NCBI GenBank assembly: GCA_017555695.1
Contig: JAFZFX010000036.1
Span: 1-64,000, forward strand
Length of the DNA stretch: 64,000 nt
Direction of reading: 5' to 3'
From: Alistipes sp.
GTDB taxonomy: Bacteria > Bacteroidota > Bacteroidia > Bacteroidales > Rikenellaceae
The position numbers were made by a program, and so were the translations under genes. The notes below the pieces were generated by a model. The model was not told where the DNA came from. It saw only the letters and a program-made list of their open reading frames with translations, and did not search any database. Shown piece by piece: positions 1 to 64,000 of this stretch (its first letter is position 1; each line of letters opens with the position of its first letter).

Positions 1-63
1 CCCCGTTGTAGCCATCTCTGACGAGGGCCTTTTGCCCACATTTTGGACAAACTTTTTATCCAT
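1..63 (-). pseudogene. N-terminal fragment of an IS1-like (InsA-type) transposase, frameshifted
   Basis: Runs off the left edge of the window. Reading leftwards from the ATG at 63, the first codons give MDKKF; one base out of frame the DNA reads CPKCGQKALVRDGYNG, which resembles the N-terminal zinc-ribbon of IS1-family InsA and related transposases (CPxCG, then a short basic stretch). Adding one base in the A-run or T-run near 51-58 would join the two into one reading frame, so this looks like a one-base deletion. A TATATTTG -7 element lies at 81-88. It could also be another zinc-ribbon protein, because only about 20 residues are visible. Confidence 0.45.
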
Positions 64-153
64 TTCTAACTCAAATAGTACAAATATAAGTAAATCAATC
101 GATTATACCGATTTTATCTACTAATTTTGACCAATAAGCCGTTTTTACACACT

Positions 154-210
154 CAGGGCGAGAACCCTGACGAAGTCCCCCTTTGCCAAAGGGGGATTTA
201 GGGGGAATGT
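154..210. repeat. Intergenic palindromic repeat (CCCCCTTT-GCC-AAAGGGGG type)
   Basis: Two stacked inverted repeats: CAGGG/CCCTG at 154-158 and 165-169, then CCCCCTTT at 177-184, a GCC loop, and AAAGGGGG at 188-195, followed by TTTAGGGGG. Translation of this motif gives the KSPFGKGG peptide often seen in spurious ORFs from dispersed non-coding repeats of many bacterial genomes. The whole 64-412 stretch holds no gene that I can support. Confidence 0.55.
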
Positions 211-271
211 AAATATCGAGCACACGACTGCCTACAACAAGTAGCGCAGTCGAGCCCCTGAGGGGGTACTG

Positions 272-303
272 AAAAGGAAGAACGAAAGTTCTTCCTTTTT
301 TTT
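272..303 (+). terminator. Strong intrinsic-terminator-like hairpin
   Basis: AAAAGGAAGAAC at 272-283, loop GAAA, and the complementary arm at 288-299 followed by a run of eight T. It is a 12-bp perfect stem. It is oriented for a + strand transcript, yet no + strand gene precedes it; it may belong to the neighbouring repeat or to a short transcript. Confidence 0.5.
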
Positions 304-336
304 GTTTATACCAAATTAGAATTGCGATGGTAGTAT

Positions 337-367
337 AAAAAAGGTCCGATGGTTTTCCATCGGACTT
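337..367 (-). terminator. Terminator of the secreted glycosidase-like gene
   Basis: Stem GTCCGATGG (344-352 and 357-365) with a TTTT/AAAA loop, followed on the - strand by six T. It lies 46 bases past the stop codon at 413. Confidence 0.8.
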
Positions 368-412
368 GTTGTTTATATTATGCCCCAGCCAAAGGCGGGG
401 AAACACTATGCA

Positions 413-1732
413 CTACCTAATCACAATAACAACGGGGTGGGTGGTGACCTCAGCTACGAGAGTTTTCATACGGCCCTCGCAGAGCGGGTCGAGCGAGGTG
501 GTGGGGTTAAATACTCTAATATCGTGTTTGCCGCCGAAGTTGATGGTGAGTTGCTGGCTGCCCGAGGCATAGAACTCGCCCCACACAATCAGCACAAATG
601 TGCCGTCACTCTTCTGCAACAACAGGTCGTGTACTTCGGGTGCAGGATTCTCCAACTCATACTTCAGCGTACCCAGACGGCGTGGGCTACAATCATCATC
701 AAGCAGGGTCGTCAGACGATGCAAGTAGTGCGCAGCCAGGCGCGGGCGGTAATTCTTATCGTAAAATCCGAAACTCTGGTTACCCGCCTCGTCAGATCTA
801 TCGCGCAGGATATACATAGCCGTATGACTCCAGCCATTGGCAAACTGCGACAGATAGCACGACAAATACATCTGCGCCTGCATCTGCTCGGTCATTGCGC
901 CCGATATGGTCGTACCCGTCTCGGTGGTGACACGCGGCAGCGAGGCAAGCTCCTCGTCGCTATATCCCGCATACTTCTTTAGCCAAGTGCGGCCATAGTT
1001 TCCATATAGATTGTCGGCTTTGCCCTCGCTCGTGGGCAACGAGGCCATCCAAGTCTGATTATTCTGCGGAGCAGGCCACGCGGGATGCACAAAGTAGTTA
1101 TGACAGTTAGCAACATCGGCAAACCTCACTCCCTTGAACTCCTCGGCAACACCCTCGGCAGACTCTGGCACTGCGATATATTGCAGACCCACATTATCGG
1201 TCATAGCACCTGTTTCGGTGGTAGCCCACACAGGATAGTCACGCAACACTTCGTCAGCCTTGACAGCCGCGTAGAGATCGCGATGCAGGCGCGCCACAGC
1301 CGCCCAACTCTTGTTGCGACCACCAGCCTTGCCCTGATAAGTTATACCCCAATTATTGGGCTCGTTGTTGCCCTCGATAGCAAGCAATACACCCATCTCG
1401 GCCATACGGCGCGAGCCCTGCAACAAATCCTCGATATTACTACCGCCACTACCGAGGCTCGTGCTAATCTTCACACCAGTCTGCTCGTTGAGTTGGCGGA
1501 TGAGCGCTGCCCTATCGTCGGAGTTCATACTCTCGTCGGTGCGAATCCATCGAGCACCGATATAGTTTACACATTCGATAGTCTTCTCGACACTTTCGCC
1601 TCGTCTATATATGGCGCTATTCACACCTATGCTCTGCAAAAAATCATACGCACTACGGGCACGACGACCCTCACTTGCCACAGCGGGCACTCCACACAAA
1701 AGCGCGAGCAGGAGGACAAACAATCTTCTCAT
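413..1732 (-). CDS. Secreted clan GH-A glycoside hydrolase-like protein
   Basis: 439 residues. A Sec signal peptide (MRRLFVLLLALLCGVPAVA) opens the protein and decides the start at 1732; the frame stays open further upstream, but that part has no signal. The mature part looks like a (beta/alpha)8 barrel: GNNEPNNW places a likely acid/base Glu at residue 124 after a strand, and VTTETG places a likely nucleophile Glu at about 271, the usual strand-4 and strand-7 arrangement of clan GH-A (GH5/GH39-like). The C-terminal ~80 residues look like a small beta-sandwich. Probably periplasmic or exported. It stands alone, with no SusC/SusD pair nearby, so its substrate cannot be inferred. Enzyme family is inferred from motifs only. 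Confidence 0.6.
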   Translation of the reverse strand: MRRLFVLLLALLCGVPAVASEGRRARSAYDFLQSIGVNSAIYRRGESVEKTIECVNYIGARWIRTDESMNSDDRAALIRQLNEQTGVKISTSLGSGGSNIEDLLQGSRRMAEMGVLLAIEGNNEPNNWGITYQGKAGGRNKSWAAVARLHRDLYAAVKADEVLRDYPVWATTETGAMTDNVGLQYIAVPESAEGVAEEFKGVRFADVANCHNYFVHPAWPAPQNNQTWMASLPTSEGKADNLYGNYGRTWLKKYAGYSDEELASLPRVTTETGTTISGAMTEQMQAQMYLSCYLSQFANGWSHTAMYILRDRSDEAGNQSFGFYDKNYRPRLAAHYLHRLTTLLDDDCSPRRLGTLKYELENPAPEVHDLLLQKSDGTFVLIVWGEFYASGSQQLTINFGGKHDIRVFNPTTSLDPLCEGRMKTLVAEVTTHPVVIVIR

Positions 1733-1748
1733 AATTTCAAGGTTTACA

Positions 1749-1780
1749 CAAATATAATAACATTTTTCAGAGCCTGCAAA
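1749..1780 (-). promoter_or_regulatory. Promoter of the glycosidase-like gene
   Basis: On the - strand TTTG (1777-1780), 20 bases, then TATATTTG (1749-1756), matching the Bacteroidota sigma-ABfr consensus, 17 bases upstream of the ATG at 1732. Confidence 0.75.
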
Positions 1781-1794
1781 TTGCCCGATTTTTG

Positions 1795-1828
1795 TATCTT
1801 TGTATAGTGTAGCCCTCACGGCGAGGGC
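1795..1828 (+). promoter_or_regulatory. Probable htrA promoter -7 element and 5' leader hairpin
   Basis: TATCTTTG at 1795-1802 fits the TAnnTTTG -7 element; no good TTTG is seen at the expected -33. GCCCTC/GAGGGC (1812-1817, 1823-1828) would form a stem-loop at the very start of the transcript. The leader to the ATG at 2023 would be about 215 bases. Confidence 0.5.
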
Positions 1829-2022
1829 AATTTATAGCAAAATAGGAGAATTAAAGAGAATATAGCCTCAAGCGGTCAAAAAGAGAAAAAATAGATATCA
1901 ACCATACAATAATCTGCCGATGCAGATCGTTATAAGAGTAGTAAAAACGAAGAAACGAAACTTGCCTATGGTATAATTTGCCTATTTTGAATTATAAACA
2001 AGAAAAACAAAGATTGTATATT

Positions 2023-3543
2023 ATGAAAAAGACGGCATTAACATTTTTAGGAACAGCTGCTATTGCCGCTGTTGCAGGTGGAATTACGGCGTTGAGCGTA
2101 AATAGCTATCTGTCGCAAAACTACGATATGGAGTTTGCTGCGGGCAGAGGCGACAATGTTAAGATATGGGACAAGGATGAGCCTCAGGCGGGCACACACT
2201 TCACGGCATACCAGGCCGAGCAGTATCCCGACCTCACCTACGCTGCTGAGAATGCAGTTAAAGCGGTTGTAAACATCGAATCCATACGCGAGGTGCAGAT
2301 GGGTGGCGGTGGCCGTTCATACGGCTACGACCCCTTCTATGAGTTCTTTGGAATACCCTACGGCGGTGGTCGCGGCTACAGCGAGCCACAGACTCGCGAG
2401 CAGAAGGCTGGCGGCTCTGGCGTAATCATCTCACCCGACGGTTATATCGTAACGAACAACCATGTAATCGAGGAGGCTACAAAGCTGAAGGTTAAACTCA
2501 ACGACGGCCGCACATTCGACGCCAAGTTGGTGGGTACTGACCCCACAACCGATGTGGCACTTATCAAAATCGAGGGCGACGACCTCCCCACACTGCCTTT
2601 CGGCAACTCTGACGAACTGCGTCTGGGCGAGTGGGTGTTGGCTATCGGTTCGCCATTCAACCTGCAATCTACCATTACAGCAGGTATCGTCAGCGCAAAG
2701 GCTCGTCACTTGGGCGTTATCGCCGAGGAGGCTCCCATCGAGTCGTTCATACAGACCGATGCAGCAGTAAACCCTGGCAATTCAGGCGGTGCATTGGTGA
2801 ACACACGCGGTGAGTTGGTTGGTATCAATACTGTCATCAAGTCATCGACCGGAAGCTATATCGGTTACTCGTTTGCCGTACCCGAGACTATCGTACGCAA
2901 GGTTGTGATGGACCTTAAGGAGTATGGCGTAGTACAGCGTGCTATGCTGGGTGTGAGATATCGTGCCATAGACGACCAATTCATCGAGGAGCAAGGCAAG
3001 GAGCTCGGCATCAAGAAGAGCGGCGGCCTCTACATCTTCCAGGTTGAGGAGGGCAGCGCTGCCGACGAGGCAGGTCTGCGTAAGGGCGACATCATCACTG
3101 CCATCGACGGAGTGCCGACAAACGACGCCTCTGTACTATTGGAGAAGATTGCACAGAAACGCCCCAACGATAAGGTGACACTCTCATTCGACCGCAACGG
3201 CACCGACAAGAAGGTGGATGTTGTGCTCAAGAACAAAGTAGGCAAGGCCGAGCCCGTAACTCGTGAGACAATGGATGTAGCCGAGGCTTTGGGTGGTAAG
3301 TTCAGCGAGGTGGATGTGCGCCTCAGCAAGAAGTTGGAGATTCGCGGCGGTGTTCAGGTCGTAAGCATCAAGCGCGACGGTTTACTGGCTCGCTCGGGTG
3401 TGAAGGAGGGCTTTGTGATTACATACATCAACGACAAGCTGGTGACATCGATGAGCGACCTGCAGCGAATGAGCGACGGCATCAAGACCATCGACGGCGT
3501 ATATCCCAATGGTCAGGCAGTGAGATATGTGATTGTACAATAG
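2023..3543 (+). CDS. htrA: Periplasmic Do/DegP-type serine protease HtrA
   Basis: 506 residues. It degrades or refolds damaged envelope proteins. The N-terminus (MKKTALTFLGTAAIAAVAGG) is a signal peptide or anchor and fixes the start at the ATG at 2023. The trypsin-like domain carries the full catalytic triad: His147 (NNHVIEE), Asp177 (TTDVALI) and Ser254 (NPGNSGGA). A Gly/Tyr-rich LA-loop-like segment lies near residues 90-120. Two PDZ domains follow: one after AMLGVRY (about 310-400), with GSAADEAGLRKGD, and one at the C-terminus with LARSGVKEGF. Length and order match Bacteroidales DegQ/DegP proteins. It has its own terminator (3568-3603) and a long leader, so it appears to be monocistronic and possibly regulated after transcription. 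Confidence 0.95.
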   Translation: MKKTALTFLGTAAIAAVAGGITALSVNSYLSQNYDMEFAAGRGDNVKIWDKDEPQAGTHFTAYQAEQYPDLTYAAENAVKAVVNIESIREVQMGGGGRSYGYDPFYEFFGIPYGGGRGYSEPQTREQKAGGSGVIISPDGYIVTNNHVIEEATKLKVKLNDGRTFDAKLVGTDPTTDVALIKIEGDDLPTLPFGNSDELRLGEWVLAIGSPFNLQSTITAGIVSAKARHLGVIAEEAPIESFIQTDAAVNPGNSGGALVNTRGELVGINTVIKSSTGSYIGYSFAVPETIVRKVVMDLKEYGVVQRAMLGVRYRAIDDQFIEEQGKELGIKKSGGLYIFQVEEGSAADEAGLRKGDIITAIDGVPTNDASVLLEKIAQKRPNDKVTLSFDRNGTDKKVDVVLKNKVGKAEPVTRETMDVAEALGGKFSEVDVRLSKKLEIRGGVQVVSIKRDGLLARSGVKEGFVITYINDKLVTSMSDLQRMSDGIKTIDGVYPNGQAVRYVIVQ

Positions 3544-3567
3544 CAGATATAGTATTATTTAGTTGGA

Positions 3568-3603
3568 GAGGGCGCCTGATAATTTGGGCGCCCTCGGTTT
3601 TTA
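3568..3603 (+). terminator. htrA terminator
   Basis: GAGGGCGCC (3568-3576) pairs with GGCGCCCTC (3587-3595), followed by a T-rich tract at 3598-3602. Confidence 0.85.
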
Positions 3604-3612
3604 TATCCCAAC

Positions 3613-3643
3613 TTGCATTTTTACAAAAAAGTTTATAACTTTG
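3613..3643 (+). promoter_or_regulatory. Promoter of the small lipoprotein gene
   Basis: TTG at 3613-3615, 20 bases, then TAACTTTG at 3636-3643; the ATG is at 3683. Good match to the Bacteroidota consensus. Confidence 0.7.
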
Positions 3644-3682
3644 GAAACAACTGATTGTTACAAAATTAAATATCCGCATAGT

Positions 3683-3979
3683 ATGAAACGATTTTTCATC
3701 ATTTCGCTCCTTATGTCTTGTGCTCTGTGCGGCTCATCGTGCGTGGCACACCGCTGGGTAGATGTCAGCAAAGATGTTGAACTCGACCGTTTGATGCAGG
3801 AGAAATTTCCACACCTTTATGACGAGTACAAAGCAAAGGAGCTGCTCGTCACAAAGGTCGAACAACGCGAAAAAGATGGAGTCACAATCTACCGAATCAC
3901 CCACAAGGATACTTCGACAGACGACGATGCAACAGAGGCAATGCTTTGGCAAAATGTTTACCTACCACTATTGCAGTAA
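3683..3979 (+). CDS. Small putative lipoprotein of unknown function
   Basis: 98 residues. The N-terminus MKRFFIISLLMSCALCGSSC is a hydrophobic export signal rich in Cys; both LMSC and GSSC could serve as lipobox, so the lipidation site is uncertain. The mature part is about 75 residues, charged, without recognised motifs (VELDRLMQEKFPHLYDEYKA, then a short beta-like stretch with VTIYRITHKD). The start is the ATG right after the predicted promoter and in front of the signal. It lies between htrA and a convergent foldase gene, with terminators on both sides, so it is transcribed alone. I do not recognise the family. Confidence 0.7.
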   Translation: MKRFFIISLLMSCALCGSSCVAHRWVDVSKDVELDRLMQEKFPHLYDEYKAKELLVTKVEQREKDGVTIYRITHKDTSTDDDATEAMLWQNVYLPLLQ

Positions 3980-4014
3980 TCAGATAAATATTCCACGAAA
4001 GCAAATAATACAAA

Positions 4015-4048
4015 AAGGGCTGTCAATCAGAAATTGACAGCCCTTAAA
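4015..4048. terminator. Bidirectional terminator between convergent genes
   Basis: A 13-bp perfect stem, AAGGGCTGTCAAT (4015-4027) with its complement at 4033-4045, with A-rich and T-rich flanks. It serves the lipoprotein gene (+) and the foldase gene (-). Confidence 0.8.
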
Positions 4049-4073
4049 TTTATGTGGTATTAACCTCTATCTA

Positions 4074-6101
4074 TTAGAAGTACTGACCGCGCAAGTCCTC
4101 GATCTCAACCATGCGCTGCAGAGCCATTACAGAAGCCTGTGTAGCTACAGCCTCGAGGTTAGCTTGCTGCAGAACCTTCTCTGCCTCGGCAGTCTGAGTC
4201 TCAGCTTTGTTTACATTATCAACAACGAATACAACTGCGCCAGAGTAACCCTGGATAGGAGCAGAGAGCTTACCAGTCTCAACTGTAGATGCGATAGCAC
4301 CTGCAACGCGAGGCTCAAGGCTCATATCTGCAACACCGTAGTCGCTGAACTTAACATTCTCGAAGGGCTTAACCTCTACGCCAGCGCTCTGTGCGATAGC
4401 CTCCAAAGATGAACCAGCGAGCTTCTCCTGCAACATAGCGAACTTCTTGTCACGACGGAGAGTCTGTGTAATAGAGAGGCTTACCTCGCTTACGGGCAGA
4501 TACTTTGTATCGTCGATAGCTGTAACCATAGCGATAACATAGGCGTTACCCATATTGAAAATCTCTGAAATCTCGCCAACCTTTGCACCGTGAGCCCAAC
4601 GAGCAATCTCGTGTGACTTCTCCAATACGCTCAAGCTACGCTCACCCTGCTGCAAACGAGCAACACGAGGAGTGATAGCGGCAGTGTTAGCCGATGCATT
4701 GAACTTATCTACTGAACCCTTAGCATCAACTGCGAAGAGGCTTGCAGAACTGTGAACAGCGCGACGAGTAGCAGATGAAGGCTCAACGGGGAATGACAAT
4801 GAACCAATCAAGATGTGCTTTGACTTAGCATCAACGCGAGTAACCTTGAAGATCTGGATAACCTCGCCAGCCTCAGTCTTGATGATGTCACCCTTCTTTG
4901 CAGCTGCCAACTCACCAGCCAACTCAACGGGAATAGCGCTGAAAGGAAGAACGCCAAGCTCACCACCTACCTGTGCAGTAGCAGTAGCTGCAGAGTGTGC
5001 AGCAGCGGCAGCAGCGAAGTCTGCACCACCCTTGAGGGCAGTTACAAGGCTGTCAGCCATTGAAGCATTCTGTGCAGAGAGAACGATGTGGCTCAAGCCG
5101 ATTGAATCGGGAGCATCCTTGATATCGATAGGACGAGAGATCTCCCACTCGTTGATGTTCAATACGGGACCATACTGCTTACCCTCAGCCATAACAGCCT
5201 CATCCTCGCTCAACAGAGAAGCGGGAACATAGTTCTCAGTGATAGTACCCATATTCTTGCGAACATAAGCGCGAACATCCTCAACAGCAGCGAACTCCTC
5301 GCCAATAGCCATGACCTTCTCCTCGATAGCCTTCATATCCTCCTCTGTAGGCTCAACATCGAACACTACATAAGTCAAGCTACGGTTGGGCAACTTCTTG
5401 TACAAAGACTTGTGCTCGTCGTAGAACTTCTGAATCTCGGCATCTGTAACAGTTACCAAAGAGTCAGCTATTGTAGTGTAGGGAAGTGTAACATAACGAC
5501 CATTGCGGCTCTCGTTAGCAGCAGCAAGACCCTGCTCAACCTCCAATGAGTTTACGAATGTACCAGCCTTAACGATGCCAGCGAACTTTGAAGACAAACG
5601 CTCCAAAACAGCCTGAGAGTTAAGGTATGACCAGAATGACTGATACTGGGGGTTAGAGTTGATCTGGCTCAAGAAAGCAGAGATCTGAGCTACATCGTAG
5701 TCACCAGTCTGCTGGTCAGCAAACATGCTGTAGAAAACCTGCGAGGGGTGCTCACCGCTCAACATTGACAAACGCTCAGCCTGAGTAACCTCAAGACCAG
5801 CCTTGTTGAAGTCGGGCACGATGAAGTTCTTAGCAACCAAAGACTGCCAAGTTGTACGAGCCAAAGCGTCAGCCTGCTCGTCAGTAGCCTCGCTACCACC
5901 GTTACCAGCCTTTACTGTCTCATACTCATCAAGATACTCTGTGTAAGTAACCTTATCGCCGTTGATAACACCAACTACGGGGTCCTTACTACCGAAGCCC
6001 ATCTCGGGGCCCAAAGAAATAATAAATGCCAAAAGTGCCAACACGATAACTACAGAAAGTACAATTCCGAATCGTGTTCTCATTGTGTTAAGACTAATCA
6101 T
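4074..6101 (-). CDS. ppiD: Membrane-anchored peptidyl-prolyl isomerase, PpiD/SurA type
   Basis: 675 residues. A chaperone that helps exported and outer-membrane proteins to fold. One N-terminal membrane helix (residues about 11-30) with a short basic cytoplasmic end (NTMRTRFG) is the PpiD arrangement. A SurA-N-like helical part follows (about 40-220), then a parvulin-type rotamase domain at about 334-425 (IGLSHIVLS, VGGELGVLPF, KKGDIIKTEAG). The C-terminal region is another helical chaperone segment. The ATG at 6101 is kept because the residues before the helix match the family. A -7 element TATCTTTG lies at 6145-6152. It precedes a run of envelope genes on the same strand and ends at a terminator shared with the convergent lipoprotein gene. 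Confidence 0.88.
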   Translation of the reverse strand: MISLNTMRTRFGIVLSVVIVLALLAFIISLGPEMGFGSKDPVVGVINGDKVTYTEYLDEYETVKAGNGGSEATDEQADALARTTWQSLVAKNFIVPDFNKAGLEVTQAERLSMLSGEHPSQVFYSMFADQQTGDYDVAQISAFLSQINSNPQYQSFWSYLNSQAVLERLSSKFAGIVKAGTFVNSLEVEQGLAAANESRNGRYVTLPYTTIADSLVTVTDAEIQKFYDEHKSLYKKLPNRSLTYVVFDVEPTEEDMKAIEEKVMAIGEEFAAVEDVRAYVRKNMGTITENYVPASLLSEDEAVMAEGKQYGPVLNINEWEISRPIDIKDAPDSIGLSHIVLSAQNASMADSLVTALKGGADFAAAAAAHSAATATAQVGGELGVLPFSAIPVELAGELAAAKKGDIIKTEAGEVIQIFKVTRVDAKSKHILIGSLSFPVEPSSATRRAVHSSASLFAVDAKGSVDKFNASANTAAITPRVARLQQGERSLSVLEKSHEIARWAHGAKVGEISEIFNMGNAYVIAMVTAIDDTKYLPVSEVSLSITQTLRRDKKFAMLQEKLAGSSLEAIAQSAGVEVKPFENVKFSDYGVADMSLEPRVAGAIASTVETGKLSAPIQGYSGAVVFVVDNVNKAETQTAEAEKVLQQANLEAVATQASVMALQRMVEIEDLRGQYF

Positions 6102-6214
6102 AATTATTTAATTTTTATCATTATTATTTGCCATTTAGAGCCAACAAAGATAATAAAATTATTCTTATTGGCCACATTCTCTGCTGCTTTTCTACTACTT
6201 AATGCGTCGAATTA

Positions 6215-7489
6215 TCACTTTTTTATCACCTTTGCCAACTCTACGCGTGTACGCGTGGTGCGCAAAACCTTGATTTCGATATTATCCGAAGTCAAGACCA
6301 CACCCGACGACGGGATGCCGTCGTAGTGAGAAATGATATATCCAGCCAGCGTATCGTACTCGTCACTCTCCTCGATTCCGAGGCCATAGCGCTCGTTGAG
6401 ATACTCCACCTCAAGACGGCAAGAGAAGACATATTCACCCTCGCCAGTCTGCTTTTCAATGGTGTTCTGCTCGTCATGCTCGTCCTCGATATCGCCAAAG
6501 ATCTGCTCCAGCACATCCTCCATAGAGATGATACCAGCCGTACCGCCGAACTCATCGACAACCACCGCGATGCTCTGCTTGCGCTTGATAAAGTTCTGCA
6601 GCAGAGTCTGCAACGGCAGGGTCTCGGCCACGAAATCGACCTTCATCATTATCTGCGAGATGGATTTGGGCGAATCAAACAGGCTCTTTGAGTTCACATA
6701 TCCGATGATATTATCTATCGACTCCTCCCACACGAATATGCGCGAAAACTTCGATTCGATGAATCGATCCGTCAGCGCCTCAATGGATGTGGATACCTCC
6801 ACCGCCTCGACATCAACACGCGAGACCATACAATCTCTTACGCGCAAGTCGGCAAAGTCGAGTGCATTCTGGAAAAGCCTAATCTCCTCCTCATCATCCT
6901 GCTGAGCCTCAACGCTTTCAGCATCGACCAGATTAACCAAATCCTCACGATTGAATGTATAGTCAATCTCGCCGCGTACCACCTTGCGACCAAACAAACG
7001 CAGGATACCGTACGAAATAAGCGTTGTAAAAAGTGCAATCGGATAGAGCAACAGATAGAAGAAGTAGATAATCGGATAGAATATCTTATAGTAGAAATTG
7101 GGGTTCTTCTTGACTATCGACTTGGGCAGATACTCGCCACAAAAAAGAATAATAATAGTCGAAACAACTGTCTCAAACAGCACCATACCGCTTGTTGTCA
7201 TAGCCTCCCACCCTATCGTCTTAGCCACGATATGCAGCAGAATAGACATATAGAGAGAGTAGAGAACAAGGCAGATGTTGTTACCCACCAGGATGGTGGT
7301 GATATACTGTCCAGGGTGCTTCTCGAAGAGGTGAGCAACAAAGTCAAACATAGAACTCTGCTTACGGTCAATCTCCTCGCGCAGACGGTTCTTGCTCAAG
7401 AAGGCAATCTCCATACCTGAGAAGAATGCCGACAAAAGCAACATCACGCTGATGACGATGACAGAATTAATCAATGCAGTTGATTCCAT
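6215..7489 (-). CDS. CNNM/CorC (hemolysin C)-family membrane protein with CBS domains
   Basis: 424 residues. Family members take part in divalent-cation transport or tolerance; some Bacteroidota homologues are called GldE. Domain order: DUF21/CNNM membrane part with three to four helices (about 8-30, 65-90, 97-160), including the SAFFSGMEIAFLS motif typical of the family; two CBS domains (about 215-335, with VRDCMVSRVDVEAV and VVDEFGGTAGIISMEDV); C-terminal CorC/HlyC domain (about 350-420). It starts 17 bases after lptC ends, which suggests one transcript with lptC upstream. The exact ion or role cannot be told. Confidence 0.85.
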   Translation of the reverse strand: MESTALINSVIVISVMLLLSAFFSGMEIAFLSKNRLREEIDRKQSSMFDFVAHLFEKHPGQYITTILVGNNICLVLYSLYMSILLHIVAKTIGWEAMTTSGMVLFETVVSTIIILFCGEYLPKSIVKKNPNFYYKIFYPIIYFFYLLLYPIALFTTLISYGILRLFGRKVVRGEIDYTFNREDLVNLVDAESVEAQQDDEEEIRLFQNALDFADLRVRDCMVSRVDVEAVEVSTSIEALTDRFIESKFSRIFVWEESIDNIIGYVNSKSLFDSPKSISQIMMKVDFVAETLPLQTLLQNFIKRKQSIAVVVDEFGGTAGIISMEDVLEQIFGDIEDEHDEQNTIEKQTGEGEYVFSCRLEVEYLNERYGLGIEESDEYDTLAGYIISHYDGIPSSGVVLTSDNIEIKVLRTTRTRVELAKVIKK

Positions 7490-7506
7490 ATACTAAAGAG
7501 TAATTG

Positions 7507-8373
7507 CTACTTCTGCGAGCCCTCGACATTATTGTCCACACGCATTGCGGACATCGGCTCGTTGCTTCGCTTGATATTGCTACGCTGTAGATTGGGCGCA
7601 GCATTGGGTGTGGCTTTGGGCATAGCTTTGGGTCCGGCATTCGGTGCCATAGGCTTATTAGAGGGCAAGCCACTGCCCCTCCTAACAGGACTCTTCTTGG
7701 TGGTGTTCTTCTTGGGCTCCTTCTTCGGCTCTTTTTTAGGCTCCTTTTTGGGTTCAGCCTTGGCCGTAGAGTCAGACTTTGACGAGGGCTCGTCACTCAT
7801 AGTAAAATAGGTGACACCCTTGAGCTTACGATACTTCCACTCGATCATCTCCTCATCGCTCTCAAAACCTTCGCAGTCGGTCATCTCGTCACCATCGACG
7901 ATGCGAGAATCGACATTCGAGTAGATGCGGTGTGTGTACTGATTCCAGAAGAGCTGCTGGGTATAAAGACGACGGCCATTGCTCTGAATAACAACAACAT
8001 CGCCCTTAGCCTCCCATAGTTTACGGTTCTCGTAAAATATGGCATAATTGGCCGTCATTGTCGCGGCGCTATTAGAGGTAGAATCCTCCTCGAACATAGT
8101 GATTTTTATACCCTTTCTAAACTCACGATAGGGGTCACGAGCCAAGGTGTAACCCTCCATCAACGGAGTCTCGAAGTGGTATGACTTAACACCATTCTCC
8201 GACATCAGGATAGAGAGGTTTTCACTATACTCGGTCATCAAGTTCTCGGTCATCTGTTCCTCTTGCGACTCGACAGCATCTGACGGGGTGGCTTTACACG
8301 AGAATAGCAAGATAGCACTCCCCAAAAAAGGGAGTGCTACCGCTAAATTTCGTATAAGCTTACCTATCAACAT
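7507..8373 (-). CDS. lptC: LPS export periplasmic protein LptC with a Lys/Pro-rich tail
   Basis: 288 residues starting at the ATG at 8373; a TTG lies just in front. LptC bridges the inner-membrane LptBFG transporter to LptA for lipopolysaccharide export. The N-terminus is hydrophobic and ends in LLFSC, so it may be a lipoprotein rather than a transmembrane anchor. The beta-jellyroll part is at about 55-190 (TMTANYAIFYENRKLWEAKGDV and neighbours match the family). Odd: the last ~95 residues are a low-complexity tail with four EPKK repeats, then Met/Pro/Asn/Ala-rich sequence; ordinary LptC is about 190-210 residues. It follows a secreted TPR gene by 7 bases. Confidence 0.82.
   Translation of the reverse strand: MLIGKLIRNLAVALPFLGSAILLFSCKATPSDAVESQEEQMTENLMTEYSENLSILMSENGVKSYHFETPLMEGYTLARDPYREFRKGIKITMFEEDSTSNSAATMTANYAIFYENRKLWEAKGDVVVIQSNGRRLYTQQLFWNQYTHRIYSNVDSRIVDGDEMTDCEGFESDEEMIEWKYRKLKGVTYFTMSDEPSSKSDSTAKAEPKKEPKKEPKKEPKKNTTKKSPVRRGSGLPSNKPMAPNAGPKAMPKATPNAAPNLQRSNIKRSNEPMSAMRVDNNVEGSQK
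7708..7755 (-). repeat. Four 12-bp tandem repeats coding EPKK in lptC
   Basis: Four in-frame copies (7708-7719, 7720-7731, 7732-7743, 7744-7755) differ only at third positions of codons. The unit length keeps the frame, so copy number may vary between strains. Confidence 0.8.
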
Positions 8374-8380
8374 CAACTAA

Positions 8381-9730
8381 TTATCGGTAACGAACAGTTG
8401 TGCTTACGCCAGCAGCGTAACCGTGGTTGATAGTGTAGCGAGCACCAGCCTGCAACTCCGCGAAGAAGCACTCCTCCTTTGTGGGGAAGGCAGCACGGAA
8501 GCTAGCCATCATCTTCTGGGCGCTCTCCTGAATGCTGGGCTCACCCTGAAGCAATGATACAGCCTGGCTCATCATATCGTATGCAGCCCAGTAGCAAGCC
8601 TGGCACTTAATCTCAGAGCAGTTAGCTGAAGTAGCGTAGCACTGACCCAAGATGAAGTATGCATAACCGTTCTCGGGGTTGATATTCTTAATCTCCTTTG
8701 CAGCAGCGGCAGCGGCATCATACTTCTTTGTCTGGAAGCTGATAAGACCGATACGAACATAGAGCTTCTCCTTCTCAGCGGGCTGAGTCTCAACGGCCAA
8801 AGCCTCCTCCAAGTACTTCATAGCCTTGTCGAACTCACCACGGTTCTGGAAACCCTGTGCAAGGAAGAGAGCAGTCTCTGAAGAGGGCTTCTTAGCGTAG
8901 AACTTCTCTGCAGTGTGGAAGAAGAAGTCGCTGTTGCAGTTAGCGCGTGACATCAAAGTTACAGCCTGGCTAAGCAAAGCCTCATCCTCGGGAGCAGCCT
9001 CCAACTTCTTTGAGAAGAGAGCCTCCAAGTTCTCGCAGCTGGCAGCACCACTTGTACCGAAAGCTGACTCGAACTGATTCTTGAACTCTACATCCTCCTC
9101 AGCCTCAACGCCGTCGAATACGGGTGAAAGACGGTCGTACTCTGCGATAACCAAATCAGCAGCGATTGAGTCTACCTTGAAGTCGTCGCACAAGTTACCG
9201 AAGTAGAGAGTAGTAAGCTCCAAGCTGGGCTTGCCATCGTTCTTCTCGGCGCTTGCGTTAAGAGCAGCTACGAAAGCCTCGCGGATATCTGTACGAGCCT
9301 CGGGGCGGTAGTTAAGCATCTCGCGAACCTTACGGTCGAGGATATAGTCAGCACCATACTTTGAGTGGTTAGCGAAGTTAGCCAAACGCACATCGTAGAT
9401 GAGCAACAATGAGTCGATATAAACCTCACGAAGCTTCTCATCCTCAGTAGAATTGATCTTCAACTTGTAGAGCTTTGTACCATCAGTGTAGATGTTCAAA
9501 GATGCAGCAGGACACTTCTCCAACAAAGTCTTGAGGTAACCAGCAGCAACATTCAAGTTGCGGTTATCAACTGCCTCGCCCATATACTGGCGGTTAAGCA
9601 TGTTCTGCTTACGCTCCTCGGCGTTTGCACCCCACTTTGCATACTTGGGATCATCGTAGTTTACCTGTGCCATTGCAGTGAAACCTACAAGAGCAAAGGC
9701 CATCATCAAAATAAACTTTACGCTTTTCAT
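8381..9730 (-). CDS. Secreted tetratricopeptide-repeat protein
   Basis: 449 residues. A signal peptide (MKSVKFILMMAFALVGFTAMAQ) opens the protein, so it is periplasmic or exported. The rest is helical with TPR-like units, clearest at about residues 290-375 (ETALFLAQGFQNRGEFDKAM, then KLYVRIGLISFQTKKYDAAA and YAYFILGQCYAT). A Cys-containing stretch (NCSEIKCQACYWAAYD) lies near residue 390. It ends 7 bases before lptC and is downstream of an outer-membrane protein gene. TPR proteins of this kind serve as protein-binding scaffolds in Bacteroidales; the exact role is unknown. Confidence 0.8.
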   Translation of the reverse strand: MKSVKFILMMAFALVGFTAMAQVNYDDPKYAKWGANAEERKQNMLNRQYMGEAVDNRNLNVAAGYLKTLLEKCPAASLNIYTDGTKLYKLKINSTEDEKLREVYIDSLLLIYDVRLANFANHSKYGADYILDRKVREMLNYRPEARTDIREAFVAALNASAEKNDGKPSLELTTLYFGNLCDDFKVDSIAADLVIAEYDRLSPVFDGVEAEEDVEFKNQFESAFGTSGAASCENLEALFSKKLEAAPEDEALLSQAVTLMSRANCNSDFFFHTAEKFYAKKPSSETALFLAQGFQNRGEFDKAMKYLEEALAVETQPAEKEKLYVRIGLISFQTKKYDAAAAAAKEIKNINPENGYAYFILGQCYATSANCSEIKCQACYWAAYDMMSQAVSLLQGEPSIQESAQKMMASFRAAFPTKEECFFAELQAGARYTINHGYAAGVSTTVRYR

Positions 9731-9855
9731 TGTAACTTAGGTTTTATTAATATTCGTTTATGTCTTTTTCTTAAATCTCCTCAATTCCTAACAGCCGTAG
9801 ACTAAATCATCAACACCTGTCAGGTCTTTATCTCCCCCACCTCTATGGCTTCAGG

Positions 9856-11238
9856 TTAGTTAAACTTGTGGCGCTGGAACCAGCGGTCCTCGCCGAAGAG
9901 AGTCAAACCAATAGCCAATTTATAGTAGTGCTGCTTAACCAAGCCAACAGTCTTATTATCAATCAACACCTTGTCGCTGGCGGGGTTACGCATACCAAAC
10001 TCAAAGCCTACATCCACCGACGAGTTACCGAACAGACGCACGGGCAAGCCAACACCAGCCGTAATGGTTATCTGATTAACCTGCGTTGCGGCATAGGTCT
10101 GGTAGTTGTTACCGTAAGAGAAACCTACGCGGTAAGCCATTCTATTGTAGTAATGGCGTACATCCGAGCCCTTGGGTACAATCTCAAAACCTGCTCTTAC
10201 AGTCTTTGTGTCAGTGTAACCCACTGCTACACCTTCGCCCTGGTCCTCGTGATAACCGCTGTTCTCACCACCCCAATTCTGGTAGATGAAATCAACACCA
10301 GCACGGATGCTGAGCGTCTGGTAGTATGTACCGAATGTAGCCTGACGCGGCAGACGCAACGGCAGAGAGTTGTCCTCCTCATTACGCACTACAGCCGTCA
10401 GCATATTATCCACATAGATGTACTTTGTCATGCTCGGAGTCAGGTCGCCACCCAGGTCATAGGTTGCACCAAACGAAAGCATACGGCGCGATGTCATAAT
10501 CGGGTGCCACTGAATACCAGCCTGCATCTTTATCTTCGAAACATCGTAAGTGTCAATACCTGTGGTATTTGAATATATACCGCTACCTGTAATCACGCTC
10601 TCGGTGATGGCACGATAGTGACGCTCGATATCTCCCCAATAGTACAACATTGCAACACCTACTGAGAACTTCTTTACGGGGCGCCATCCCACACCAAACT
10701 TAACCTGTGTGACATCACCCTCACCAGAGTACTGATAGCGCGCACGACCGAGGTTACCTGTAATGCTCTGCGAGAGCTCGTCGTTGTACATATTGTAACC
10801 TACATTGCTATAAGGCGACAGGCTAAAACCTACACCTACGCCCTTGGCCAGAGGAAACTGGAAAGCAATATCGTGGAAATTCACAGAGTTGTATGCCGTC
10901 TTGACATCCGATGTAGAGCTGGCGCCATACTTTGTCTGTTGATTACGATAGTGTCCCGCATCAAGGCCAAAATTAAATATAAAACTCTGCTGAGCCACAT
11001 TACCGTAACCCGCAGGATTAAGCATATTTACCATACTCTGAGAGTACATTGCCACACCAACGCCACCCATTGAACGCATAGCGACATTACCAGGTGTAGA
11101 CAACTCTCCCAAACCATACATCGAATATGGTGAATATGTGTTAATACTATTCTCGTGTATCTGCGCCATAACGCCCATCGGAAGGAGGAGCGCAACGGCT
11201 ATAATTACTCTAATTATTTGCTTGTTCAGTGCTTGCAT
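9856..11238 (-). CDS. Outer-membrane beta-barrel protein
   Basis: 460 residues. It has an N-terminal signal ending in GVMAQ. The mature part (SPYSMYGLGELSTPG, SMGGVGVAMYS, MLNPAGYGNV) is alternating polar/aromatic, Gly/Tyr/Asn-rich sequence ending in a C-terminal aromatic-rich strand (LAIGLTLFGEDRWFQ), typical of a Bacteroidota barrel of the FadL-like or PorV-like class. The start at 11238 lies 29 bases inside the 3' end of coaX, so the two are translationally coupled and share a transcript. Substrate or function is unknown. The 125 bases after it hold no gene. Confidence 0.78.
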   Translation of the reverse strand: MQALNKQIIRVIIAVALLLPMGVMAQIHENSINTYSPYSMYGLGELSTPGNVAMRSMGGVGVAMYSQSMVNMLNPAGYGNVAQQSFIFNFGLDAGHYRNQQTKYGASSTSDVKTAYNSVNFHDIAFQFPLAKGVGVGFSLSPYSNVGYNMYNDELSQSITGNLGRARYQYSGEGDVTQVKFGVGWRPVKKFSVGVAMLYYWGDIERHYRAITESVITGSGIYSNTTGIDTYDVSKIKMQAGIQWHPIMTSRRMLSFGATYDLGGDLTPSMTKYIYVDNMLTAVVRNEEDNSLPLRLPRQATFGTYYQTLSIRAGVDFIYQNWGGENSGYHEDQGEGVAVGYTDTKTVRAGFEIVPKGSDVRHYYNRMAYRVGFSYGNNYQTYAATQVNQITITAGVGLPVRLFGNSSVDVGFEFGMRNPASDKVLIDNKTVGLVKQHYYKLAIGLTLFGEDRWFQRHKFN

Positions 11239-11956
11239 TGTACTCTAAAATTCTGTTCAATCCGCAAATGACCAACTCATATTCTGCAAATATCGCATTT
11301 TTAATTCGTTTAACAAAAAAATTTGCGTCCCCACCCGTAAAAATTAACGATATTTTCACATTTTTCGCTCTAAAGCGGGAAATATAGCCCTCAATTTCGT
11401 TAGTTATGCCCTGCATAACACCCTGTTCAATGGCTTGACTTGTCGTGCATCCAAACTCCCTCTCTTCGTCGGTCGGCTGACACTCTGGCAGGCGGTTTGT
11501 GTAGTCGTGTAAAGCACGAAAACGGGTACGCACACCAGGCGAAATATTACCACCGCGGAAGGCTCCGTTCTCGACCACATCGATAGTGATGGCGGTACCG
11601 AAATCGACTATCAGACAATCCTTACAACCCATCACCTCAACGGCTGCAACGGCCGCTGCCAGGCGGTCTACACCAAGTGTTTCGGGAGTACCATACTCAT
11701 TGCCGATGGGCGTTGGTGTAAGCGAAGTCATCTCCAGCACTTCCAGCCCGTTATCTCTCAAGCTCTGCGCTACCGACAGCGTAGGGTGCGCTGTCGAGGC
11801 CACGACGGCTCGCTGCAATGTTGCATAGCGCTCCTTAAGTGCCGCGACATCAACCTGTGCAAAGTCGTTTACGGTCTGCATCTGCAATACCTTATCACAC
11901 TCTACAACAGCCACTTTAACGAGCGAATTGCCTATATCTACAACCAAATTTGCCAT
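11210..11956 (-). CDS. coaX: Type III pantothenate kinase
   Basis: 248 residues. It phosphorylates pantothenate in the first step of coenzyme A synthesis. ASKHA-fold motifs are present: DIGNSLVKVAVV at residues 7-18 (phosphate-1), the pantothenate-site GVDRLAA and the second Asp motif DFGTAITIDVV, then GGNISPGV and IFTGGDA. Length fits the family (about 240-260). It lies 9 bases after mfd and overlaps the next gene by 29 bases. The window also has panC and panD far away at 54150-55345, so the pathway's genes are not clustered. Confidence 0.95.
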   Translation of the reverse strand: MANLVVDIGNSLVKVAVVECDKVLQMQTVNDFAQVDVAALKERYATLQRAVVASTAHPTLSVAQSLRDNGLEVLEMTSLTPTPIGNEYGTPETLGVDRLAAAVAAVEVMGCKDCLIVDFGTAITIDVVENGAFRGGNISPGVRTRFRALHDYTNRLPECQPTDEEREFGCTTSQAIEQGVMQGITNEIEGYISRFRAKNVKISLIFTGGDANFFVKRIKNAIFAEYELVICGLNRILEYNASTEQANN

Positions 11957-11965
11957 CGCACAAAA

Positions 11966-14900
11966 CTACAAACCACGCAGCACCTCAACGGCTGATGCTA
12001 CATTAACTACTCTTCTAACGGTCATCGCCAGACGATTATTGTGTTGCTTTAGAACAAATCGGTCGGGCTCGGAGGTTATACGCCTTAGCATATTCATAAA
12101 TACCTCGCTCCTATAGTAGGGAGAGTTGCTCTCGCCCACGAAGTGAACAATCATCAAACCATTCTTCACCTTCACGCGCTCCATACCCAATCGCACAGCC
12201 TCCCAACGCAGACGCACCACATTAAGCAGTTCCTGCGCTGCCTCGGGCAATGCACCAAAGCGGTCGACAAGACGGCTCTCGAAGGCAAGCAAATCCTCCT
12301 CTCGACGGATAGAGTCCAACTCTCGGTATAGGCGCAACTTCTCGGCCTGCTGGCGCACATAGCTGTCGGGCAACTCGGCCAACATCTCAATCTCGATGAT
12401 AGAGTCCTCGATGTAAGACTCTGCCGTTACGGTCTCGGCCTCTGCATCGCTCAAACCTGCCACATCGAGACCCTCGGTGCGTAACTCGGCAATAGCCTGA
12501 CGCATAATCTTCTGGTAGGTCTCAAAACCTATATCTGCAATAAAGCCACTCTGCTCTGCTCCCAGCAGGTTACCCGCACCGCGAATATCGAGGTCCTGCA
12601 TAGCGATATTGAATCCCGAGCCGAGGTCCGAAAACTCCTCAATGGCGCGCAAACGGCGGCGCGCATCGGATGAGAGCATCTCCTCGGGAGGAGTTATCAA
12701 GTAGCAGTAAGCCTTGCGGTTACTACGGCCCACACGACCACGCAACTGGTGCAACTCACTCAAGCCGTGGTTTTGGGCGTTGTTTATAATTATGGTATTG
12801 GCATTGGGGATGTCGATACCGTTCTCTACGATAGTTGTGGCAATCAGTACATCGAACTCACCATAGATGAAGTCCATAATCAGACGCTCCAACTGCTCGG
12901 TGGGCATCTTACCGTGGCCAACCGCAACGCGCGCTTTGGGGCAGAGGCGTTGCACCAAACCCTGCAAGGTCATCAAATCCTCGACGCAATTATTCACGAA
13001 GTAGACCTGACCGCCACGCGAGAGCTCCTCCTCGATGGCATCACGAATGATATCCTCGGAGAAGATATGCGACTCGGTGATAATAGGCTGACGGTTAGGC
13101 GGTGCGGTCGAGATGACCGACAAGTCGCGCGAGCCCATCAGCGAGAACTGCAGAGTTCGGGGGATGGGTGTCGCCGTCAAGGTCAAGGTATCGACACTGA
13201 CGCTCATCTGCGTAAGCTTCTCCTTGGCCGCTACGCCAAACTTCTGCTCCTCGTCGATAATCAGCAAGCCCAAATCACGGAAGCGGATAGTCTTGCCCAG
13301 CATCTTGTGTGTACCAATCAATATATCAATCTTTCCCGCCGCCAAATCTTCGGCAATCTCACGGGTCTGCTTGGCACTCTTCGAGCGGTTGATATACTCC
13401 ACCCTAACGGGGAAGTCCCTCAGTCGCTCCATAAACGAGCGGTAGTGCTGCAGAGCAAGAATGGTGGTCGGCACCAGAACGGCAACCTGCTTACCATCGA
13501 CAGCCGCTTTGAATGCTGCGCGGATAGCTACCTCGGTCTTACCAAAGCCCACATCACCACACACCAATCTATCCATCGGCTGGTCAGACTCCATATCCTT
13601 CTTGACTGCCGCGATAGCACTCTGCTGGTCAGGGGTCTCCTCCCAACGGAACGAAGCCTCCATCTCGTGCTGTAAGTAACTATCAGCCGAGAATGCAAAA
13701 CCCTTGCTCGCTTTACGCTTGGCGTAGAGCGCAATGAGTTCACGCGATATATCCTTAACAGCCTTCTTGGTGGCGTTCTTGAGCTTCTGCCAAGCACCAT
13801 TACCCAACTTGTAGATGCGGGGTGGCTCACTCTCGCCACTCTTATAACGCGATATGCGGTGCAACGAGTGTACATTCACAAAAAGCACATCGTTATCCTT
13901 GTAAACCAACTTGATAGCCTCGTGCATCTTGCCGTTGCGCTCAATCTTCACCAGACCGCCGAAGCGACCAACGCCGTGGTCAATATGAACCACATAGTCG
14001 CCCATCTTCAAGGCATTAAGTTCGGCCACGGTCATCTGCTCATCACGCTTAATCTCGCCATTGATGCGGTAGCGGCGGTAGCGATCGAAAATCTGATGGT
14101 CAGTATAGAGATTGAGTTTCAGAGAATTATCGACAAAACCTTCGTTCAGCGTTACTGACACAGCATCGAACTTCACATTGCGATGACCCAACTGATGGAA
14201 GATATTATCCAGACGCTCAATCTGCGCCTTATTCTCCGATAGGATGTATGTAGTGTAACCCTTGAGTGTCGAGTCGGAGATATCCTGCGCCAACAACTCA
14301 AAGTTCTTGTTAAACTTCGGCTGCGGCGATGTATTGAACTGTATCCTGATGTCGGCGATGCGCTCCTTGATGTTGTCGCGCAACAGCACCAATCGTGAAC
14401 TCTCCAAGTCGGCGAGCAGACCCTTGCGGCTTGTCACCATCGTATCAATCGTTGAGGGCTCCTCCAACTCGCCCAGCAATCTATGACGCAGGTCATTCAC
14501 GCGCTTGAAGACATACTCGGCATCGTAAAACCAATAGGTGGCCTCGCCTGCATAGCGCGCAAGCGACACCTTCTCGGTTTTGTCAGCGTTCATATTGGGG
14601 ATTATTTCGACGCTCTGCACCTTGTCGTTAGAGAGCTGGCTCGAAATATTAAATCGGCGGATAGAGTCTACCTCGTCACCGAAGAAGTCGAAACGGAACG
14701 GTCGGCTCTCGGAGTATGAAAAGACATCAACAATACCTCCACGAATAGAGTACTGGCCTGGCTCATAGACAAAATCTACCTGCTGGAAGCCTCGCTCGAT
14801 GAGTGTATCCTCAAGCTGCGCGATAGGCATCGTATCGCCCACCGACAGCACAATGCTTCGCTCCTTGAGTGCAGTTTGGTCGGCCACACGCTCGGCCAAT

Positions 14901-15262
14901 GCCTCTGGATAGGTACACACCACCAGGTAGTCGCCAGAGAGATGGCGCAAGGCATTGAGCGTATTGGTACGCTGAACCACACCCTGTGCATCCTCCTTGC
15001 CGTAGATGATAGACTTTTTGTATGAAGTGGGGAAGAAGCAGACCTGCTCCTCGTTAAGCATCGCGTAGAAGTCGTTGAGCATATAGGCTGCCGTGTCGCG
15101 ATCCTCTGCCACGAAGATGTGGACACCGCCCACACGGCGTATGAATGTTGCCGTATAGAGCGAAAAAGCCCCGCCGACCAAATCTTCGAGATGGACGGTA
15201 GTGCCGTTTCTATACTCTTTCAGCAACTTGTGGAAGGCCTTTGAGCCCTCCACTCGTTGCAT
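11966..15262 (-). CDS. mfd: Transcription-repair coupling factor Mfd
   Basis: About 1098 residues from the ATG at 15262; a GTG at 15283 in the same frame would add seven residues. Mfd removes RNA polymerase stalled at lesions and recruits UvrA. Domain order: UvrB-like N-terminal homology module, RNA-polymerase interaction domain (GDYVVHIDHGVGRFGGL), SF2 translocase with Walker A VCGDVGFGKTEVA, DEEQ box LIIDEEQKFG, motif III TATPIPRTL, and the helicase C part with QLRGRVGRS; a C-terminal TRCF domain closes it. Length is normal for Bacteroidota. The upstream 137 bases hold a repeat-like element rather than a clear promoter. Confidence 0.96.
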   Translation of the reverse strand: MQRVEGSKAFHKLLKEYRNGTTVHLEDLVGGAFSLYTATFIRRVGGVHIFVAEDRDTAAYMLNDFYAMLNEEQVCFFPTSYKKSIIYGKEDAQGVVQRTNTLNALRHLSGDYLVVCTYPEALAERVADQTALKERSIVLSVGDTMPIAQLEDTLIERGFQQVDFVYEPGQYSIRGGIVDVFSYSESRPFRFDFFGDEVDSIRRFNISSQLSNDKVQSVEIIPNMNADKTEKVSLARYAGEATYWFYDAEYVFKRVNDLRHRLLGELEEPSTIDTMVTSRKGLLADLESSRLVLLRDNIKERIADIRIQFNTSPQPKFNKNFELLAQDISDSTLKGYTTYILSENKAQIERLDNIFHQLGHRNVKFDAVSVTLNEGFVDNSLKLNLYTDHQIFDRYRRYRINGEIKRDEQMTVAELNALKMGDYVVHIDHGVGRFGGLVKIERNGKMHEAIKLVYKDNDVLFVNVHSLHRISRYKSGESEPPRIYKLGNGAWQKLKNATKKAVKDISRELIALYAKRKASKGFAFSADSYLQHEMEASFRWEETPDQQSAIAAVKKDMESDQPMDRLVCGDVGFGKTEVAIRAAFKAAVDGKQVAVLVPTTILALQHYRSFMERLRDFPVRVEYINRSKSAKQTREIAEDLAAGKIDILIGTHKMLGKTIRFRDLGLLIIDEEQKFGVAAKEKLTQMSVSVDTLTLTATPIPRTLQFSLMGSRDLSVISTAPPNRQPIITESHIFSEDIIRDAIEEELSRGGQVYFVNNCVEDLMTLQGLVQRLCPKARVAVGHGKMPTEQLERLIMDFIYGEFDVLIATTIVENGIDIPNANTIIINNAQNHGLSELHQLRGRVGRSNRKAYCYLITPPEEMLSSDARRRLRAIEEFSDLGSGFNIAMQDLDIRGAGNLLGAEQSGFIADIGFETYQKIMRQAIAELRTEGLDVAGLSDAEAETVTAESYIEDSIIEIEMLAELPDSYVRQQAEKLRLYRELDSIRREEDLLAFESRLVDRFGALPEAAQELLNVVRLRWEAVRLGMERVKVKNGLMIVHFVGESNSPYYRSEVFMNMLRRITSEPDRFVLKQHNNRLAMTVRRVVNVASAVEVLRGL

Positions 15263-15283
15263 AATATTATTTATGCTCTCCAC

Positions 15284-15420
15284 TCTGCAGAGATTTATTC
15301 AATCATTGATTCTGTCTGACTCTCGCTCATTTGGCATCGGCACTACAATAGGCACCTATGCCACTCAAGATACCACGCTTGGCACCTAATTTAGGTCACC
15401 TCTACCCTCTTTTGCGTCTA
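15284..15420. repeat. Intergenic element with spaced GGCACCTA motifs
   Basis: GGCACCTA occurs at 15351-15358 and 15381-15388, exactly 30 bases apart, with related GGCACTAC at 15339 and TAGGTCACCT near 15392. It fills the gap between rng and mfd. No conserved gene or promoter of the usual kind is visible here. It looks like a dispersed repeat, which is inference. Confidence 0.35.
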
Positions 15421-16968
15421 TTATTCGATAAGCAGGGCACCTGAACGGTCGGTATATTTCACATCGACCATACCCAGACTCTGGTCGGCGACAACCTTAA
15501 TCCACACCTTGTAGCGCATCATCCAGCGCAAACGCAGTGAGATAAAGCCCTGGTTAATAAACGAAGCCACATAGGGGCTCACTCGCAAGCAGATATGCTT
15601 TGCGCCTCTATCCTCAGAGAGGAATTGTATCTGATTCTCTATCTTCTTATCCAACAGAATTGTCGGCTCTACCTTACCTGTTCCATTACAAGTGGGGCAC
15701 ACATCTGTAACATCCTGCACCGCTACGGGGCGAACTCGCTGGCGCGTAATCTGCATCAGACCGAACTTCGTGAGGGGCAAAATAGTGTGCTTTGCCTTAT
15801 CGCTGGCCATCAACTTGGTCATCTCGGTGAAGAGGGTCTGACGGTTCTGCACCTTATGCAGGTCGATGAAGTCCACAATAACAATACCGCCCAAATCTCT
15901 CAATCGCAACTGGCGAGCAATCTCCTTCGCCGCTGCAAGATTGACTGCCATAGCAGTCTCTTCCTGATTGTCCTCGGCCTTGGTACGGTTACCCGAGTTT
16001 ACATCGATTACATTCATCGCCTCGGTGTGCTCGATAATGAGGTAGGCGCCTCGCTTGAGCGACACATACTTGGCAAAGAGCGACTTAATCTGTTTAGATA
16101 TATCAAAGTTGTCGAAGATGGGCACAGTACCGCGGTAGAGCTTTACAATCTTCTCCAACTGGGGGTCAATGACTTTTATGTAGTTTTTAATCTCGCGATA
16201 TAACTTCTCGTCGTCTACTGTGATTTGCGAAAATGTAGAATTCAACGAATCGCGGATTATGGTATTTGCACGGCTCATCTCGCTCATCAACAGAGCAGGA
16301 GCCTGATTTTTGCGAATGTTACCTAAGGTCTCATTCCAGCGCTCAACGAGCGAAAGGATATCCTGTTCGATATCGGCATCCTGAGCCTCGGCGGCTGCAG
16401 TACGGATGATAACTCCAAAGTTCTTGGGCAGTACGCCTGCTGCGATGCGTCGCAGTCGCTTCTTCACTTCGGTAGAGCGAATCTTCTGCGAAATAAATAT
16501 CTTTGATGTGAATGGCACGAGCACCACATTGCGCCCAGCCAGCGATATATCGGCAGTCAGACGGGGACCTTTTGTCGAGATGGCCTCTTTAGCGACCTGC
16601 ACCATCACGGTCTGACCTGGTTGCAGATGGGTGGAAATTTTACCCACCTTTTCGATGTTGGGTTCGAGATTCATCGTCTCGACCTTGATGCCTCGGCGTC
16701 CCGCCTGGCGGCTGTCTACAACCTTTTGCAGCGACTCAAATTGTCCGCCCAAATCGAGATAATGGATAAAAGCATCCTTTTCGTGGCCGATATTGACAAA
16801 TGCCGCATTCAGCCCCGGCATAATTTTACGCACCTTACCCAGGTAGATATCACCCACGGCGAAGCCTGTCTGGCAGCGCTCCTTATTGAGCTCGACCAGC
16901 ACCTTATCCTCGCACAAAGCTATGGATATTTCACTCGGCGTAACATTTATTACTAACTCTCGATTCAT
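15421..16968 (-). CDS. rng: Ribonuclease G (RNase E/G family)
   Basis: 515 residues. Endoribonuclease for rRNA 5'-end maturation and mRNA decay. An S1 domain lies near the N-terminus (AVGDIYLGKVRKIMPGLNAA, then FIHYLDL), followed by the RNase-H-like catalytic core with the metal-binding acidic residues in NVIDVNSGN and GIVIVDFIDL, and the zinc-link cysteines in VCPTCNGTGKV at about 425-436. Length is typical of RNase G; the long C-terminal scaffold of RNase E is absent. It lies downstream of HU and the 29-residue basic protein, a neighbourhood I recall from other Bacteroidales. Confidence 0.95.
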   Translation of the reverse strand: MNRELVINVTPSEISIALCEDKVLVELNKERCQTGFAVGDIYLGKVRKIMPGLNAAFVNIGHEKDAFIHYLDLGGQFESLQKVVDSRQAGRRGIKVETMNLEPNIEKVGKISTHLQPGQTVMVQVAKEAISTKGPRLTADISLAGRNVVLVPFTSKIFISQKIRSTEVKKRLRRIAAGVLPKNFGVIIRTAAAEAQDADIEQDILSLVERWNETLGNIRKNQAPALLMSEMSRANTIIRDSLNSTFSQITVDDEKLYREIKNYIKVIDPQLEKIVKLYRGTVPIFDNFDISKQIKSLFAKYVSLKRGAYLIIEHTEAMNVIDVNSGNRTKAEDNQEETAMAVNLAAAKEIARQLRLRDLGGIVIVDFIDLHKVQNRQTLFTEMTKLMASDKAKHTILPLTKFGLMQITRQRVRPVAVQDVTDVCPTCNGTGKVEPTILLDKKIENQIQFLSEDRGAKHICLRVSPYVASFINQGFISLRLRWMMRYKVWIKVVADQSLGMVDVKYTDRSGALLIE

Positions 16969-16995
16969 CTGTTTCTCTTTTTACATAATATAGGC

Positions 16996-17035
16996 AAAGG
17001 TAAAGGGTGATAGATAATCAGTCCCTTTACCTTTT
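16996..17035. other. Inverted repeat between rng and the 29-residue gene
   Basis: AAAGGTAAAGGG (16996-17007) pairs with its complement at 17023-17034 across a 15-base loop. A short T-run follows on the + strand only, so on the - strand it may be an attenuator or RNA-stability hairpin rather than a full terminator. Confidence 0.4.
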
Positions 17036-17079
17036 ATGCTTACCTACTTGCTTACGCAACAAATCGTTCTATAAAAAGA

Positions 17080-17169
17080 CTACTTCTTCTTATGACGATT
17101 CTTACGAAGACGCTTCTTGCGCTTGTGCGTAGCCATCTTATGACGCTTATGCTTCTTTCCGTTTGGCAT
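17080..17169 (-). CDS. 29-residue AURKAIP1/COX24-type basic protein
   Basis: A tiny gene whose product reads MPNGKKHKRHKMATHKRKKR and ends LRKNRHKKK: 29 residues, 18 of them Lys, Arg or His. The KMATHKRKKRLRKNRHK block resembles the AURKAIP1/COX24 domain found in mitochondrial ribosomal protein mS38 and in short bacterial proteins associated with the small ribosomal subunit. It lies 24 bases after the HU gene on the same strand, and RNase G follows. It is probably a ribosomal or RNA-binding protein; the function is inferred from similarity as I remember it. It is shorter than many gene finders allow. Confidence 0.75.
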   Translation of the reverse strand: MPNGKKHKRHKMATHKRKKRLRKNRHKKK

Positions 17170-17193
17170 AGTTGTTAATTATTTAATGGTTTG

Positions 17194-17466
17194 TTATTTT
17201 ACCTTTACTACAAAGCTCTTAGCGGGCTTGAATGCGGGGATGTTGTGCTCGGGGATAGTGATAGTAGTATTCTTTGAAATATTACGAGCTACCTTCTGAG
17301 CGCGCTTCTTGATGATGAAGCTACCGAAACCGCGAAGATATACATTGTTATTCTCGATAAGAGAGTTACGAACCTCATCCATAAAAGCCTCCACAACTGT
17401 CTGCACCATAACCTTCTCGGCACCAGTCTTCTTGGCAATCTCGTTTACGATATCAGCCTTTGTCAT
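17194..17466 (-). CDS. HU-family DNA-binding protein
   Basis: 90 residues, the normal HU length. A nucleoid protein that bends DNA. The N-terminal helical part (MTKADIVNEIAKKTGAEKV) and the signature RGFGSFIIKKRAQKVARN with the DNA-intercalating arm segment NPxx-like IPEHNIPAFKPAKSF are all present. A strong promoter lies at 17514-17544, giving a short leader. It probably shares a transcript with the 29-residue protein gene. Confidence 0.95.
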   Translation of the reverse strand: MTKADIVNEIAKKTGAEKVMVQTVVEAFMDEVRNSLIENNNVYLRGFGSFIIKKRAQKVARNISKNTTITIPEHNIPAFKPAKSFVVKVK

Positions 17467-17513
17467 AATCCTTAAAAATATTTGTAATTTAACATTTTGT
17501 CCTTTTGGGTCTG

Positions 17514-17544
17514 CAAATTTACTACATTTTCAACAATTAACAAA
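17514..17544 (-). promoter_or_regulatory. HU promoter
   Basis: On the - strand TTTG (17541-17544), exactly 19 bases, TAAATTTG (17514-17521): a consensus Bacteroidota housekeeping promoter. Confidence 0.85.
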
Positions 17545-17618
17545 TTAATGTAGAGTTTTTTTCGCAAATTACTCTCTTATGCTACATCTTAAACGAAACA
17601 GCAACACTGCATTGCACC

Positions 17619-18041
17619 TTACGGCAACTGATTGAAGGCTGTAGCCAATCCCTCGACTGCCTTATCCAGGCCACCCTGAATCTTGCCGCCAATCATCATT
17701 CGCATCATCATATTCAGTTCGGCGTGCAACACCAGACGGATACGAGTATCATTGTCAGAGACTTGGTGCAACTGCAACCAGAATGTGAAGTCGATGGGGG
17801 CGGCAGTGCCCTCGTCATCTCCGCTTATCTTTACCAACTTATTCTGCTCACGCTCGACGATACGCAACTTGACGGTAAACCCTTTCACCTTGAACGAACA
17901 GCTATCCTCGTCAGCCTGCCACTCATCTACCTTATCCTGCAAGGCGGGAGTGAGCATATCGAATCGGCTGATGAAGGGATATATTCTATCGGCCGACTTG
18001 AGAATCTGCTGCTGTTTTGATTCATACTTTTCGAGTCCCAT
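17619..18041 (-). CDS. SRPBCC (START-like) domain protein
   Basis: 140 residues. The pattern of an N-terminal beta strand with YPFISRFDMLTPALQDKV, a middle sheet (CSFKVKGFTVKLRIVEREQN, VKISGDD) and a long C-terminal amphipathic helix (MIGGKIQGGLDKAVEGLATA) is that of small polyketide-cyclase/SRPBCC proteins, which bind hydrophobic ligands in a helix-grip pocket. No catalytic residues can be named and the ligand is unknown. A -7 element TACCTTTG lies at 18091-18098. It is transcribed alone between the csp terminator and the HU promoter region. Confidence 0.75.
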   Translation of the reverse strand: MGLEKYESKQQQILKSADRIYPFISRFDMLTPALQDKVDEWQADEDSCSFKVKGFTVKLRIVEREQNKLVKISGDDEGTAAPIDFTFWLQLHQVSDNDTRIRLVLHAELNMMMRMMIGGKIQGGLDKAVEGLATAFNQLP

Positions 18042-18233
18042 TTTACTTATTATTTATATTATCGTTATTCTACTCATTACAAAATCGTTGCAAAGGTACA
18101 CATTTTTTCGCAACCACCTAATTTTCATTAACCCTCGGCGCTTTTGCAAACCACTCACCGCTAAGCCTCGCCTTTTCATTGGCCATCTCCTCGCCCCACC
18201 TATTCGGTGTGGTGCATCATATTTAACGGCCCA

Positions 18234-18268
18234 TAAAAAAAGGTCGCCGATTACCATATCGGCAGACC
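18234..18268 (-). terminator. Terminator of the cold-shock gene
   Basis: GGTC-GCCGAT (18242-18251) pairs with ATCGGC-AGACC (18258-18268) with one bulge; the - strand then runs into eight T (18234-18241). Confidence 0.8.
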
Positions 18269-18299
18269 CATTAAACCTCTTGCGGGCTCAGGCGGCTCG

Positions 18300-18512
18300 C
18301 TACTCCTTCTTCTTGGGCAAAACCTTTACACCGACAGCCTGTCTGCCTCGCTGGTTATCCTCAATTTCAAACTCAACATTCTGACCCTCGGTCAAAGCCT
18401 TGAAGCCTTCAACCTCGATTCCAGTGTAATGGACAAACACTTCGACACCTTCGTCCGTCAGGATAAAACCATAGCCCTTTTTGCTGTCGAACCACTTTAC
18501 CTTGCCAATCAT
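18300..18512 (-). CDS. Cold-shock domain protein
   Basis: 70 residues, a single OB-fold. RNP1-like KKGYGFI (residues 11-17) and RNP2-like VFVHYTGI (26-33) are visible, with GKVKWFD at the start. Such proteins bind single-stranded RNA and DNA and melt mRNA structure. The last residues (LPKKKE) are basic. It has a consensus promoter at 18554-18584, a leader of about 35 bases and its own terminator. Confidence 0.95.
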
Positions 18513-18553
18513 TGTAGTATGTGTTAGAGTTATTAGTGTTGTTTAGGTAATAC

Positions 18554-18584
18554 CAAAGGTAGGAATAAATATCGGATTACCAAA
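18554..18584 (-). promoter_or_regulatory. Cold-shock gene promoter
   Basis: TTTG (18581-18584), 19 bases, TACCTTTG (18554-18561) on the - strand: an exact match to the consensus and spacing. Confidence 0.85.
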
Positions 18585-18645
18585 ACATTTTGCGATTTAA
18601 TCGCCCAGAGTGGCAAAACGGGCTCGAAAAATGGAAATAAAAAAA

Positions 18646-18741
18646 GGGTAAGCGACTTATATCGCACCGCTACAACCCAATACCCTTGCTTGCTTCCACA
18701 CCTGGGGGATTCTCGGGGAGCTGGTCGTATAAGACTTACCC
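18646..18741 (-). ncRNA. ffs: Signal recognition particle RNA (4.5S type)
   Basis: A 96-base RNA on the - strand. Its ends pair (GGGTAAG at 18735-18741 with CTTACCC at 18646-18652), the inner arms carry further complementary segments, and the tip has the SRP domain IV signature AGGTGTGGAAGCAAGCA, equal to the E. coli core AGGTCCGGAAGGAAGCA in the conserved GGAAG and AGCA symmetric-loop positions. The 3' end runs straight into a run of seven T (18639-18645), a terminator. It binds Ffh for co-translational membrane targeting. Promoter at 18747-18777. Confidence 0.88.
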
Positions 18742-18746
18742 GGGCA

Positions 18747-18777
18747 CAAAAGTAGAAAAATTTATTATCTTTGCAAA
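18747..18777 (-). promoter_or_regulatory. SRP RNA promoter
   Basis: TTTG (18774-18777), 19 bases, TACTTTTG (18747-18754). The RNA would start 6 bases past the -7 element, exactly at the paired 5' end of the SRP RNA, which calibrates start sites elsewhere in the window. Confidence 0.85.
18766..18773 (+). promoter_or_regulatory. mltG -7 element inside the SRP RNA promoter
   Basis: TATCTTTG at 18766-18773 lies wholly in the spacer of the divergent SRP RNA promoter; the mltG ATG is only 20 bases downstream. No clear TTTG is seen at -33. Confidence 0.6.
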
Positions 18778-18793
18778 AAATATTGTATAGGAA

Positions 18794-19810
18794 ATGAAAA
18801 AAACATTAATTGGCTTATTCGCCATCATCGTCGTAATTGGCGCAGCAGCAGCCACTTGGGGCATAATTTCATTTAAGGGCAATGCCGTAAAAGAGCGTGC
18901 CGAACTCTTCATTTCGAAGCGCTCAGACTACACTCAGCTGCTCGATTCGGTAAGACCTCGCATCAAACACCACTTTGCGTTTGACATATACGCCGAGCGA
19001 CTCAACCTCGAACAGTCGTTCAAAGCGGGTCACTACATCCTGGAGGATGGTATGAGTGTCATCGACATCGTAAGAATGTTCAAACTCGGCCTGCAGACAC
19101 CCGTAAATGTAACGATGAACAATGTCAAAACTCCCGCCTATCTCGCTGGCAAGCTCGCCAAGCAGATAGACGCCGACTCGGTGGAGCTGGTAACGGTACT
19201 CACCGATGAGAAGTTGGCCAAGGAGTTGGGCTTTAAGAATTCGCTGACAATGTTCTCGATATTCATCCCCAACACCTACGAGTTCTACTGGACCGTTTCG
19301 CCCGAGGACTTTGTTGAGCGTATGTACAACGAGTACAAGAACTTCTGGGCCAAGAACTCGCGCGATGAGAAGCGCAAGCGTAGCGGTCTGAGCAGAGTAG
19401 AGGTTTCGACACTCGCATCAATCGTATATGAGGAGACTCGCAAGGTGGACGAGATGCCCCGCATCGCAGGTGTATATATCAACCGCCTTAAGCAGGGTAT
19501 TCCGTTGCAGGCCGACCCGACAATCAAGTACGCGATGCAGGACTTCGGCTTGCGCCGCATATTGTATCGTCACCTGAAGTATGAGTCGCCATACAACACC
19601 TATATTAATAGAGGTCTCCCGCCTTCACCCATCTGTATGCCGAGCATCGACGCCATTGATGCCGTGCTGAACTTCGAGAAGCACGACTACATCTTCTTCT
19701 GTGCGCGCCCCACATTCGATGGCTACCACAACTTCGCCCGCACACTCAAGGAGCACAGCGCCAACGCAAGGGCTTATCAGAGCGAGCTAAATAAGCGCAA
19801 GATCAAGTAA
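18794..19810 (+). CDS. mltG: Endolytic murein transglycosylase MltG
   Basis: 338 residues. It cleaves nascent peptidoglycan strands and limits glycan length. One N-terminal membrane helix (residues 5-25), a LysM-like segment (KAGHYILEDGMSVIDIVRM), then the YceG catalytic domain with SIVYEETRKVDEMP, where Glu213 is the expected catalytic glutamate, and QADPTIKYAM, SPYNTYINRGLPPSPICMPS near the C-terminus. The ATG at 18794 directly follows the promoter and leaves a leader of about 15 bases. It ends at its own terminator. Confidence 0.94.
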   Translation: MKKTLIGLFAIIVVIGAAAATWGIISFKGNAVKERAELFISKRSDYTQLLDSVRPRIKHHFAFDIYAERLNLEQSFKAGHYILEDGMSVIDIVRMFKLGLQTPVNVTMNNVKTPAYLAGKLAKQIDADSVELVTVLTDEKLAKELGFKNSLTMFSIFIPNTYEFYWTVSPEDFVERMYNEYKNFWAKNSRDEKRKRSGLSRVEVSTLASIVYEETRKVDEMPRIAGVYINRLKQGIPLQADPTIKYAMQDFGLRRILYRHLKYESPYNTYINRGLPPSPICMPSIDAIDAVLNFEKHDYIFFCARPTFDGYHNFARTLKEHSANARAYQSELNKRKIK

Positions 19811-19836
19811 CGACGCTAACACAACAACATAACAGA

Positions 19837-19875
19837 ATGGGCTGTCCGACATAGTTCGCGGACAGCCCATTTTTC
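19837..19875 (+). terminator. mltG terminator
   Basis: A 12-bp perfect stem ATGGGCTGTCCG (19837-19848) / complement at 19859-19870, then TTTTTC. Confidence 0.88.
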
Positions 19876-19891
19876 GTTTGTGCAATATGCT

Positions 19892-22537
19892 CTATCTCTT
19901 CTTGCAAGTGAACAGATATGTTCCAGCCTTGAGCTCCTGCTTCTCACCCTCCTTACAACTCCAACCCGCAGGGAGTGTCAGTGTAGCAGTGCTGTTTGCG
20001 GGGATAGTCACCTGATACAGCACCTTGCTGCCCTTGGTACTCCAACCCGAAACAATCTCGCCATAGGGAGAAGTGTGACGAGCCGTAAACTCCTCCAGGC
20101 CATCGGGGAAGTAGGGGCGCAAGTTGATGTGCTTGAATCCAGGCTGCTCGCTATCAGGGTAGATACCCGCCAAACCCTTATAGAACCACGCTCCAATCTC
20201 ACCAAACATCATATGGTTATCCGAAATGTCGCGCGTAGCATCCAACTTCCAATTCTCAAGCAGTGTGGTCGCTCCGTTCTTAACCCACCAGCCCCACGAG
20301 GGGTAAGTATCCTGAATAGCAACCTTATACGCCGTGTCGGTGTAGCCATTTTCGCAAAGGGCATTGAGCAGAGCCTTGCAACCCAGCACTCCCACATCGA
20401 GGTGGAACTCCGAAGCAATAACCTTCTCGTTAAGGTTCTTCGCCACCTTCGCCTTGTACTCATCAGGCACAACACCCCAATAGAGAGGCACACTGAGCTC
20501 GGTCTGCGTACCGTTGGCATAGATACCTGTCTCGGTGTTGAGATATTTGTCGTTGATTGATTTCTTAATCTGCTCTGAAAGCGCAGAGTACTTCTCATAG
20601 TCAGCCTGCTTACCCAACATCTTTGCTGCGCGAGCCAAAATACAAGCGTCAGCATAGTAATAAACGCTGGATGTGAGCTCCTTATTAGATCCAACCGTAA
20701 CGGGCACCCAGTCGCCACGACCCCAAGTCGTCAGATTACCACGGCTGATACGACCGACATAATCTACATAGCGCTTGATATGGGGATAGCACTGACGCAG
20801 AGCCTCGTCGTCGCCGTAGAAGAGGTAGAGATTCCACGGAATAATAGCAATCGTACTTGTCCAATCCAGACCGTTATCGGTGCCGTAACCCCAACCACCA
20901 GTAGGAATAATATCGGGCAGTACGCCATTGGGTTGCTGCTCGTCACGATGGTCGGCCATCCACTTCTCATAGACGGTGATTCCATCGAAGTTGTACAACG
21001 CCGCCTCGATTGCCAGGTGTCCGTCACCCGTCCAGCCATTCTTCTCACGCTGCGGGCAGTCGGTCGGATAACCCATCAGATTCGACAGATAGGCCTGATT
21101 CGATGCTGCCATCAACCCCTCAATCAGCTTATTTGACGACGAAATAGTGCCCACCTGCGGAACATCGCTGTGAACAAAATATGCCACCAAGCTTCCCTCG
21201 TCTATCTCAATCGGTGCCGATGCCTCAATCTGCACATAACGGAAACCCTTATAGTTGAACGACGACATAAACTCATCTGCCTCGCCACTCAATGTGAGGA
21301 TATCGGTCTGGAAGGGGTCCTTCTCCTTGTCGCCACGATAGTAAACATCGATATTCGACTGGTCCAGACGGCCATCCTTACCAAGACGCTCACCGTGGCG
21401 CAACTTAACCACAGCACCCTTCTCGCCACGCAAGCTGACGCTTGTCACACCCGCCATATTGTAGCCAAAGTCGTAGAGATATACACCATCCTGCAGTTTG
21501 GTAAACTTCACAGCCTTATACTCTCGGCAAGCCCTAATCGGGCGCATCTGCTGCGAGGTAAGCTGCTCCGAGGGCAGAGATCTGAGTTTCACACCGCCCC
21601 ACTTGCTATCGTCATAGCCAGGGCTATCCCACCCCTTGAGTTGCTTTGTGAAGTCGTAATGTTCGCCCGTATAGATGTTGTTTCTCACCAACGGGCCTCT
21701 ATCGGTGCTACGCCAACTGAGGTCTGTGCTTACCACCTCCTCTGTTCCATCCTCGTATGTGATATGCAGGTCAAGGCAGAAAGCTGGGCGATTACGCCAC
21801 GGTGCGGTATCGAAATTCCACACACCCAACGCCTGGTGATTGTACCATCCGTTACCCAAGACTATGCCCACAACATTCTCCTTATCGCGAATGAAGGGTG
21901 TCACATCGTATGTAACATACATATTGCGGCGGTCGAAGCGGGTATATACGGGTTCAAGCATAGCATCACCCATACGCTGACCATTAAGGTGCAGATTATA
22001 TAATCCCGCAACAGCCACATACAAGCGGGCCTTGCTTACGCTCTTGTTTACATTGAACTTCTTGCGGAAGTATGGCGCAAGTGAGTGTTCTGGCGACTTA
22101 TTGTCGCTAATCCAGTTGCCTACCCAACCATTCAGCGTCATCTTGCCCGTCTCAAAAGAGGCCACAGCCGACTTGGCCGTTGCGCCCGACTCGTCGGTGA
22201 CGGCCACCTGCCAATAGTATCGTGTGCGGGGCTGCAACGCCTCGCCACCATAGCGAATCCACATATCGGCCGAGAGTTTATTGCCGCTATCCCATACATC
22301 GCATTTACCCTGAACCAAAGCCAGAGAGTCACGACCCACCATCACACGGTAAGAGCTCTGCGCAGCCCCCTCTCGAGCCGAAGTCATCCTCCACGACAAA
22401 CGCGGGTTCGACTTATCCACTCCCAGCGGGGACTCCAAATGCTCGGTTTTCAACCCCTCAACATTCAGCCCCTGCGCCATAGCCACCTGCCCCATCAGAA
22501 GCAGTGATGCAAACAGCAATCCTCTCTTTATCGACAT
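19892..22537 (-). CDS. Secreted alpha-L-rhamnosidase (GH78)
   Basis: 881 residues. It releases terminal alpha-linked L-rhamnose from plant or bacterial glycans. It has a Sec signal peptide (MSIKRGLLFASLLLMGQVAMAQ). Domain order: N-terminal fibronectin-like and beta-sandwich modules (about 25-330), an (alpha/alpha)6 catalytic barrel with the family motif DCPQREKNGWTGDGHLAIE, where the acids around GWTGD are the expected catalytic carboxylates, and a C-terminal beta-sandwich (SPYGEIVSGWSTKGSKVLYQ). A -7 element TATATTTG lies at 22571-22578. It stands alone, without SusCD, regulators or other glycosidases beside it. Confidence 0.92.
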   Translation of the reverse strand: MSIKRGLLFASLLLMGQVAMAQGLNVEGLKTEHLESPLGVDKSNPRLSWRMTSAREGAAQSSYRVMVGRDSLALVQGKCDVWDSGNKLSADMWIRYGGEALQPRTRYYWQVAVTDESGATAKSAVASFETGKMTLNGWVGNWISDNKSPEHSLAPYFRKKFNVNKSVSKARLYVAVAGLYNLHLNGQRMGDAMLEPVYTRFDRRNMYVTYDVTPFIRDKENVVGIVLGNGWYNHQALGVWNFDTAPWRNRPAFCLDLHITYEDGTEEVVSTDLSWRSTDRGPLVRNNIYTGEHYDFTKQLKGWDSPGYDDSKWGGVKLRSLPSEQLTSQQMRPIRACREYKAVKFTKLQDGVYLYDFGYNMAGVTSVSLRGEKGAVVKLRHGERLGKDGRLDQSNIDVYYRGDKEKDPFQTDILTLSGEADEFMSSFNYKGFRYVQIEASAPIEIDEGSLVAYFVHSDVPQVGTISSSNKLIEGLMAASNQAYLSNLMGYPTDCPQREKNGWTGDGHLAIEAALYNFDGITVYEKWMADHRDEQQPNGVLPDIIPTGGWGYGTDNGLDWTSTIAIIPWNLYLFYGDDEALRQCYPHIKRYVDYVGRISRGNLTTWGRGDWVPVTVGSNKELTSSVYYYADACILARAAKMLGKQADYEKYSALSEQIKKSINDKYLNTETGIYANGTQTELSVPLYWGVVPDEYKAKVAKNLNEKVIASEFHLDVGVLGCKALLNALCENGYTDTAYKVAIQDTYPSWGWWVKNGATTLLENWKLDATRDISDNHMMFGEIGAWFYKGLAGIYPDSEQPGFKHINLRPYFPDGLEEFTARHTSPYGEIVSGWSTKGSKVLYQVTIPANSTATLTLPAGWSCKEGEKQELKAGTYLFTCKKR

Positions 22538-22611
22538 AGCATTAACCTTTTATCTTGTTATACATATATACAAATATACGAAGATTTTTGTTCGTCAGCA
22601 CACCTCGGTAC

Positions 22612-22644
22612 AAAAAAAACGAGCGACTCGGAAAGTCGCTCGTT
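22612..22644 (-). terminator. dsbD terminator
   Basis: An 11-bp perfect stem AACGAGCGACT (22618-22628) / complement at 22634-22644 with an eight-T run on the - strand. Confidence 0.88.
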
Positions 22645-22666
22645 CTATTTCGAGAGGTTTTACACT

Positions 22667-24634
22667 CTATCGATTCTTGTATGCATCAACACCACGCTGC
22701 AAGAAGTCCACGAATGCCTCAACATTGAGGTCGTAGCCACGGGGCTCAACCAACTGGTTGCCGTCAGCACCCTGCAAAACATAGTAGGGCTGTGCGTTTA
22801 CGCCGTAGTTCTTGAGTGCGTAGTATGAGTTAATCTTACCCAAAGTCTTCAACACCTTGCCAGCATCGGTTGTTACCCAATCGGCCTCGTCCACCTTGAG
22901 TTTATCATCAGCGTAGAGAGCAACGATAACATACTCCTCGCGCAGCAACTTCAACACACGAGCATCAGACCATACGCGTGACTCCATCTCGCGGCAGTTC
23001 ACGCAGCCGTGACCTGTGAAATCCACGAACAAGGGCTTGCCAACCTCGGCAGCATAAGCCTCGGCCTCGGCAATATCGAAGAAGCCCTGCAAGCCGTGCG
23101 GAAGCTCGAGCTTGTCGCCATACTTAACACCATCAACACTCTGCTCGCTCTCTGTAGATACAGCCACTGCTGCACCACCCTGCGAGAGTACAAAGTCCTG
23201 GCTCTGCAAAGGAGGCATATAGCCTGACAAAGCAGAGAGGGGTGCACCCCACATACCGGGCAACATATATACCACAAACGAGAACGAGATGATAGCCATA
23301 ATAAGGCGAGGCACTGACAAGTAAGGCATATCGCTATCGTGCTTGAACTTGAGCTTACCCAACAGATAGAGGCCCAACAAGAAGAAGATAGCAATCCACA
23401 ACGCCAGGTAAACCTCTCTGTCGAGGATACCCCAGTGGTAAGTCTGGTCAGCAACGCTCAAGAACTTCAAGCCCAAAGCCAACTCAACGAATCCCAAAAC
23501 AACCTTTACTGAGTTCAACCAGCCACCGCTCTTGGGCAACTGCTTGAGCCAAGTGGGGAACAAGGCGAAGAGTGTGAAGGGCAATGCGAAGACTACCGAG
23601 AAAGCGAACATCGTAACGATGGGAGTCCAGAACTCACCCGATGTAGACTGAATCAAAACAGAACCTACGATGGGGCCAGTACAAGAGAACGACACCAATA
23701 CGAGTGTAAGGGCCATAAAGAAGATACCTGCCAAACCGCTCTTATCCGATTTTGCATCGCTGTCGTTTACCAACTTCTCGGGCAAAACAATCTCGAATGC
23801 ACCAAAGAACGATGCAGCAAAGACCATAAACACAGCGAAGAAGATAAGGTTGGGCAACCAGTGTGTAGCCAACCAGTTGAAGATGTCGGCTGTAACTGCG
23901 TCGCCACCGATGAGCCAAGTGAGGAAGATAATCACACCGATAGGCAGAGTGTACAACACAACGATAAACAAGCCATACATCAAAGCGCGGAAACGACCCT
24001 TAGCAACGCTACCCGAGCCCTTCAAGAAGAACGACACAGTCATAGGAATCATCGGGAATACGCAAGGTGTGAGCAGTGCAATCAAAGCCCAGCCGATTGC
24101 GCTCAACACGAAGCTCCACAACGAGCCACCAGACTTAGCAGCAACAGCATCTACCACCTCGGCAGATGTAGCGGCGGGAGTGCCCAGCGTAATCTCAAAA
24201 TCCTTGTCGCCATTCACGCAGTTCTCGTCGTTGCAAGCCATCCACTCGGCTGTAACCTTAACAATAGCACCCTGCGGAGCCTTGACAATCTGGCTGAAAG
24301 TTGCGCCACCCTCATAGTAGCCAACCTCCATCATATAGACATCGTCATAGTGCTTAATCAACTCACCCTCAACTACTACATCGCCCTCAAGCGCATAGTC
24401 TGACGCGGGCTCAAATACAAATGCTGTAGCCATAGGGCCACCCACCTCGTATGGACCGAGGTCGTACATATGCCAACCCTGCTCTACAGAGGCCTTAAAG
24501 ACAACCTTGTAGGTGCCATCCTCTACGGTCTCAACCGATGTCTTCCACAATACGGGCTCGACGGGCTGTGCCATAACGGCTACCGAAGTAAAGGCCAACA
24601 CAAGTGTCAAAAACAATCTCTCAAAAAGTTTCAT
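22667..24634 (-). CDS. dsbD: Thiol:disulfide interchange protein DsbD
   Basis: 655 residues. It passes electrons from cytoplasmic thioredoxin across the inner membrane to periplasmic thiols. All three modules are present: signal peptide and N-terminal immunoglobulin-like alpha domain with Cys134/Cys139 (CNDENC); membrane beta domain of eight helices with Cys191 (LLTPCVFPM) and Cys318 (FSCTGP); C-terminal thioredoxin-like gamma domain with Cys544/Cys547 (GHGCVNCREME). A promoter lies at 24694-24725 and a terminator at 22612-22644, so it is a single-gene unit. Confidence 0.95.
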   Translation of the reverse strand: MKLFERLFLTLVLAFTSVAVMAQPVEPVLWKTSVETVEDGTYKVVFKASVEQGWHMYDLGPYEVGGPMATAFVFEPASDYALEGDVVVEGELIKHYDDVYMMEVGYYEGGATFSQIVKAPQGAIVKVTAEWMACNDENCVNGDKDFEITLGTPAATSAEVVDAVAAKSGGSLWSFVLSAIGWALIALLTPCVFPMIPMTVSFFLKGSGSVAKGRFRALMYGLFIVVLYTLPIGVIIFLTWLIGGDAVTADIFNWLATHWLPNLIFFAVFMVFAASFFGAFEIVLPEKLVNDSDAKSDKSGLAGIFFMALTLVLVSFSCTGPIVGSVLIQSTSGEFWTPIVTMFAFSVVFALPFTLFALFPTWLKQLPKSGGWLNSVKVVLGFVELALGLKFLSVADQTYHWGILDREVYLALWIAIFFLLGLYLLGKLKFKHDSDMPYLSVPRLIMAIISFSFVVYMLPGMWGAPLSALSGYMPPLQSQDFVLSQGGAAVAVSTESEQSVDGVKYGDKLELPHGLQGFFDIAEAEAYAAEVGKPLFVDFTGHGCVNCREMESRVWSDARVLKLLREEYVIVALYADDKLKVDEADWVTTDAGKVLKTLGKINSYYALKNYGVNAQPYYVLQGADGNQLVEPRGYDLNVEAFVDFLQRGVDAYKNR

Positions 24635-24693
24635 ATATTATCAAGTTTTAGTCATAACTCCTGCTCACGCAAGAAAATCAGATATTTCGCGCG

Positions 24694-24725
24694 CAAAATT
24701 AGTATAAAAAAGGCACTCTTGCAAA
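24694..24725 (-). promoter_or_regulatory. dsbD promoter, overlapping the tsaE terminator
   Basis: TTTG (24722-24725), 20 bases, TAATTTTG (24694-24701) on the - strand. The -33 box is part of the terminator stem of the upstream tsaE gene. Confidence 0.7.
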
Positions 24726-24747
24726 TCAATAGTTTGTAAGAGTGCCT
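24704..24747 (-). terminator. Terminator of the NUDIX-porX-tsaE operon
   Basis: A 15-base stem, AGGCACTCTTGCAAA (24711-24725) against 24733-24747, one mismatch or wobble, followed on the - strand by six T. Confidence 0.85.
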
Positions 24748-24767
24748 CATACGAATATTTATTTTGC

Positions 24768-25181
24768 TTAATCTATCTCAAAAATGCGTCTATCGTCCTC
24801 GCCAACGGTGATGCGTACGGTCATTGCATCTTCGGGCAGCAACGGCTCAATCTTCTCGGGCCACTCTACAAGACACAATTCGCCAGAGTAGAAATACTCC
24901 TCATAGCCGAAGTCAAAGACCTCCTCGATGTTCTCGATGCGGTAGAAATCAAAGTGAAAAACCACCCTATCGCGACCCTCGTACTGATTAACCAACGCAA
25001 AGGTAGGGCTTGTCACCGTATCCTCGGCGCCGAGCAACTCCACGATGCGACTGATGAGGGTTGTTTTACCCGCGCCCATCTCGCCTCGCAGCAGCACCAC
25101 ATTTCTGTCGCCGAGCGACTCGATGACAGCCTCGGCAACACCCTTCAGGCCCGAGAGTGAATCTATCTCTATTCTCTTCAT
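24768..25181 (-). CDS. tsaE: tRNA t6A biosynthesis ATPase TsaE
   Basis: 137 residues. ATPase partner of TsaB-TsaD in making N6-threonylcarbamoyladenosine at position 37 of ANN-decoding tRNAs. Walker A is GEMGAGKTT at residues 34-42; SPTFALVNQY and HFDFYRIE (about 73-82 and 92-99) are the family switch and Mg-binding motifs; LVEWPEK follows. Length is typical. The gene begins 3 bases after porX stops and ends at a terminator. Confidence 0.95.
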   Translation of the reverse strand: MKRIEIDSLSGLKGVAEAVIESLGDRNVVLLRGEMGAGKTTLISRIVELLGAEDTVTSPTFALVNQYEGRDRVVFHFDFYRIENIEEVFDFGYEEYFYSGELCLVEWPEKIEPLLPEDAMTVRITVGEDDRRIFEID

Positions 25182-25184
25182 AAA

Positions 25185-26744
25185 TTATCTGTTTTTGGGG
25201 TTAAGAACAATATAAGGCACAATCATCTCCTCCATCGAGATACCACCGTGCTGGAAGGTATTGCGGTAGTAGCGTATAAATCGGTTGGCATCGTTGTTAT
25301 ATACCAAGAAGTCCGAATTATAGGCAAAGATGTAGCTCGACGAGAGGTTCACTCTCGGCAACTGAATATCCTCGGGGCGAGTGATTTCATACACCTCACG
25401 ATGGTTGTACTGCAGGTTGCGGCCAGTCTTGTAGCGCAAGTTCGACGAAGTCTCTCTATCGCCCAACACCTTGATGGGGTTATCGACCCTGATAGTACCG
25501 TGGTCGGATGTGATAATCACACGATGGCCACGCTCTGAAAGCAGCTTTAGCAACACAAAGAGGTCGGAGTGTTCGAACCAAGAACGGGTAAGTGAACGGA
25601 ACGAAGCCTCATCCTCGGTGAGTTCACGGATGATGTCGGTCTCGGTACGGGCGTGAGATAAGATATCGAGGAAGTTATAGACGATAACCGAGAAGTCAGC
25701 ATCATAGATGCGGTTGATATTCTCAATGAGCTTTCGTCCCGCCTCGGGGCGTACCAACTTATCGAAAGTCCAACGGTAGTTCTTGCCCGCAGAGCTGAGC
25801 TGACGACGCAGAAACTCCTCCTCGTACTGATTCTTGCCACCCTCCTCGTTGTCGTTGAGCCACTTATCGGGCATCATCTTATCTATCGCCAGCGGCATCA
25901 GACCTGCAAAGATGGCGTTACGCGCATACTGCGTTGCCGTAGGCAGAATGGCACAATAGAAGTCATCGACATCCACATCGTAGTAACCACGGAGCAGTGA
26001 ACTGATCGAACGCCACTGGTCGTAGCGGAAGTTATCAATCAGCAGCAGCGTAGTCTTCTCGTGGGCATCTACCTCGGGAAGGATGCGCTTACGCATAAGC
26101 GTATGCGACATAACGGGAATCTCATCGTCATCGACACGCTTGTTTATCCAATTGTAGTAATTGTTTCGCACGAACTTGCAGAATTCGTGGTTGGCTTCGA
26201 CCTTCTGATAGGTAAGCACCTCTTTGATACCCGCATCGGTAGACTCAGAGAGTTCGATATCCCAGTTGGTAATCTTGCGGTAGATGGTACTCCATGCCGA
26301 GAATGACGATGCCATCTGACACATATTGGCAATGCGCCCGAACTCGGCACGATAGTCAGCAGTAATCTGCTCGGTAACAAGCTGTTGCTGATGCACATTT
26401 TTCTTTATCGACAGCAACACCTGATTGGGATTGACGGGCTTGATGATGTAGTCGGCAATCTTCGAGCCGATGGCCTTGTCCATAATGTTCTCCTCCTCGC
26501 TCTTGGTCACCATAATGACTGGCGTCGTCGGGCGAATATCCTTAATCAGGGGCAGAGTCTCAAGGCCCGTCATACCAGGCATCATCTCGTCAAGGATTAT
26601 CAGGTCGTAGGCGTTGGCGCGAGCCATATCGATAGCATCGTAACCGTTGTTACACGCATCAACATTATAACCCTTACCCTGAAGGAAGAGTATGTGTGGC
26701 TTCAAAAGCTCAATCTCGTCATCGACCCAAAGTATATTTACCAT
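25185..26744 (-). CDS. porX: PorX-type response regulator with PglZ phosphatase domain
   Basis: 519 residues. The receiver domain (1-125) has the acid pair Asp8/Asp9, phospho-acceptor Asp52 (LIILDEMMPG), TKS at about 84 and Lys in IIKPVNP. The C-terminal half is a PglZ alkaline-phosphatase-like domain with TTLLLIDNFRYDQW, ILPTATQYARNAIF and ITSDHG metal and nucleophile motifs. In Porphyromonas and Flavobacterium the same protein controls type IX secretion and hydrolyses cyclic or linear oligonucleotides. No PorY kinase or secretion gene is in the window. It sits between a NUDIX gene and tsaE on one transcript. Confidence 0.9.
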   Translation of the reverse strand: MVNILWVDDEIELLKPHILFLQGKGYNVDACNNGYDAIDMARANAYDLIILDEMMPGMTGLETLPLIKDIRPTTPVIMVTKSEEENIMDKAIGSKIADYIIKPVNPNQVLLSIKKNVHQQQLVTEQITADYRAEFGRIANMCQMASSFSAWSTIYRKITNWDIELSESTDAGIKEVLTYQKVEANHEFCKFVRNNYYNWINKRVDDDEIPVMSHTLMRKRILPEVDAHEKTTLLLIDNFRYDQWRSISSLLRGYYDVDVDDFYCAILPTATQYARNAIFAGLMPLAIDKMMPDKWLNDNEEGGKNQYEEEFLRRQLSSAGKNYRWTFDKLVRPEAGRKLIENINRIYDADFSVIVYNFLDILSHARTETDIIRELTEDEASFRSLTRSWFEHSDLFVLLKLLSERGHRVIITSDHGTIRVDNPIKVLGDRETSSNLRYKTGRNLQYNHREVYEITRPEDIQLPRVNLSSSYIFAYNSDFLVYNNDANRFIRYYRNTFQHGGISMEEMIVPYIVLNPKNR

Positions 26745-26759
26745 AAATATTCTGTTTTT

Positions 26760-27452
26760 CTATTCGTAAAACGATGCAAACACCTTTTTAATTGTGGGGA
26801 ACGAAGTTTTTATCTTCTCCTCGACACACGACGGTGCTATCCACTCGGCCTGAATGATACCCTCCTCGCGCTGTGGCGTGAGGTATGAGGCTATGGCACG
26901 CATTGCGTACCACGCCGTATATTTCATCTCCCACTTACCATAGAGGTTGTAGCAGTGCAGTGTCACGCAGAGCAATCTATCGACGCTCGCCACCTTGGCA
27001 CCAGTCTCCTCCTCGGCCTCACGGGCGGCACATTCGGCAAAGCTCTCGCCCACCTCTCGGTGGCCCTTGGGCAAATCCCAACGCTCGTTACGGCGAATCA
27101 TAACCACCGAACCCTCGTCCGATGCCACCACACCTCCTGCGGCCTCAACCCACACAAACTGCGATGCGAAATCTATGAAACTGGCCATCGAATCGGGCGA
27201 TATTACCACCACATAGTTGTAATTTCCGAGAAAAGTCGTTACCTTCGCTCGTGAAATATGCTCGCCACTTTGGGGGCGCAAGATGTAGGCATTCTCCAGC
27301 GAAAGTTCCTCGCTCGTAAAGATTACCTCCTTGTCGGCAAACGATACTCGAATCGTGCCATCAGCCTCTATGGGCAGCGGCATATCCGATTCGGCTGTGG
27401 CAACAATATTGCCACTTTTATTGATTTGAACATCGTATGGCTTCGTCATCAT
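26760..27452 (-). CDS. NUDIX hydrolase
   Basis: 230 residues. The first ~105 residues form an unrecognised N-terminal part; the NUDIX fold starts at about 110 (VEAAGGVVASDEGSVVMIRR) and the NUDIX box is complete: GHREVGESFAECAAREAEEE followed by TGA (G-x5-E-x7-REUxEExGU). NUDIX enzymes hydrolyse nucleoside diphosphate-linked compounds; the substrate is not evident. It begins the porX-tsaE operon, with porX 15 bases downstream. Divergent to the S9 peptidase gene at 27518. A second ATG lies one codon in. Confidence 0.88.
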   Translation of the reverse strand: MMTKPYDVQINKSGNIVATAESDMPLPIEADGTIRVSFADKEVIFTSEELSLENAYILRPQSGEHISRAKVTTFLGNYNYVVVISPDSMASFIDFASQFVWVEAAGGVVASDEGSVVMIRRNERWDLPKGHREVGESFAECAAREAEEETGAKVASVDRLLCVTLHCYNLYGKWEMKYTAWYAMRAIASYLTPQREEGIIQAEWIAPSCVEEKIKTSFPTIKKVFASFYE

Positions 27453-27517
27453 TTATTCTGCTATGCGGTTTTCAACGCAAAAATACTAAAAATGAAGTTA
27501 AACCTCGATAGAATCGT

Positions 27518-29641
27518 ATGAAAAAATTATCCTTTATTATGGCTATGGCAGCACTAACACTGGCTGCGTGCGCTCCAAAGGAGCAGCCCACCACACTTGA
27601 AATCGACAATTCACTCACCTCGGCGGAGATTTCCGAGGCTCGTCTGACCCCTTCGGTAATGTGGAAGATGGGGCGACTGGCCAGCGCATCGCTCTCGCCC
27701 GATGGCAAGACTGCGCTCTATGCAGTGACTCGCTACAATATGAGCGAAAACCGTGGTCTGACACAGATTTATGTGCGCGATATGGCATCGGGCACAGAGA
27801 CCGCACTCACCGACAACACATCTAACAACAACGACCCACAGTGGAGCGCCGATGGCAAATCGATATACTTTATGTCGAACCGTAGCGGCGAGATGCAGTT
27901 GTGGCAGATGGCGGCCAACGGCTCTGCACCTAAGCAGATCACCAAGGTCGAGGGTGGTATCGAGGGCTACGGCGTAGCGCCTACGGCCGACAAACTCTTC
28001 TATATAAAGAAGGTACACGCCACCGACATCAAGTCATCTGACCGCTACAAGGATATGGACAAGTCGAAGGCTCGCATCTACGACGACCTTATGTCACGCC
28101 ACTGGGACTACTGGGATGAGGGTTCATACAGCCACATCTTCGTAGCTGACCTCTCCGCTGATGGCATCAGCGGCGACAAGGACATCCTGGGTGCAGAGGC
28201 TGCGTGGGATGCTCCGCTTGCTCCCTTCTTCGACACTGCCGAGATTGCGTGGAGCAACAACGGCAAGATGTTGGCCTACACTTGCAAGCCTTTGACTGGC
28301 GCAGAGTATGCCATTTCGACCGACTCTGACATCTTCATCTACAACACAGAGGACGGCTCTACGCTCAACATCAACAAGATTAAGACAAACGCTGGAATGC
28401 GCATTATGGAGTTTGTTGGTTACGACCGCTACCCCGTTTGGTCACCCGACGACAAGCAGTTGGCATTCTGCTCGATGGCAACACCTGGCTACGAGTCTGA
28501 CAAAGACCGTCTGTTCGTATACGACCTTGCAAGCAAGGAGCATCAATACCTGACACCCAACTTCGACCACAGCGCGTCGAATGTAATTTGGGGTGACGGC
28601 TCGACACTCTACTTCCTCTCGGCTATCGAGGGTACACAGCAGGTGTGCCGCGTAGGTACAAACGGCAGCGAGGTGGAGGTTATCACCTCTGGCGACCACG
28701 ACATTGCGTCGATGAGTATCGCCGAGGGCAAGTGCCTCACTACGCTGATGACCATCAGCCGTGACAAGGAACTCTATGAGGTGAATCTCGCTGATGGTGC
28801 TTTGACACAGCTCTCGAACATCAACGCCCACATCTACGACAATGTGAAGATGGGCAATGTCGAGAAGCGTTGGGTTAAGACTACCGACGGCAAGGAGATG
28901 CTCACTTGGGTGATTCTGCCGCCCGACTTCGACCCCACAAAGAAGTACCCCACACTGCTCTACTGCGAGGGAGGCCCTCAGAGCGTAGTATCACAGGGTT
29001 GGAGCTATCGCTGGAACTTCCAGCTGATGGCAGCGCAGGGTTATGTAGTTGTAGCTCCCAACCGCCGTGGCTGTCCCTCATTCGGTTCGGAGTGGAGAGA
29101 GCAGATTTCTGGCGACTACGCTGGTCAGAACATCAAAGACTATCTGGCCGCTATCGACGAGGTGGCGAAGGAGCCTTGGTGCGACGAGGAGCATCTGGGT
29201 TGCGTAGGTGCATCGTACGGAGGTTACTCGGTATTCTACCTCGCTGGAAACCACGACAAGCGTTTCAAGGCGCTCATCGCACACTGCGGTATCTTCAACT
29301 TTGAGTCGATGTATGGCGAGACCGAGGAACTCTTCTTCATCAACCACGACTACGGTGGCAACTACTGGGATAAGTCTAACGCCATTGCACAGCGTTCATA
29401 CGCCAACTCACCCCACAAGTTCGTGGATAAGTGGGATACACCCATCTTGATTATCACGGGCGAGTATGACTTCCGTATCCCCTTCACACAGTCATTGCAG
29501 GCCTTTACAGCTGCTCGTCTGAAGGGTGTGGATGCTCGCTTGGTGGAGTTCGAGAACGAGGCTCACCAGGTATTCAAGCCACAGAATTCGATGGTATGGA
29601 ATCGTGAGTTCTTCGGCTGGCTGGACAAGTATCTGAAGTAG
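27518..29641 (+). CDS. S9-family prolyl oligopeptidase-type lipoprotein peptidase
   Basis: 707 residues. A lipoprotein signal ends in LAAC (residues 15-18). A WD40/TolB-like beta-propeller follows (about 55-430, with LSPDGKTALYAV, WSADGKSIYFM, WSPDDKQLAF), then an alpha/beta-hydrolase domain with the catalytic triad Ser566 (GASYGGYS), Asp651 (GEYDFRIP) and His683 (NEAHQVF). This is the dipeptidyl/acylaminoacyl-peptidase type. It should cut di- or tripeptides from imported or extracellular peptides at the cell envelope. A strong terminator follows. With the DPP III lipoprotein at 51940 it points to peptide use. Confidence 0.93.
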   Translation: MKKLSFIMAMAALTLAACAPKEQPTTLEIDNSLTSAEISEARLTPSVMWKMGRLASASLSPDGKTALYAVTRYNMSENRGLTQIYVRDMASGTETALTDNTSNNNDPQWSADGKSIYFMSNRSGEMQLWQMAANGSAPKQITKVEGGIEGYGVAPTADKLFYIKKVHATDIKSSDRYKDMDKSKARIYDDLMSRHWDYWDEGSYSHIFVADLSADGISGDKDILGAEAAWDAPLAPFFDTAEIAWSNNGKMLAYTCKPLTGAEYAISTDSDIFIYNTEDGSTLNINKIKTNAGMRIMEFVGYDRYPVWSPDDKQLAFCSMATPGYESDKDRLFVYDLASKEHQYLTPNFDHSASNVIWGDGSTLYFLSAIEGTQQVCRVGTNGSEVEVITSGDHDIASMSIAEGKCLTTLMTISRDKELYEVNLADGALTQLSNINAHIYDNVKMGNVEKRWVKTTDGKEMLTWVILPPDFDPTKKYPTLLYCEGGPQSVVSQGWSYRWNFQLMAAQGYVVVAPNRRGCPSFGSEWREQISGDYAGQNIKDYLAAIDEVAKEPWCDEEHLGCVGASYGGYSVFYLAGNHDKRFKALIAHCGIFNFESMYGETEELFFINHDYGGNYWDKSNAIAQRSYANSPHKFVDKWDTPILIITGEYDFRIPFTQSLQAFTAARLKGVDARLVEFENEAHQVFKPQNSMVWNREFFGWLDKYLK

Positions 29642-29660
29642 GCCTCGGCCAACAAAATAA

Positions 29661-29695
29661 AACGGTGGAAGCGCAATGTTTCCACCGTTTTTTTG
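29661..29695 (+). terminator. S9 peptidase terminator
   Basis: AACGGTGGAA (29661-29670) pairs with 29680-29689, followed by a run of seven or more T. Confidence 0.88.
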
Positions 29696-29810
29696 TTTGT
29701 CTGATATTTGTTTTAATGCTTATTGCGGGGAGATAATAGTGTTACAACTAAGGTAAAAGAACGCCTCTAGCAGGCTAATATCACGCTACATAACACCCAC
29801 CTACCTTAAC

Positions 29811-29860
29811 AAGATTGCCACTTAATGAGATTGCCGCGTCGCTACGCTCCTCGCAATGAC
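29811..29860. repeat. Dispersed palindromic repeat (ATTGCCGCGTCGC...GCAATGAC type)
   Basis: The core at 29827-29860 begins GAGATTGCCGCGTCGC and ends CTCCTCGCAATGAC, with ATTGC/GCAAT ends. A partial copy, AGATTGCC, precedes it at 29812. This motif is well known as a dispersed non-coding repeat in many unrelated bacteria and gives the spurious peptide RLPRRYAPRND. The rest of 29696-30036 is AT-rich and shows no gene. Confidence 0.6.
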
Positions 29861-29968
29861 ATACAGCGTAGTCGCCGTCACTTTACTCTTTACTTTATAA
29901 TTTACTTCCTTTTTTTCCTTTATCCTTTCCTCACACCCCCCTACCCACAAAAAAAAGGTAATGATGCC

Positions 29969-30007
29969 AAAAAAAAGAGCTGCCACGACATCTATCGGGC
30001 AGCCCTC
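29969..30007 (-). terminator. Terminator of the 321-residue TPR gene
   Basis: AGAGCTGCC (29976-29984) pairs with GGCAGCCCT (29998-30006) with one G-U; eight T follow on the - strand. Confidence 0.8.
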
Positions 30008-30036
30008 TAAACCTTATTACCTTGACGGAGCGTTTA

Positions 30037-31002
30037 TTACTTTGAAAGCTCTGCAACGGCAGCCTTTGCGGGAGTTGCATAAGGCTCAGCTGTAACCTTC
30101 TTCAAGCACTCCAAAGCCTTAGCCTTGTTCTCCTTTGCGTTGTAAGCAGAACCGAGGTTGAAGTAAACGGCGCTCTTAGCCTCGTCGTCAGTCTGCAACT
30201 CAGCAGCAGCCTCACCAATCTCGATAACCTTAGCGTAGTCCTTCTTCAAAAAGTAAGCCTGAACCAAAACGCGCTGTGCAAGTGCCTTATCCTCGATAGA
30301 CTCTGACATTGCGATGATACCATCGAAGTCGTTAGCCTGCTGGAGAGCAGCAATCTTGTTGTTAGTGTAGAGGCTGATCTTAGCCTTTGCCTCTGCAATA
30401 GCAGCGTCATACTTGGGGCTGGGCAGAGCAGCAACCTCTGAGCAAACCTTAACACCCTCGTTGTACTTATCTGACTTGAAGTAGCTCTCAGCCAACATCA
30501 TAGCGAGGTTAGTGTTCTTTGAGTCTGCAGCATAACCCTTAGCGAAAATCTCGGCAGCCTTTGTGAACTCACCCTCGTTGAAGTATGTACCACCCTGTGA
30601 CTGGTAAACCATAGCCAACATCTTACCAGCGTTGTTCAAAGCAGCGTTCTGCTTGTACTTCTTTGCAGTAGCCATAGCCTTATCCAAAGCAGTGATAGCC
30701 TCAGCATACTTTGCGTCCTTTACCTTAGCGTCAGTAGCCTTTGTTGCAGCAGCAGCGGCAGCACGACCAACATAGAAATAGGCGATAGGAAGGTTCTTCT
30801 GAGCTGAAGATACCTGCTCGAGAATAGCCTCATCCTCCTCGATTGAGCCGTCAGCGATAACCTTCTCCAACAACTCTGCAGCCTTAGCATAGTTCTTGCC
30901 CTCGAGAGCAGCGTTAGCCTCTTTAGCTACATCCATTACATTCTGCGCTGATACTACGGTCATACCCATCAACGCAACAACCATCAAAATCAACTTCTTC
31001 AT
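30037..31002 (-). CDS. Secreted TPR protein, Ala/Lys-rich
   Basis: 321 residues. A signal peptide (MKKLILMVVALMGMTVVSAQ) is followed by helical repeats: EANAALEGKNYAKAAELLEK, YAEAITALDKAMATAKKY, YFNEGEFTKAAEIFAKGYAA, NLAMMLAESYFKSDKYNEGV and YFNLGSAYNAKENKAKALEC fit the TPR consensus (W4-G8-Y11-A20 type spacing). It is probably periplasmic. It has a consensus promoter and a terminator, so it is a single-gene unit, and the strong promoter and uniform codons suggest high expression. The partner is unknown. Confidence 0.82.
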   Translation of the reverse strand: MKKLILMVVALMGMTVVSAQNVMDVAKEANAALEGKNYAKAAELLEKVIADGSIEEDEAILEQVSSAQKNLPIAYFYVGRAAAAAATKATDAKVKDAKYAEAITALDKAMATAKKYKQNAALNNAGKMLAMVYQSQGGTYFNEGEFTKAAEIFAKGYAADSKNTNLAMMLAESYFKSDKYNEGVKVCSEVAALPSPKYDAAIAEAKAKISLYTNNKIAALQQANDFDGIIAMSESIEDKALAQRVLVQAYFLKKDYAKVIEIGEAAAELQTDDEAKSAVYFNLGSAYNAKENKAKALECLKKVTAEPYATPAKAAVAELSK

Positions 31003-31075
31003 AATACAATAGTTTTCAGTTATTAATTTTTATTATTTCGTTCACTTTTTTGTGTCCAAATTTCCGAACAACTGA

Positions 31076-31106
31076 CAAAGTTATAGTTTTTTTCTTACTC
31101 AACAAA
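31076..31106 (-). promoter_or_regulatory. Promoter of the TPR gene
   Basis: TTTG (31103-31106), 19 bases, TAACTTTG (31076-31083): exact consensus. The leader is about 70 bases. Confidence 0.85.
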
Positions 31107-31143
31107 TTATTTGGGCCAATAACAGCCATTTAACGCCGTAATA

Positions 31144-31608
31144 TTAGCGCAATGTCTTAAAAAAATCCTTCATCAGCGTTTCACACTCCTCTTGCAGCAC
31201 ACCTGCCACCACCTCGGTCTTGGGGTGAAATATCCTACCACCGACTGTGGTATAGCCTCGCTTTGAGTCGGGAGCGCCATAGACTACCCTGTCAATCTGA
31301 CTCCACGCCAACGCGCCAGCACACATCACGCAAGGCTCAACCGTAACATAGAGTGTACACCCTTTGAGGTACTTACCACCCAGCGTCGTAGCGGCTGCCG
31401 TAATACTCTGCATCTCGGCGTGAGCCGTAGCATCACACAGCGTCTCGACCAGATTGTGGCCTCGGCCGATAACCCTACCACCACACACAACGACAGCTCC
31501 GATGGGGACCTCCTGCTCTACTAACGCTTTTCGGGCCTCATCTATTGCCATACGCATAAACTTTTTGTCCTGCTCGGCGATATTTTTAGAGTCATTTTGT
31601 TCAAACAT
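31144..31608 (-). CDS. tadA: tRNA-specific adenosine deaminase TadA
   Basis: 154 residues. It converts A34 of tRNA-Arg(ACG) to inosine. Zinc and catalytic residues are present: His63-Ala-Glu65 and Pro92-Cys93-x-x-Cys96 (VEPCVMC). The start is the ATG at 31608; the frame stays open upstream with a hydrophobic stretch, but that extension begins at a TTG, is very basic and is not part of the family, so it was left out. The stop is 135 bases upstream of the TPR gene. Confidence 0.93.
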   Translation of the reverse strand: MFEQNDSKNIAEQDKKFMRMAIDEARKALVEQEVPIGAVVVCGGRVIGRGHNLVETLCDATAHAEMQSITAAATTLGGKYLKGCTLYVTVEPCVMCAGALAWSQIDRVVYGAPDSKRGYTTVGGRIFHPKTEVVAGVLQEECETLMKDFFKTLR

Positions 31609-31730
31609 AAGTGCGAAATTAGCAAAAGATGAACAAAAAACAAATTTTCGCCGACGATTAATCTTGCGACACAGACAAATAAAAATCATAAAAATGATGA
31701 CTAAAGCGAAAAGGCTGGCCACGAAATAGA

Positions 31731-31759
31731 TTGTATATCGGTATTTTTTATTACTTTTG
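31731..31759 (+). promoter_or_regulatory. aspS promoter
   Basis: TTG (31731-31733), 18 bases, TACTTTTG (31752-31759), 49 bases before the aspS ATG. Confidence 0.65.
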
Positions 31760-31807
31760 TATGTTTTTAGCAAAAGTTGGAATAACTAATAAATTAAATA
31801 TCGAAAT

Positions 31808-33562
31808 ATGTATAGAAGTCATACTTGCGGCGAATTGCGCAGCCAGCACATTGGCCAGAGCGTAACACTCGCCGGTTGGGTACAGAAGGTGCGAAATCTG
31901 GGCGCGATGACATTCATCGACTTGCGCGACAGATATGGTATCACGCAGATTGTAGTAGAAGAGAACTCTGCCGAGCAGACCCGCGAGGCAGCAGCCCGTT
32001 TGGGTCGTGAGTTCGTGTTGCAGGTAACAGGTAAGGTTATCGAGCGTTCATCGAAGAACCCCAAGATGCCTACGGGCGACATTGAGGTTGCAGCCGACGA
32101 GATTACCATCCTGAACGAGGCACAGACTCCTCCGTTCACTATCGAGGAGAACTCTGACGGTGGCGACGACCTTCGTATGAAGTATCGTTACCTCGACCTG
32201 CGCCGTCCGCCCCTTCAGCGTAATATGGAGTTGCGCCACCGTATGGCACACGCCATCCGCACATTCCTCGACAGCGAGGGCTTCCTCGAGATTGAGACTC
32301 CCTACTTGGTAGGCTCTACACCCGAGGGCGCACGCGACTTCGTCGTTCCCAGCCGTATGAACCCCAACCAGTTCTATGCTCTGCCCCAGTCTCCCCAGAC
32401 TCTGAAGCAGCTCTTGATGGTGGCTGGTTACGACCGCTACTTCCAGATTGTACGCTGCTTCCGTGACGAGGACCTGCGCGCTGACCGTCAGCCCGAGTTT
32501 ACACAGATCGACTGCGAGATGTCGTTTGTTGAGCAGGAGGATATCCTGGAGGTATTCGAGCGTTGGGCAAAGTATATGTTCAAGGATGTGATGAACATCG
32601 AGTTCACTGCCCCCTTCCAGCGTATGCCCTGGATTGAAGCTATGGAGAAGTATGGCTCTGACAAGCCCGACTTGCGCTTCGGTATGGAGTTCCACGATAT
32701 TACAGATTTGGCTCACGGCCACTCATTCCCCGTATTTGACGATGCAGAGTATGTAGTAGGTTTCTCTGCTACAGGTTGCGCTGGCTACACTCGTAAGCAG
32801 ATTGACGCCTTGACAGAGTATGTTAAGCGTCCGCAGGTGGGTGCCAAGGGTCTGGTATGGATTCGTCTGGACGAGCAGGGCGGCATCAAGTCTTCTATCG
32901 ACAAGTTCTTCTCACCCGAGGAGTTGCAGGCTATCGCCGAGCGTCTTGAGGCCAAGGCTGGCGATTTGATGCTCATCCTCTGCGGCAAGAAGTTCAAGGC
33001 CCTCACACAGCTCTGCGCTCTGCGTCTGCATGTTGCCGAGTTGTTGGGATTGCGCGACCCGAAGAAGTTTGCTCCGCTGTGGATTGTCGATTTCCCGATG
33101 TTCGAGTGGGACGACGAGACCGAGCGTTACTACGCTATGCACCACCCCTTCACATCACCCAAGCCCGAGGATGTGCAGTATCTTGAGAGCGACCCTGGCC
33201 GTGTACGCGCCAACGCTTACGACTTCGTATGCAACGGCACAGAGATTGGTGGCGGTTCAATCCGTATCCACGACGCACAGTTGCAGGCCCTCATCTTCAA
33301 GATTTTGGGCTTCACACCCGAGAAGGCTCAGGAGCAGTTTGGCTTCTTGATGAACGCATTTAAGTTCGGTGCGCCTCCTCACGGTGGTTTGGCATTCGGT
33401 TTCGACCGTTTGTGCTCACTCTTCGGCGGTTCAGAGTCTATCCGCGACTTCATCGCATTCCCCAAGAACAACGCTGGCCGCGATGTGATGTTGGATGCTC
33501 CTTCGGTAATCGACCAGGCTCAGCTCGACGAGTTGTACCTCTCGCTCGTAAAGCCCGAATAG
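31808..33562 (+). CDS. aspS: Aspartyl-tRNA synthetase
   Basis: 584 residues, the bacterial form. OB-fold anticodon-binding domain (1-105, with [20 protein letters not shown]), class II core with motif 2 ([16 protein letters not shown]), the GAD insertion (about 285-415) and motif 3 (GLAFGFDRL near residue 530). It charges tRNA-Asp with aspartate. Whether it also charges tRNA-Asn cannot be told here. Own promoter and terminator. Confidence 0.97.
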
Positions 33563-33581
33563 GTATTTACAATAGATAGGA

Positions 33582-33620
33582 ATAGGGTGCGCCACAACAA
33601 GTGACGCACCCTATTTTTTT
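33582..33620 (+). terminator. aspS terminator
   Basis: ATAGGGTGCG (33582-33591) pairs with 33605-33614; a run of seven T follows. The stem can extend with a GCCAC/GTGAC inner part. Confidence 0.85.
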
Positions 33621-33632
33621 GTTAAAAGAGAA

Positions 33633-33791
33633 TTAAATCTTCTCGAACTGCGACTTATCCGCTCCACATATAGGGCAAGACCAATCTTCGGGCAGATCTT
33701 CAAACGCTGTGCCCTCAACAATACCATTCTCGGGGTCGCCCTTCTTAGGGTCGTAGGTCCATCCGCAAGGGATACATCTGTACTTATCCAT
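33633..33791 (-). CDS. Rubredoxin
   Basis: 52 residues, full-length. A small electron carrier with one Fe(Cys)4 site: Cys6 and Cys9 ([11 protein letters not shown]) and Cys39 and Cys42 ([14 protein letters not shown]), with the usual aromatic core and the PxxWxCP motif. In anaerobes it gives electrons to rubrerythrin or superoxide reductase, or to flavodiiron proteins; none of these is in the window. A -7 element TATATTTG lies at 33834-33841 and a palindrome GCAGA-AG-TCTGC at 33844-33855 just upstream of it. It converges with aspS. Confidence 0.96.
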
Positions 33792-33907
33792 AGTTTTTGA
33801 TTTTAATTGGTTTATTTATCTTTTTTCCTGATGCAAATATAGTGCAGAAGTCTGCGTCGCATCACAAAAAACAATTAAAAGAATTTATCTCGACATAAGT
33901 TTCGCCT

Positions 33908-33942
33908 ATAAAAAAAGAGCAACAGACGACGCCGTTGCTCTT
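33908..33942 (-). terminator. rnf operon terminator
   Basis: AAGAGCAAC (33915-33923) pairs with 33934-33942; the - strand continues into eight T. Confidence 0.85.
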
Positions 33943-33968
33943 AATATATATAGTGTATAACCTCTCGA

Positions 33969-34547
33969 CTAAACCAGACCCGAGAAGCCCATAAACGCCA
34001 TAGCGAGGATAGCGGCAGTAATCAGCGCGATAGGAATACCCTTCAATGCTGCGGGAACACCATCCAACTCCAGACGCTCGCGAATACCTGCAAAGATTAC
34101 CAACGCAACGGCAAAACCAATAGCGGTAGAAACCGAGTAAACAACACTCTGCAAGAGGTTAAACTCCTTCTGAATCATCAGGATAGCCACACCCAACACG
34201 GCGCAGTTAGTGGTGATAAGCGGAAGGAAGATACCCAACGCCTGATAGAGCGAGGGCGACACCTTCTTCAGGATAATCTCAACCATCTGCACCAGGGCAG
34301 CAATAACCAAGATGAAGACGATGGTCTGCATATACTCGATGTGCAAAGGCACAAGAATATAGGTCTGAATAGCCCAAGCCACGATGGCTGTCAATGCCAT
34401 CACGAATGTTACGGCAGCACCCATACCCAACGATGTATCAACCTTTGATGATACGCCCAAGAAGGGGCATATACCAAGGAACTGTGCAAGTACAACATTA
34501 TTAACGAAGATTGCACCGATTATAATTGCGAAATATGAAAGCTCCAT
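33969..34547 (-). CDS. rnfA: Rnf complex subunit RnfA
   Basis: 192 residues, six membrane helices. Integral subunit of the ferredoxin:NAD+ oxidoreductase that pumps Na+ or H+. Family motifs are visible: [18 protein letters not shown] near the start, and the paired repeat region [14 protein letters not shown] with the Cys that, together with RnfE, is thought to hold an intramembrane Fe-S centre. It is the last gene of the operon, 2 bases after rnfE. Confidence 0.96.
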
Positions 34548-34549
34548 AA

Positions 34550-35134
34550 CTACTTCTTTGCTAATTTGTTAAACAAAACCATCATATATCCCAGCACAAG
34601 GAACGCACCAGGAGCCAGAACGAATACCAGCGGTGTATAGTCGGAAATACCCAACGAGTAGCCGAAGATTGAGCCACCGCCCAGAATCTCACGCACTGCA
34701 CCAATGGCAGTAAGAGCCAGCGTAAAGCCAAGACCGATGCCCACACCATCGAGGATTGAGTCGATGGGGCCATTCTTCGATGCGAAAGCCTCGGCACGAC
34801 CCAGGATGATACAGTTCACCACGATAAGCGGGATGAAGACACCAAGCGATGCGTAGAGTGAAGGCACATAGGCCTGCATCAACATCTGGATGATGGTAAC
34901 GAATGATGCAATAACAACGATAAACGCAGGGATACGCACCTTGCTGGGGATAAAGTTCTTTATAAGCGATATCACCAGGTTAGACATAATAAGTACCGCC
35001 ATAGTGGCAACACCCATACCCATACCATTTATAGCCGAAGTGGTTGTACCCAGCGTAGGACACATACCGAGCACCAATACGAAAGTGGGGTTATTCTTCA
35101 GAATACCACTCAATACTATCTGCATCTTATTCAT
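34550..35134 (-). CDS. rnfE: Rnf complex subunit RnfE
   Basis: 194 residues, six helices, homologous to RnfA in inverted topology. Motifs [19 protein letters not shown] and [20 protein letters not shown] are family-typical. The ATG at 35134 is chosen over an upstream in-frame start because it has a strong ribosome-binding site 5 bases before it and overlaps the rnfG stop by 8 bases. Polar or charged tail residues close the protein (FNKLAKK). Confidence 0.96.
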
Positions 35135-35765
35135 TGTTGCCTCCTTTCTGGGCTGCATTGCCCTCGCTATTTGATGTTGCACCCGACACGCCATCGGCAG
35201 CTGACTTGCCACCGCAAGCTACCCAATAGGCCTCGCGGGCACGCGCTACGGCGTCATAGTATGCGCGTGACGAGATTGTTGCCGCTGTGAGTGCGTCCAA
35301 CTCGCCACCATCCTTCTTTACCTTGAATACGATATCTCCCGAATTCTTATCCTTGATGCTTGAGAGCAAGGCATTGCCCTCGTCGCACATCTTGGTACCA
35401 AGACCAGGTGTCTCAGCCTGCTCAAGAACATTCACATTCAGGATAACACCCTCGGGTGAGAAACCTACCATTAGGCGTACAACGCCACCGAAGCCGCTCT
35501 TAGTCATAGACTCGACAGCGTAACCTACTACGGCGTCACCCTTAATGGCCTTATACACCACGATGGGCATATCGTCGATAATCTGCTCGCTCTGCTCGTT
35601 GCTATCGAAGGCTGGCAACACATTGGCCATAGCCTCCTTGGTAGCCTGCTCCTTAGCTGCAGCAATAGCGTCTGCGGTAATCATATTCACCGCGCCCACG
35701 CCTGCCGAAGCAATCAGGGTAATGGTGAACAGAACGGCAACCATATTAAAAAGTGTACTCTTCAT
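35127..35765 (-). CDS. rnfG: Rnf complex subunit RnfG
   Basis: 212 residues. One N-terminal membrane helix and a periplasmic FMN-binding domain. The motif for covalent FMN attachment at a Thr is ALTAATISS (canonical S/T-G-A-T-x-S/T, here with Ala in place of Gly). PGLGTKMCDEG is also conserved. The Gly/Asn/Ser-rich C-terminal tail ([18 protein letters not shown]) is longer than usual. It overlaps rnfE. Confidence 0.94.
   Translation of the reverse strand: MKSTLFNMVAVLFTITLIASAGVGAVNMITADAIAAAKEQATKEAMANVLPAFDSNEQSEQIIDDMPIVVYKAIKGDAVVGYAVESMTKSGFGGVVRLMVGFSPEGVILNVNVLEQAETPGLGTKMCDEGNALLSSIKDKNSGDIVFKVKKDGGELDALTAATISSRAYYDAVARAREAYWVACGGKSAADGVSGATSNSEGNAAQKGGNNE
35140..35147 (-). promoter_or_regulatory. 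Strong Shine-Dalgarno site of rnfE
   Basis: AAAGGAGG lies 5 bases before the rnfE ATG. Such sites are rare in this window and the rest of the genome appears to use other signals, so it stands out and fixes the start. Confidence 0.8.
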
Positions 35766-35777
35766 ATCTTCAGCCTC

Positions 35778-36755
35778 CTATTTTCCTGACATTAAACCAA
35801 AACGCTTGGGCTTCACATACTTGTTGATGAGCGGTGTTACAGCGTTCATAAACAGTATGGCGAATGACATACCCTCGGGATATGCACCCCACAAGCGGAT
35901 AACCATAGTAATCAGACCGATGCCAACTCCGTAGATGAGCATACCCTTATGCGTCATAGGAGAGGTCACATAGTCGGTAGCCATAAATATTGCACCCAAC
36001 AAAGCACCACCAGCCATCAGGTGGAAAGCGGGCAACTCATAGAAGAGCGAACCGCCACCCTTCATAAAGGCTACAACGGCTGCAAACAGAGCCATCGTAC
36101 CCAATACGGCTACAGGGATGTGCCAAGTGATAACCTTGCGCCACAACATATAAAGGCCGCCAATGATGAGTGCCAGCGAAGCGATCTCACCCAACGAACC
36201 AGGCATCATACCATTCAACATATTGAGCAGGTTCACATCGCTCACCTCAACGAGGTTAGCCTTAACGGCTGCCAGAGGAGTCGCACCCGAGAAGGTATCA
36301 ACATACTGACCAGCAGTGGGCTTCGCAAAAGATGTCATCTGCACGGGGTAAGCTATGAGCAGGAACACACGACCCACCAATGCAGGGTTGAAAGGGTTGC
36401 GACCCAAACCACCAAATGTCATCTTTGCAACGCCAATAGCAACGGCGGCACCGATAACAACAATCCACAAAGGAATATTCGACGGCAGGTTGAAGGCCAG
36501 CAATACACCCGTAACAACAGCCGACAGATTGCCGATAGTTGATGCTCCACCCAGCAGATACTTCTGGATAAGGAACTCAAACAATACGCAACTGACAACA
36601 GCCACAGCTGTCACCAGCAACACATTCAGACCATACACCCAAACCGATACTGCCAAAGCGGGCAGCAGGGCGATAATCACATCACGCATCAGCGACTGCG
36701 TAGACTGCGCACTGTGAACATGGGGAGATGGTGCAACAAAAAATTTATTTGCCAT
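35778..36755 (-). CDS. rnfD: Rnf complex subunit RnfD
   Basis: 325 residues, about eight to nine helices. Its covalent FMN site is SGATPLAAV (Thr in SGAT). PHVHSAQSTQSLMRDVIIAL at the start and RNPFNPALVGRVFLL and ATDYVTSPMTHKG in the middle are typical. It lies 12 bases upstream of rnfG. Confidence 0.96.
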   Translation of the reverse strand: MANKFFVAPSPHVHSAQSTQSLMRDVIIALLPALAVSVWVYGLNVLLVTAVAVVSCVLFEFLIQKYLLGGASTIGNLSAVVTGVLLAFNLPSNIPLWIVVIGAAVAIGVAKMTFGGLGRNPFNPALVGRVFLLIAYPVQMTSFAKPTAGQYVDTFSGATPLAAVKANLVEVSDVNLLNMLNGMMPGSLGEIASLALIIGGLYMLWRKVITWHIPVAVLGTMALFAAVVAFMKGGGSLFYELPAFHLMAGGALLGAIFMATDYVTSPMTHKGMLIYGVGIGLITMVIRLWGAYPEGMSFAILFMNAVTPLINKYVKPKRFGLMSGK

Positions 36756-36776
36756 ATCTAATCTCTATTTTTTACA

Positions 36777-38132
36777 TTATTTTTTAGGTGCATTGGCGGC
36801 AGCGCGTGCGCGGATAATACCCATCACGGTCTGCTTACCCAAGCGGATGTAGTCCAACAAAGGCAGACCTGCGGGGCAAGTGTACTGGCAACAACCGCAC
36901 TCGATACAATCGGTGATGCGCTCGCTCTCGACGCCGTCCCACATCTGCTTCTTCGACATTTTAGATATAAGGTAAGGCTCCAGACCCATAGGACAAGCCG
37001 ATACGCACTTGGCGCACTTGATACAAGTCTCGGCCTCCACACGGTTAGCCTCCTTGCCGCTGAGGACAGTGACGCCAGAGCAACCCTTCGTTACTGGAGA
37101 GTCGAGGTTCACCATAGCACGACCCATCATAGGACCGCCATTTACGACCTTCACATCACCCTCGGGCAAGCCACCAGCCATCTCTACCAACTTGGCTACG
37201 GGAGTACCCATACGAGTGAGCAGGTTGCGGGGCTCCTTGAGGCTCTTGCCGGTGATTGTCACCACGCGCTCGATAAGGGGCTTATTCTTCTGTACGGCCT
37301 CGTAGATGGCAACCGATGTAGATGCGTTGCAAACTACGGCACCCACATGAATCGGAAGACCGGGAGGAGGCGGCACCTCGCGACCAGTAACGGCTGCGAT
37401 AAGCTGCTTCTCACCACCCTGAGGATACTGCACCTTCAAAGGCTCTACGGTAACGGCAAACTGCTTCTCGGCGATAAGCTTTCTAAGGTGAGCAATAGCG
37501 TCGGGCTTATTATTCTCGATACCGATGATAGCCTTCTCAACATTGAGCGCCTTCTTCAGAATCTCAACACCGATGAGCAACTCCTCGCCACGCTCCAACA
37601 TTGTGCGGTGGTCAGATGTAAGGTAAGGCTCACACTCCACGCCGTTGATGATTAGGTACTCGGCCTTGCAACCGTTGGGGATTGAGAGCTTTACATGTGT
37701 AGGGAATGTAGCACCACCCATACCTACGATACCAGCATCCTTGATTTTAGCTATGATGGCTGCTGAATCGAGGTTGCACTCACGCTTGATCTCTGCCGAA
37801 CGGTCGATTTCGGGCATCCACTCGTCACCCTCGCGCTTGATGGTAATCATCATCTGGCGCAAGCCCTGACCATTGAGCTGCATATCTACGGCTGTCACTG
37901 TACCCGAAATGGGCGAGTGAATGTTAGCCGACATAAAGCCCGTTGCCTCGGCAATGAGCTGACCTGTCAATACCTTGTCGCCCTTGGCTACCTTGGCAGT
38001 AGCGGGGGCACCGATGTGCTGTCCGAGCGGGATATTTACGACATCGGGGAGCTCCAGCACCTCAACGGGCTTGGCGCAACTCCATTTCTTATTATCCGAC
38101 GGATGAACTCCGCCTAACGGAAATGTCTTCAT
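36777..38132 (-). CDS. rnfC: Rnf complex subunit RnfC
   Basis: 451 residues. Peripheral subunit with the NAD(H)/FMN-binding domain (GMGGATFPTHVKL) and two [4Fe-4S] clusters near the C-terminus: CIKCAKCVSACP and CIECGCCQYTCP. N-terminal GGVHPSDNKKWS and the central HVGAVVCNASTSVAIYEAV are family motifs. It lies 12 bases after rnfB. Confidence 0.96.
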   Translation of the reverse strand: MKTFPLGGVHPSDNKKWSCAKPVEVLELPDVVNIPLGQHIGAPATAKVAKGDKVLTGQLIAEATGFMSANIHSPISGTVTAVDMQLNGQGLRQMMITIKREGDEWMPEIDRSAEIKRECNLDSAAIIAKIKDAGIVGMGGATFPTHVKLSIPNGCKAEYLIINGVECEPYLTSDHRTMLERGEELLIGVEILKKALNVEKAIIGIENNKPDAIAHLRKLIAEKQFAVTVEPLKVQYPQGGEKQLIAAVTGREVPPPPGLPIHVGAVVCNASTSVAIYEAVQKNKPLIERVVTITGKSLKEPRNLLTRMGTPVAKLVEMAGGLPEGDVKVVNGGPMMGRAMVNLDSPVTKGCSGVTVLSGKEANRVEAETCIKCAKCVSACPMGLEPYLISKMSKKQMWDGVESERITDCIECGCCQYTCPAGLPLLDYIRLGKQTVMGIIRARAAANAPKK

Positions 38133-38144
38133 AATCTAAACTCC

Positions 38145-39068
38145 TTATTTTTGCTCGTTAACACTCTCATTCTTCACTGCTTCGGCCTTCGGCTCGGCAG
38201 TCTTCTCTGCGGCGGGCTTTGCTGCGGGAGCTACCTTAGGCTCCTTGGGCAGAGGTGCCAAACCAACGAGTGCGATAGCGCCTGTAGGACACTCATTCAC
38301 ACACTTGCGGCACAACTTACACTTCTGCGAGTCGATATATGCCACGCCACCCTCAACTGTGATAGCCTCGAAAGCACACACCTTAGCACACTTACCACAA
38401 CCGATACAACCAGCCTTGCAGGCCTTCATAGTAACTGCACCCTTATCCTTCGATACGCAGCTTACATATACGGCACGATTCTTCGGCCACTTCTTGCGCA
38501 ACTCGATAATCTTCTTGGGGCAAGCCTTAACGCAAGCACCACAAGCCGTACACTTGTCGGCATCAACCTCGGCGATACCAGTCTCGGGATTTACCTTGAT
38601 GGCGTCGAACTGACAAGCCTCAACACAGTCGCCATAACCCAAGCAACCGTAAGCGCAAGCCGTCTCGCCAACATAGAGTGGTGAGGCTACTGCACAGCTC
38701 TTTGCACCCGCGTACTCGTTAGTGCGGGGACGCTTCGAGCATACGCCGCCACAACGCACCGTAGCAACAGTAGGCTCCTTCTCGGGAGCTACCTTGCCAA
38801 GGTAAGTGGCCATACTCTTCATACATTCTGCACCACCCACAGGGCAATACAGAGCCGAGATGTCGTCCTGCTTAACCATAGCCTCGGCCATAGCGCGACA
38901 ACCAGCAAATCCACAACCTCCGCAGTTAGCACCAGGCAACATTGTCTCGACCTCGTCGATGCGAGGATCCTCCTCAACCTTGAACTTCTGAGCTACAAAG
39001 TAGAGGATGACTGCCGCCAAAATACCAAGCACGCTCAAGGTTGCAATGGTAGATAATAATACAGTCAT
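38145..39068 (-). CDS. rnfB: Rnf complex subunit RnfB
   Basis: 307 residues. N-terminal helix (residues 2-25), then the 4-Cys cluster motif GANCGGCGFAGCRAMAEAMV (about 50-69) and several ferredoxin-type [4Fe-4S] motifs (CTACGACVKACP, CIGCGKCAKVCA, CKLCRKCVNECP). It accepts electrons from ferredoxin. The C-terminus is an Ala/Lys/Glu-rich tail (AAKPAAEKTAEPKAEAV). It starts at the ATG at 39068, which forms an ATGA overlap with the stop of the upstream RseC-like gene; an alternative upstream in-frame start is rejected because of that coupling. Confidence 0.95.
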   Translation of the reverse strand: MTVLLSTIATLSVLGILAAVILYFVAQKFKVEEDPRIDEVETMLPGANCGGCGFAGCRAMAEAMVKQDDISALYCPVGGAECMKSMATYLGKVAPEKEPTVATVRCGGVCSKRPRTNEYAGAKSCAVASPLYVGETACAYGCLGYGDCVEACQFDAIKVNPETGIAEVDADKCTACGACVKACPKKIIELRKKWPKNRAVYVSCVSKDKGAVTMKACKAGCIGCGKCAKVCAFEAITVEGGVAYIDSQKCKLCRKCVNECPTGAIALVGLAPLPKEPKVAPAAKPAAEKTAEPKAEAVKNESVNEQK

Positions 39069-39493
39069 TGTGTTTGTTTTGTTATTATAAATTTTATAGT
39101 TTTTTCCACTCGACCATTCATCAGCCACAGCACCAGATAGTACAGGCCGACTCCTGCGATAGAGGCCAAAGCCGCAACGCCCTCGCTTGCGCCCGCAGCA
39201 CTCAAGCCCACGAGCAGTAGCATTAGAACAAAAAAGGGCACCACATAGGCTAATACAACCGACTTGGCACCCATAGAGCGACTTTGCAAAGCCACTTCGA
39301 CACTCTCACCGACACTATAATCGGCTGCCGAAGAGGTAGCTATCTCTACAATCTTATCTTTTGACTCATCAACACCACACACAGCTCGCGCGTGACAACC
39401 ACTGCACGCACTATTAACCGTCATACGCACCCATACCCTATCGGCAGATACACGCACGACCTCACCGCAATGTCTGATGTTAGAGTGACTCAT
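39065..39493 (-). CDS. RseC/RsxC-type regulator, SoxR-reducing system family
   Basis: 142 residues. N-terminal cytoplasmic part with cysteines (SACSGCHARAVCGVDES), two adjacent membrane helices (about 80-125), basic C-terminus. Homologues (RseC) affect SoxR reduction or sigma-E, and in Bacteroidota and Clostridia the gene stands first in rnf operons, as here. The Cys cluster C-x2-C-x5-C (three Cys are clear) suggests metal or redox sensing. It overlaps rnfB by 4 bases and begins 20 bases after nadE. Confidence 0.85.
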   Translation of the reverse strand: MSHSNIRHCGEVVRVSADRVWVRMTVNSACSGCHARAVCGVDESKDKIVEIATSSAADYSVGESVEVALQSRSMGAKSVVLAYVVPFFVLMLLLVGLSAAGASEGVAALASIAGVGLYYLVLWLMNGRVEKTIKFIITKQTQ

Positions 39494-39513
39494 ACATTCC
39501 TGAAATAGACGGA

Positions 39514-41097
39514 TTAGTATCCGTACTTATTTACCAGCGGGAACATACACTCGTGACGGAACGAGCTTGTCGAAAGACGCAACACGGGGGGATACTGATA
39601 GCGCTTCTTCACATTGCGCATAACCATACCGTGAATCTTCTCAACAACCTCCGAGTCGAAACCCGCGTTGATAATCTCCTCGCGGTGTTCGCCCATCTCA
39701 ATCATACGATACAAGATGGCATCCACAACCTCGTAGGGAGGCAGGATGTCGCTATCCTTATGGTTGGGACGCAACTCCGAAGTGGGCTCCTTCTTGAGGA
39801 TGCTCTCGGGAATCACCTCATTGAATTCCTGATTGATATAGCGAGCCAAATCGTAAACCTCGCTCTTATAGAGGTCGCCCGTAACACTGAACGCACCAGC
39901 AGTATCGCCATAGAGCGTACACCAACCGAGGGCATTCTCACTCTTGTTAGAGCAGTTGAGCAACACATAACCATCCTTATTCTGTACGGCCATCAACAGC
40001 ACGGTACGGATACGCGACTGGATATTCTCCTCGGTAGCGTCGAATGAAGTACCGCCAGTTACAGGCTTCAAAGTATCGACGATAGACTTATAAGCCTCGG
40101 TGATGGGCAATACACTGTAATCGATGCCGAGATTCTCGGCCAACAGCTTCGCATCCTCAACAGAGTGCTCTGAAGAGAACTGCGAGGGCATCATCAGAGC
40201 CTTTACATTCTCCTTACCCAATGCGCCTACAGCCAGACAAGCTACAACCGCCGAGTCGATACCACCAGACAAACCAATGCAAGCCTTCTTATAGCCACTC
40301 TTGCGGAAGTAGTCGCGCAGACCCAAGCAGGCTGCACGGTAGAGCATACGCGTACGGTGGTCGTATGATGTGTAGGGCACCTCCAGCTCGGCATTGTCGG
40401 CCTCAGTGTCGTACATCTTGAAATCCTCCTCAAAGTCACGCATCAACAACTCCAACTTACCGTTACCATTGATGATGCCAGACATACCGTCATATACCAA
40501 GTCGCCAGAGCCACCCACCTGGTTTACCACAATGATGGTGCGACCTACGGTGTATGTCAAACGGCGCATTGTCTCGTGACGATAGGTAAGCAGACCCTTA
40601 CCATAACGACGGGCGTTGATGTTTATAACGAAATCAACCTCGGGATCAAGATCCTCCATCTTCGCCAGGTCGTTGCCTACAAAGATTGCGATATTCTTGC
40701 CGCAGATGTTCACCACCTTGCTACCGTCTCCCGCAACGATGAAACCCATCTCACGGCGAGCCGAGATATTCTTCTTATGAATCATATCGACAACACGGCC
40801 ATTGTGCAACACCGCAGCAGCACTCACAGCACCCATATCTGTCAGTACGGGGGAACCGACGATGGCTGTAACGCGCTTACAAGCGGCAGCGATACGCTCC
40901 AAAGCCTCCTCACACAGAGTCAGGAATGTGGTTTTACGCAGCAAGTCATAGGCAGGTGTACCACTCACGGCATACTCGGCAAAAAGCACCATATCGGCAC
41001 CTTCGGCCTCGGCCTTCTTCACTGCATCGATAATAAGGTTGGCATTACCATCAATATCACCAATCGTATAATTTAATTGGGCAAGGACAATCTTCAT
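39514..41097 (-). CDS. nadE: NAD+ synthetase with degenerate glutaminase domain
   Basis: 527 residues. It amidates nicotinic acid adenine dinucleotide to NAD+. The C-terminal synthetase part is intact: P-loop LSGGIDSAVVACLAVGALG at about 277-295, and NKSEN...GWCTLYGDTAGAF further on. The N-terminal nitrilase-like part should supply ammonia from glutamine by a Glu-Lys-Cys triad. Glu41 (LFAEYAVSG) and a Lys (IHKKN) are there, but the position of the catalytic Cys (IxVxICED in the family) reads IAIFVGNDLA, with Gly141 in its place. It is probably ammonia-dependent. A -7 element TAAATTTG lies at 41132-41139. It heads the rseC-rnf operon. Confidence 0.92.
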   Translation of the reverse strand: MKIVLAQLNYTIGDIDGNANLIIDAVKKAEAEGADMVLFAEYAVSGTPAYDLLRKTTFLTLCEEALERIAAACKRVTAIVGSPVLTDMGAVSAAAVLHNGRVVDMIHKKNISARREMGFIVAGDGSKVVNICGKNIAIFVGNDLAKMEDLDPEVDFVININARRYGKGLLTYRHETMRRLTYTVGRTIIVVNQVGGSGDLVYDGMSGIINGNGKLELLMRDFEEDFKMYDTEADNAELEVPYTSYDHRTRMLYRAACLGLRDYFRKSGYKKACIGLSGGIDSAVVACLAVGALGKENVKALMMPSQFSSEHSVEDAKLLAENLGIDYSVLPITEAYKSIVDTLKPVTGGTSFDATEENIQSRIRTVLLMAVQNKDGYVLLNCSNKSENALGWCTLYGDTAGAFSVTGDLYKSEVYDLARYINQEFNEVIPESILKKEPTSELRPNHKDSDILPPYEVVDAILYRMIEMGEHREEIINAGFDSEVVEKIHGMVMRNVKKRYQYPPVLRLSTSSFRHECMFPLVNKYGY

Positions 41098-41203
41098 CTT
41101 TGTTCAATATTTGCAAATATTCAATACGCCACAAATTTAGGCATTATTTTACAAACTATAAAAGTTTTACCCGTTTTTTATATAAATTAAGGTATTATAA
41201 GAG

Positions 41204-41238
41204 CGAAAAAGAGGGCAAATCATTACTGATTTACCCTC
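41204..41238 (-). terminator. Terminator of the zinc-ribbon coiled-coil gene
   Basis: GAGGGCAAATCA (41211-41222) pairs with TGATTTACCCTC (41227-41238) with one mismatch; five T follow on the - strand. Confidence 0.8.
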
Positions 41239-41275
41239 TCGGTATGATATTCTGAAATATTATCAGATATTTACC

Positions 41276-42025
41276 CTACTCCTGATCGTCGTTTACAAGA
41301 ATTCGACCGCAGTACTCACATACGATGAGCTTCTTGCCCTGACGAACATCGGCCTGACGCTGGGGAGGAATACGGTTGAAGCAACCACCGCAAGCATCAC
41401 GCTTAACAGTTACTACAGCCAAACCATTGCGTACGCTACGACGGATACGGTTGTAAGCTGTAAGCAGGCGCTCGTCAATCTTTGTCTTGGCCTTTGCAGC
41501 CTTGTTCTCCAAAGCAGCAACCTGATCGGCAGTCTCAGCCTCGATGCTCTCCAACTCTGTCTTCTTGGCAGTAAGGTCGAGGTTACGGTCAGCTACAACA
41601 GCCTCAGCATCCTCCAACTGAGCCTTCTTGCTCTTGATTGCAACGGCATACTCCTTCAAACGCTTCTCGGCGAGCTCAATCTCCAACTCCTGATACTCAA
41701 TCTCCTTGGTGATAGAATCATACTCGCGGTTGTTGCGAACATTATTCTGCTGCTCCTTGTAGTGTGAGATCTGAATCTTCGACTGATCAACCTCACGCTT
41801 GCGCTGCTTGGTGAGTGAATTAAGCTCCTCAATCTCTGCGTTGATGTTGTCGATACGAGTCTTCAATCCTTCGATTTCGTCCTCCAAATCCTGCACCTCC
41901 AAAGGCAGCTCGCCCTTTACCTTGTTAATTTCATCTATCTGCGAATCAATCTTCTGCAACTCGTAGAGAGCCATAATCTTCTCCTGCATCGAATAATCGA
42001 CTTCAGATGTTTTTTTCTGTGCCAT
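41276..42025 (-). CDS. Coiled-coil protein with C4 zinc ribbon (zf-RING_7 type)
   Basis: 249 residues. Residues 15-180 are a long coiled coil (IDEINKVKGELPLEV, then EIEGLKTRIDNINAEIEELN and many heptads), ending in a zinc ribbon with CGGCFNRIPPQ and CEYCGRIL (Cys-x2-Cys...Cys-x2-Cys). The family is widespread and thought to act as a nucleic-acid-related chaperone or tether; the role is not settled. The start at 42025 (MAQKKTSEVD) is taken rather than a start upstream, because the coil begins just after it. It lies 201 bases after the NIF3 gene, past a purine-rich repeat stretch. Confidence 0.85.
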   Translation of the reverse strand: MAQKKTSEVDYSMQEKIMALYELQKIDSQIDEINKVKGELPLEVQDLEDEIEGLKTRIDNINAEIEELNSLTKQRKREVDQSKIQISHYKEQQNNVRNNREYDSITKEIEYQELEIELAEKRLKEYAVAIKSKKAQLEDAEAVVADRNLDLTAKKTELESIEAETADQVAALENKAAKAKTKIDERLLTAYNRIRRSVRNGLAVVTVKRDACGGCFNRIPPQRQADVRQGKKLIVCEYCGRILVNDDQE

Positions 42026-42049
42026 ATATTTCAATTTAATTTTAGACAA

Positions 42050-42226
42050 CCTCCGAACAACCCCTCATTCTGACATTCGGTCAATTTTCATTGACCTTTC
42101 GGCCTTTGACATCCGACCTCCTTGCCACCAATTTTCAACCTTTCTGCTCATTTCCACAAGCCTTTCAGCTTCCAATCTTCCGACCTTACAGCCTCCGACT
42201 TTCAACCTTTCGGCCCTGAAAACTGG
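42050..42226 (-). repeat. Purine-rich degenerate repeats between NIF3 and the zinc-ribbon gene
   Basis: On the - strand this stretch has about six loosely repeated units of the form GAAAGGTTGAAAATTGG or AAGGTCGGAAG (for example CCGAAAGGTTGAAAG, GCAGAAAGGTTGAAAATTGG, GCCGAAAGGTCAATGAAAAT). Roughly 20-25 bases per unit. There is no open reading frame of note. It could be a decayed repeat, a leader or simply biased sequence. Confidence 0.5.
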
Positions 42227-43012
42227 CTAACGCGTCATATAATTGACGGGGTTACGCGAATACACACTTTTGCGAATGGCAAAGATACATAAATTTTTTG
42301 ATAAAATATCAAATAATAGCTGAATTGCACAATATTCGCTCTCAAAATGGCCCATATCAGCCAAAATTATCTGATTTTCGTGCCTCATGAAGTCGTTATA
42401 CTTCAAATCAGCAGTCAAATAGAGGTCTGCACCCGCTGCTCGAGCCACATCGATGAACGACGCACCAGCCCCCGTACACACAGCAACACGGCGCACCTCG
42501 GGCTTCACCACATCGCTATGACGCAACGCCTTGACATCGAAGAGCTCCATCACCTTGCGCAACATCTCTTCGCTCGGCACGGCCTGCGGCAATTCGCCCA
42601 CCACACCAAAGCCAGCACCTGCATCGTTTGTCGCCTGCAAGAGCTCCAAATTCTGCAGCCCCAACATCTCGGCCACACGCCAACTCATACCCTGCGGGGC
42701 ACTATCGAGATTGGTGTGCGCAGCGTAGAGTACAATGCCTCGACGGATAGCCTCCTCGACGCATCGCTCGACACTCGATGCCGAATTAAAACGCTTCATC
42801 GCGTAGAAGATTATCGGGTGATGCGTGATAATCATATCACACCCCTCGGCTACTGCCTCGGCAATGACCTCCTCGGTAACATCCACCGCCAACAAAGCCT
42901 TCTGCACCTCATCGTCCATACGGCCCACAATCAGACCCGCATTGTCGTAAGACTCCTGCAACGAGAGTGGCGCAAACGCTTCGATAGCGGCTGCTATATC
43001 TCTGACTTTCAT
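42227..43012 (-). CDS. NIF3-family metal-binding protein (YbgI-like)
   Basis: 261 residues. NIF3 proteins carry a di-metal site and are annotated as GTP cyclohydrolase type 2-like; the true activity is unclear. Motifs: ESYDNAGLIVG (20-30), ITHHPIIF (about 61-68), AAHTNLDSA (about 96-104), and the C-terminal DLYLTADLKYNDF and ADMGHFESE, which hold the His/Asp/Glu ligands. Shorter than the 360-residue forms with a middle PII-like insert. It begins 3 bases after the MerR-like gene ends. Confidence 0.9.
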   Translation of the reverse strand: MKVRDIAAAIEAFAPLSLQESYDNAGLIVGRMDDEVQKALLAVDVTEEVIAEAVAEGCDMIITHHPIIFYAMKRFNSASSVERCVEEAIRRGIVLYAAHTNLDSAPQGMSWRVAEMLGLQNLELLQATNDAGAGFGVVGELPQAVPSEEMLRKVMELFDVKALRHSDVVKPEVRRVAVCTGAGASFIDVARAAGADLYLTADLKYNDFMRHENQIILADMGHFESEYCAIQLLFDILSKNLCIFAIRKSVYSRNPVNYMTR

Positions 43013-43015
43013 AGG

Positions 43016-43699
43016 CTAAAAGAGCGACTGCTCGTAGAATGGGAAAAGCTCCTTATTATCATCATCGCTCTTGCGGCGGCGTCTTGTGCGCTTCTTTACG
43101 GGCTGCTCAACCGACGGCTCGGCAGGGCTCTCCTGCGGAGTCTCTGACCCTGACTCTGACTCGGCCACAACCACCTCCTCTGCGGGAGCAACTACTTCGG
43201 CAGGGGTACTCTCCTCCTCTGCAGGAGTAGCTACCTCTGTAGGGGCAACCTCCTCGTTCTTTGGTTTGGCGACAGCCTTTGCCGCGGGCTTGGCAGGCTT
43301 TGTGGCCGCCTTAACCTCGCGCTCGAGATCCTGCAACTCGGTTTCAACCGATACTACTACGCTGTTCTCGTCGTCGCCCTTGAGCTCCTCGCGCACCTCA
43401 ACCAATGCCGAACGGATACGCTGCAGACGCTCCAGCAGTTCAGTCTCGCGCGCAAGCTCCTTGCCCGATGCACCACGCATAACCTTACGGGCACCCTCGA
43501 GCGTCATACCGCGCTCTTTTACAAGATGATATATCTGCTTAAGTTTTTCAATATCTTCGGGCGTGAACATACGATTACCGCGCTTGTTCTTGTGCGGACG
43601 CAAACAATCGAACTTCGACTCCCAATGGCGAATGAGCGACTGATTGACATCGAACATCTCGGCCACCTCGCCCATTGAATAATAGATTTTTTCAGCCAT
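43016..43699 (-). CDS. MerR-family regulator with a long disordered tail
   Basis: 227 residues. The N-terminal ~75 residues are a MerR winged helix-turn-helix (YYSMGEVAEMFDVNQSLIRH, WESKFDCLRPHKNKRGNRMF, then YTPEDI-like FTPEDIEKLKQI). The rest of a normal MerR protein is a dimerisation helix (about 80-125); here it is followed by ~100 residues of Ala/Pro/Glu/Val/Thr low complexity (APTEVATPAEEESTPAEV) and a basic patch KKRTRRRRK near the end. It has no effector-binding domain. Its place in the operon between RsmF and NIF3 suggests it belongs to a conserved Bacteroidota gene group rather than controlling a metal response. Confidence 0.82.
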   Translation of the reverse strand: MAEKIYYSMGEVAEMFDVNQSLIRHWESKFDCLRPHKNKRGNRMFTPEDIEKLKQIYHLVKERGMTLEGARKVMRGASGKELARETELLERLQRIRSALVEVREELKGDDENSVVVSVETELQDLEREVKAATKPAKPAAKAVAKPKNEEVAPTEVATPAEEESTPAEVVAPAEEVVVAESESGSETPQESPAEPSVEQPVKKRTRRRRKSDDDNKELFPFYEQSLF

Positions 43700-43711
43700 A
43701 AATATATCTGT

Positions 43712-45088
43712 TTATTTCAAAATGCGTAATGAATTGGGGTACATATTATTAACTCTCGCCCCTATGCGTTTAACAAATCCCAGCGCCTGGCCTCGATGCT
43801 CGACGAGATTTACACCCTCCTCGAACTTATCTGCCGCCACATCCTGCTTGCGCAGAAAACGCAACGCTGTATCCTCATCCACCTCACTGCAAGCAACGGC
43901 ATCACGCCTTAGACCCGCATAGGTAGCCAATGCAGCATCGGGCTTCAAACGGCCCTTAAATATCTGACCCATAGCCACTCCCGAGTATATAACAGCCAAA
44001 CGGCCAGAGAGTGACTCTATCTCGTCGTAGTGGCTCTTACGGCAACCATACAGCGTTGAGCCAGCCTCAAAAAATGTCATTTCATCGGGCTCTGCGACCC
44101 ACTTTTTCAATTCCTCGGCAGAGCGTTTATCCACCGCCGACACAACCTTGCGGCTCGGCTTAAGCAATCGGCCCGAGGTACGGATATCGGCACTCTTGCG
44201 CGCCACGGCCATAAACATACCCTCGCCTACGACCTTGTGCGGGAAGAATCTAAAGGTCTGAAAAACACCTTCTCGACCCACTACAACGCCCCACTCATCA
44301 TCGACGGCCACCTTCTCGGCCTCAACGAGTTCGTCGGCATACTCCTCGCACATTCTTTTAACTATATCTTCGTCCTCTGTGCGGTTGAATGTGCATGTGC
44401 TGTACAACAACACACCACCCGCCTTCAAGGCACGAAAGGCATTCTGCAAAATCTCATATTGGCGTGAGGCACACATCGCAACATTAGCCTCGCTCCACTG
44501 CTCGCAGGCATCATCCGACTTACGGAACATTCCCTCTCCAGAGCAGGGTGCATCCACCGCCACGACATCGAACAACCCCTCGAACTCGGCAAGACGGCTC
44601 GAATCGTTGCAGGTCACGACCATATTACCCAGACCCCACTTGCGGGCATTGTCAGCCAACACGGCCGCGCGGCTGCGGTTTATCTCATTGGCAACAACCA
44701 GACCCTCGGCACCAACCAGCGAAGCGTAGTGAGTACTCTTACCGCCAGGCGCAGCGCACATATCCAGCACACGCAGACCTCGGCAAGCCCCCTCGCTACC
44801 CACAACCGACTCAACGACATACCCTGCAAACTGCGAACTTGCCTCCTGCACATAGTAGGCGCCAGCGTGAAAATCGGTATCGAGTGTGAAATTGGGGCGG
44901 CTACTGATGCGATAACCACGCGACGACCACTCGATGGGCGTAGTATCCCAACGCGGTGCGGTCATCTTGCTCGGGTTTAGTCGAACCGATGTAGAGGGCT
45001 CACCACCCAACGCAGCACACAACTGCTCGGCTTCGCTCTCTCCTAACTCCCGCTGCATACGGGCAACAAATTTTTCGGGCAACTGCAT
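43712..45088 (-). CDS. RsmF/NOL1-type rRNA cytosine-C5 methyltransferase
   Basis: 458 residues. It uses SAM to methylate a cytosine in rRNA. N-terminal PUA-like segment with YYVQEASSQ, Rossmann core with SAM loop DMCAAPGGKSTH, catalytic Cys motifs DAPCSGEGMFRK and YSTCTFNRTEDE (motif VI and IV cysteines), and a C-terminal RsmF-type PUA-related extension ending MYPNSLRILK. Closest to RsmF/YebU in architecture, as judged by length and order. It lies 12 bases upstream of the MerR-like gene. Confidence 0.92.
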   Translation of the reverse strand: MQLPEKFVARMQRELGESEAEQLCAALGGEPSTSVRLNPSKMTAPRWDTTPIEWSSRGYRISSRPNFTLDTDFHAGAYYVQEASSQFAGYVVESVVGSEGACRGLRVLDMCAAPGGKSTHYASLVGAEGLVVANEINRSRAAVLADNARKWGLGNMVVTCNDSSRLAEFEGLFDVVAVDAPCSGEGMFRKSDDACEQWSEANVAMCASRQYEILQNAFRALKAGGVLLYSTCTFNRTEDEDIVKRMCEEYADELVEAEKVAVDDEWGVVVGREGVFQTFRFFPHKVVGEGMFMAVARKSADIRTSGRLLKPSRKVVSAVDKRSAEELKKWVAEPDEMTFFEAGSTLYGCRKSHYDEIESLSGRLAVIYSGVAMGQIFKGRLKPDAALATYAGLRRDAVACSEVDEDTALRFLRKQDVAADKFEEGVNLVEHRGQALGFVKRIGARVNNMYPNSLRILK

Positions 45089-45096
45089 AATTTAGA

Positions 45097-45720
45097 TTAT
45101 TTACGATTACCCTTTTCGCGCATCATATCGTCCAACTGCTGACAGATACGCTCAACAACCGACTCATCGGCCACAAAGTCATCAACATCCTTATCAATGA
45201 TGAGTACATCGCCCTTATAGATGTTGTTTATCCAATTTTCGTACTTTTCGTTCAGACGCGAGAGGTAGGCCTCGTCGATATTCATCTCGTAGGCACGGCC
45301 ACGGCGCTTGATTTGCGTCACGAGCGTAGGTATGCTCGCACGCAGATATATCAACACATCGGGCTGGGGGATGAGATTTGTCGTGAGGCTAAAAATCTTC
45401 ATATATGTTGCGAAGTCGCGCGACGGAATGAGCCCCATCTGATGAAGGTTATCGGCAAAGATATGCGCATCCTCGTAGATGGTGCGATCCTGAAATATAT
45501 TTTTCTCACCCGACGAAAGCATATCGAGGGTCTGCTCGATACGGCTACCCAAGAACGATATCTGCAACTGGAACGCCCAGCGGCTCATATCGTTGTAGAA
45601 GTCCCCGATGTAGGGATTATCGCTCTCTTCGTAGTAGGCTTTAGCCCCATACTTACGGGTCAATATCTCGGTTAGCGTGGTCTTTCCGCTACCAATATTT
45701 CCGGCTATAGCAACATACAT
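45097..45720 (-). CDS. Deoxynucleoside kinase
   Basis: 207 residues. P-loop IAGNIGSGKTTL at residues 4-15, the deoxynucleoside-site DRTIYEDAHIF (about 82-92) and the lid YLRASIPTLVTQIKRRGRAY are those of the dCK/dGK family. It salvages deoxynucleosides to monophosphates; the specificity (dA/dG/dC) cannot be told. It lies 8 bases before the RsmF-like gene ends its own frame on the same strand, and 50 bases after trkA. Confidence 0.9.
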   Translation of the reverse strand: MYVAIAGNIGSGKTTLTEILTRKYGAKAYYEESDNPYIGDFYNDMSRWAFQLQISFLGSRIEQTLDMLSSGEKNIFQDRTIYEDAHIFADNLHQMGLIPSRDFATYMKIFSLTTNLIPQPDVLIYLRASIPTLVTQIKRRGRAYEMNIDEAYLSRLNEKYENWINNIYKGDVLIIDKDVDDFVADESVVERICQQLDDMMREKGNRK

Positions 45721-45770
45721 ATTATCTGGTTTTTGATGTTTTATCGACTGCTTTTTATACTTTGGGCTAC

Positions 45771-47111
45771 TTAATTAAAGTACTCTCCCACCTTCGATAT
45801 CGAATCGGGCATAGAGAATACCACCACTCTGTCGTAGGCCTTCATCTGCGTGTCGCCCACGGCGATAAACGCCTTGTCGCCTCGTACGATACCACCGATG
45901 ATGACATCCTGCGGCAAGCGCATATCCTTCACCATAGACTTCGTTGCGGGCGAGTTGGGCTTGACGATAAACTCCAACACCTCGGCCTCGCTACCCATCA
46001 GACAGCGTATGGCCTGCACATCGGTAGACATAGTGAAACTGAAGATATTTGATGCCGTCACTCGTTTCTTGTTGATAATGGTGTCGATACCCACACTCTC
46101 GGCCAGGCTGATATAGTTGAGATTCTCAACCTCTGCGATAACCTTCTTCACACCCATTCTCTTGGCCTGCATCGCCGCCAGGATATTGGTCTCGCTACGG
46201 CCTGTCACGGCGAGGAATGTATCCATATTCGAGAGTCCCTCCTCCTGCATAGCCTCAAGGTTACGGCCATCGGCGTGAACGATGAGTGTCTTCTCCAGCT
46301 GCTCGGCCAGACGATAGGCCTTCTCGCCGTTGTACTCCACCATCTTCACATTCATCACATCCTGCAACTCCGACGCCACACGAATACCGATACGCGAGCC
46401 ACCAAGAATCATCAAATTCTTGACCTCGACACTCTTCTGCCCCGACAACTCCTCAACTCTTGTTGAGCCATCGTTGCGGGCAATGGCATAGACCACATCA
46501 CCCTCGAAGAACTCATCCTGACCTCGGGGTATGATGGTCTGACTACCGCGTGTGATAGCCACAGCTCTAAACTCAGAGATTGTGCCGTCTGCGGCAAGGT
46601 CCATCAACTTGTGCCCCAACAGAGGCGAAGTCGGCTCCAAGCGGAACACCACCAGCGACAGCAGACCATTCGAGAAGTCCACATAGTCGGTCGTAGAGGT
46701 GTGTCCCAACAGATTCACCACCTCGGCGGCAGCCACCTGCTCGGGATAGAAGAGGTAGTCGATACCCATATCGATGAACATCTCCTTATTGTTGGGCTCG
46801 AGGTATTCGTTGTTGTCAATTCGGGCGATAGACTTCTTTGCACCCAACTGCTTGGCCATAATTGCGGCCAGGATATTCTGATTCTCATCGTGATTAACGG
46901 CAATGAAGAGGTCACACTTGCGTACGCCCGCCCTGCGAAGCACCGCAAATGCAGTAGTGTCACCCTCGACGATAATCAAGTCTGCAAGGTTGCTCACCTC
47001 GTTTAGCAGTTTGATATCGCTGTCGATGACTGTAATTTCGTGGCCATTACCACTCAACATACGCGCCAAGTGGCTACCCATCTCTCCTACACCTGAAATA
47101 ACGATTTTCAT
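45771..47111 (-). CDS. trkA: Potassium uptake protein TrkA
   Basis: 446 residues. Peripheral NAD(H)-binding gating subunit of the Trk K+ channel. Two tandem RCK-N/RCK-C units: Rossmann signatures GVGEMGSHLARML at residues 7-19 and ILGGSRIGIRVASEL near 235, with IVEGD and IARIDN in the first. TrkC domains follow each. No TrkH/TrkG is next to it in the window. It is divergent to the small membrane protein at 47271. Confidence 0.94.
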   Translation of the reverse strand: MKIVISGVGEMGSHLARMLSGNGHEITVIDSDIKLLNEVSNLADLIIVEGDTTAFAVLRRAGVRKCDLFIAVNHDENQNILAAIMAKQLGAKKSIARIDNNEYLEPNNKEMFIDMGIDYLFYPEQVAAAEVVNLLGHTSTTDYVDFSNGLLSLVVFRLEPTSPLLGHKLMDLAADGTISEFRAVAITRGSQTIIPRGQDEFFEGDVVYAIARNDGSTRVEELSGQKSVEVKNLMILGGSRIGIRVASELQDVMNVKMVEYNGEKAYRLAEQLEKTLIVHADGRNLEAMQEEGLSNMDTFLAVTGRSETNILAAMQAKRMGVKKVIAEVENLNYISLAESVGIDTIINKKRVTASNIFSFTMSTDVQAIRCLMGSEAEVLEFIVKPNSPATKSMVKDMRLPQDVIIGGIVRGDKAFIAVGDTQMKAYDRVVVFSMPDSISKVGEYFN

Positions 47112-47204
47112 ATCACCATCTTATTTTTCTATGCCACACAGGCAGTGTGATGCGTGCCCAAGAGCGCCCAAAAACGCCTGATTCATTCACAAAAAGCACG
47201 CATT

Positions 47205-47236
47205 TTTGCAAATTACCATACAAATATATAAATTTG
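47205..47236 (+). promoter_or_regulatory. Promoter of the 89-residue membrane protein gene
   Basis: TTTG (47205-47208), 20 bases, TAAATTTG (47229-47236), 34 bases before the ATG at 47271. Confidence 0.7.
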
Positions 47237-47270
47237 TTGTCGGAAATTCAATTTTAACTGATAATTAATT

Positions 47271-47540
47271 ATGACATCGTCACTTTCCACTATACTAATT
47301 GTTGTCGGAGCATCGGTTTTGCTGGTCGGATTTTTCTTTTTGGGAATGTCGCTGACACAGATATTCAAGGGCCACGACATCGACTCGGAGATTGCCACTA
47401 ACAAGAATATGCAACGCCTGGGTATCAAGTGTGCCGTGCAGGAGTCACGCGAGGATACGGGTACAGATTGCGCCGACCTGGGTTGTCACGGCAACTGCTC
47501 GTCGTGCGATATAGACCACACCGCCGAGGAGAAGAAATAG
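47271..47540 (+). CDS. Small single-pass membrane protein with Cys-rich tail
   Basis: 89 residues. One helix (about 5-28, ILIVVGASVLLVGFFFLGMS), then a short basic/acidic stretch and a tail with six cysteines (IKCAVQ, TDCADLGCHGNCSSCDID). It might bind a metal or Fe-S cluster; NqrM-type Cys tails on a single helix are comparable, but I cannot make a firm family match. A promoter and a clean terminator bracket it, so it is a single-gene unit. Between trkA (-) and rpmA (-). Confidence 0.72.
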   Translation: MTSSLSTILIVVGASVLLVGFFFLGMSLTQIFKGHDIDSEIATNKNMQRLGIKCAVQESREDTGTDCADLGCHGNCSSCDIDHTAEEKK

Positions 47541-47544
47541 ACAA

Positions 47545-47576
47545 AACGGCTGCAACTAAAGTTGCGGCCGTTTTTA
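47545..47576 (+). terminator. Terminator of the small membrane protein gene
   Basis: AACGGCTGCAAC (47545-47556) pairs with 47561-47572 (one G-U) around a TAAA loop, followed by T-rich sequence. Confidence 0.85.
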
Positions 47577-47601
47577 TTTACACAAATGTTTTTTTACAAA
47601 C

Positions 47602-47754
47602 AAGGCAGACTCCAAAATAACAAGCCAACCACAGAAAGACAGATAAATTCGTATGGCGTAAGTTATTTTGAAGCTGCTCGCAAGGTAAGAAACCGCAGTT
47701 TACTTATCGTAAATGAGGATTGCGCACCTAAGGCAGATGCCAAAAGAACAAGCC
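47602..47754. repeat. Imperfect 25-bp direct repeats flanking a 103-bp insert
   Basis: Copies at 47602-47626 and 47730-47754 share AAGGCAGA..CCAAAA.AACAAGCC (22 of 25 bases). The segment between them (47627-47729) contains no gene I can support. It fills most of the gap between the small membrane gene and rpmA and could be a dispersed intergenic repeat. Confidence 0.6.
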
Positions 47755-47771
47755 ATAAGAATTTAGCAGAC

Positions 47772-47803
47772 AAAAAAAGCGGAATCTCATACAAGATTCC
47801 GCT
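47772..47803 (-). terminator. rplU-rpmA terminator
   Basis: GCGGAATCT (47779-47787) pairs with AGATTCCGC (47794-47802); the - strand then has seven T. Confidence 0.85.
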
Positions 47804-47824
47804 GTGCTTTTACGATGCTATAAA

Positions 47825-48085
47825 CTACTCTGCAAGAGGAGTTACGCTAACGTATGACTTGCCAGACGACTTTTTGCAGAACTCAACTGTACCGTCAACC
47901 AATGCAAAAAGAGTGTGGTCCTTACCCATACCCACATTGTTACCGGGGTTGTGAACAGTACCTCTCTGACGAACGATGATGTTGCCAGCCTTAGCGAACT
48001 GACCACCGAAAAGCTTTACTCCGAGTCGCTTGCTCTCTGACTCACGGCCGTTCTTTGAACTACCTACTCCTTTTTTGTGTGCCAT
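47825..48085 (-). CDS. rpmA: Large ribosomal subunit protein bL27
   Basis: 86 residues. Part of the 50S subunit near the peptidyl-transferase centre. Opens with [20 protein letters not shown] and holds the [17 protein letters not shown] core, both family-typical. It is the second gene of the rplU-rpmA pair, 18 bases after rplU, followed by a terminator. Confidence 0.97.
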
Positions 48086-48103
48086 TTTCTACTAATTTTT
48101 AGG

Positions 48104-48415
48104 TTATGCAACAATATCCTCCACGAGAATCTGGGTCAAGTACTGACGGTGACCGTTGCACTTCTGATAACCAGTTCTACGCTTCTTCTTGAATACCAAG
48201 ACCTTCTCGTCCTTAAGGTGCTTCAAGACTTTACACTTAACCGAGGCGCCTTCTACTACAGGTGCACCTACCTTTACCTGACCGTCGTTGTCTACAAGCA
48301 GGACTTTGTCGAAGCTCACTGACGACTCTACGTCGTTCTGAAGACGGTGAACATAGAGCTTACGACCCTTCTCAGCCTTGAACTGCTGACCTGCGATTTC
48401 TACTATAACGTACAT
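48104..48415 (-). CDS. rplU: Large ribosomal subunit protein bL21
   Basis: 103 residues, normal length. Start [20 protein letters not shown] at 48415; an in-frame upstream extension is not part of the family. C-terminal [18 protein letters not shown] is the rRNA-binding signature. bL21 contacts domain I of 23S rRNA. It heads the L21-L27 operon; its promoter is at 48455-48484 and the transcript appears to begin with a stem-loop (48439-48451). Confidence 0.97.
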
Positions 48416-48438
48416 TTCTTTAATAAAATATAAGTTTT

Positions 48439-48484
48439 GCCGTAATTCGGCCTGCAAATATACTAATTTTTTTCCATGTACAAC
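48439..48484 (-). promoter_or_regulatory. rplU promoter and leader hairpin
   Basis: GTTG (48481-48484), 18 bases, TATATTTG (48455-48462). GCCG/CGGC (48439-48442, 48448-48451) forms a short hairpin with loop AATTA, within about four bases of the start site. Confidence 0.6.
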
Positions 48485-48563
48485 ACTTTGCCCATTATTT
48501 TTTTCTTTTTTCTGCTTTGGCACATTTTTGGATTGGCTTTTGCGGCAAATATTTACTCACACT

Positions 48564-48941
48564 ATGCAGCGAGGCAAGATTATCATATACTCACCAAAAC
48601 CACTACTGGCCGAGATGGTGGCCGACATCATAGGTTATGCCGAGGGTGAGATTATGCTGTGCAGTTCGACGCAACAGGTTGTGGAGCTGTGCGAAAGCAT
48701 ACGCGCCGACCTTGTAATCATCCTCTCTTCGGCGCCACTGCGCAACGGCAAGGGGCTCATCCAACGCCTAAGGCGCGGGCATCGCATACCAGCCATTTAT
48801 GTCATATCGTGGCATCACAACGAGCAGACCGTATTGAGTCTGCTGGAGTGTGGCGTGGACCAATATATGACCTTCCCCGTCTGCATGGAACGGCTGAAGA
48901 TAAAGTCCTCACGAGAGCATAACAATAAATGGGAGTCATAG
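48564..48941 (+). CDS. Degenerate (pseudo-)receiver domain protein
   Basis: 125 residues, a stand-alone receiver fold (CheY-like: KIIIYSPKPLLAEMVADIIG, ADLVIILSSAP, AIYVISWHHNEQ, LLECGVDQYMTFP). All key phosphorylation residues are changed: the acid pair is Ser10-Pro11, the phospho-Asp site is Leu54, and the conserved Lys is Phe104. It therefore probably cannot be phosphorylated and may act as a protein-protein adaptor. It starts at the ATG at 48564; a TTG upstream in frame was rejected. The next gene begins 3 bases after its stop. There is no obvious promoter; it is divergent to rplU. Confidence 0.75.
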   Translation: MQRGKIIIYSPKPLLAEMVADIIGYAEGEIMLCSSTQQVVELCESIRADLVIILSSAPLRNGKGLIQRLRRGHRIPAIYVISWHHNEQTVLSLLECGVDQYMTFPVCMERLKIKSSREHNNKWES

Positions 48942-48944
48942 ACG

Positions 48945-49901
48945 ATGAATCTATTATACATATATATTATAGTTATTTCGGTCGCAAGCGTCGCCGTCAT
49001 AGTAATAACAATCGCATCGACCATAGCGGGTGGTGCAAAGCATAATCGGATGCTGAAATTAAAGGCGTCATATATCCGCCAGGTGGTTTCACTTCTGCAG
49101 GGCGAGGAGCAATACGCAGCACGCATAGTAGCCACTACGCCCACACAACGCAGGGCCTTGTGCGAGGCTATCTATCTGGTGATGAGCCACACCTACGGCG
49201 CCAACAGCGTACGCTTAAAGCGCACCGTCGAGGAGAATCATCTTGAGGAGTTTATGCTAAATCGCATATCTACCTCTTCGGGTTACCGCAGAGCGCAGTG
49301 GCTGATGACAATGAGCAGTATCCCCATCAGCCTCAACAGCATAGAGTATATAGAGAAATATATCAACTCTTCGAATCACGCAATACGCATAGCGGCATTG
49401 ACCACCTTCGTGGCTGCAAATCCGCAGATGGCCATACGGCGCATCGCCTCGCTCGAATACCGCCTAATGCCGATAGACCTTGCCCACATCATCGCGCTCC
49501 TGCGTCGTGGCATACTACCTATAGCCTACGAGCCTCTGCTAGCGAGTCGCAACCCCAACCTCTGCCTGCTGGGCATAACGATAGTTCGCAACTTCGGCAT
49601 AGATATGGCCGACAAACAACTGCATAACATCATATCGGAGAGCAACGACAAGACTGTTCTGCGCGAGGCGATACTCACCCTGGCTGCATTGGGTCGCCCC
49701 TTGGGACGCATAAAAATTAGGGAGCGCATACGGGCGATGAGCCACCACGAGCGCAAAGCGTTCTGTCGCCATTTGGCTACCGAGGGATACTCGACACAGG
49801 CCCTGCGTACACTCTTTTCGGAGCGTGAGATGCATTATGCCGAGGCTTTAATTAAATCATACAAACGAGAGTTAGGATGTCAGCAATATACACAATCATA
49901 A
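48945..49901 (+). CDS. Membrane-anchored HEAT-repeat-like protein
   Basis: 318 residues. N-terminal membrane helix (about 3-28), then a wholly helical region with pairs of helices resembling HEAT repeats, for example IRIAALTTFVAANPQMAIRR, LLASRNPNLCLLGITIVRNF and KTVLREAILTLAALGRPLGR. Such solenoids bind proteins. It sits between a pseudo-receiver gene (3 bases upstream) and a GT2-like gene whose start overlaps its last 25 bases. Codon use (many ATA) differs from the housekeeping genes around. Function unknown. Confidence 0.7.
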   Translation: MNLLYIYIIVISVASVAVIVITIASTIAGGAKHNRMLKLKASYIRQVVSLLQGEEQYAARIVATTPTQRRALCEAIYLVMSHTYGANSVRLKRTVEENHLEEFMLNRISTSSGYRRAQWLMTMSSIPISLNSIEYIEKYINSSNHAIRIAALTTFVAANPQMAIRRIASLEYRLMPIDLAHIIALLRRGILPIAYEPLLASRNPNLCLLGITIVRNFGIDMADKQLHNIISESNDKTVLREAILTLAALGRPLGRIKIRERIRAMSHHERKAFCRHLATEGYSTQALRTLFSEREMHYAEALIKSYKRELGCQQYTQS

Positions 49902-50830
49902 CCGCCACACTACTTCTGGCGACAATACTCATTAGCCTCCGCACCGCGCTAATTATCAAAGCCGTACGCCACCGGAAATTCTTTATCGACGAGGCTGCGG
50001 GGTGCTGTGAGTCGCTCGGCTTTGTGGGATGCAGCGTCATCTGCCACACCGAGGTCGATATGGACCTAATCAACCACCTGCTACAGAGCGAATACGACCG
50101 CCACGAAGTAGTAGCAGCACTCGACTCACGCCTCGCGCCCGAGGAGTTTTATTCGATTGTCGAACATTTCGGAATGATTAGCGTAAACCCCACGACCAGC
50201 AACGAGCTGAAGGGGATACAACTGCGGGCTCTCTACCGCTCGCGCCAGCGGTGCTACAAGCGATTTGTGTTGATTGATGCGGCCAGCACCTCACCCTACG
50301 ATGCGCTAAACTGCGCCACCGCTGTCGCATCATTCGACTACATTCTACCTCTACCACGCAATTCCCGCCTGCACCCCTACGCCATAGAGAGTGCCGCAAT
50401 GGTTATCTCGGAGCAGGGCGACAGAGGCTTCGATTTTATAAGATGCACAGCCGACAAAGAGTGCTACATCCTTCGGCGAGAGTATATCATCCAGCAGGAC
50501 GGTTTTTCGGCCTCGATACTCGGAGGCACACCCCGCCGCAATATCATCTCTACGGCAATACCCATAGCCTACTCATCGGAGAGCAACAAAACCATCCGAC
50601 GCCGCTTGGCACTATATGCACTCGGGGCATTAGGCCCATTCATCGTGGCGGGAGCTTTTCTTGCATCGGCTCCTATAATCATTGCCACACTACTCACCGC
50701 AGCCTTTGTGGCGTTGCTTGCACGCTACAGCTCGCAATATATAGGCACAGAAAAGTGTTCAGAAAGGGTTATGTTGTGTTACATTCGTAATTTATTCGAT
50801 ATTTTTTGCTTAAGAAAATTTACTTTTTGA
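49877..50830 (+). CDS. Membrane protein with degenerate GT2 glycosyltransferase-like domain
   Basis: 317 residues. N-terminal membrane helix (about 5-22); a GT-A-like part at about 48-210 that follows the GT2 layout (GCSVICHTEVDMDLINHLLQ, HEVVAALDSRLAPEEF, YKRFVLIDAASTSPYDALN, DYILPLPRNSRLHPYAIE) but lacks a clear DxD and a QxxRW motif; two close C-terminal helices (about 249-290). So it is probably not a normal transferase; a scaffold or sugar-binding role is a guess. It begins inside the HEAT-like gene and is the last of the trio; cysQ follows 44 bases later. Confidence 0.65.
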   Translation: MSAIYTIITATLLLATILISLRTALIIKAVRHRKFFIDEAAGCCESLGFVGCSVICHTEVDMDLINHLLQSEYDRHEVVAALDSRLAPEEFYSIVEHFGMISVNPTTSNELKGIQLRALYRSRQRCYKRFVLIDAASTSPYDALNCATAVASFDYILPLPRNSRLHPYAIESAAMVISEQGDRGFDFIRCTADKECYILRREYIIQQDGFSASILGGTPRRNIISTAIPIAYSSESNKTIRRRLALYALGALGPFIVAGAFLASAPIIIATLLTAAFVALLARYSSQYIGTEKCSERVMLCYIRNLFDIFCLRKFTF

Positions 50831-50874
50831 TAAATTATATGTAACTTTACGAAAGAATCCTAAAACTACTAATA

Positions 50875-51723
50875 ATGCCTGAAAACCAGATTTACAAACA
50901 TATCAACGAGCAGATTTTGCCGCAGTGCTTCAATGCCGCAGTCAAAGCAGGTGCCGCAATAATGGGCATCTACAAGAGTCATGATTACGACATTTCACTC
51001 AAGAGCGACAAGACCCCCATCACCATCGCCGACCGATTGGCCCACAACACCATCAAGGAGCATCTGGGGCCATCGCGTATCCCCGTATTGAGCGAAGAGG
51101 GTCGTGAAATGCTCTACGACGAGCGCCGCAACTGGGAACTGTTCCTGCTTGTGGATCCGCTCGACGGAACAAAGGAGTTCATCAAGGGCAACAACGAGTT
51201 CACCGTAAACATCGCTCTGCTATATAACAACCAGTGCGTGGCATCTATCCTCTATGTGCCCTATCACTGCAAGATGTATGTGGCCGTCAAGGGCGAGGGC
51301 GCATATCTCATTCGCGACATCGTTCCTCAAGCCGAGCCCACATACAAGGCCAAGCAGATTGAGCAGATGATGGAGCGACTGCCGTTGGCGTGCAATCGCC
51401 ACGACGAGTTCCGCGTTGCCGTATCGAGGTCGCACCAGACTCCCGAGACTTTTCAGCGCATCGAGGAGCTGAAGGCTCTGCACCCCAACCTGGAGGTTGT
51501 CGAGCAGGGAAGTTCGTATAAGTTCTGCCTGCTTGCCGAGGGCGCAATCGACTACTACATCCGCACGACCAACACCTACGAGTGGGATACCGCTGCGGGC
51601 GAACTTATCCTTGCCGAGGCGGGAGGTCAAACCCTCTCTTACCCCGAAGGCGAACCTCTGAAGTACAACAAAGACGACCTGCGTAACCCCTGGTTTGAGG
51701 CCAAAGGCCCATACTTCAAATAA
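50875..51723 (+). CDS. cysQ: 3'(2'),5'-bisphosphate nucleotidase CysQ
   Basis: 282 residues. It removes the 3' phosphate of PAP (adenosine 3',5'-bisphosphate), a by-product of sulfate activation and of other sulfotransfer. Inositol-monophosphatase-fold motifs are complete: LSEEG near residue 72, DPLDGTKEF (about 94-102, metal-binding) and EWDTAAGELIL (about 239-249). A TAACTTTA element near 50850 could be its promoter. It ends with a terminator at 51745-51779. Confidence 0.93.
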   Translation: MPENQIYKHINEQILPQCFNAAVKAGAAIMGIYKSHDYDISLKSDKTPITIADRLAHNTIKEHLGPSRIPVLSEEGREMLYDERRNWELFLLVDPLDGTKEFIKGNNEFTVNIALLYNNQCVASILYVPYHCKMYVAVKGEGAYLIRDIVPQAEPTYKAKQIEQMMERLPLACNRHDEFRVAVSRSHQTPETFQRIEELKALHPNLEVVEQGSSYKFCLLAEGAIDYYIRTTNTYEWDTAAGELILAEAGGQTLSYPEGEPLKYNKDDLRNPWFEAKGPYFK

Positions 51724-51744
51724 CAGCATAATATCAAACTTTAG

Positions 51745-51779
51745 CACCTCGACCCGCAGATGGAGTCGAGGTGTTTTTG
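51745..51779 (+). terminator. cysQ terminator
   Basis: CACCTCGAC (51745-51753) pairs with 51765-51773, followed by five T. Confidence 0.8.
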
Positions 51780-51939
51780 TTTCGTACAAAAGGGCTCTCC
51801 TGCGCCAAATAACACATTCTCAAGCCAAAACGACGACCCCACACGACCCAATCGCCATTTTATCGACTGCAAATGAGAGGCTTTTCAAAAAAAACAATTA
51901 ACTTTGGCACAAAATATTCAACACACAAACTGTAAAATT

Positions 51940-53976
51940 ATGAAGACTTTTCGCACAACATTAATTGCGATGATTATGACTTGTACACTTTTCACACTCG
52001 GCTCTTGCCAAAAGAGTGCTACACAGGCCGAGGCTCAGAACGAGCCACAGCCTTGGGTGATAGACCGTTTTGACGATATCAAGGTTCTTCGCTACGAGGT
52101 TCCCGGATTCGAGAATCTGCCCATCGAGCAGAAGCTTCTGGTATATTATCTGGCCGAGGCTGCAAAGTGCGGTCGCGACATCTTGTTTGACCAGAACTTT
52201 AAGTACAACCTCACCGTTCGTCGTGCTTTGGAGGACATCTACACCAAGTACGAGGATGACCGTTCAGCGGCAGAGTTCGTTGCTCTGGAGAAGTATCTGA
52301 AGAAGATTTGGTTTGCAAACGGTATCCACCACCACTACTCTAACGACAAGTTCCAGCCCGAGTTCACTCGCGCGTGGTTCGAGCCGCTGGTAGGCAAGTA
52401 TGCCAAGGAGAACCTCTCGATCGACGAGAAGTTGCTGTGTGACATCATCTTCGACAACACACTCTACCCCTCACGCCTGAATCAGGCCGATGGCGTAGAT
52501 ATGGTTACAGAGTCTGCTTGCAACTACTACGAGGGTGTAACAATGAAGGAGGTTGAGGAGTTCTACGCCAAGATGGCCGACCTCAACGACCCGAAGCCCA
52601 TCTCTTATGGTTTGAACTCAAAGTTGATGAAGGACGAGAGTGGTAAGATCTACGAGAAGGTGTGGAAGCTCGGCGGCATGTACTCTGAGGCCATCGAGCA
52701 GATTATCTTCTGGTTGGAGAAGGCTTCATCGGTAGCCGAGGGTGCGCAGAAGAGCATCATCGACGCACTGATTAACTACTACCGCACTGGCGACTTGCGT
52801 GAGTTCGACCGCTACAACATCTTGTGGGTGGGCGACAACAAGTCGAATGTAGATTTCGTAAACGGTTTCATCGAGGATTACGGTGACCCCCTGGGCCGCA
52901 AGGCTTCGTGGGAGGGCAATGTGAACTTCGTGGATAGCACAGCCTGCCGTCGTACAAACATCATTACCGAGAACGCACAGTGGTTTGAGGATAATGCCCC
53001 CATCAACCCCGCATTCCGCAAGAAGGAGGTTAAGGGCGTAACAGCAAAGGTTATCACCGTGGCTATGTTGGGTGGCGACTGCTTCCCCGCTACTCCCATC
53101 GGTATCAACCTGCCCAACGCCGACTGGATTCGCAAGGAGTATGGTTCAAAGTCAGTGACTATCGACAACATCACATACGCCTACGACAAGGCTGCGCAGG
53201 GTAACGGCTTCACCGAGGAGTTTGTATTGCGCGAGGAGGATAGAGCACGCATGAAGGAGTACGGCAAGTTGGCAGACGACTTGCACACCGACCTACACGA
53301 GTGCTTGGGTCACGGCTCTGGCCAGTTGGCTCCCGGCGTTAAGGGTGGCGAGCTGAAGAGCTACACATCTACTCTGGAGGAGACTCGTGCCGACCTGTTT
53401 GGTCTGTACTACCTTGGCGACGAGAAGATGATCGAGATTGGCCTTATCCCCTCACTCGATGTTGCAAAGGCACAGTATGCCGACTATATTATGAATGGTA
53501 TGATGACTCAGTTCGCTCGCGTAGAGTTGGGCAAGAATGTCGAGGAGTCACATATGCGTAACCGCAAGCTCATCGCCGAGTGGTGCTACGAGAAGGGTAA
53601 GAAGGATAATGTCATCGAGTGGGTTAAGCAGGATGGCAAGTCTTACATCGTAGTAAACGATTTTGACGCACTGCGTCGTCTCTTCGGCGAGTTGCTCTTC
53701 GAGGTACAGCGCATCAAATCGACTGGCGACTACGAGGCTGGCCGCAAGTTGGTTGAGGACTACGCCGTGAAGATTGACCCCACACTCCACAAGGAGGTAT
53801 TGGAGCGCTACAACAAGTTGGGCATCGAGCCTTACAGCGGTTTTGTTAATCCCGACTACGAGCTCGTAGAGAAGGATGGCAAGGTTGTAGATGTGAAGTT
53901 CGTAGGCAAATACAACTTCATAGAGCAGATGCTCGAGTACTCTCAAAAGTATTCATTCCTGCCTTCGCTCAACTAA
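51940..53976 (+). CDS. Dipeptidyl peptidase III (M49), lipoprotein
   Basis: 678 residues. Zinc peptidase that removes dipeptides from the N-terminus of short peptides. A lipoprotein signal (MKTFRTTLIAMIMTCTLF, lipobox LGSC) places it at the cell envelope, unlike cytosolic eukaryotic DPP III. The M49 motif HECLGH (His453, Glu454, His458) and the third ligand motif EETRAD (Glu480-Glu481) are intact. The start at 51940 is the ATG in front of the signal; the frame is open a little further up from a TTG. A -7 element TAACTTTG lies at 51899-51906. Own terminator. Confidence 0.93.
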   Translation: MKTFRTTLIAMIMTCTLFTLGSCQKSATQAEAQNEPQPWVIDRFDDIKVLRYEVPGFENLPIEQKLLVYYLAEAAKCGRDILFDQNFKYNLTVRRALEDIYTKYEDDRSAAEFVALEKYLKKIWFANGIHHHYSNDKFQPEFTRAWFEPLVGKYAKENLSIDEKLLCDIIFDNTLYPSRLNQADGVDMVTESACNYYEGVTMKEVEEFYAKMADLNDPKPISYGLNSKLMKDESGKIYEKVWKLGGMYSEAIEQIIFWLEKASSVAEGAQKSIIDALINYYRTGDLREFDRYNILWVGDNKSNVDFVNGFIEDYGDPLGRKASWEGNVNFVDSTACRRTNIITENAQWFEDNAPINPAFRKKEVKGVTAKVITVAMLGGDCFPATPIGINLPNADWIRKEYGSKSVTIDNITYAYDKAAQGNGFTEEFVLREEDRARMKEYGKLADDLHTDLHECLGHGSGQLAPGVKGGELKSYTSTLEETRADLFGLYYLGDEKMIEIGLIPSLDVAKAQYADYIMNGMMTQFARVELGKNVEESHMRNRKLIAEWCYEKGKKDNVIEWVKQDGKSYIVVNDFDALRRLFGELLFEVQRIKSTGDYEAGRKLVEDYAVKIDPTLHKEVLERYNKLGIEPYSGFVNPDYELVEKDGKVVDVKFVGKYNFIEQMLEYSQKYSFLPSLN

Positions 53977-54000
53977 CAGCGAGAGGTATAGACTCGATAC

Positions 54001-54035
54001 AAAATGTTCGGTTGCAGTGGCAGCCGAACATTTTT
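54001..54035 (+). terminator. DPP III terminator
   Basis: AAAATGTTCGGTTGC (54001-54015) pairs with 54020-54034 (one G-U), T-run at the 3' side. Confidence 0.85.
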
Positions 54036-54111
54036 GCGTTTTAGGGCAGTCTTTTTCGACCACAAAAGTTTTTTATTACGATATTGAATTTTTAATTCCG
54101 ATATAATTATT

Positions 54112-54119
54112 TAACTTTG
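54112..54119 (+). promoter_or_regulatory. panC -7 element
   Basis: TAACTTTG 31 bases before the panC ATG; the -33 region is AT-rich without a clear TTTG. Confidence 0.55.
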
Positions 54120-54149
54120 CCGCAGTTTTTCAGAGTATAGTAACATCAG

Positions 54150-54986
54150 ATGAAAACAGTATACACAGTAACGGACCTCAAGCAGGAGCTTACCTCGGTA
54201 AACAAGAGCGACATAGGATTTGTCCCCACAATGGGTGCATTGCACGCAGGACACCGCTCGTTGGTAGAGAAGGCTCGCAAGGAGTGCCGCGTAGTGGTGG
54301 TGAGCGTATTCGTAAACCCCACACAGTTTAACGACAAGAATGACCTGAAGCACTACCCTCGCACGCCCGAAGCCGATGAGGCTCTGCTGGCTGAGGCTGG
54401 TGCCGATATAGTATTTATGCCCTCGGTAGAGGAGGTATATCCCGAGCCCGACAGCCGCATCTTCGACTTCGGAATGATTGACAAGGTGATGGAGGGTGCT
54501 ACACGCCCTGGCCACTTCAACGGCGTAGGACAGGTGGTGAGCCGTCTGTTCGATATGGTCGAGCCCGCAAAGGCATACTTCGGCGAGAAGGATTTTCAGC
54601 AGATTGCCGTAATCAAGGAGATGGTAAAACAGCTGGACTTCGACATCGAGATTGTGGAGTGCCCGATTATCCGCGACGAGGATGGCCTTGCCCTCTCTTC
54701 GCGCAATACGCTGCTCACCGCAGAGCATCGTGCCGCCGCACCGCACATCTACGCTACATTGAGCCAGTGCGCCGAGAAGTCGCAGTCGATGACACCCGCC
54801 GAGTTGTGCGCGTGGGTCGAGGCCGAGATTAACAGCAACCCGCTGCTGAAGACCATTTACTTCCAGGCTGTCGATGCACTCACCATGCAGCAGGTACAGT
54901 CGTGGGAGGAGAGCGACCGCGTACAGGGTTGCGTAGCCGTACAGGCAGGAGAGATCAGACTCATTGATAACATAAGAATAAAATAG
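54150..54986 (+). CDS. panC: Pantothenate synthetase
   Basis: 278 residues. It joins pantoate and beta-alanine using ATP. HIGH-like motif [12 protein letters not shown] at residues 28-39, VFVNPTQFN (about 53-61), YFGEKDFQQ and the KMSKS-like [12 protein letters not shown] are all present. Length is standard. It precedes panD by 5 bases and DUF456 after that, an operon for the beta-alanine/pantothenate branch. Confidence 0.97.
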
Positions 54987-54991
54987 ATGTT

Positions 54992-55345
54992 ATGTTGATA
55001 GAGGTACTTAAATCAAAGATTCACCGCGTGAGAGTCACGCAAGCCAACCTCAACTATGTAGGTAGCATCACCATCGACGAGGATTTGATGGATGCAGCAA
55101 ATATGATTGAGGGCGAGAAGGTGCAGATACTCGACATTAACAATGGCGAGCGTTTTGAGACCTATATTATTAAGGGAGAGCGAGGTAGCGGTTGCATCTG
55201 CCTCAATGGCGCAGCTGCACGCAAAGTGGCAGTAGACGACTTGGTAATTATCGTCTCTTACGCACTGATGGACTTCGAGGAGGCCAAGCAGTTCCGTCCC
55301 TCGGTAATCTTCCCCGACTCTGCAACCAACCTTTTGACAGAGTAG
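54992..55345 (+). CDS. panD: Aspartate 1-decarboxylase
   Basis: 117 residues. It makes beta-alanine for pantothenate. The precursor is cut between Gly24 and Ser25 (YVGSITID) to form the pyruvoyl group; Lys9, Tyr58-region and Arg54-region residues of the active site lie in [10 protein letters not shown] and [15 protein letters not shown]. The start follows the panC stop by 5 bases. Confidence 0.97.
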
Positions 55346-55355
55346 TCGCCACACG

Positions 55356-55856
55356 ATGGATACCATTTTGGCTATATGCGCCCTACTTGGTGGCGTCATT
55401 GGCATCGTCGGTGCAGTGTTGCCCATAATTCCAGGCACGGTGTTGTCATTTGTGGGTATGGTTTGCGCCTACTTCACTTCGACATCGACCTTAAGCAGTG
55501 GCCAGATGTGGCTGTGGGGCATAATCTCGGTCATAGTGATTACACTCGACTACATACTGCCCGCCTACTTCAGCAAACTCTTCGGAGGCTCGAAGGCTGG
55601 CATCACGGGAGCAACGGTGGGTATCTTCGTTGGAATGTTCACCTGCGGCCCGTTGGGAATCATCTTCGGCCCATTCGTTGGAGCCGTTGTGGGTGAGATG
55701 TTGAGCCAGAAGCGCCCCTTGAGTGAGGCGATAGTCGTGGGTCTCGGTTCGTTGCTATCGTTCTTCGTCGGCACGGGAATGAAGCTTATAGCGGGAGGAT
55801 TTATGATGTATTACATCTGGAAGGATGTGATAATGCTCATTAAGCAGATGTGGTAA
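55356..55856 (+). CDS. DUF456 membrane protein
   Basis: 166 residues, about four to five membrane helices (5-30, 32-46, 52-70, 88-112, 122-160), with Gly-rich glycine-zipper stretches (GGVIGIVGAVLPIIPGTVLS, GPLGIIFGPFVGAVVGE) that are the DUF456 hallmark. Function unknown. It begins 10 bases after panD and ends at a bidirectional terminator. Confidence 0.85.
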   Translation: MDTILAICALLGGVIGIVGAVLPIIPGTVLSFVGMVCAYFTSTSTLSSGQMWLWGIISVIVITLDYILPAYFSKLFGGSKAGITGATVGIFVGMFTCGPLGIIFGPFVGAVVGEMLSQKRPLSEAIVVGLGSLLSFFVGTGMKLIAGGFMMYYIWKDVIMLIKQMW

Positions 55857-55878
55857 TAGCACATCTCGCAAATAATAC

Positions 55879-55917
55879 AAAAGGGGTTGTCCTACACTAT
55901 CGTGGACAACCCCTTTT
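55879..55917. terminator. Bidirectional terminator
   Basis: AAAAGGGGTTGTCC (55879-55892) pairs with 55904-55917; A- and T-rich flanks on both sides. It serves the panC operon and the convergent trpS operon. Confidence 0.88.
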
Positions 55918-55934
55918 ACTATGCTAAATACCGC

Positions 55935-56543
55935 CTAAAAGTTCACGCCATACTTTTCGCTTAACTCCTCTTCCAATGCGGCGGTGGAAGTAAACTGCAC
56001 ACCCTGCATACCCACAGCACGAGCGCCTTCGACATTGGCGGCGTTATCATCAACAAAGAGCGACTCCTCGGCCTTCAGACCATATCGTTCAAGCAAGCAG
56101 TTATATATTGCAGCATCGGGCTTCAACAGATGCTCCTCGCCCGACACAACGATACCCTCCATCAAATCAAAAATGGGATATTTGTCGCGAACCAGCGGGA
56201 AGGTCTCCGACGACCAATTCGTCAAGCCATAGACTCTGTAACCCGCTGCCTTGAGGCGCTTAATTAAGTCAGACATACCCTCAATCTCGCCAGCCATCAT
56301 CTCAATCCAGCGGGTATGATAAACAGCAATCGCATCACTCCACTCGGGATACTGCGCCTGCAACTCAGCCACACCTTGAGCAAAGGGCTTGCCTCCGTCC
56401 ATCTGTATATTCCACGAATAGAGGCAGATATTATTCAGAAACCACTCGGCCTTTTCGACACTGCCGAAGTAGTTATCGTAGAGGTGGTGCGGATTCCAAT
56501 CGACCAGCACAGCACCAAAATCAAAGACGATATTTTTAACCAT
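55935..56543 (-). CDS. HAD-family hydrolase, YihX-like
   Basis: 202 residues from the ATG at 56543; a GTG five codons up is possible. Motif I is VFDFGAVLVDWN (nucleophile Asp, second Asp replaced by Gly as in the YihX/epoxide-hydrolase-N group), motif II GLTNWS, motif III Lys in LLKPDAAIY, motif IV FVDDNAANVEGA. Probably a phosphatase of sugar phosphates or a related metabolite; substrate unknown. It is the last gene of the trpS-ClC-HAD operon, 22 bases after the channel gene. Confidence 0.88.
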   Translation of the reverse strand: MVKNIVFDFGAVLVDWNPHHLYDNYFGSVEKAEWFLNNICLYSWNIQMDGGKPFAQGVAELQAQYPEWSDAIAVYHTRWIEMMAGEIEGMSDLIKRLKAAGYRVYGLTNWSSETFPLVRDKYPIFDLMEGIVVSGEEHLLKPDAAIYNCLLERYGLKAEESLFVDDNAANVEGARAVGMQGVQFTSTAALEEELSEKYGVNF

Positions 56544-56565
56544 AAGAGTATTTTTCACTTACCCA

Positions 56566-58365
56566 CTACTGCGAAATCTTCACCAGAGCCTCACGGTAGG
56601 CGTTCAAGATACGCGACTTTGAGATAAAGCCCAGATAGCGGTTATTCTTATCCACAACGGGCAACATCCAGGTGTGAGTCTTCTCGAAATGAGGCAATAC
56701 GCTCTGTATCATCTCGTGCTGAAGAATACGATAAGGGGGTTGTATCATATAGTGCGTAATGGAACGGCCCCATCGCTCGCGCTTGAACATATCTTCGCGC
56801 AGATCATCGAGCTGCACGATACCAAGCAGATGGCCAAAGTTGTCGATCACGGGGAAGATATTGCGGCGTGCCGACGAGATGATATTCACCACATCACCCA
56901 GCGTGAAGGTCTCCTTCAAGCGGACAAAATCGGTCTCCATAAGTTCGTCAAGACTCATAAAGACAAAGGCCGACTGATCCTTGTCGTGAGTCAAGAGCTC
57001 GCCACGCATACGCAACTGCTTGGTGTAGATTGAGTCCTTATCCAGGCGGTAACCCACAGCAAACGAGATACAAGCCACAATCATCAACGGAATGAATAGA
57101 CCGTAGCCATTCGAGAGCTCGGCGATAAGGAATATCGAAGTCAGCGGGGCCTTCATCACTCCCGCCATCACACCGGCCATACCCACAAGCGTGAACGACA
57201 CGACAGATATATGCCAATCGAAGCAGGCGTTGCAAATCAGCGCCAGAGCCGCACCAACAAATGCACCAACGAAGAGCGACGGGGCAAATGTACCTCCCAC
57301 ACCACCTGCGGCATTAGTTGTGGCCATAGCGATGACCTTGAAGAACATAATGGCTATAACATAGATGATAGCCACCCACTCTATATCGCTGAATTTGAAG
57401 AACAACGAGTTATCGAACAACGACGATACCCTACCGTGCATTAGGTCGGTCATAGCCTCATAACCCTCACCATACAGCGGCGGGAAGATGAATATCAGCA
57501 CACCCAACACAATGCCCGCATAGGCCCAGCGGCGATACTGCGACTTCACCTTTTTGACATATGTACCAACGATGGAATTTACCGATGTGAAGTAGTAAGC
57601 CATACATCCGCAGCATACTCCCAGCAATATGTAGAGCGGTATCTGCTCCAGCACGAAGGCATCGGCGGCGTTCAGCGTAACGGAGATAATAGGCTCGAAA
57701 CCTCGGAACATCAGCGCCACCGTAGTAGCCGTAATCGAAGAGATAAGTAGCGGAATGATTGATGTTGCTGTGATATCCAACATCAAGATTTCCAGCACGA
57801 AAACCACGCCCGTAATCGGCGCCTTGAAGATGGCCGCAACGGCTGCACCCGCACCACAGCAGAGCATCAGCGTGAGCTCCTTGTAGTTGAGTTTGGCCAA
57901 TCGACCCACATTCGAGCCGATGGCAGCACCCGTAAGGACAATCGGTGCCTCGGGACCTACCGAACCACCAAAACCGATGGTCGTGGCACCACCTACGATG
58001 GAACTCCAGCAGTTGTGCGACGCAATGCGCGAATCCTTACGCGACATAGCGTACAACACACGGGTTACACCCTCCGAAATCTCATCCTTGACGATATACT
58101 TCACAAAAAGCGTCGCCAGAACGATACCTATGGCGGGGTAAATCAGATAGAGGAACTGCGCTCTGTCGGCAGGGAACCAAGTCACCAAGGCTGAACGCAC
58201 TCCATACAGCAGCACCTCGAAGAAACAGGTACCCAAACCTGCGCACACGCCCACAACGACCGCCAATACACCCATCAGCTGGGCGTTGGTGAGTCGCTTA
58301 AGACGGTGAAGCACCCACTCCGATACGCGCTCCTTGAATAGCAATATCTTACTCCAGAAATCCAT
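56566..58365 (-). CDS. ClC-family chloride channel or transporter with CBS domains
   Basis: 599 residues. Ten or more membrane helices (about 30-440), then two CBS domains (about 465-590). The helix-N glutamate-gate region is GFGGSVGPEAPIVLTGAAI, and GGTFAPSLFVGAF is the GxFxP site. The first selectivity motif (GSGIP in E. coli) is not present; SEGVTRVL stands there, as in other Bacteroidota members. Start at the ATG at 58365; a GTG precedes it directly. It follows trpS by 18 bases. Confidence 0.9.
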   Translation of the reverse strand: MDFWSKILLFKERVSEWVLHRLKRLTNAQLMGVLAVVVGVCAGLGTCFFEVLLYGVRSALVTWFPADRAQFLYLIYPAIGIVLATLFVKYIVKDEISEGVTRVLYAMSRKDSRIASHNCWSSIVGGATTIGFGGSVGPEAPIVLTGAAIGSNVGRLAKLNYKELTLMLCCGAGAAVAAIFKAPITGVVFVLEILMLDITATSIIPLLISSITATTVALMFRGFEPIISVTLNAADAFVLEQIPLYILLGVCCGCMAYYFTSVNSIVGTYVKKVKSQYRRWAYAGIVLGVLIFIFPPLYGEGYEAMTDLMHGRVSSLFDNSLFFKFSDIEWVAIIYVIAIMFFKVIAMATTNAAGGVGGTFAPSLFVGAFVGAALALICNACFDWHISVVSFTLVGMAGVMAGVMKAPLTSIFLIAELSNGYGLFIPLMIVACISFAVGYRLDKDSIYTKQLRMRGELLTHDKDQSAFVFMSLDELMETDFVRLKETFTLGDVVNIISSARRNIFPVIDNFGHLLGIVQLDDLREDMFKRERWGRSITHYMIQPPYRILQHEMIQSVLPHFEKTHTWMLPVVDKNNRYLGFISKSRILNAYREALVKISQ

Positions 58366-58383
58366 CACACTTTTCGGGGCTGA

Positions 58384-59475
58384 CTATTTTGCAGCCTTAT
58401 ACATCTCTGCCTGACGGCGAATCAACTCTGTATCCTCGAAGTAGTTAATCTTCATCGAGCGGCGTACCATATCGAGAGTCTCGGCAGCCTCGGCACGAGC
58501 AACCTCGCAACCCTTCTTCAACATCTCGTATACACCCTCAATATCCTGCTCATACTCCTTGCGGCGAGCGCGGATAGGCTCCAACATCTCCTGCAGCACG
58601 GCGTAGAGGAACTTCTTAACCTTAACATCGCCCAAACCGCCACGCTGATAGTGAGCCTTCAACTCATCCAACGATGCATAGTCGGGCCAATACTGAGCGA
58701 AATGCTCGGGACGCGAGAAAGCATCCAGATATGTAAATACGCAGTTACCCTCGATTGAGCCGGGATCCTCAACACGGATGTGGTTGGGGTCGGTGTACAT
58801 GCTCATCACCTTCTTGCGCAAATCCTCTGCTGTGTCAGAGAGGTAGATGCAGTTGCCGAGCGACTTCGACATCTTGGCCTTACCATCAGTACCAGGCAAG
58901 CGCAAGCAAGCAGCGTTAGAGGGCAACAAAATCTCAGGCTCGACGAGTGTGGGGCCATACACAGAGTTGAACTTGTGAACAATCTCACGAGTCTGCTCAA
59001 TCATAGGCTCCTGATCCACACCGGCGGGAACGGTTGTTGCACGGAAGGCTGTGATATCAGATGCCTGCGAGATGGGATATGTGTAGAATCCCACGGGGAT
59101 AGACTTACCGAACTCACGCATCACAATCTCGGTCTTAACGGTCGGGTTGCGCTCCAGACGAGCCACAGTCACCAGGTTCATATAGTAGAACGCCAACTCG
59201 GTGAGTTCGGGAATCATACTCTGAATGAAGATTGTAGATTTTGTGGGGTCGATACCACACGAGAGGTAGTCCAAAGCCACCTCGATAATATTCTGGCGCA
59301 CCTTCTCGGGGTTGTCGGCGTTATCGGTCAAAGCCTGAGCATCGGCAATCATAATGAATATCTTTTCGAATGCTCCAGAGTTCTGTAACTCAACACGCTG
59401 ACGCAACGAGCCTACATAGTGGCCCAAATGAAGTTTTCCTGTGGGGCGGTCGCCCGTAAGAATAATTTTTCCCAT
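58384..59475 (-). CDS. trpS: Tryptophanyl-tRNA synthetase
   Basis: 363 residues. HIGH motif as KLHLGHY at residues 14-20 and KMSKS motif as [10 protein letters not shown] at about 202-211. Tryptophan pocket residues in the middle ([21 protein letters not shown]). Length is standard. It leads an operon with the ClC and HAD genes. The leader starts with a stem-loop (59517-59532) at the predicted start site. Confidence 0.97.
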
Positions 59476-59516
59476 TGTTTTTATCTGTTTTCTTAATTAT
59501 TTTCCACTCTCGACAA

Positions 59517-59545
59517 TACGCCCGTCGGCGTACTGAACAAAATTA
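59517..59545 (-). promoter_or_regulatory. trpS -7 element and 5'-terminal hairpin
   Basis: TAATTTTG (59538-59545) on the - strand; 6 bases on, TACGCC/GGCGTA (59517-59522 and 59527-59532) forms a perfect 6-bp stem around CGTC. The hairpin would be the first transcribed sequence. Confidence 0.5.
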
Positions 59546-59587
59546 ACTACAAAAATAGCGATTTATGGCAGATAGGCAAAAAAAATC

Positions 59588-59618
59588 TTTGACACTATAA
59601 TATTTTTTTATAACTTTG
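59588..59618 (+). promoter_or_regulatory. oxyR promoter
   Basis: TTTG (59588-59591), exactly 19 bases, TAACTTTG (59611-59618), 33 bases before the ATG: consensus. Confidence 0.85.
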
Positions 59619-59650
59619 TTCAAACAGATAACCTAATTCCAACCCTAATT

Positions 59651-60559
59651 ATGACAATTATCCAATTACAGTACCTCATTGAGGTAGCAAACTGCGGTAG
59701 TTTTTCGGCTGCCGCCGAGCATTGTTTCGTTACACAGCCGTCGCTTTCGATGCAGATTAAATCGTTGGAAGATGAGCTTGGCGTAGTGCTACTCGACCGC
59801 TCGAAAAAGCCCGTAATCCCCACCGAAGCGGGAGCTGTTGTTATCGCTCAAGCGCAAGAGACACTCAAAGCCTATAACACTATCCGTGAGTCGATTGCCG
59901 AACTCAAAGGCGAGACTGCTGGCAAGATGCGACTGGGCGTAATCCCCACCATCGCACCCTACCTTCTGCACAAGTTTATCCCCGACTTCGTGAAGCGCTA
60001 TCCCCGTGTCGAATTGGAGATTCGCGAGATGGTTACGGCCGACATCGTCGAGGCCCTGCGTCGCGACAAGATTGATGCCGCTCTGGTGGCCAGCGGCACC
60101 TGCGGTGAGAGCATCATCGAGCGCGACCTTTTCAGCGACCGTTTCTATGCCTATGTTTCACCTTCAAACCCGCTCTATGAACGCTCGAATATCCGCATCG
60201 AAGATATTGATTTGAAGGATCTTATACTCCTCAGCCGAGGCAACTGTATGCGCGACCAAATTATCGAACTTTGCCAGGCTCGACGCGACCTGCCGACCCA
60301 CTACTATTTTGAGTCAGGCTCGCTGGACACACTGATGCGTATCGTGAATTGTACATCTTGTATGACCATCATCCCCGAGATGGCGCTTGAGTATGTTCCC
60401 GCCGACCGCAAATCGCAAATCAAGACTCTGGCCAAGGGAGCCACATCGCGCCGCATCGCCATAGCCATACGCCGCACCTATGTGAAGAACTCAATTGTCA
60501 ATGCCCTCGAAAAGACCATCATCGAGAAGGCTGGCTCTCTGCAGCAATTCCTGCATTAG
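59651..60559 (+). CDS. oxyR: Hydrogen-peroxide-sensing LysR-type regulator OxyR
   Basis: 302 residues. N-terminal helix-turn-helix (QYLIEVANCGSFSAAAEHCF, VTQPSLSMQIKSLED), then a two-lobed sensor domain. Cys199 (RGNCMRD) and Cys208 (IELCQAR) lie at exactly the E. coli OxyR redox positions. It should activate catalase, peroxidase and similar genes on oxidation. Its promoter is a full consensus, so expression is probably constitutive, as is normal for a sensor. Own terminator. Confidence 0.95.
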   Translation: MTIIQLQYLIEVANCGSFSAAAEHCFVTQPSLSMQIKSLEDELGVVLLDRSKKPVIPTEAGAVVIAQAQETLKAYNTIRESIAELKGETAGKMRLGVIPTIAPYLLHKFIPDFVKRYPRVELEIREMVTADIVEALRRDKIDAALVASGTCGESIIERDLFSDRFYAYVSPSNPLYERSNIRIEDIDLKDLILLSRGNCMRDQIIELCQARRDLPTHYYFESGSLDTLMRIVNCTSCMTIIPEMALEYVPADRKSQIKTLAKGATSRRIAIAIRRTYVKNSIVNALEKTIIEKAGSLQQFLH

Positions 60560-60588
60560 GCGAGGATAGATTACACCGACACAAACAT

Positions 60589-60628
60589 AAAAAAATACGA
60601 GGTTCACAAAATAGAGCCTCGTATTTTT
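60589..60628. terminator. oxyR terminator, probably bidirectional
   Basis: AAAATACGAGG (60592-60602) pairs with CCTCGTATTTT (60617-60627) with A-rich and T-rich flanks. Confidence 0.85.
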
Positions 60629-60703
60629 GCGTTTATTGGCCAAAGAAAGCTACAAGCACGGCGTAATATCTGCTTTTTATTTCATACTCTCACAAAAAAA
60701 GTG

Positions 60704-60711
60704 TATATTTG
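60704..60711 (+). promoter_or_regulatory. rsfS -7 element
   Basis: TATATTTG at 60704-60711, 25 bases before the rsfS ATG. The -33 region is AT-rich. Confidence 0.55.
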
Positions 60712-60736
60712 CGACATAATATGTATATCTGTGAAT

Positions 60737-61087
60737 ATGGAAAAATTGATTGAAACTATAGTTAGCGCAATTCAAGACAAAAAAGGCGAAAATATTGTAT
60801 CGTTAGACCTCTCAGGCTTCGACGGAGCTATCTGCTCACACTTCGTTATCTGCAACGCAAACTCTACCTCGCAGGTGAGTGCCATTGCCGATGGCATCGA
60901 GCGTGATGTATTGGAGAAACTCGGCCAGAAGTTGTGGCGCATTGAGGGTCAGCAGAACTCATTCTGGATTGCTATGGACTATGTAGATGTGGTGGTACAC
61001 ATCTTCCAGACCGAGCTTCGCGACTTCTACAAAATCGAGGAGTTGTGGGCTGACGCACCTATGAAAAAATACGAGTACGAACTTTAA
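60737..61087 (+). CDS. rsfS: Ribosomal silencing factor RsfS
   Basis: 116 residues. It binds uL14 on the 50S subunit and blocks subunit joining when nutrients are low. Family motifs: VSLDLSGFDGAICSHFVICN, STSQVSAIADGIERDV, WRIEGQQNSFWIAMDYVDVV and FYKIEELWADAP. The ATG at 60737 is chosen as the start; the frame extends a little upstream from another ATG that lies on the -7 element and so would not be in the mRNA. Upstream of ftsH, as in many Bacteroidota. Confidence 0.94.
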   Translation: MEKLIETIVSAIQDKKGENIVSLDLSGFDGAICSHFVICNANSTSQVSAIADGIERDVLEKLGQKLWRIEGQQNSFWIAMDYVDVVVHIFQTELRDFYKIEELWADAPMKKYEYEL

Positions 61088-61111
61088 TCTACAAAAAATA
61101 GCCTTTTCTGA

Positions 61112-61186
61112 TGCCGTTTTGTCGCCAGAGCGATATAAAACGGCACGATTTAGGATTTAATCGCGTGTAAAGGGAGCAAATCCCTT
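61112..61186 (+). other. Two stem-loops in the rsfS-ftsH gap (ftsH leader)
   Basis: First: TGCCGTTTT-G-TCGC (61112-61125) pairs with GCGA-TAT-AAAACGGCA (61130-61145). Second: AAGGGA (61170-61175) pairs with TCCCTT (61181-61186) round a GCAAA loop, 12 bases before the ftsH ATG. The first has no T-run, so it is not a terminator; the second may mask the ribosome-binding region. Confidence 0.55.
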
Positions 61187-61198
61187 GACATAATCATT

Positions 61199-63274
61199 AT
61201 GGCACAAAACAAAAAGAATAAGAAAAACAACAACCCCAAGCAGGGCAATATAAAGGTTATTCGCCTCAATGCCATGTGGATTTGGGGCGCTATCGTAGCG
61301 ATAATCATCGGCTATTCGCTCTTCTCAAACGGACCGTCAGACCCCATCTCGGGCGACTGGAACACCGTCGAGGGTATGATTCGCAACGGCGAGGTCGAGC
61401 GCATAGAGGTGTTGAACAAGAATACAGCAAAGGTCTACCTCACAGAGGAGGCCATAGCCAAATATCGTGCTGACGAGGGCAGCCGTTTTCACAATATCCC
61501 CGAACACGGCGAGCAGCTCTACTTCACCATTGGCTCGGTTGATATTCTCGACCGCGATGTCAAGCAGGCCGTAGCCGACTCAGAGGTGGGTGAGAACAAC
61601 CCCGTGAGCATAAAGTATCAGAACGACAGCCGTAGCTGGAGCGACATTGTAGTGAATCTGCTGCCGTGGTTGTTCCTCGTAGGTGTGTGGTTCTTCTTCA
61701 TCCGTAGCATGTCGCGCGGTGGCGGCGGTGCTGGCAACATTATGAATGTGGGCAAGGCTCGCGCGCAGGTCTTCGACAAAGACGACCAGACAAAGAAGCG
61801 CGTAACATTCAAGGATGTGGCAGGTCTGGAGGAAGCCAAAGTCGAGATTATGGAGATTGTGGACTTCCTGCGCAAGGCAGACAAATATCGTGAGTTGGGA
61901 GCCAAGATTCCCAAGGGCGCACTGCTTGTAGGCCCTCCTGGAACAGGTAAGACTCTGTTGGCTAAGGCTGTAGCTGGTGAGGCAAATGTGCCGTTCCTGT
62001 CGATTTCAGGTTCTGACTTCGTTGAGATGTTCGTAGGCGTTGGTGCGTCGCGCGTGCGTGACCTCTTTGAGCAGGCCAAGCAGAAGGCTCCCTGCATCGT
62101 CTTCATTGACGAGATTGATGCCATCGGCCGTGCCCGTGGTAAGAATGCAGGCTTTTCAGGCAACGACGAGCGCGAGAATACGCTCAATCAGTTGCTGACC
62201 GAGATGGATGGTTTCCAGACAAACGCTGGTGTTATTGTTCTGGCCGCCACCAACCGTGTAGATATCCTGGATAAGGCGTTGATGCGTGCTGGACGATTCG
62301 ACCGTCAGATTGATGTTGGTCTGCCGGATGTGAAGGAGCGTGAGGCTATCTTCAATGTACACTTGCGCAACATCAAACTCGCAGATAACATTGACCGCAC
62401 ATTCCTGGCGAAGCAGACTCCTGGCTTCTCGGGTGCGGATATCGCCAATGTATGTAATGAGGCTGCTCTGATTGCGGCCCGAAAGGATAAGAAGAGTGTC
62501 ACTCGCGAGGACTTCATCGCCGCCGTCGATCGTATAGTGGGTGGTCTGGAGAAGCGTAACAAGAGCATGACACAGGCCGAGCGCAGAGCAACGGCCATTC
62601 ACGAGGCTGGTCACGCCATCACAATGTGGATGCTACCCGAGTGCGACCCCGTGTTGAAGGTTACTATCATCCCCCGCGGTAACAGCCTCGGTGCTACTTG
62701 GGCAATACCTGACGAGGAGCGTGTGCATGTAACCGATGTTACCTACTCGGAGCGTCTGGCGGGATTGCTCGGTGGCCGCATCGCCGAGGAGGTAAACTAC
62801 GGCACATTGGGCGCAGGAGCATTGAGCGACCTGGAGCGCGCAACAAAGATAACCTACGCTATGGTGACTTGGTACGGCATGAGCAAAAAGGTTGGCCCGA
62901 TAAGCTACTACGACTCAACTGGCTCACGCGACACATTCACCAAGCCCTTCAGCGAGCAGACAGCCATCACTATCGACGATGAGGTACGCCGCATCTTGGA
63001 GGAGGCTTACGCCCGTGCCCGCGAGATTATCGAGCAGAACAACGACAAGATTAACCAGATGGCCGACCTGCTGCTTGAGAAGGAGACCATCTATGCAGAG
63101 GATATCGAGCTCTTGCTCGGCCCATCGGCCCAATCTATCCGCAAGGCCGAGAACGGTGCCGATGAGGGCAAGAACGAGAATGTAGCGCCCGCCGAGAGTA
63201 AGGGCGTAAGCATCGAACCCGAACCCGCAATGGCCCCCGCAACGGAGGACAATGCAGAAACGAAGAACGACTAA
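61199..63274 (+). CDS. ftsH: ATP-dependent zinc metalloprotease FtsH
   Basis: 691 residues. Membrane-bound AAA+ protease for damaged membrane proteins and regulatory targets. Two membrane helices (about 26-43 and 150-168) enclose a periplasmic part. AAA domain: Walker A GPPGTGKT at 245-252, Walker [11 protein letters not shown], second region of homology with [12 protein letters not shown]. The zinc motif is HEAGH (His468, Glu469, His472). The C-terminal tail past about 650 is Glu/Ala/Asn-rich and disordered ([17 protein letters not shown]). Hairpins precede the start. cdsA follows 14 bases later, so they share a transcript. Confidence 0.97.
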
Positions 63275-63288
63275 CTCGACAGAAACCT

Positions 63289-64000
63289 ATGGGAAGTAAA
63301 ATGAAGAACCTGATAGTACGCGGAGTAAGTGGCGTAGTGATGCTTGCAGTATTGCTGGGCGCCATCTTGACATCGCAGTGGGGCTTTACCGCTCTGATGG
63401 CTGCCATTGCCATAGGAGGTATGTGGGAGTTCTATAATTTTGCCGAGAAGGCTGGCTACAAGCCGATGAAGGTGCTGGGTCTGTTTTTGGGCGCAGTAAT
63501 CTTTGCGATAGGTCTTGCCGCATCGCTCTTTTTCAATAAGGGTGCTGAGGGCAGTGGTGCAGTAATCCTATCGGCTGCCGTAGCGGTGCTGATGCTCATT
63601 GTACCCGTTATGGCTATCTGCGAGCTCTACCGCCGCAGCGAGACACCCATCGCCAACATCGCAACATCTGTTCTGGGCTCGTTGTATGTAGCCCTGCCGA
63701 TGGCACTGATGCTGATTATACCTCTACTGTTGGCAAACGGCAAGTGGAATCCTTGGGTGGTGTTGTTTTACATCTTCATCATCTGGGCTAACGATGTCTT
63801 CGCCTATCTGTTTGGTATCACGCTGGGTCGTCACCGACTCTTCGAGCGCATCTCTCCCAAGAAGTCGTGGGAGGGTTTCGTAGGCGGTTTATTTGGTGCA
63901 GTGGCTATGGGTTATGTAGCATCTGTCGTTCTTGACGCCAACCCCGCAATGTGGATGGGTCTGGCTATGGTGGCTGCAATCTCAGGCGTGTTTGGCGACC
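63289..64000 (+). CDS. cdsA: Phosphatidate cytidylyltransferase CdsA, cut by the window edge
   Basis: At least 237 residues before the right edge, open at the 3' side. It makes CDP-diacylglycerol from phosphatidate and CTP in the inner membrane. Several membrane helices (for example SGVVMLAVLLGAIL, VLGLFLGAVIFAIG, MALMLIIPLLLA), then the family signature start WANDVFAYLFGITLGRHRLF and ISPKKSWEGFVGG. ATG at 63289; a second ATG at 63301 is equally possible. Confidence 0.93.
   Translation, partial: MGSKMKNLIVRGVSGVVMLAVLLGAILTSQWGFTALMAAIAIGGMWEFYNFAEKAGYKPMKVLGLFLGAVIFAIGLAASLFFNKGAEGSGAVILSAAVAVLMLIVPVMAICELYRRSETPIANIATSVLGSLYVALPMALMLIIPLLLANGKWNPWVVLFYIFIIWANDVFAYLFGITLGRHRLFERISPKKSWEGFVGGLFGAVAMGYVASVVLDANPAMWMGLAMVAAISGVFGD

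Follow-up and report, generated by a model that had tools for sequence, protein, structure and literature searches.

Three closely packed genes in an Alistipes genome raise the question of whether proteins resembling a regulator, a scaffold and a polysaccharide synthase form a set that is kept together, and what such a set might do when each appears to be reduced relative to its known relatives. We addressed this in a 64,000-nucleotide stretch of contig JAFZFX010000036.1 (hereafter the window), compared with genomes of the same genus, family, order and class.

Organization of the locus

The trio spans positions 48564-50830 of the plus strand and is flanked upstream by rplU, on the minus strand, and on the other side by a gene for a cysQ-type phosphatase (50875-51723, plus strand; matches to Inositol_P PF00459 and CysQ models), a syntenic neighbour that is probably context and lies outside the putative complex. 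The first gene (48564-48941, plus strand, ATG start) encodes a receiver-like protein (REC) of 125 aa with a match to PF00072 (E 4e-8), the second (48945-49901, plus strand) a membrane-anchored HEAT-type protein of 318 aa, and the third (gene 3; 49877-50830, plus strand) a 317-aa membrane protein, the putative pseudo-GT2. REC and HEAT are separated by 3 bases, and HEAT and gene 3 overlap by 25 bases, just as the preliminary description of this DNA had reported. It had also placed two of the three proteins in the membrane, with which a simple hydropathy scan of the window proteins agrees: there are hydrophobic segments at residues 3-21 of HEAT and at residues 3-21 and 255-273 of gene 3, and none in REC.

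The trio was further described as rich in ATA isoleucine codons. This holds strongly for HEAT (22 of 36 Ile codons), fairly for REC (6 of 14) and poorly for gene 3 (11 of 34), because of 30 other long genes in the window one has a larger share than REC, three have a larger share than gene 3, and one reaches one half; the cysQ-type gene has 1 of 20. Recent horizontal acquisition, as ATA-rich codons might suggest, is unsupported, since relatives share the site between rplU and cysQ and the trio HEAT proteins fall on one side of a tree (see below). Rfam and tandem-repeat scans found nothing at the trio. Elsewhere the window contains a Bacteroidales small SRP RNA (RF04183; 18642-18748, minus strand), short tandem repeats at 7708-7752 (period 12) and 43168-43255 (period 39), and a frame at 47271-47537 for a membrane protein of 89 aa whose tail is rich in cysteine and which has no confident family; locus L048 has a similar frame.

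Distribution and linkage of the three genes

Profiles of HEAT and gene 3 match in 106 and 108 of 180 genomes of the genus, respectively, and the two are adjacent on the same strand in 103. The adjacent pair is absent from the search results for the remaining 77, many of which are incomplete, and HEAT is missing from 24 of the 70 genus genomes that are at least 90% complete. In a first set of 37 genus genomes, all 27 HEAT-positive genomes have all three genes, with no HEAT match in the other 10. Named genomes contributed 31 loci, 30 from Alistipes or Rikenellaceae and one from a Bacteroidales bacterium, and all three genes are present in 30 of these; the exception is a contig of 3094 bases with no gene-3 frame before the contig end.

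A family-level sample shows HEAT profile matches in 118 of 250 genomes, 22 of them from nine other genera. Eighteen sister-genus loci were examined, of which 17 have a REC-like frame and 16 a GT-like frame, and all three are present in the order REC-HEAT-GT in 16, representing eight other Rikenellaceae genera. Single-sequence searches of 24 genomes from other families of the order found neither HEAT nor REC, and the gene 3 query matched nothing there but two GT2s of full length, one in G043 and one in G049. The neighbourhoods thus show that the trio is conserved in relatives; neither a dispersal of its members among unrelated families nor a lack of conservation was seen, and the trio is apparently kept together, under selection, across much of the Rikenellaceae.

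Intact counterparts in Bacteroidia

In G043 (locus L086), genes for a REC, a YaiO outer-membrane protein, a membrane HEAT protein and a full GT2 lie in a row. The HEAT protein of this genome, used as a query, has matches in 27 of 247 genomes of the class. In ten class-level loci (10 of 28 match places, all among the 12 strongest), HEAT is always beside a full GT2 and a match to a YaiO/TPR query is always present, and nine have a stand-alone REC; a contig end may hide that of the tenth (L193). Within the order, the intact HEAT profile matches in 56 of 393 genomes at 1e-8, where the weaker matches may be other HEAT proteins, and a GT2 is located within the 1.5-kb flank of HEAT in 22 of 26 order-level loci. 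Related trios with intact GT2 proteins had been predicted in Bacteroidota, and they are found in the form of a PgaC-type REC-YaiO-HEAT-GT2 cassette scattered over Bacteroidia (e.g. L086 and L195; L193-L202). An open-licence literature search, a weak one with mostly all-terms-required queries, did not find this cassette by title or abstract start.

The cassette GT2 of L086 matches TIGR03937 (PgaC_IcaA) with an E value of 3e-38 and 132 bits, below the 422-bit cutoff, and its location beside a YaiO/TPR outer-membrane protein resembles that of pgaC beside the pgaA porin gene in PgaABCD. The trio and the cassette share clustered genes for REC, membrane HEAT and GT2, with HEAT and GT2 homologous by profile and REC by the receiver profile. 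The trio differs in having no YaiO (two YaiO/TPR queries gave no match in the 64-kb window at E<=1e-3 or in 18 sister-genus stretches at E<=1e-4), a REC that is apparently phosphorylation-dead, and a GT2 that is shortened and apparently dead.

A PgaC-like locus with the order HEAT-GT2-YaiO/TPR-DUF4838-DUF1573 is present in four of the 180 genus genomes (L183, L185, L187 and L189; counted with one GT2 query at E<=1e-30, Pfam being run on L185 only), with an interrupted GT2 frame in two of the four, and the same query and threshold found no matching intact machine in the window's own genome. The trio had been tentatively tied to a polysaccharide machine, and these data do not support that link: because the machine is seen in 4 of 180 genomes and HEAT with gene 3 in 103, the trio would usually act without it. 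The same imbalance, with half of those few GT2 frames interrupted, weighs against the trio being a regulatory partner of another, still-active glycosyltransferase machine in the same cell. Derivation from a synthase cassette is compatible with such a partnership, and in G313 the trio coexists with an intact HEAT-GT2-YaiO-DUF4838 locus, but overall we regard it as quite unlikely.

Relationships of the HEAT proteins

The window HEAT protein has a weak Pfam match to HEAT_2 (E 0.02), and 5 of 32 relatives match at E<=0.01. In profile-profile comparison, the trio HEAT profile matches the HEAT partners of intact GT2s at a probability of 97.2 (E 3e-11). In a HEAT tree, 67 trio proteins (49 from Alistipes and 18 from other Rikenellaceae) are placed opposite 39 intact-cassette proteins with SH-aLRT support of 99, in a quick search with a midpoint root and with composition and long-branch warnings. 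Because trio and intact HEATs split across one branch of this tree, a single origin of the trio HEATs is likely, depending on the root. The intact-cassette side includes three Alistipes proteins; a derivation of the trio from Alistipes' own rare intact locus is unsupported, the HEATs of that locus grouping with the intact cassettes.

Loss of phosphorylation residues in REC

The REC profile matches receivers in the PDB (best E 2e-12), and alignment of the window protein shows L at the phospho-Asp position, S-P at the acidic pocket and F at the Lys position. Among 49 Alistipes trio RECs the phospho-Asp is present in two and the Lys in none, compared with 10 of 10 intact-cassette RECs; the first residue of the acidic pocket is present in none and the second position is acidic in 13 (D in 10 and E in 3). 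Asp and Lys occur jointly in 0 of 49 Alistipes and 0 of 17 sister-genus RECs. To judge from its sequence, gene 1 encodes a pseudo-receiver, with a receiver fold from which the phosphorylation residues are gone, and not a canonical response regulator. The Pro that follows the Lys site is present in all 49 Alistipes trio RECs, and the invariant columns all lie between residues 80 and 114, a region that we take, from receiver topology as we know it, to form the alpha4-beta5-alpha5 face. Pseudo-receivers and aspartate-less receivers (PMC12632262, PMC4395418) share with the trio REC a receiver fold without phosphotransfer residues; the trio REC differs in standing alone, in an operon with HEAT and the pseudo-GT2 and with no effector domain.

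A shortened GT2-like protein without catalytic motifs

Gene 3 aligns by hhalign with the intact cassette GT2 of G043 (probability 98.7, E 1.8e-16, 131 columns), the match covering the N-terminal half. The window gene 3 alone has no glycosyltransferase match in Pfam, Glycos_transf_2 is matched at E<=0.01 by 3 of 31 aligned relatives, and searching the PDB with a gene-3 profile yielded no match. The DxD, ED and QxxRW motifs, which we take to be those of functional GT2 synthases of the PgaC/BcsA type, are each complete in 0 of 49 distinct Alistipes gene-3 proteins and in 12 of 12 intact GT2 controls. The GGK Lys is kept in 1 of the 49, and the single DxD Asp residues survive in 1 and 5; 14 have a DxD tripeptide nearby, though aligned with the ALN position, and two have QxxRW elsewhere. 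In the sister genera the first Asp of DxD is kept in 7 of 16 proteins, and none of the aligned stretches listed has a complete DxD, ED or QxxRW. The gene-3 proteins are also short, with a median length of 312 (254-349) versus 473-517 for intact GT2s. The region after the DxD helix is missing and the acceptor region with it, so that relative to PgaC gene 3 lacks both the three motifs and the acceptor region, and a complete GT-A domain with following membrane helices is not found.

Some features of the fold do persist. The Asp of the NDG motif (D83; codon at 50123-50125, plus strand), which presumably contacts uracil in GT2 enzymes, is D in 40 of 49 trio proteins and Asn in nine, and is D in 12 of 12 intact GT2s and in E. 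coli PgaC. This residue, a half GT-A fold as judged by profile match, and the first DxD Asp of the seven sister-genus proteins are what one could cite if gene 3 were a still-active transferase with an unusual active site; with each of the three motifs complete in none of the 49, the GGK Lys in one, and the acceptor part gone, such activity is very improbable. A search of the open-licence literature for dead glycosyltransferases mainly found work on cyclitol-coupling enzymes, to which the word is applied in another sense.

Invariant or nearly invariant positions of gene 3 include G51, E77, R121 and S122, the last being kept in 49 of 49 proteins. Between the NDG and GGK strands, cassette GT2s and gene 3 have about 26 residues that are absent from E. 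coli PgaC; the counterpart of residues 86-136 of the window gene 3 is 50 residues long in intact cassette GT2s and 24 residues long in PgaC. Within this longer stretch, residues 105-136 (the YRSR segment; 50189-50284, plus strand) rank first in mean conservation among 11 segments (0.573, followed by 0.554 for residues 49-85, and 0.432 overall), the segments being delimited by eye and the means ignoring relatedness.

Selection, loss and a conserved upstream element

In close pairs of relatives, dN/dS is 0.08-0.42 for HEAT (8 pairs). For gene 3 it is 0.05-0.28 over 7 full-length pairs, with fragment rows down to 0.02 excluded, and for REC it is 0.04-0.23 among the pairs listed (25 of 36, one not a trio REC). 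Some rows enter more than one pair, and the genes of the window itself enter none, for want of a sufficiently close relative. As these values are well below 1, selection acts in the gene family, and HEAT and gene 3 are selected, not junk. Protein distances among the trio members remain correlated after removal of those of cysQ and rplU (partial r 0.48-0.69 over 24 loci, with none of 500 permutations as high), in what is a weak test because the permutation breaks phylogeny and overstates significance.

The trio is also lost. We read the cysQ sites of 13 genomes without a clear trio (15 were queried, less one with no cysQ match and one that was the window's own). One of these, G316, has REC and the start of HEAT, which breaks off in 100 consecutive N; its cysQ is on a separate stretch that also has 100 N (L190, L215). 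The trio may therefore be present there but interrupted by the assembly or by withheld bases, and G316 is not counted as a clear loss. The other 12 sites are trio-less: five carry rplU and cysQ and nothing of the trio in between, three have retained only REC, one has REC together with a HEAT start in a fused frame, and in three (L204, L205 and L210) the flank examined contains no rplU, which makes them uninformative. The five clean losses between rplU and cysQ indicate that the trio is dispensable, and the retention of REC at 4 of the 12 sites disfavours a strict three-part complex.

The remnants themselves vary. In L206, L208 and L216 the pseudo-receiver is alone at the rplU-cysQ site after loss of HEAT and GT, and may have a role of its own. 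L214 is a deletion remnant: after its receiver comes a frame that begins like HEAT and, by eye, seems to end like gene 3. A short gene-3-like fragment (E 6e-6; L191, 6483-6731, minus strand) is present in G412, whose cysQ site is trio-less.

Upstream of the trio is a candidate cis element, TTTGGCACATTTTT (48516-48529, plus strand), that is conserved across trio loci. In 30 of 32 trio loci the pattern TGGC(A/G)(C/T)NNTTTT occurs in the 150 bp that precede REC, in 26 of them in the form TGGCACNNTTTT. All 4 REC remnants at trio-less sites have it too, as do 3 of 17 loci from sister genera, and none of the 10 intact cassettes has it. In mononucleotide shuffles, which ignore relatedness, a mean of 0.025 of 32 rows contain the box. 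The exact form TTTGGCACNNTTTT is present once in the window's own genome, and 25 of 100 window shuffles contain a match with at most one mismatch; as a single genome copy is close to chance expectation, conservation is the argument for the box. Control by sigma-54 was considered and rejected, since RpoN is encoded but there is no -24/-12 match (no -12 box) in any of the 32 upstream stretches. A sigma-70 scan of 48100-51900 returned eight promoter-like and one terminator-like matches versus shuffle means of 4.6 and 3.4, and is uninformative for this phylum.

Taken alone, the lost catalytic motifs, the absence or reduction of the trio in many genomes (including the three REC-only sites and the one with a HEAT scrap) and the fast divergence of its proteins (mean distances of 0.89-1.21, versus 0.36 for cysQ) would fit a relic of a lost synthase locus, slowly decaying and without present function. 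We nonetheless consider this unlikely, as dN/dS is well below 1 in every pair listed, the frames are open and in the same order in eight other genera, gene-3 positions such as G51, E77, R121 and S122 are invariant or nearly so, and the upstream box is conserved.

A proposed role for the trio

The preliminary description had held that the three genes belong together and that each of their products is a known fold in reduced form; both points are upheld by the linkage in the genus and sister genera, the profile matches and the motif losses. We propose, with a probability of roughly 0.6, that the trio forms a non-catalytic inner-membrane complex descended from a REC-YaiO-HEAT-GT2 polysaccharide-synthase cassette. 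The basis for this is the homology of HEAT and gene 3 to cassette partners, the loss of catalytic and phosphotransfer motifs, the split in the HEAT tree, the co-linearity of the genes and purifying selection. Such a complex would keep the surfaces with which the synthase binds its partners and assembles, and drop catalysis. The HEAT solenoid, held in place by its N-terminal helix, would bind the GT2-like protein through the YRSR segment, part of the extra stretch by which cassette GT2s differ from PgaC, and would bind the pseudo-receiver, locked in one state, through its alpha4-beta5-alpha5 face. Because the remaining GT-A half of gene 3 retains the presumed uracil-contacting Asp, the complex may read uridine nucleotides; alternatively, it could serve as a plain scaffold for other envelope enzymes. 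Besides the genomes lacking the adjacent pair, the clean losses and the REC genes retained at trio-less sites, it counts against this model that D83 is Asn in 9 of 49 proteins and that the conservation edge of the YRSR segment over residues 49-85 is slight.

An extension of this proposal, which is rather unlikely, is that a whole synthase complex has been turned to signalling, in which the dead GT2 would read a uridine nucleotide by means of its residual GT-A half, HEAT would relay this, and the locked pseudo-receiver would present an unchanging surface for output. The supply of envelope precursors would in this way be coupled to a further envelope process throughout the Rikenellaceae. What the trio has kept suggests candidates for the regions that bind HEAT and REC in the active cassette, of which we found no description in the literature searched, and offers a way to tell the surfaces of a membrane synthase complex that serve assembly from those that serve catalysis. 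Discussion of pseudoenzymes usually concerns individual proteins; in this case both a regulator and a polymerase look dead, accompany a scaffold, and appear to be selected in a family of gut bacteria.
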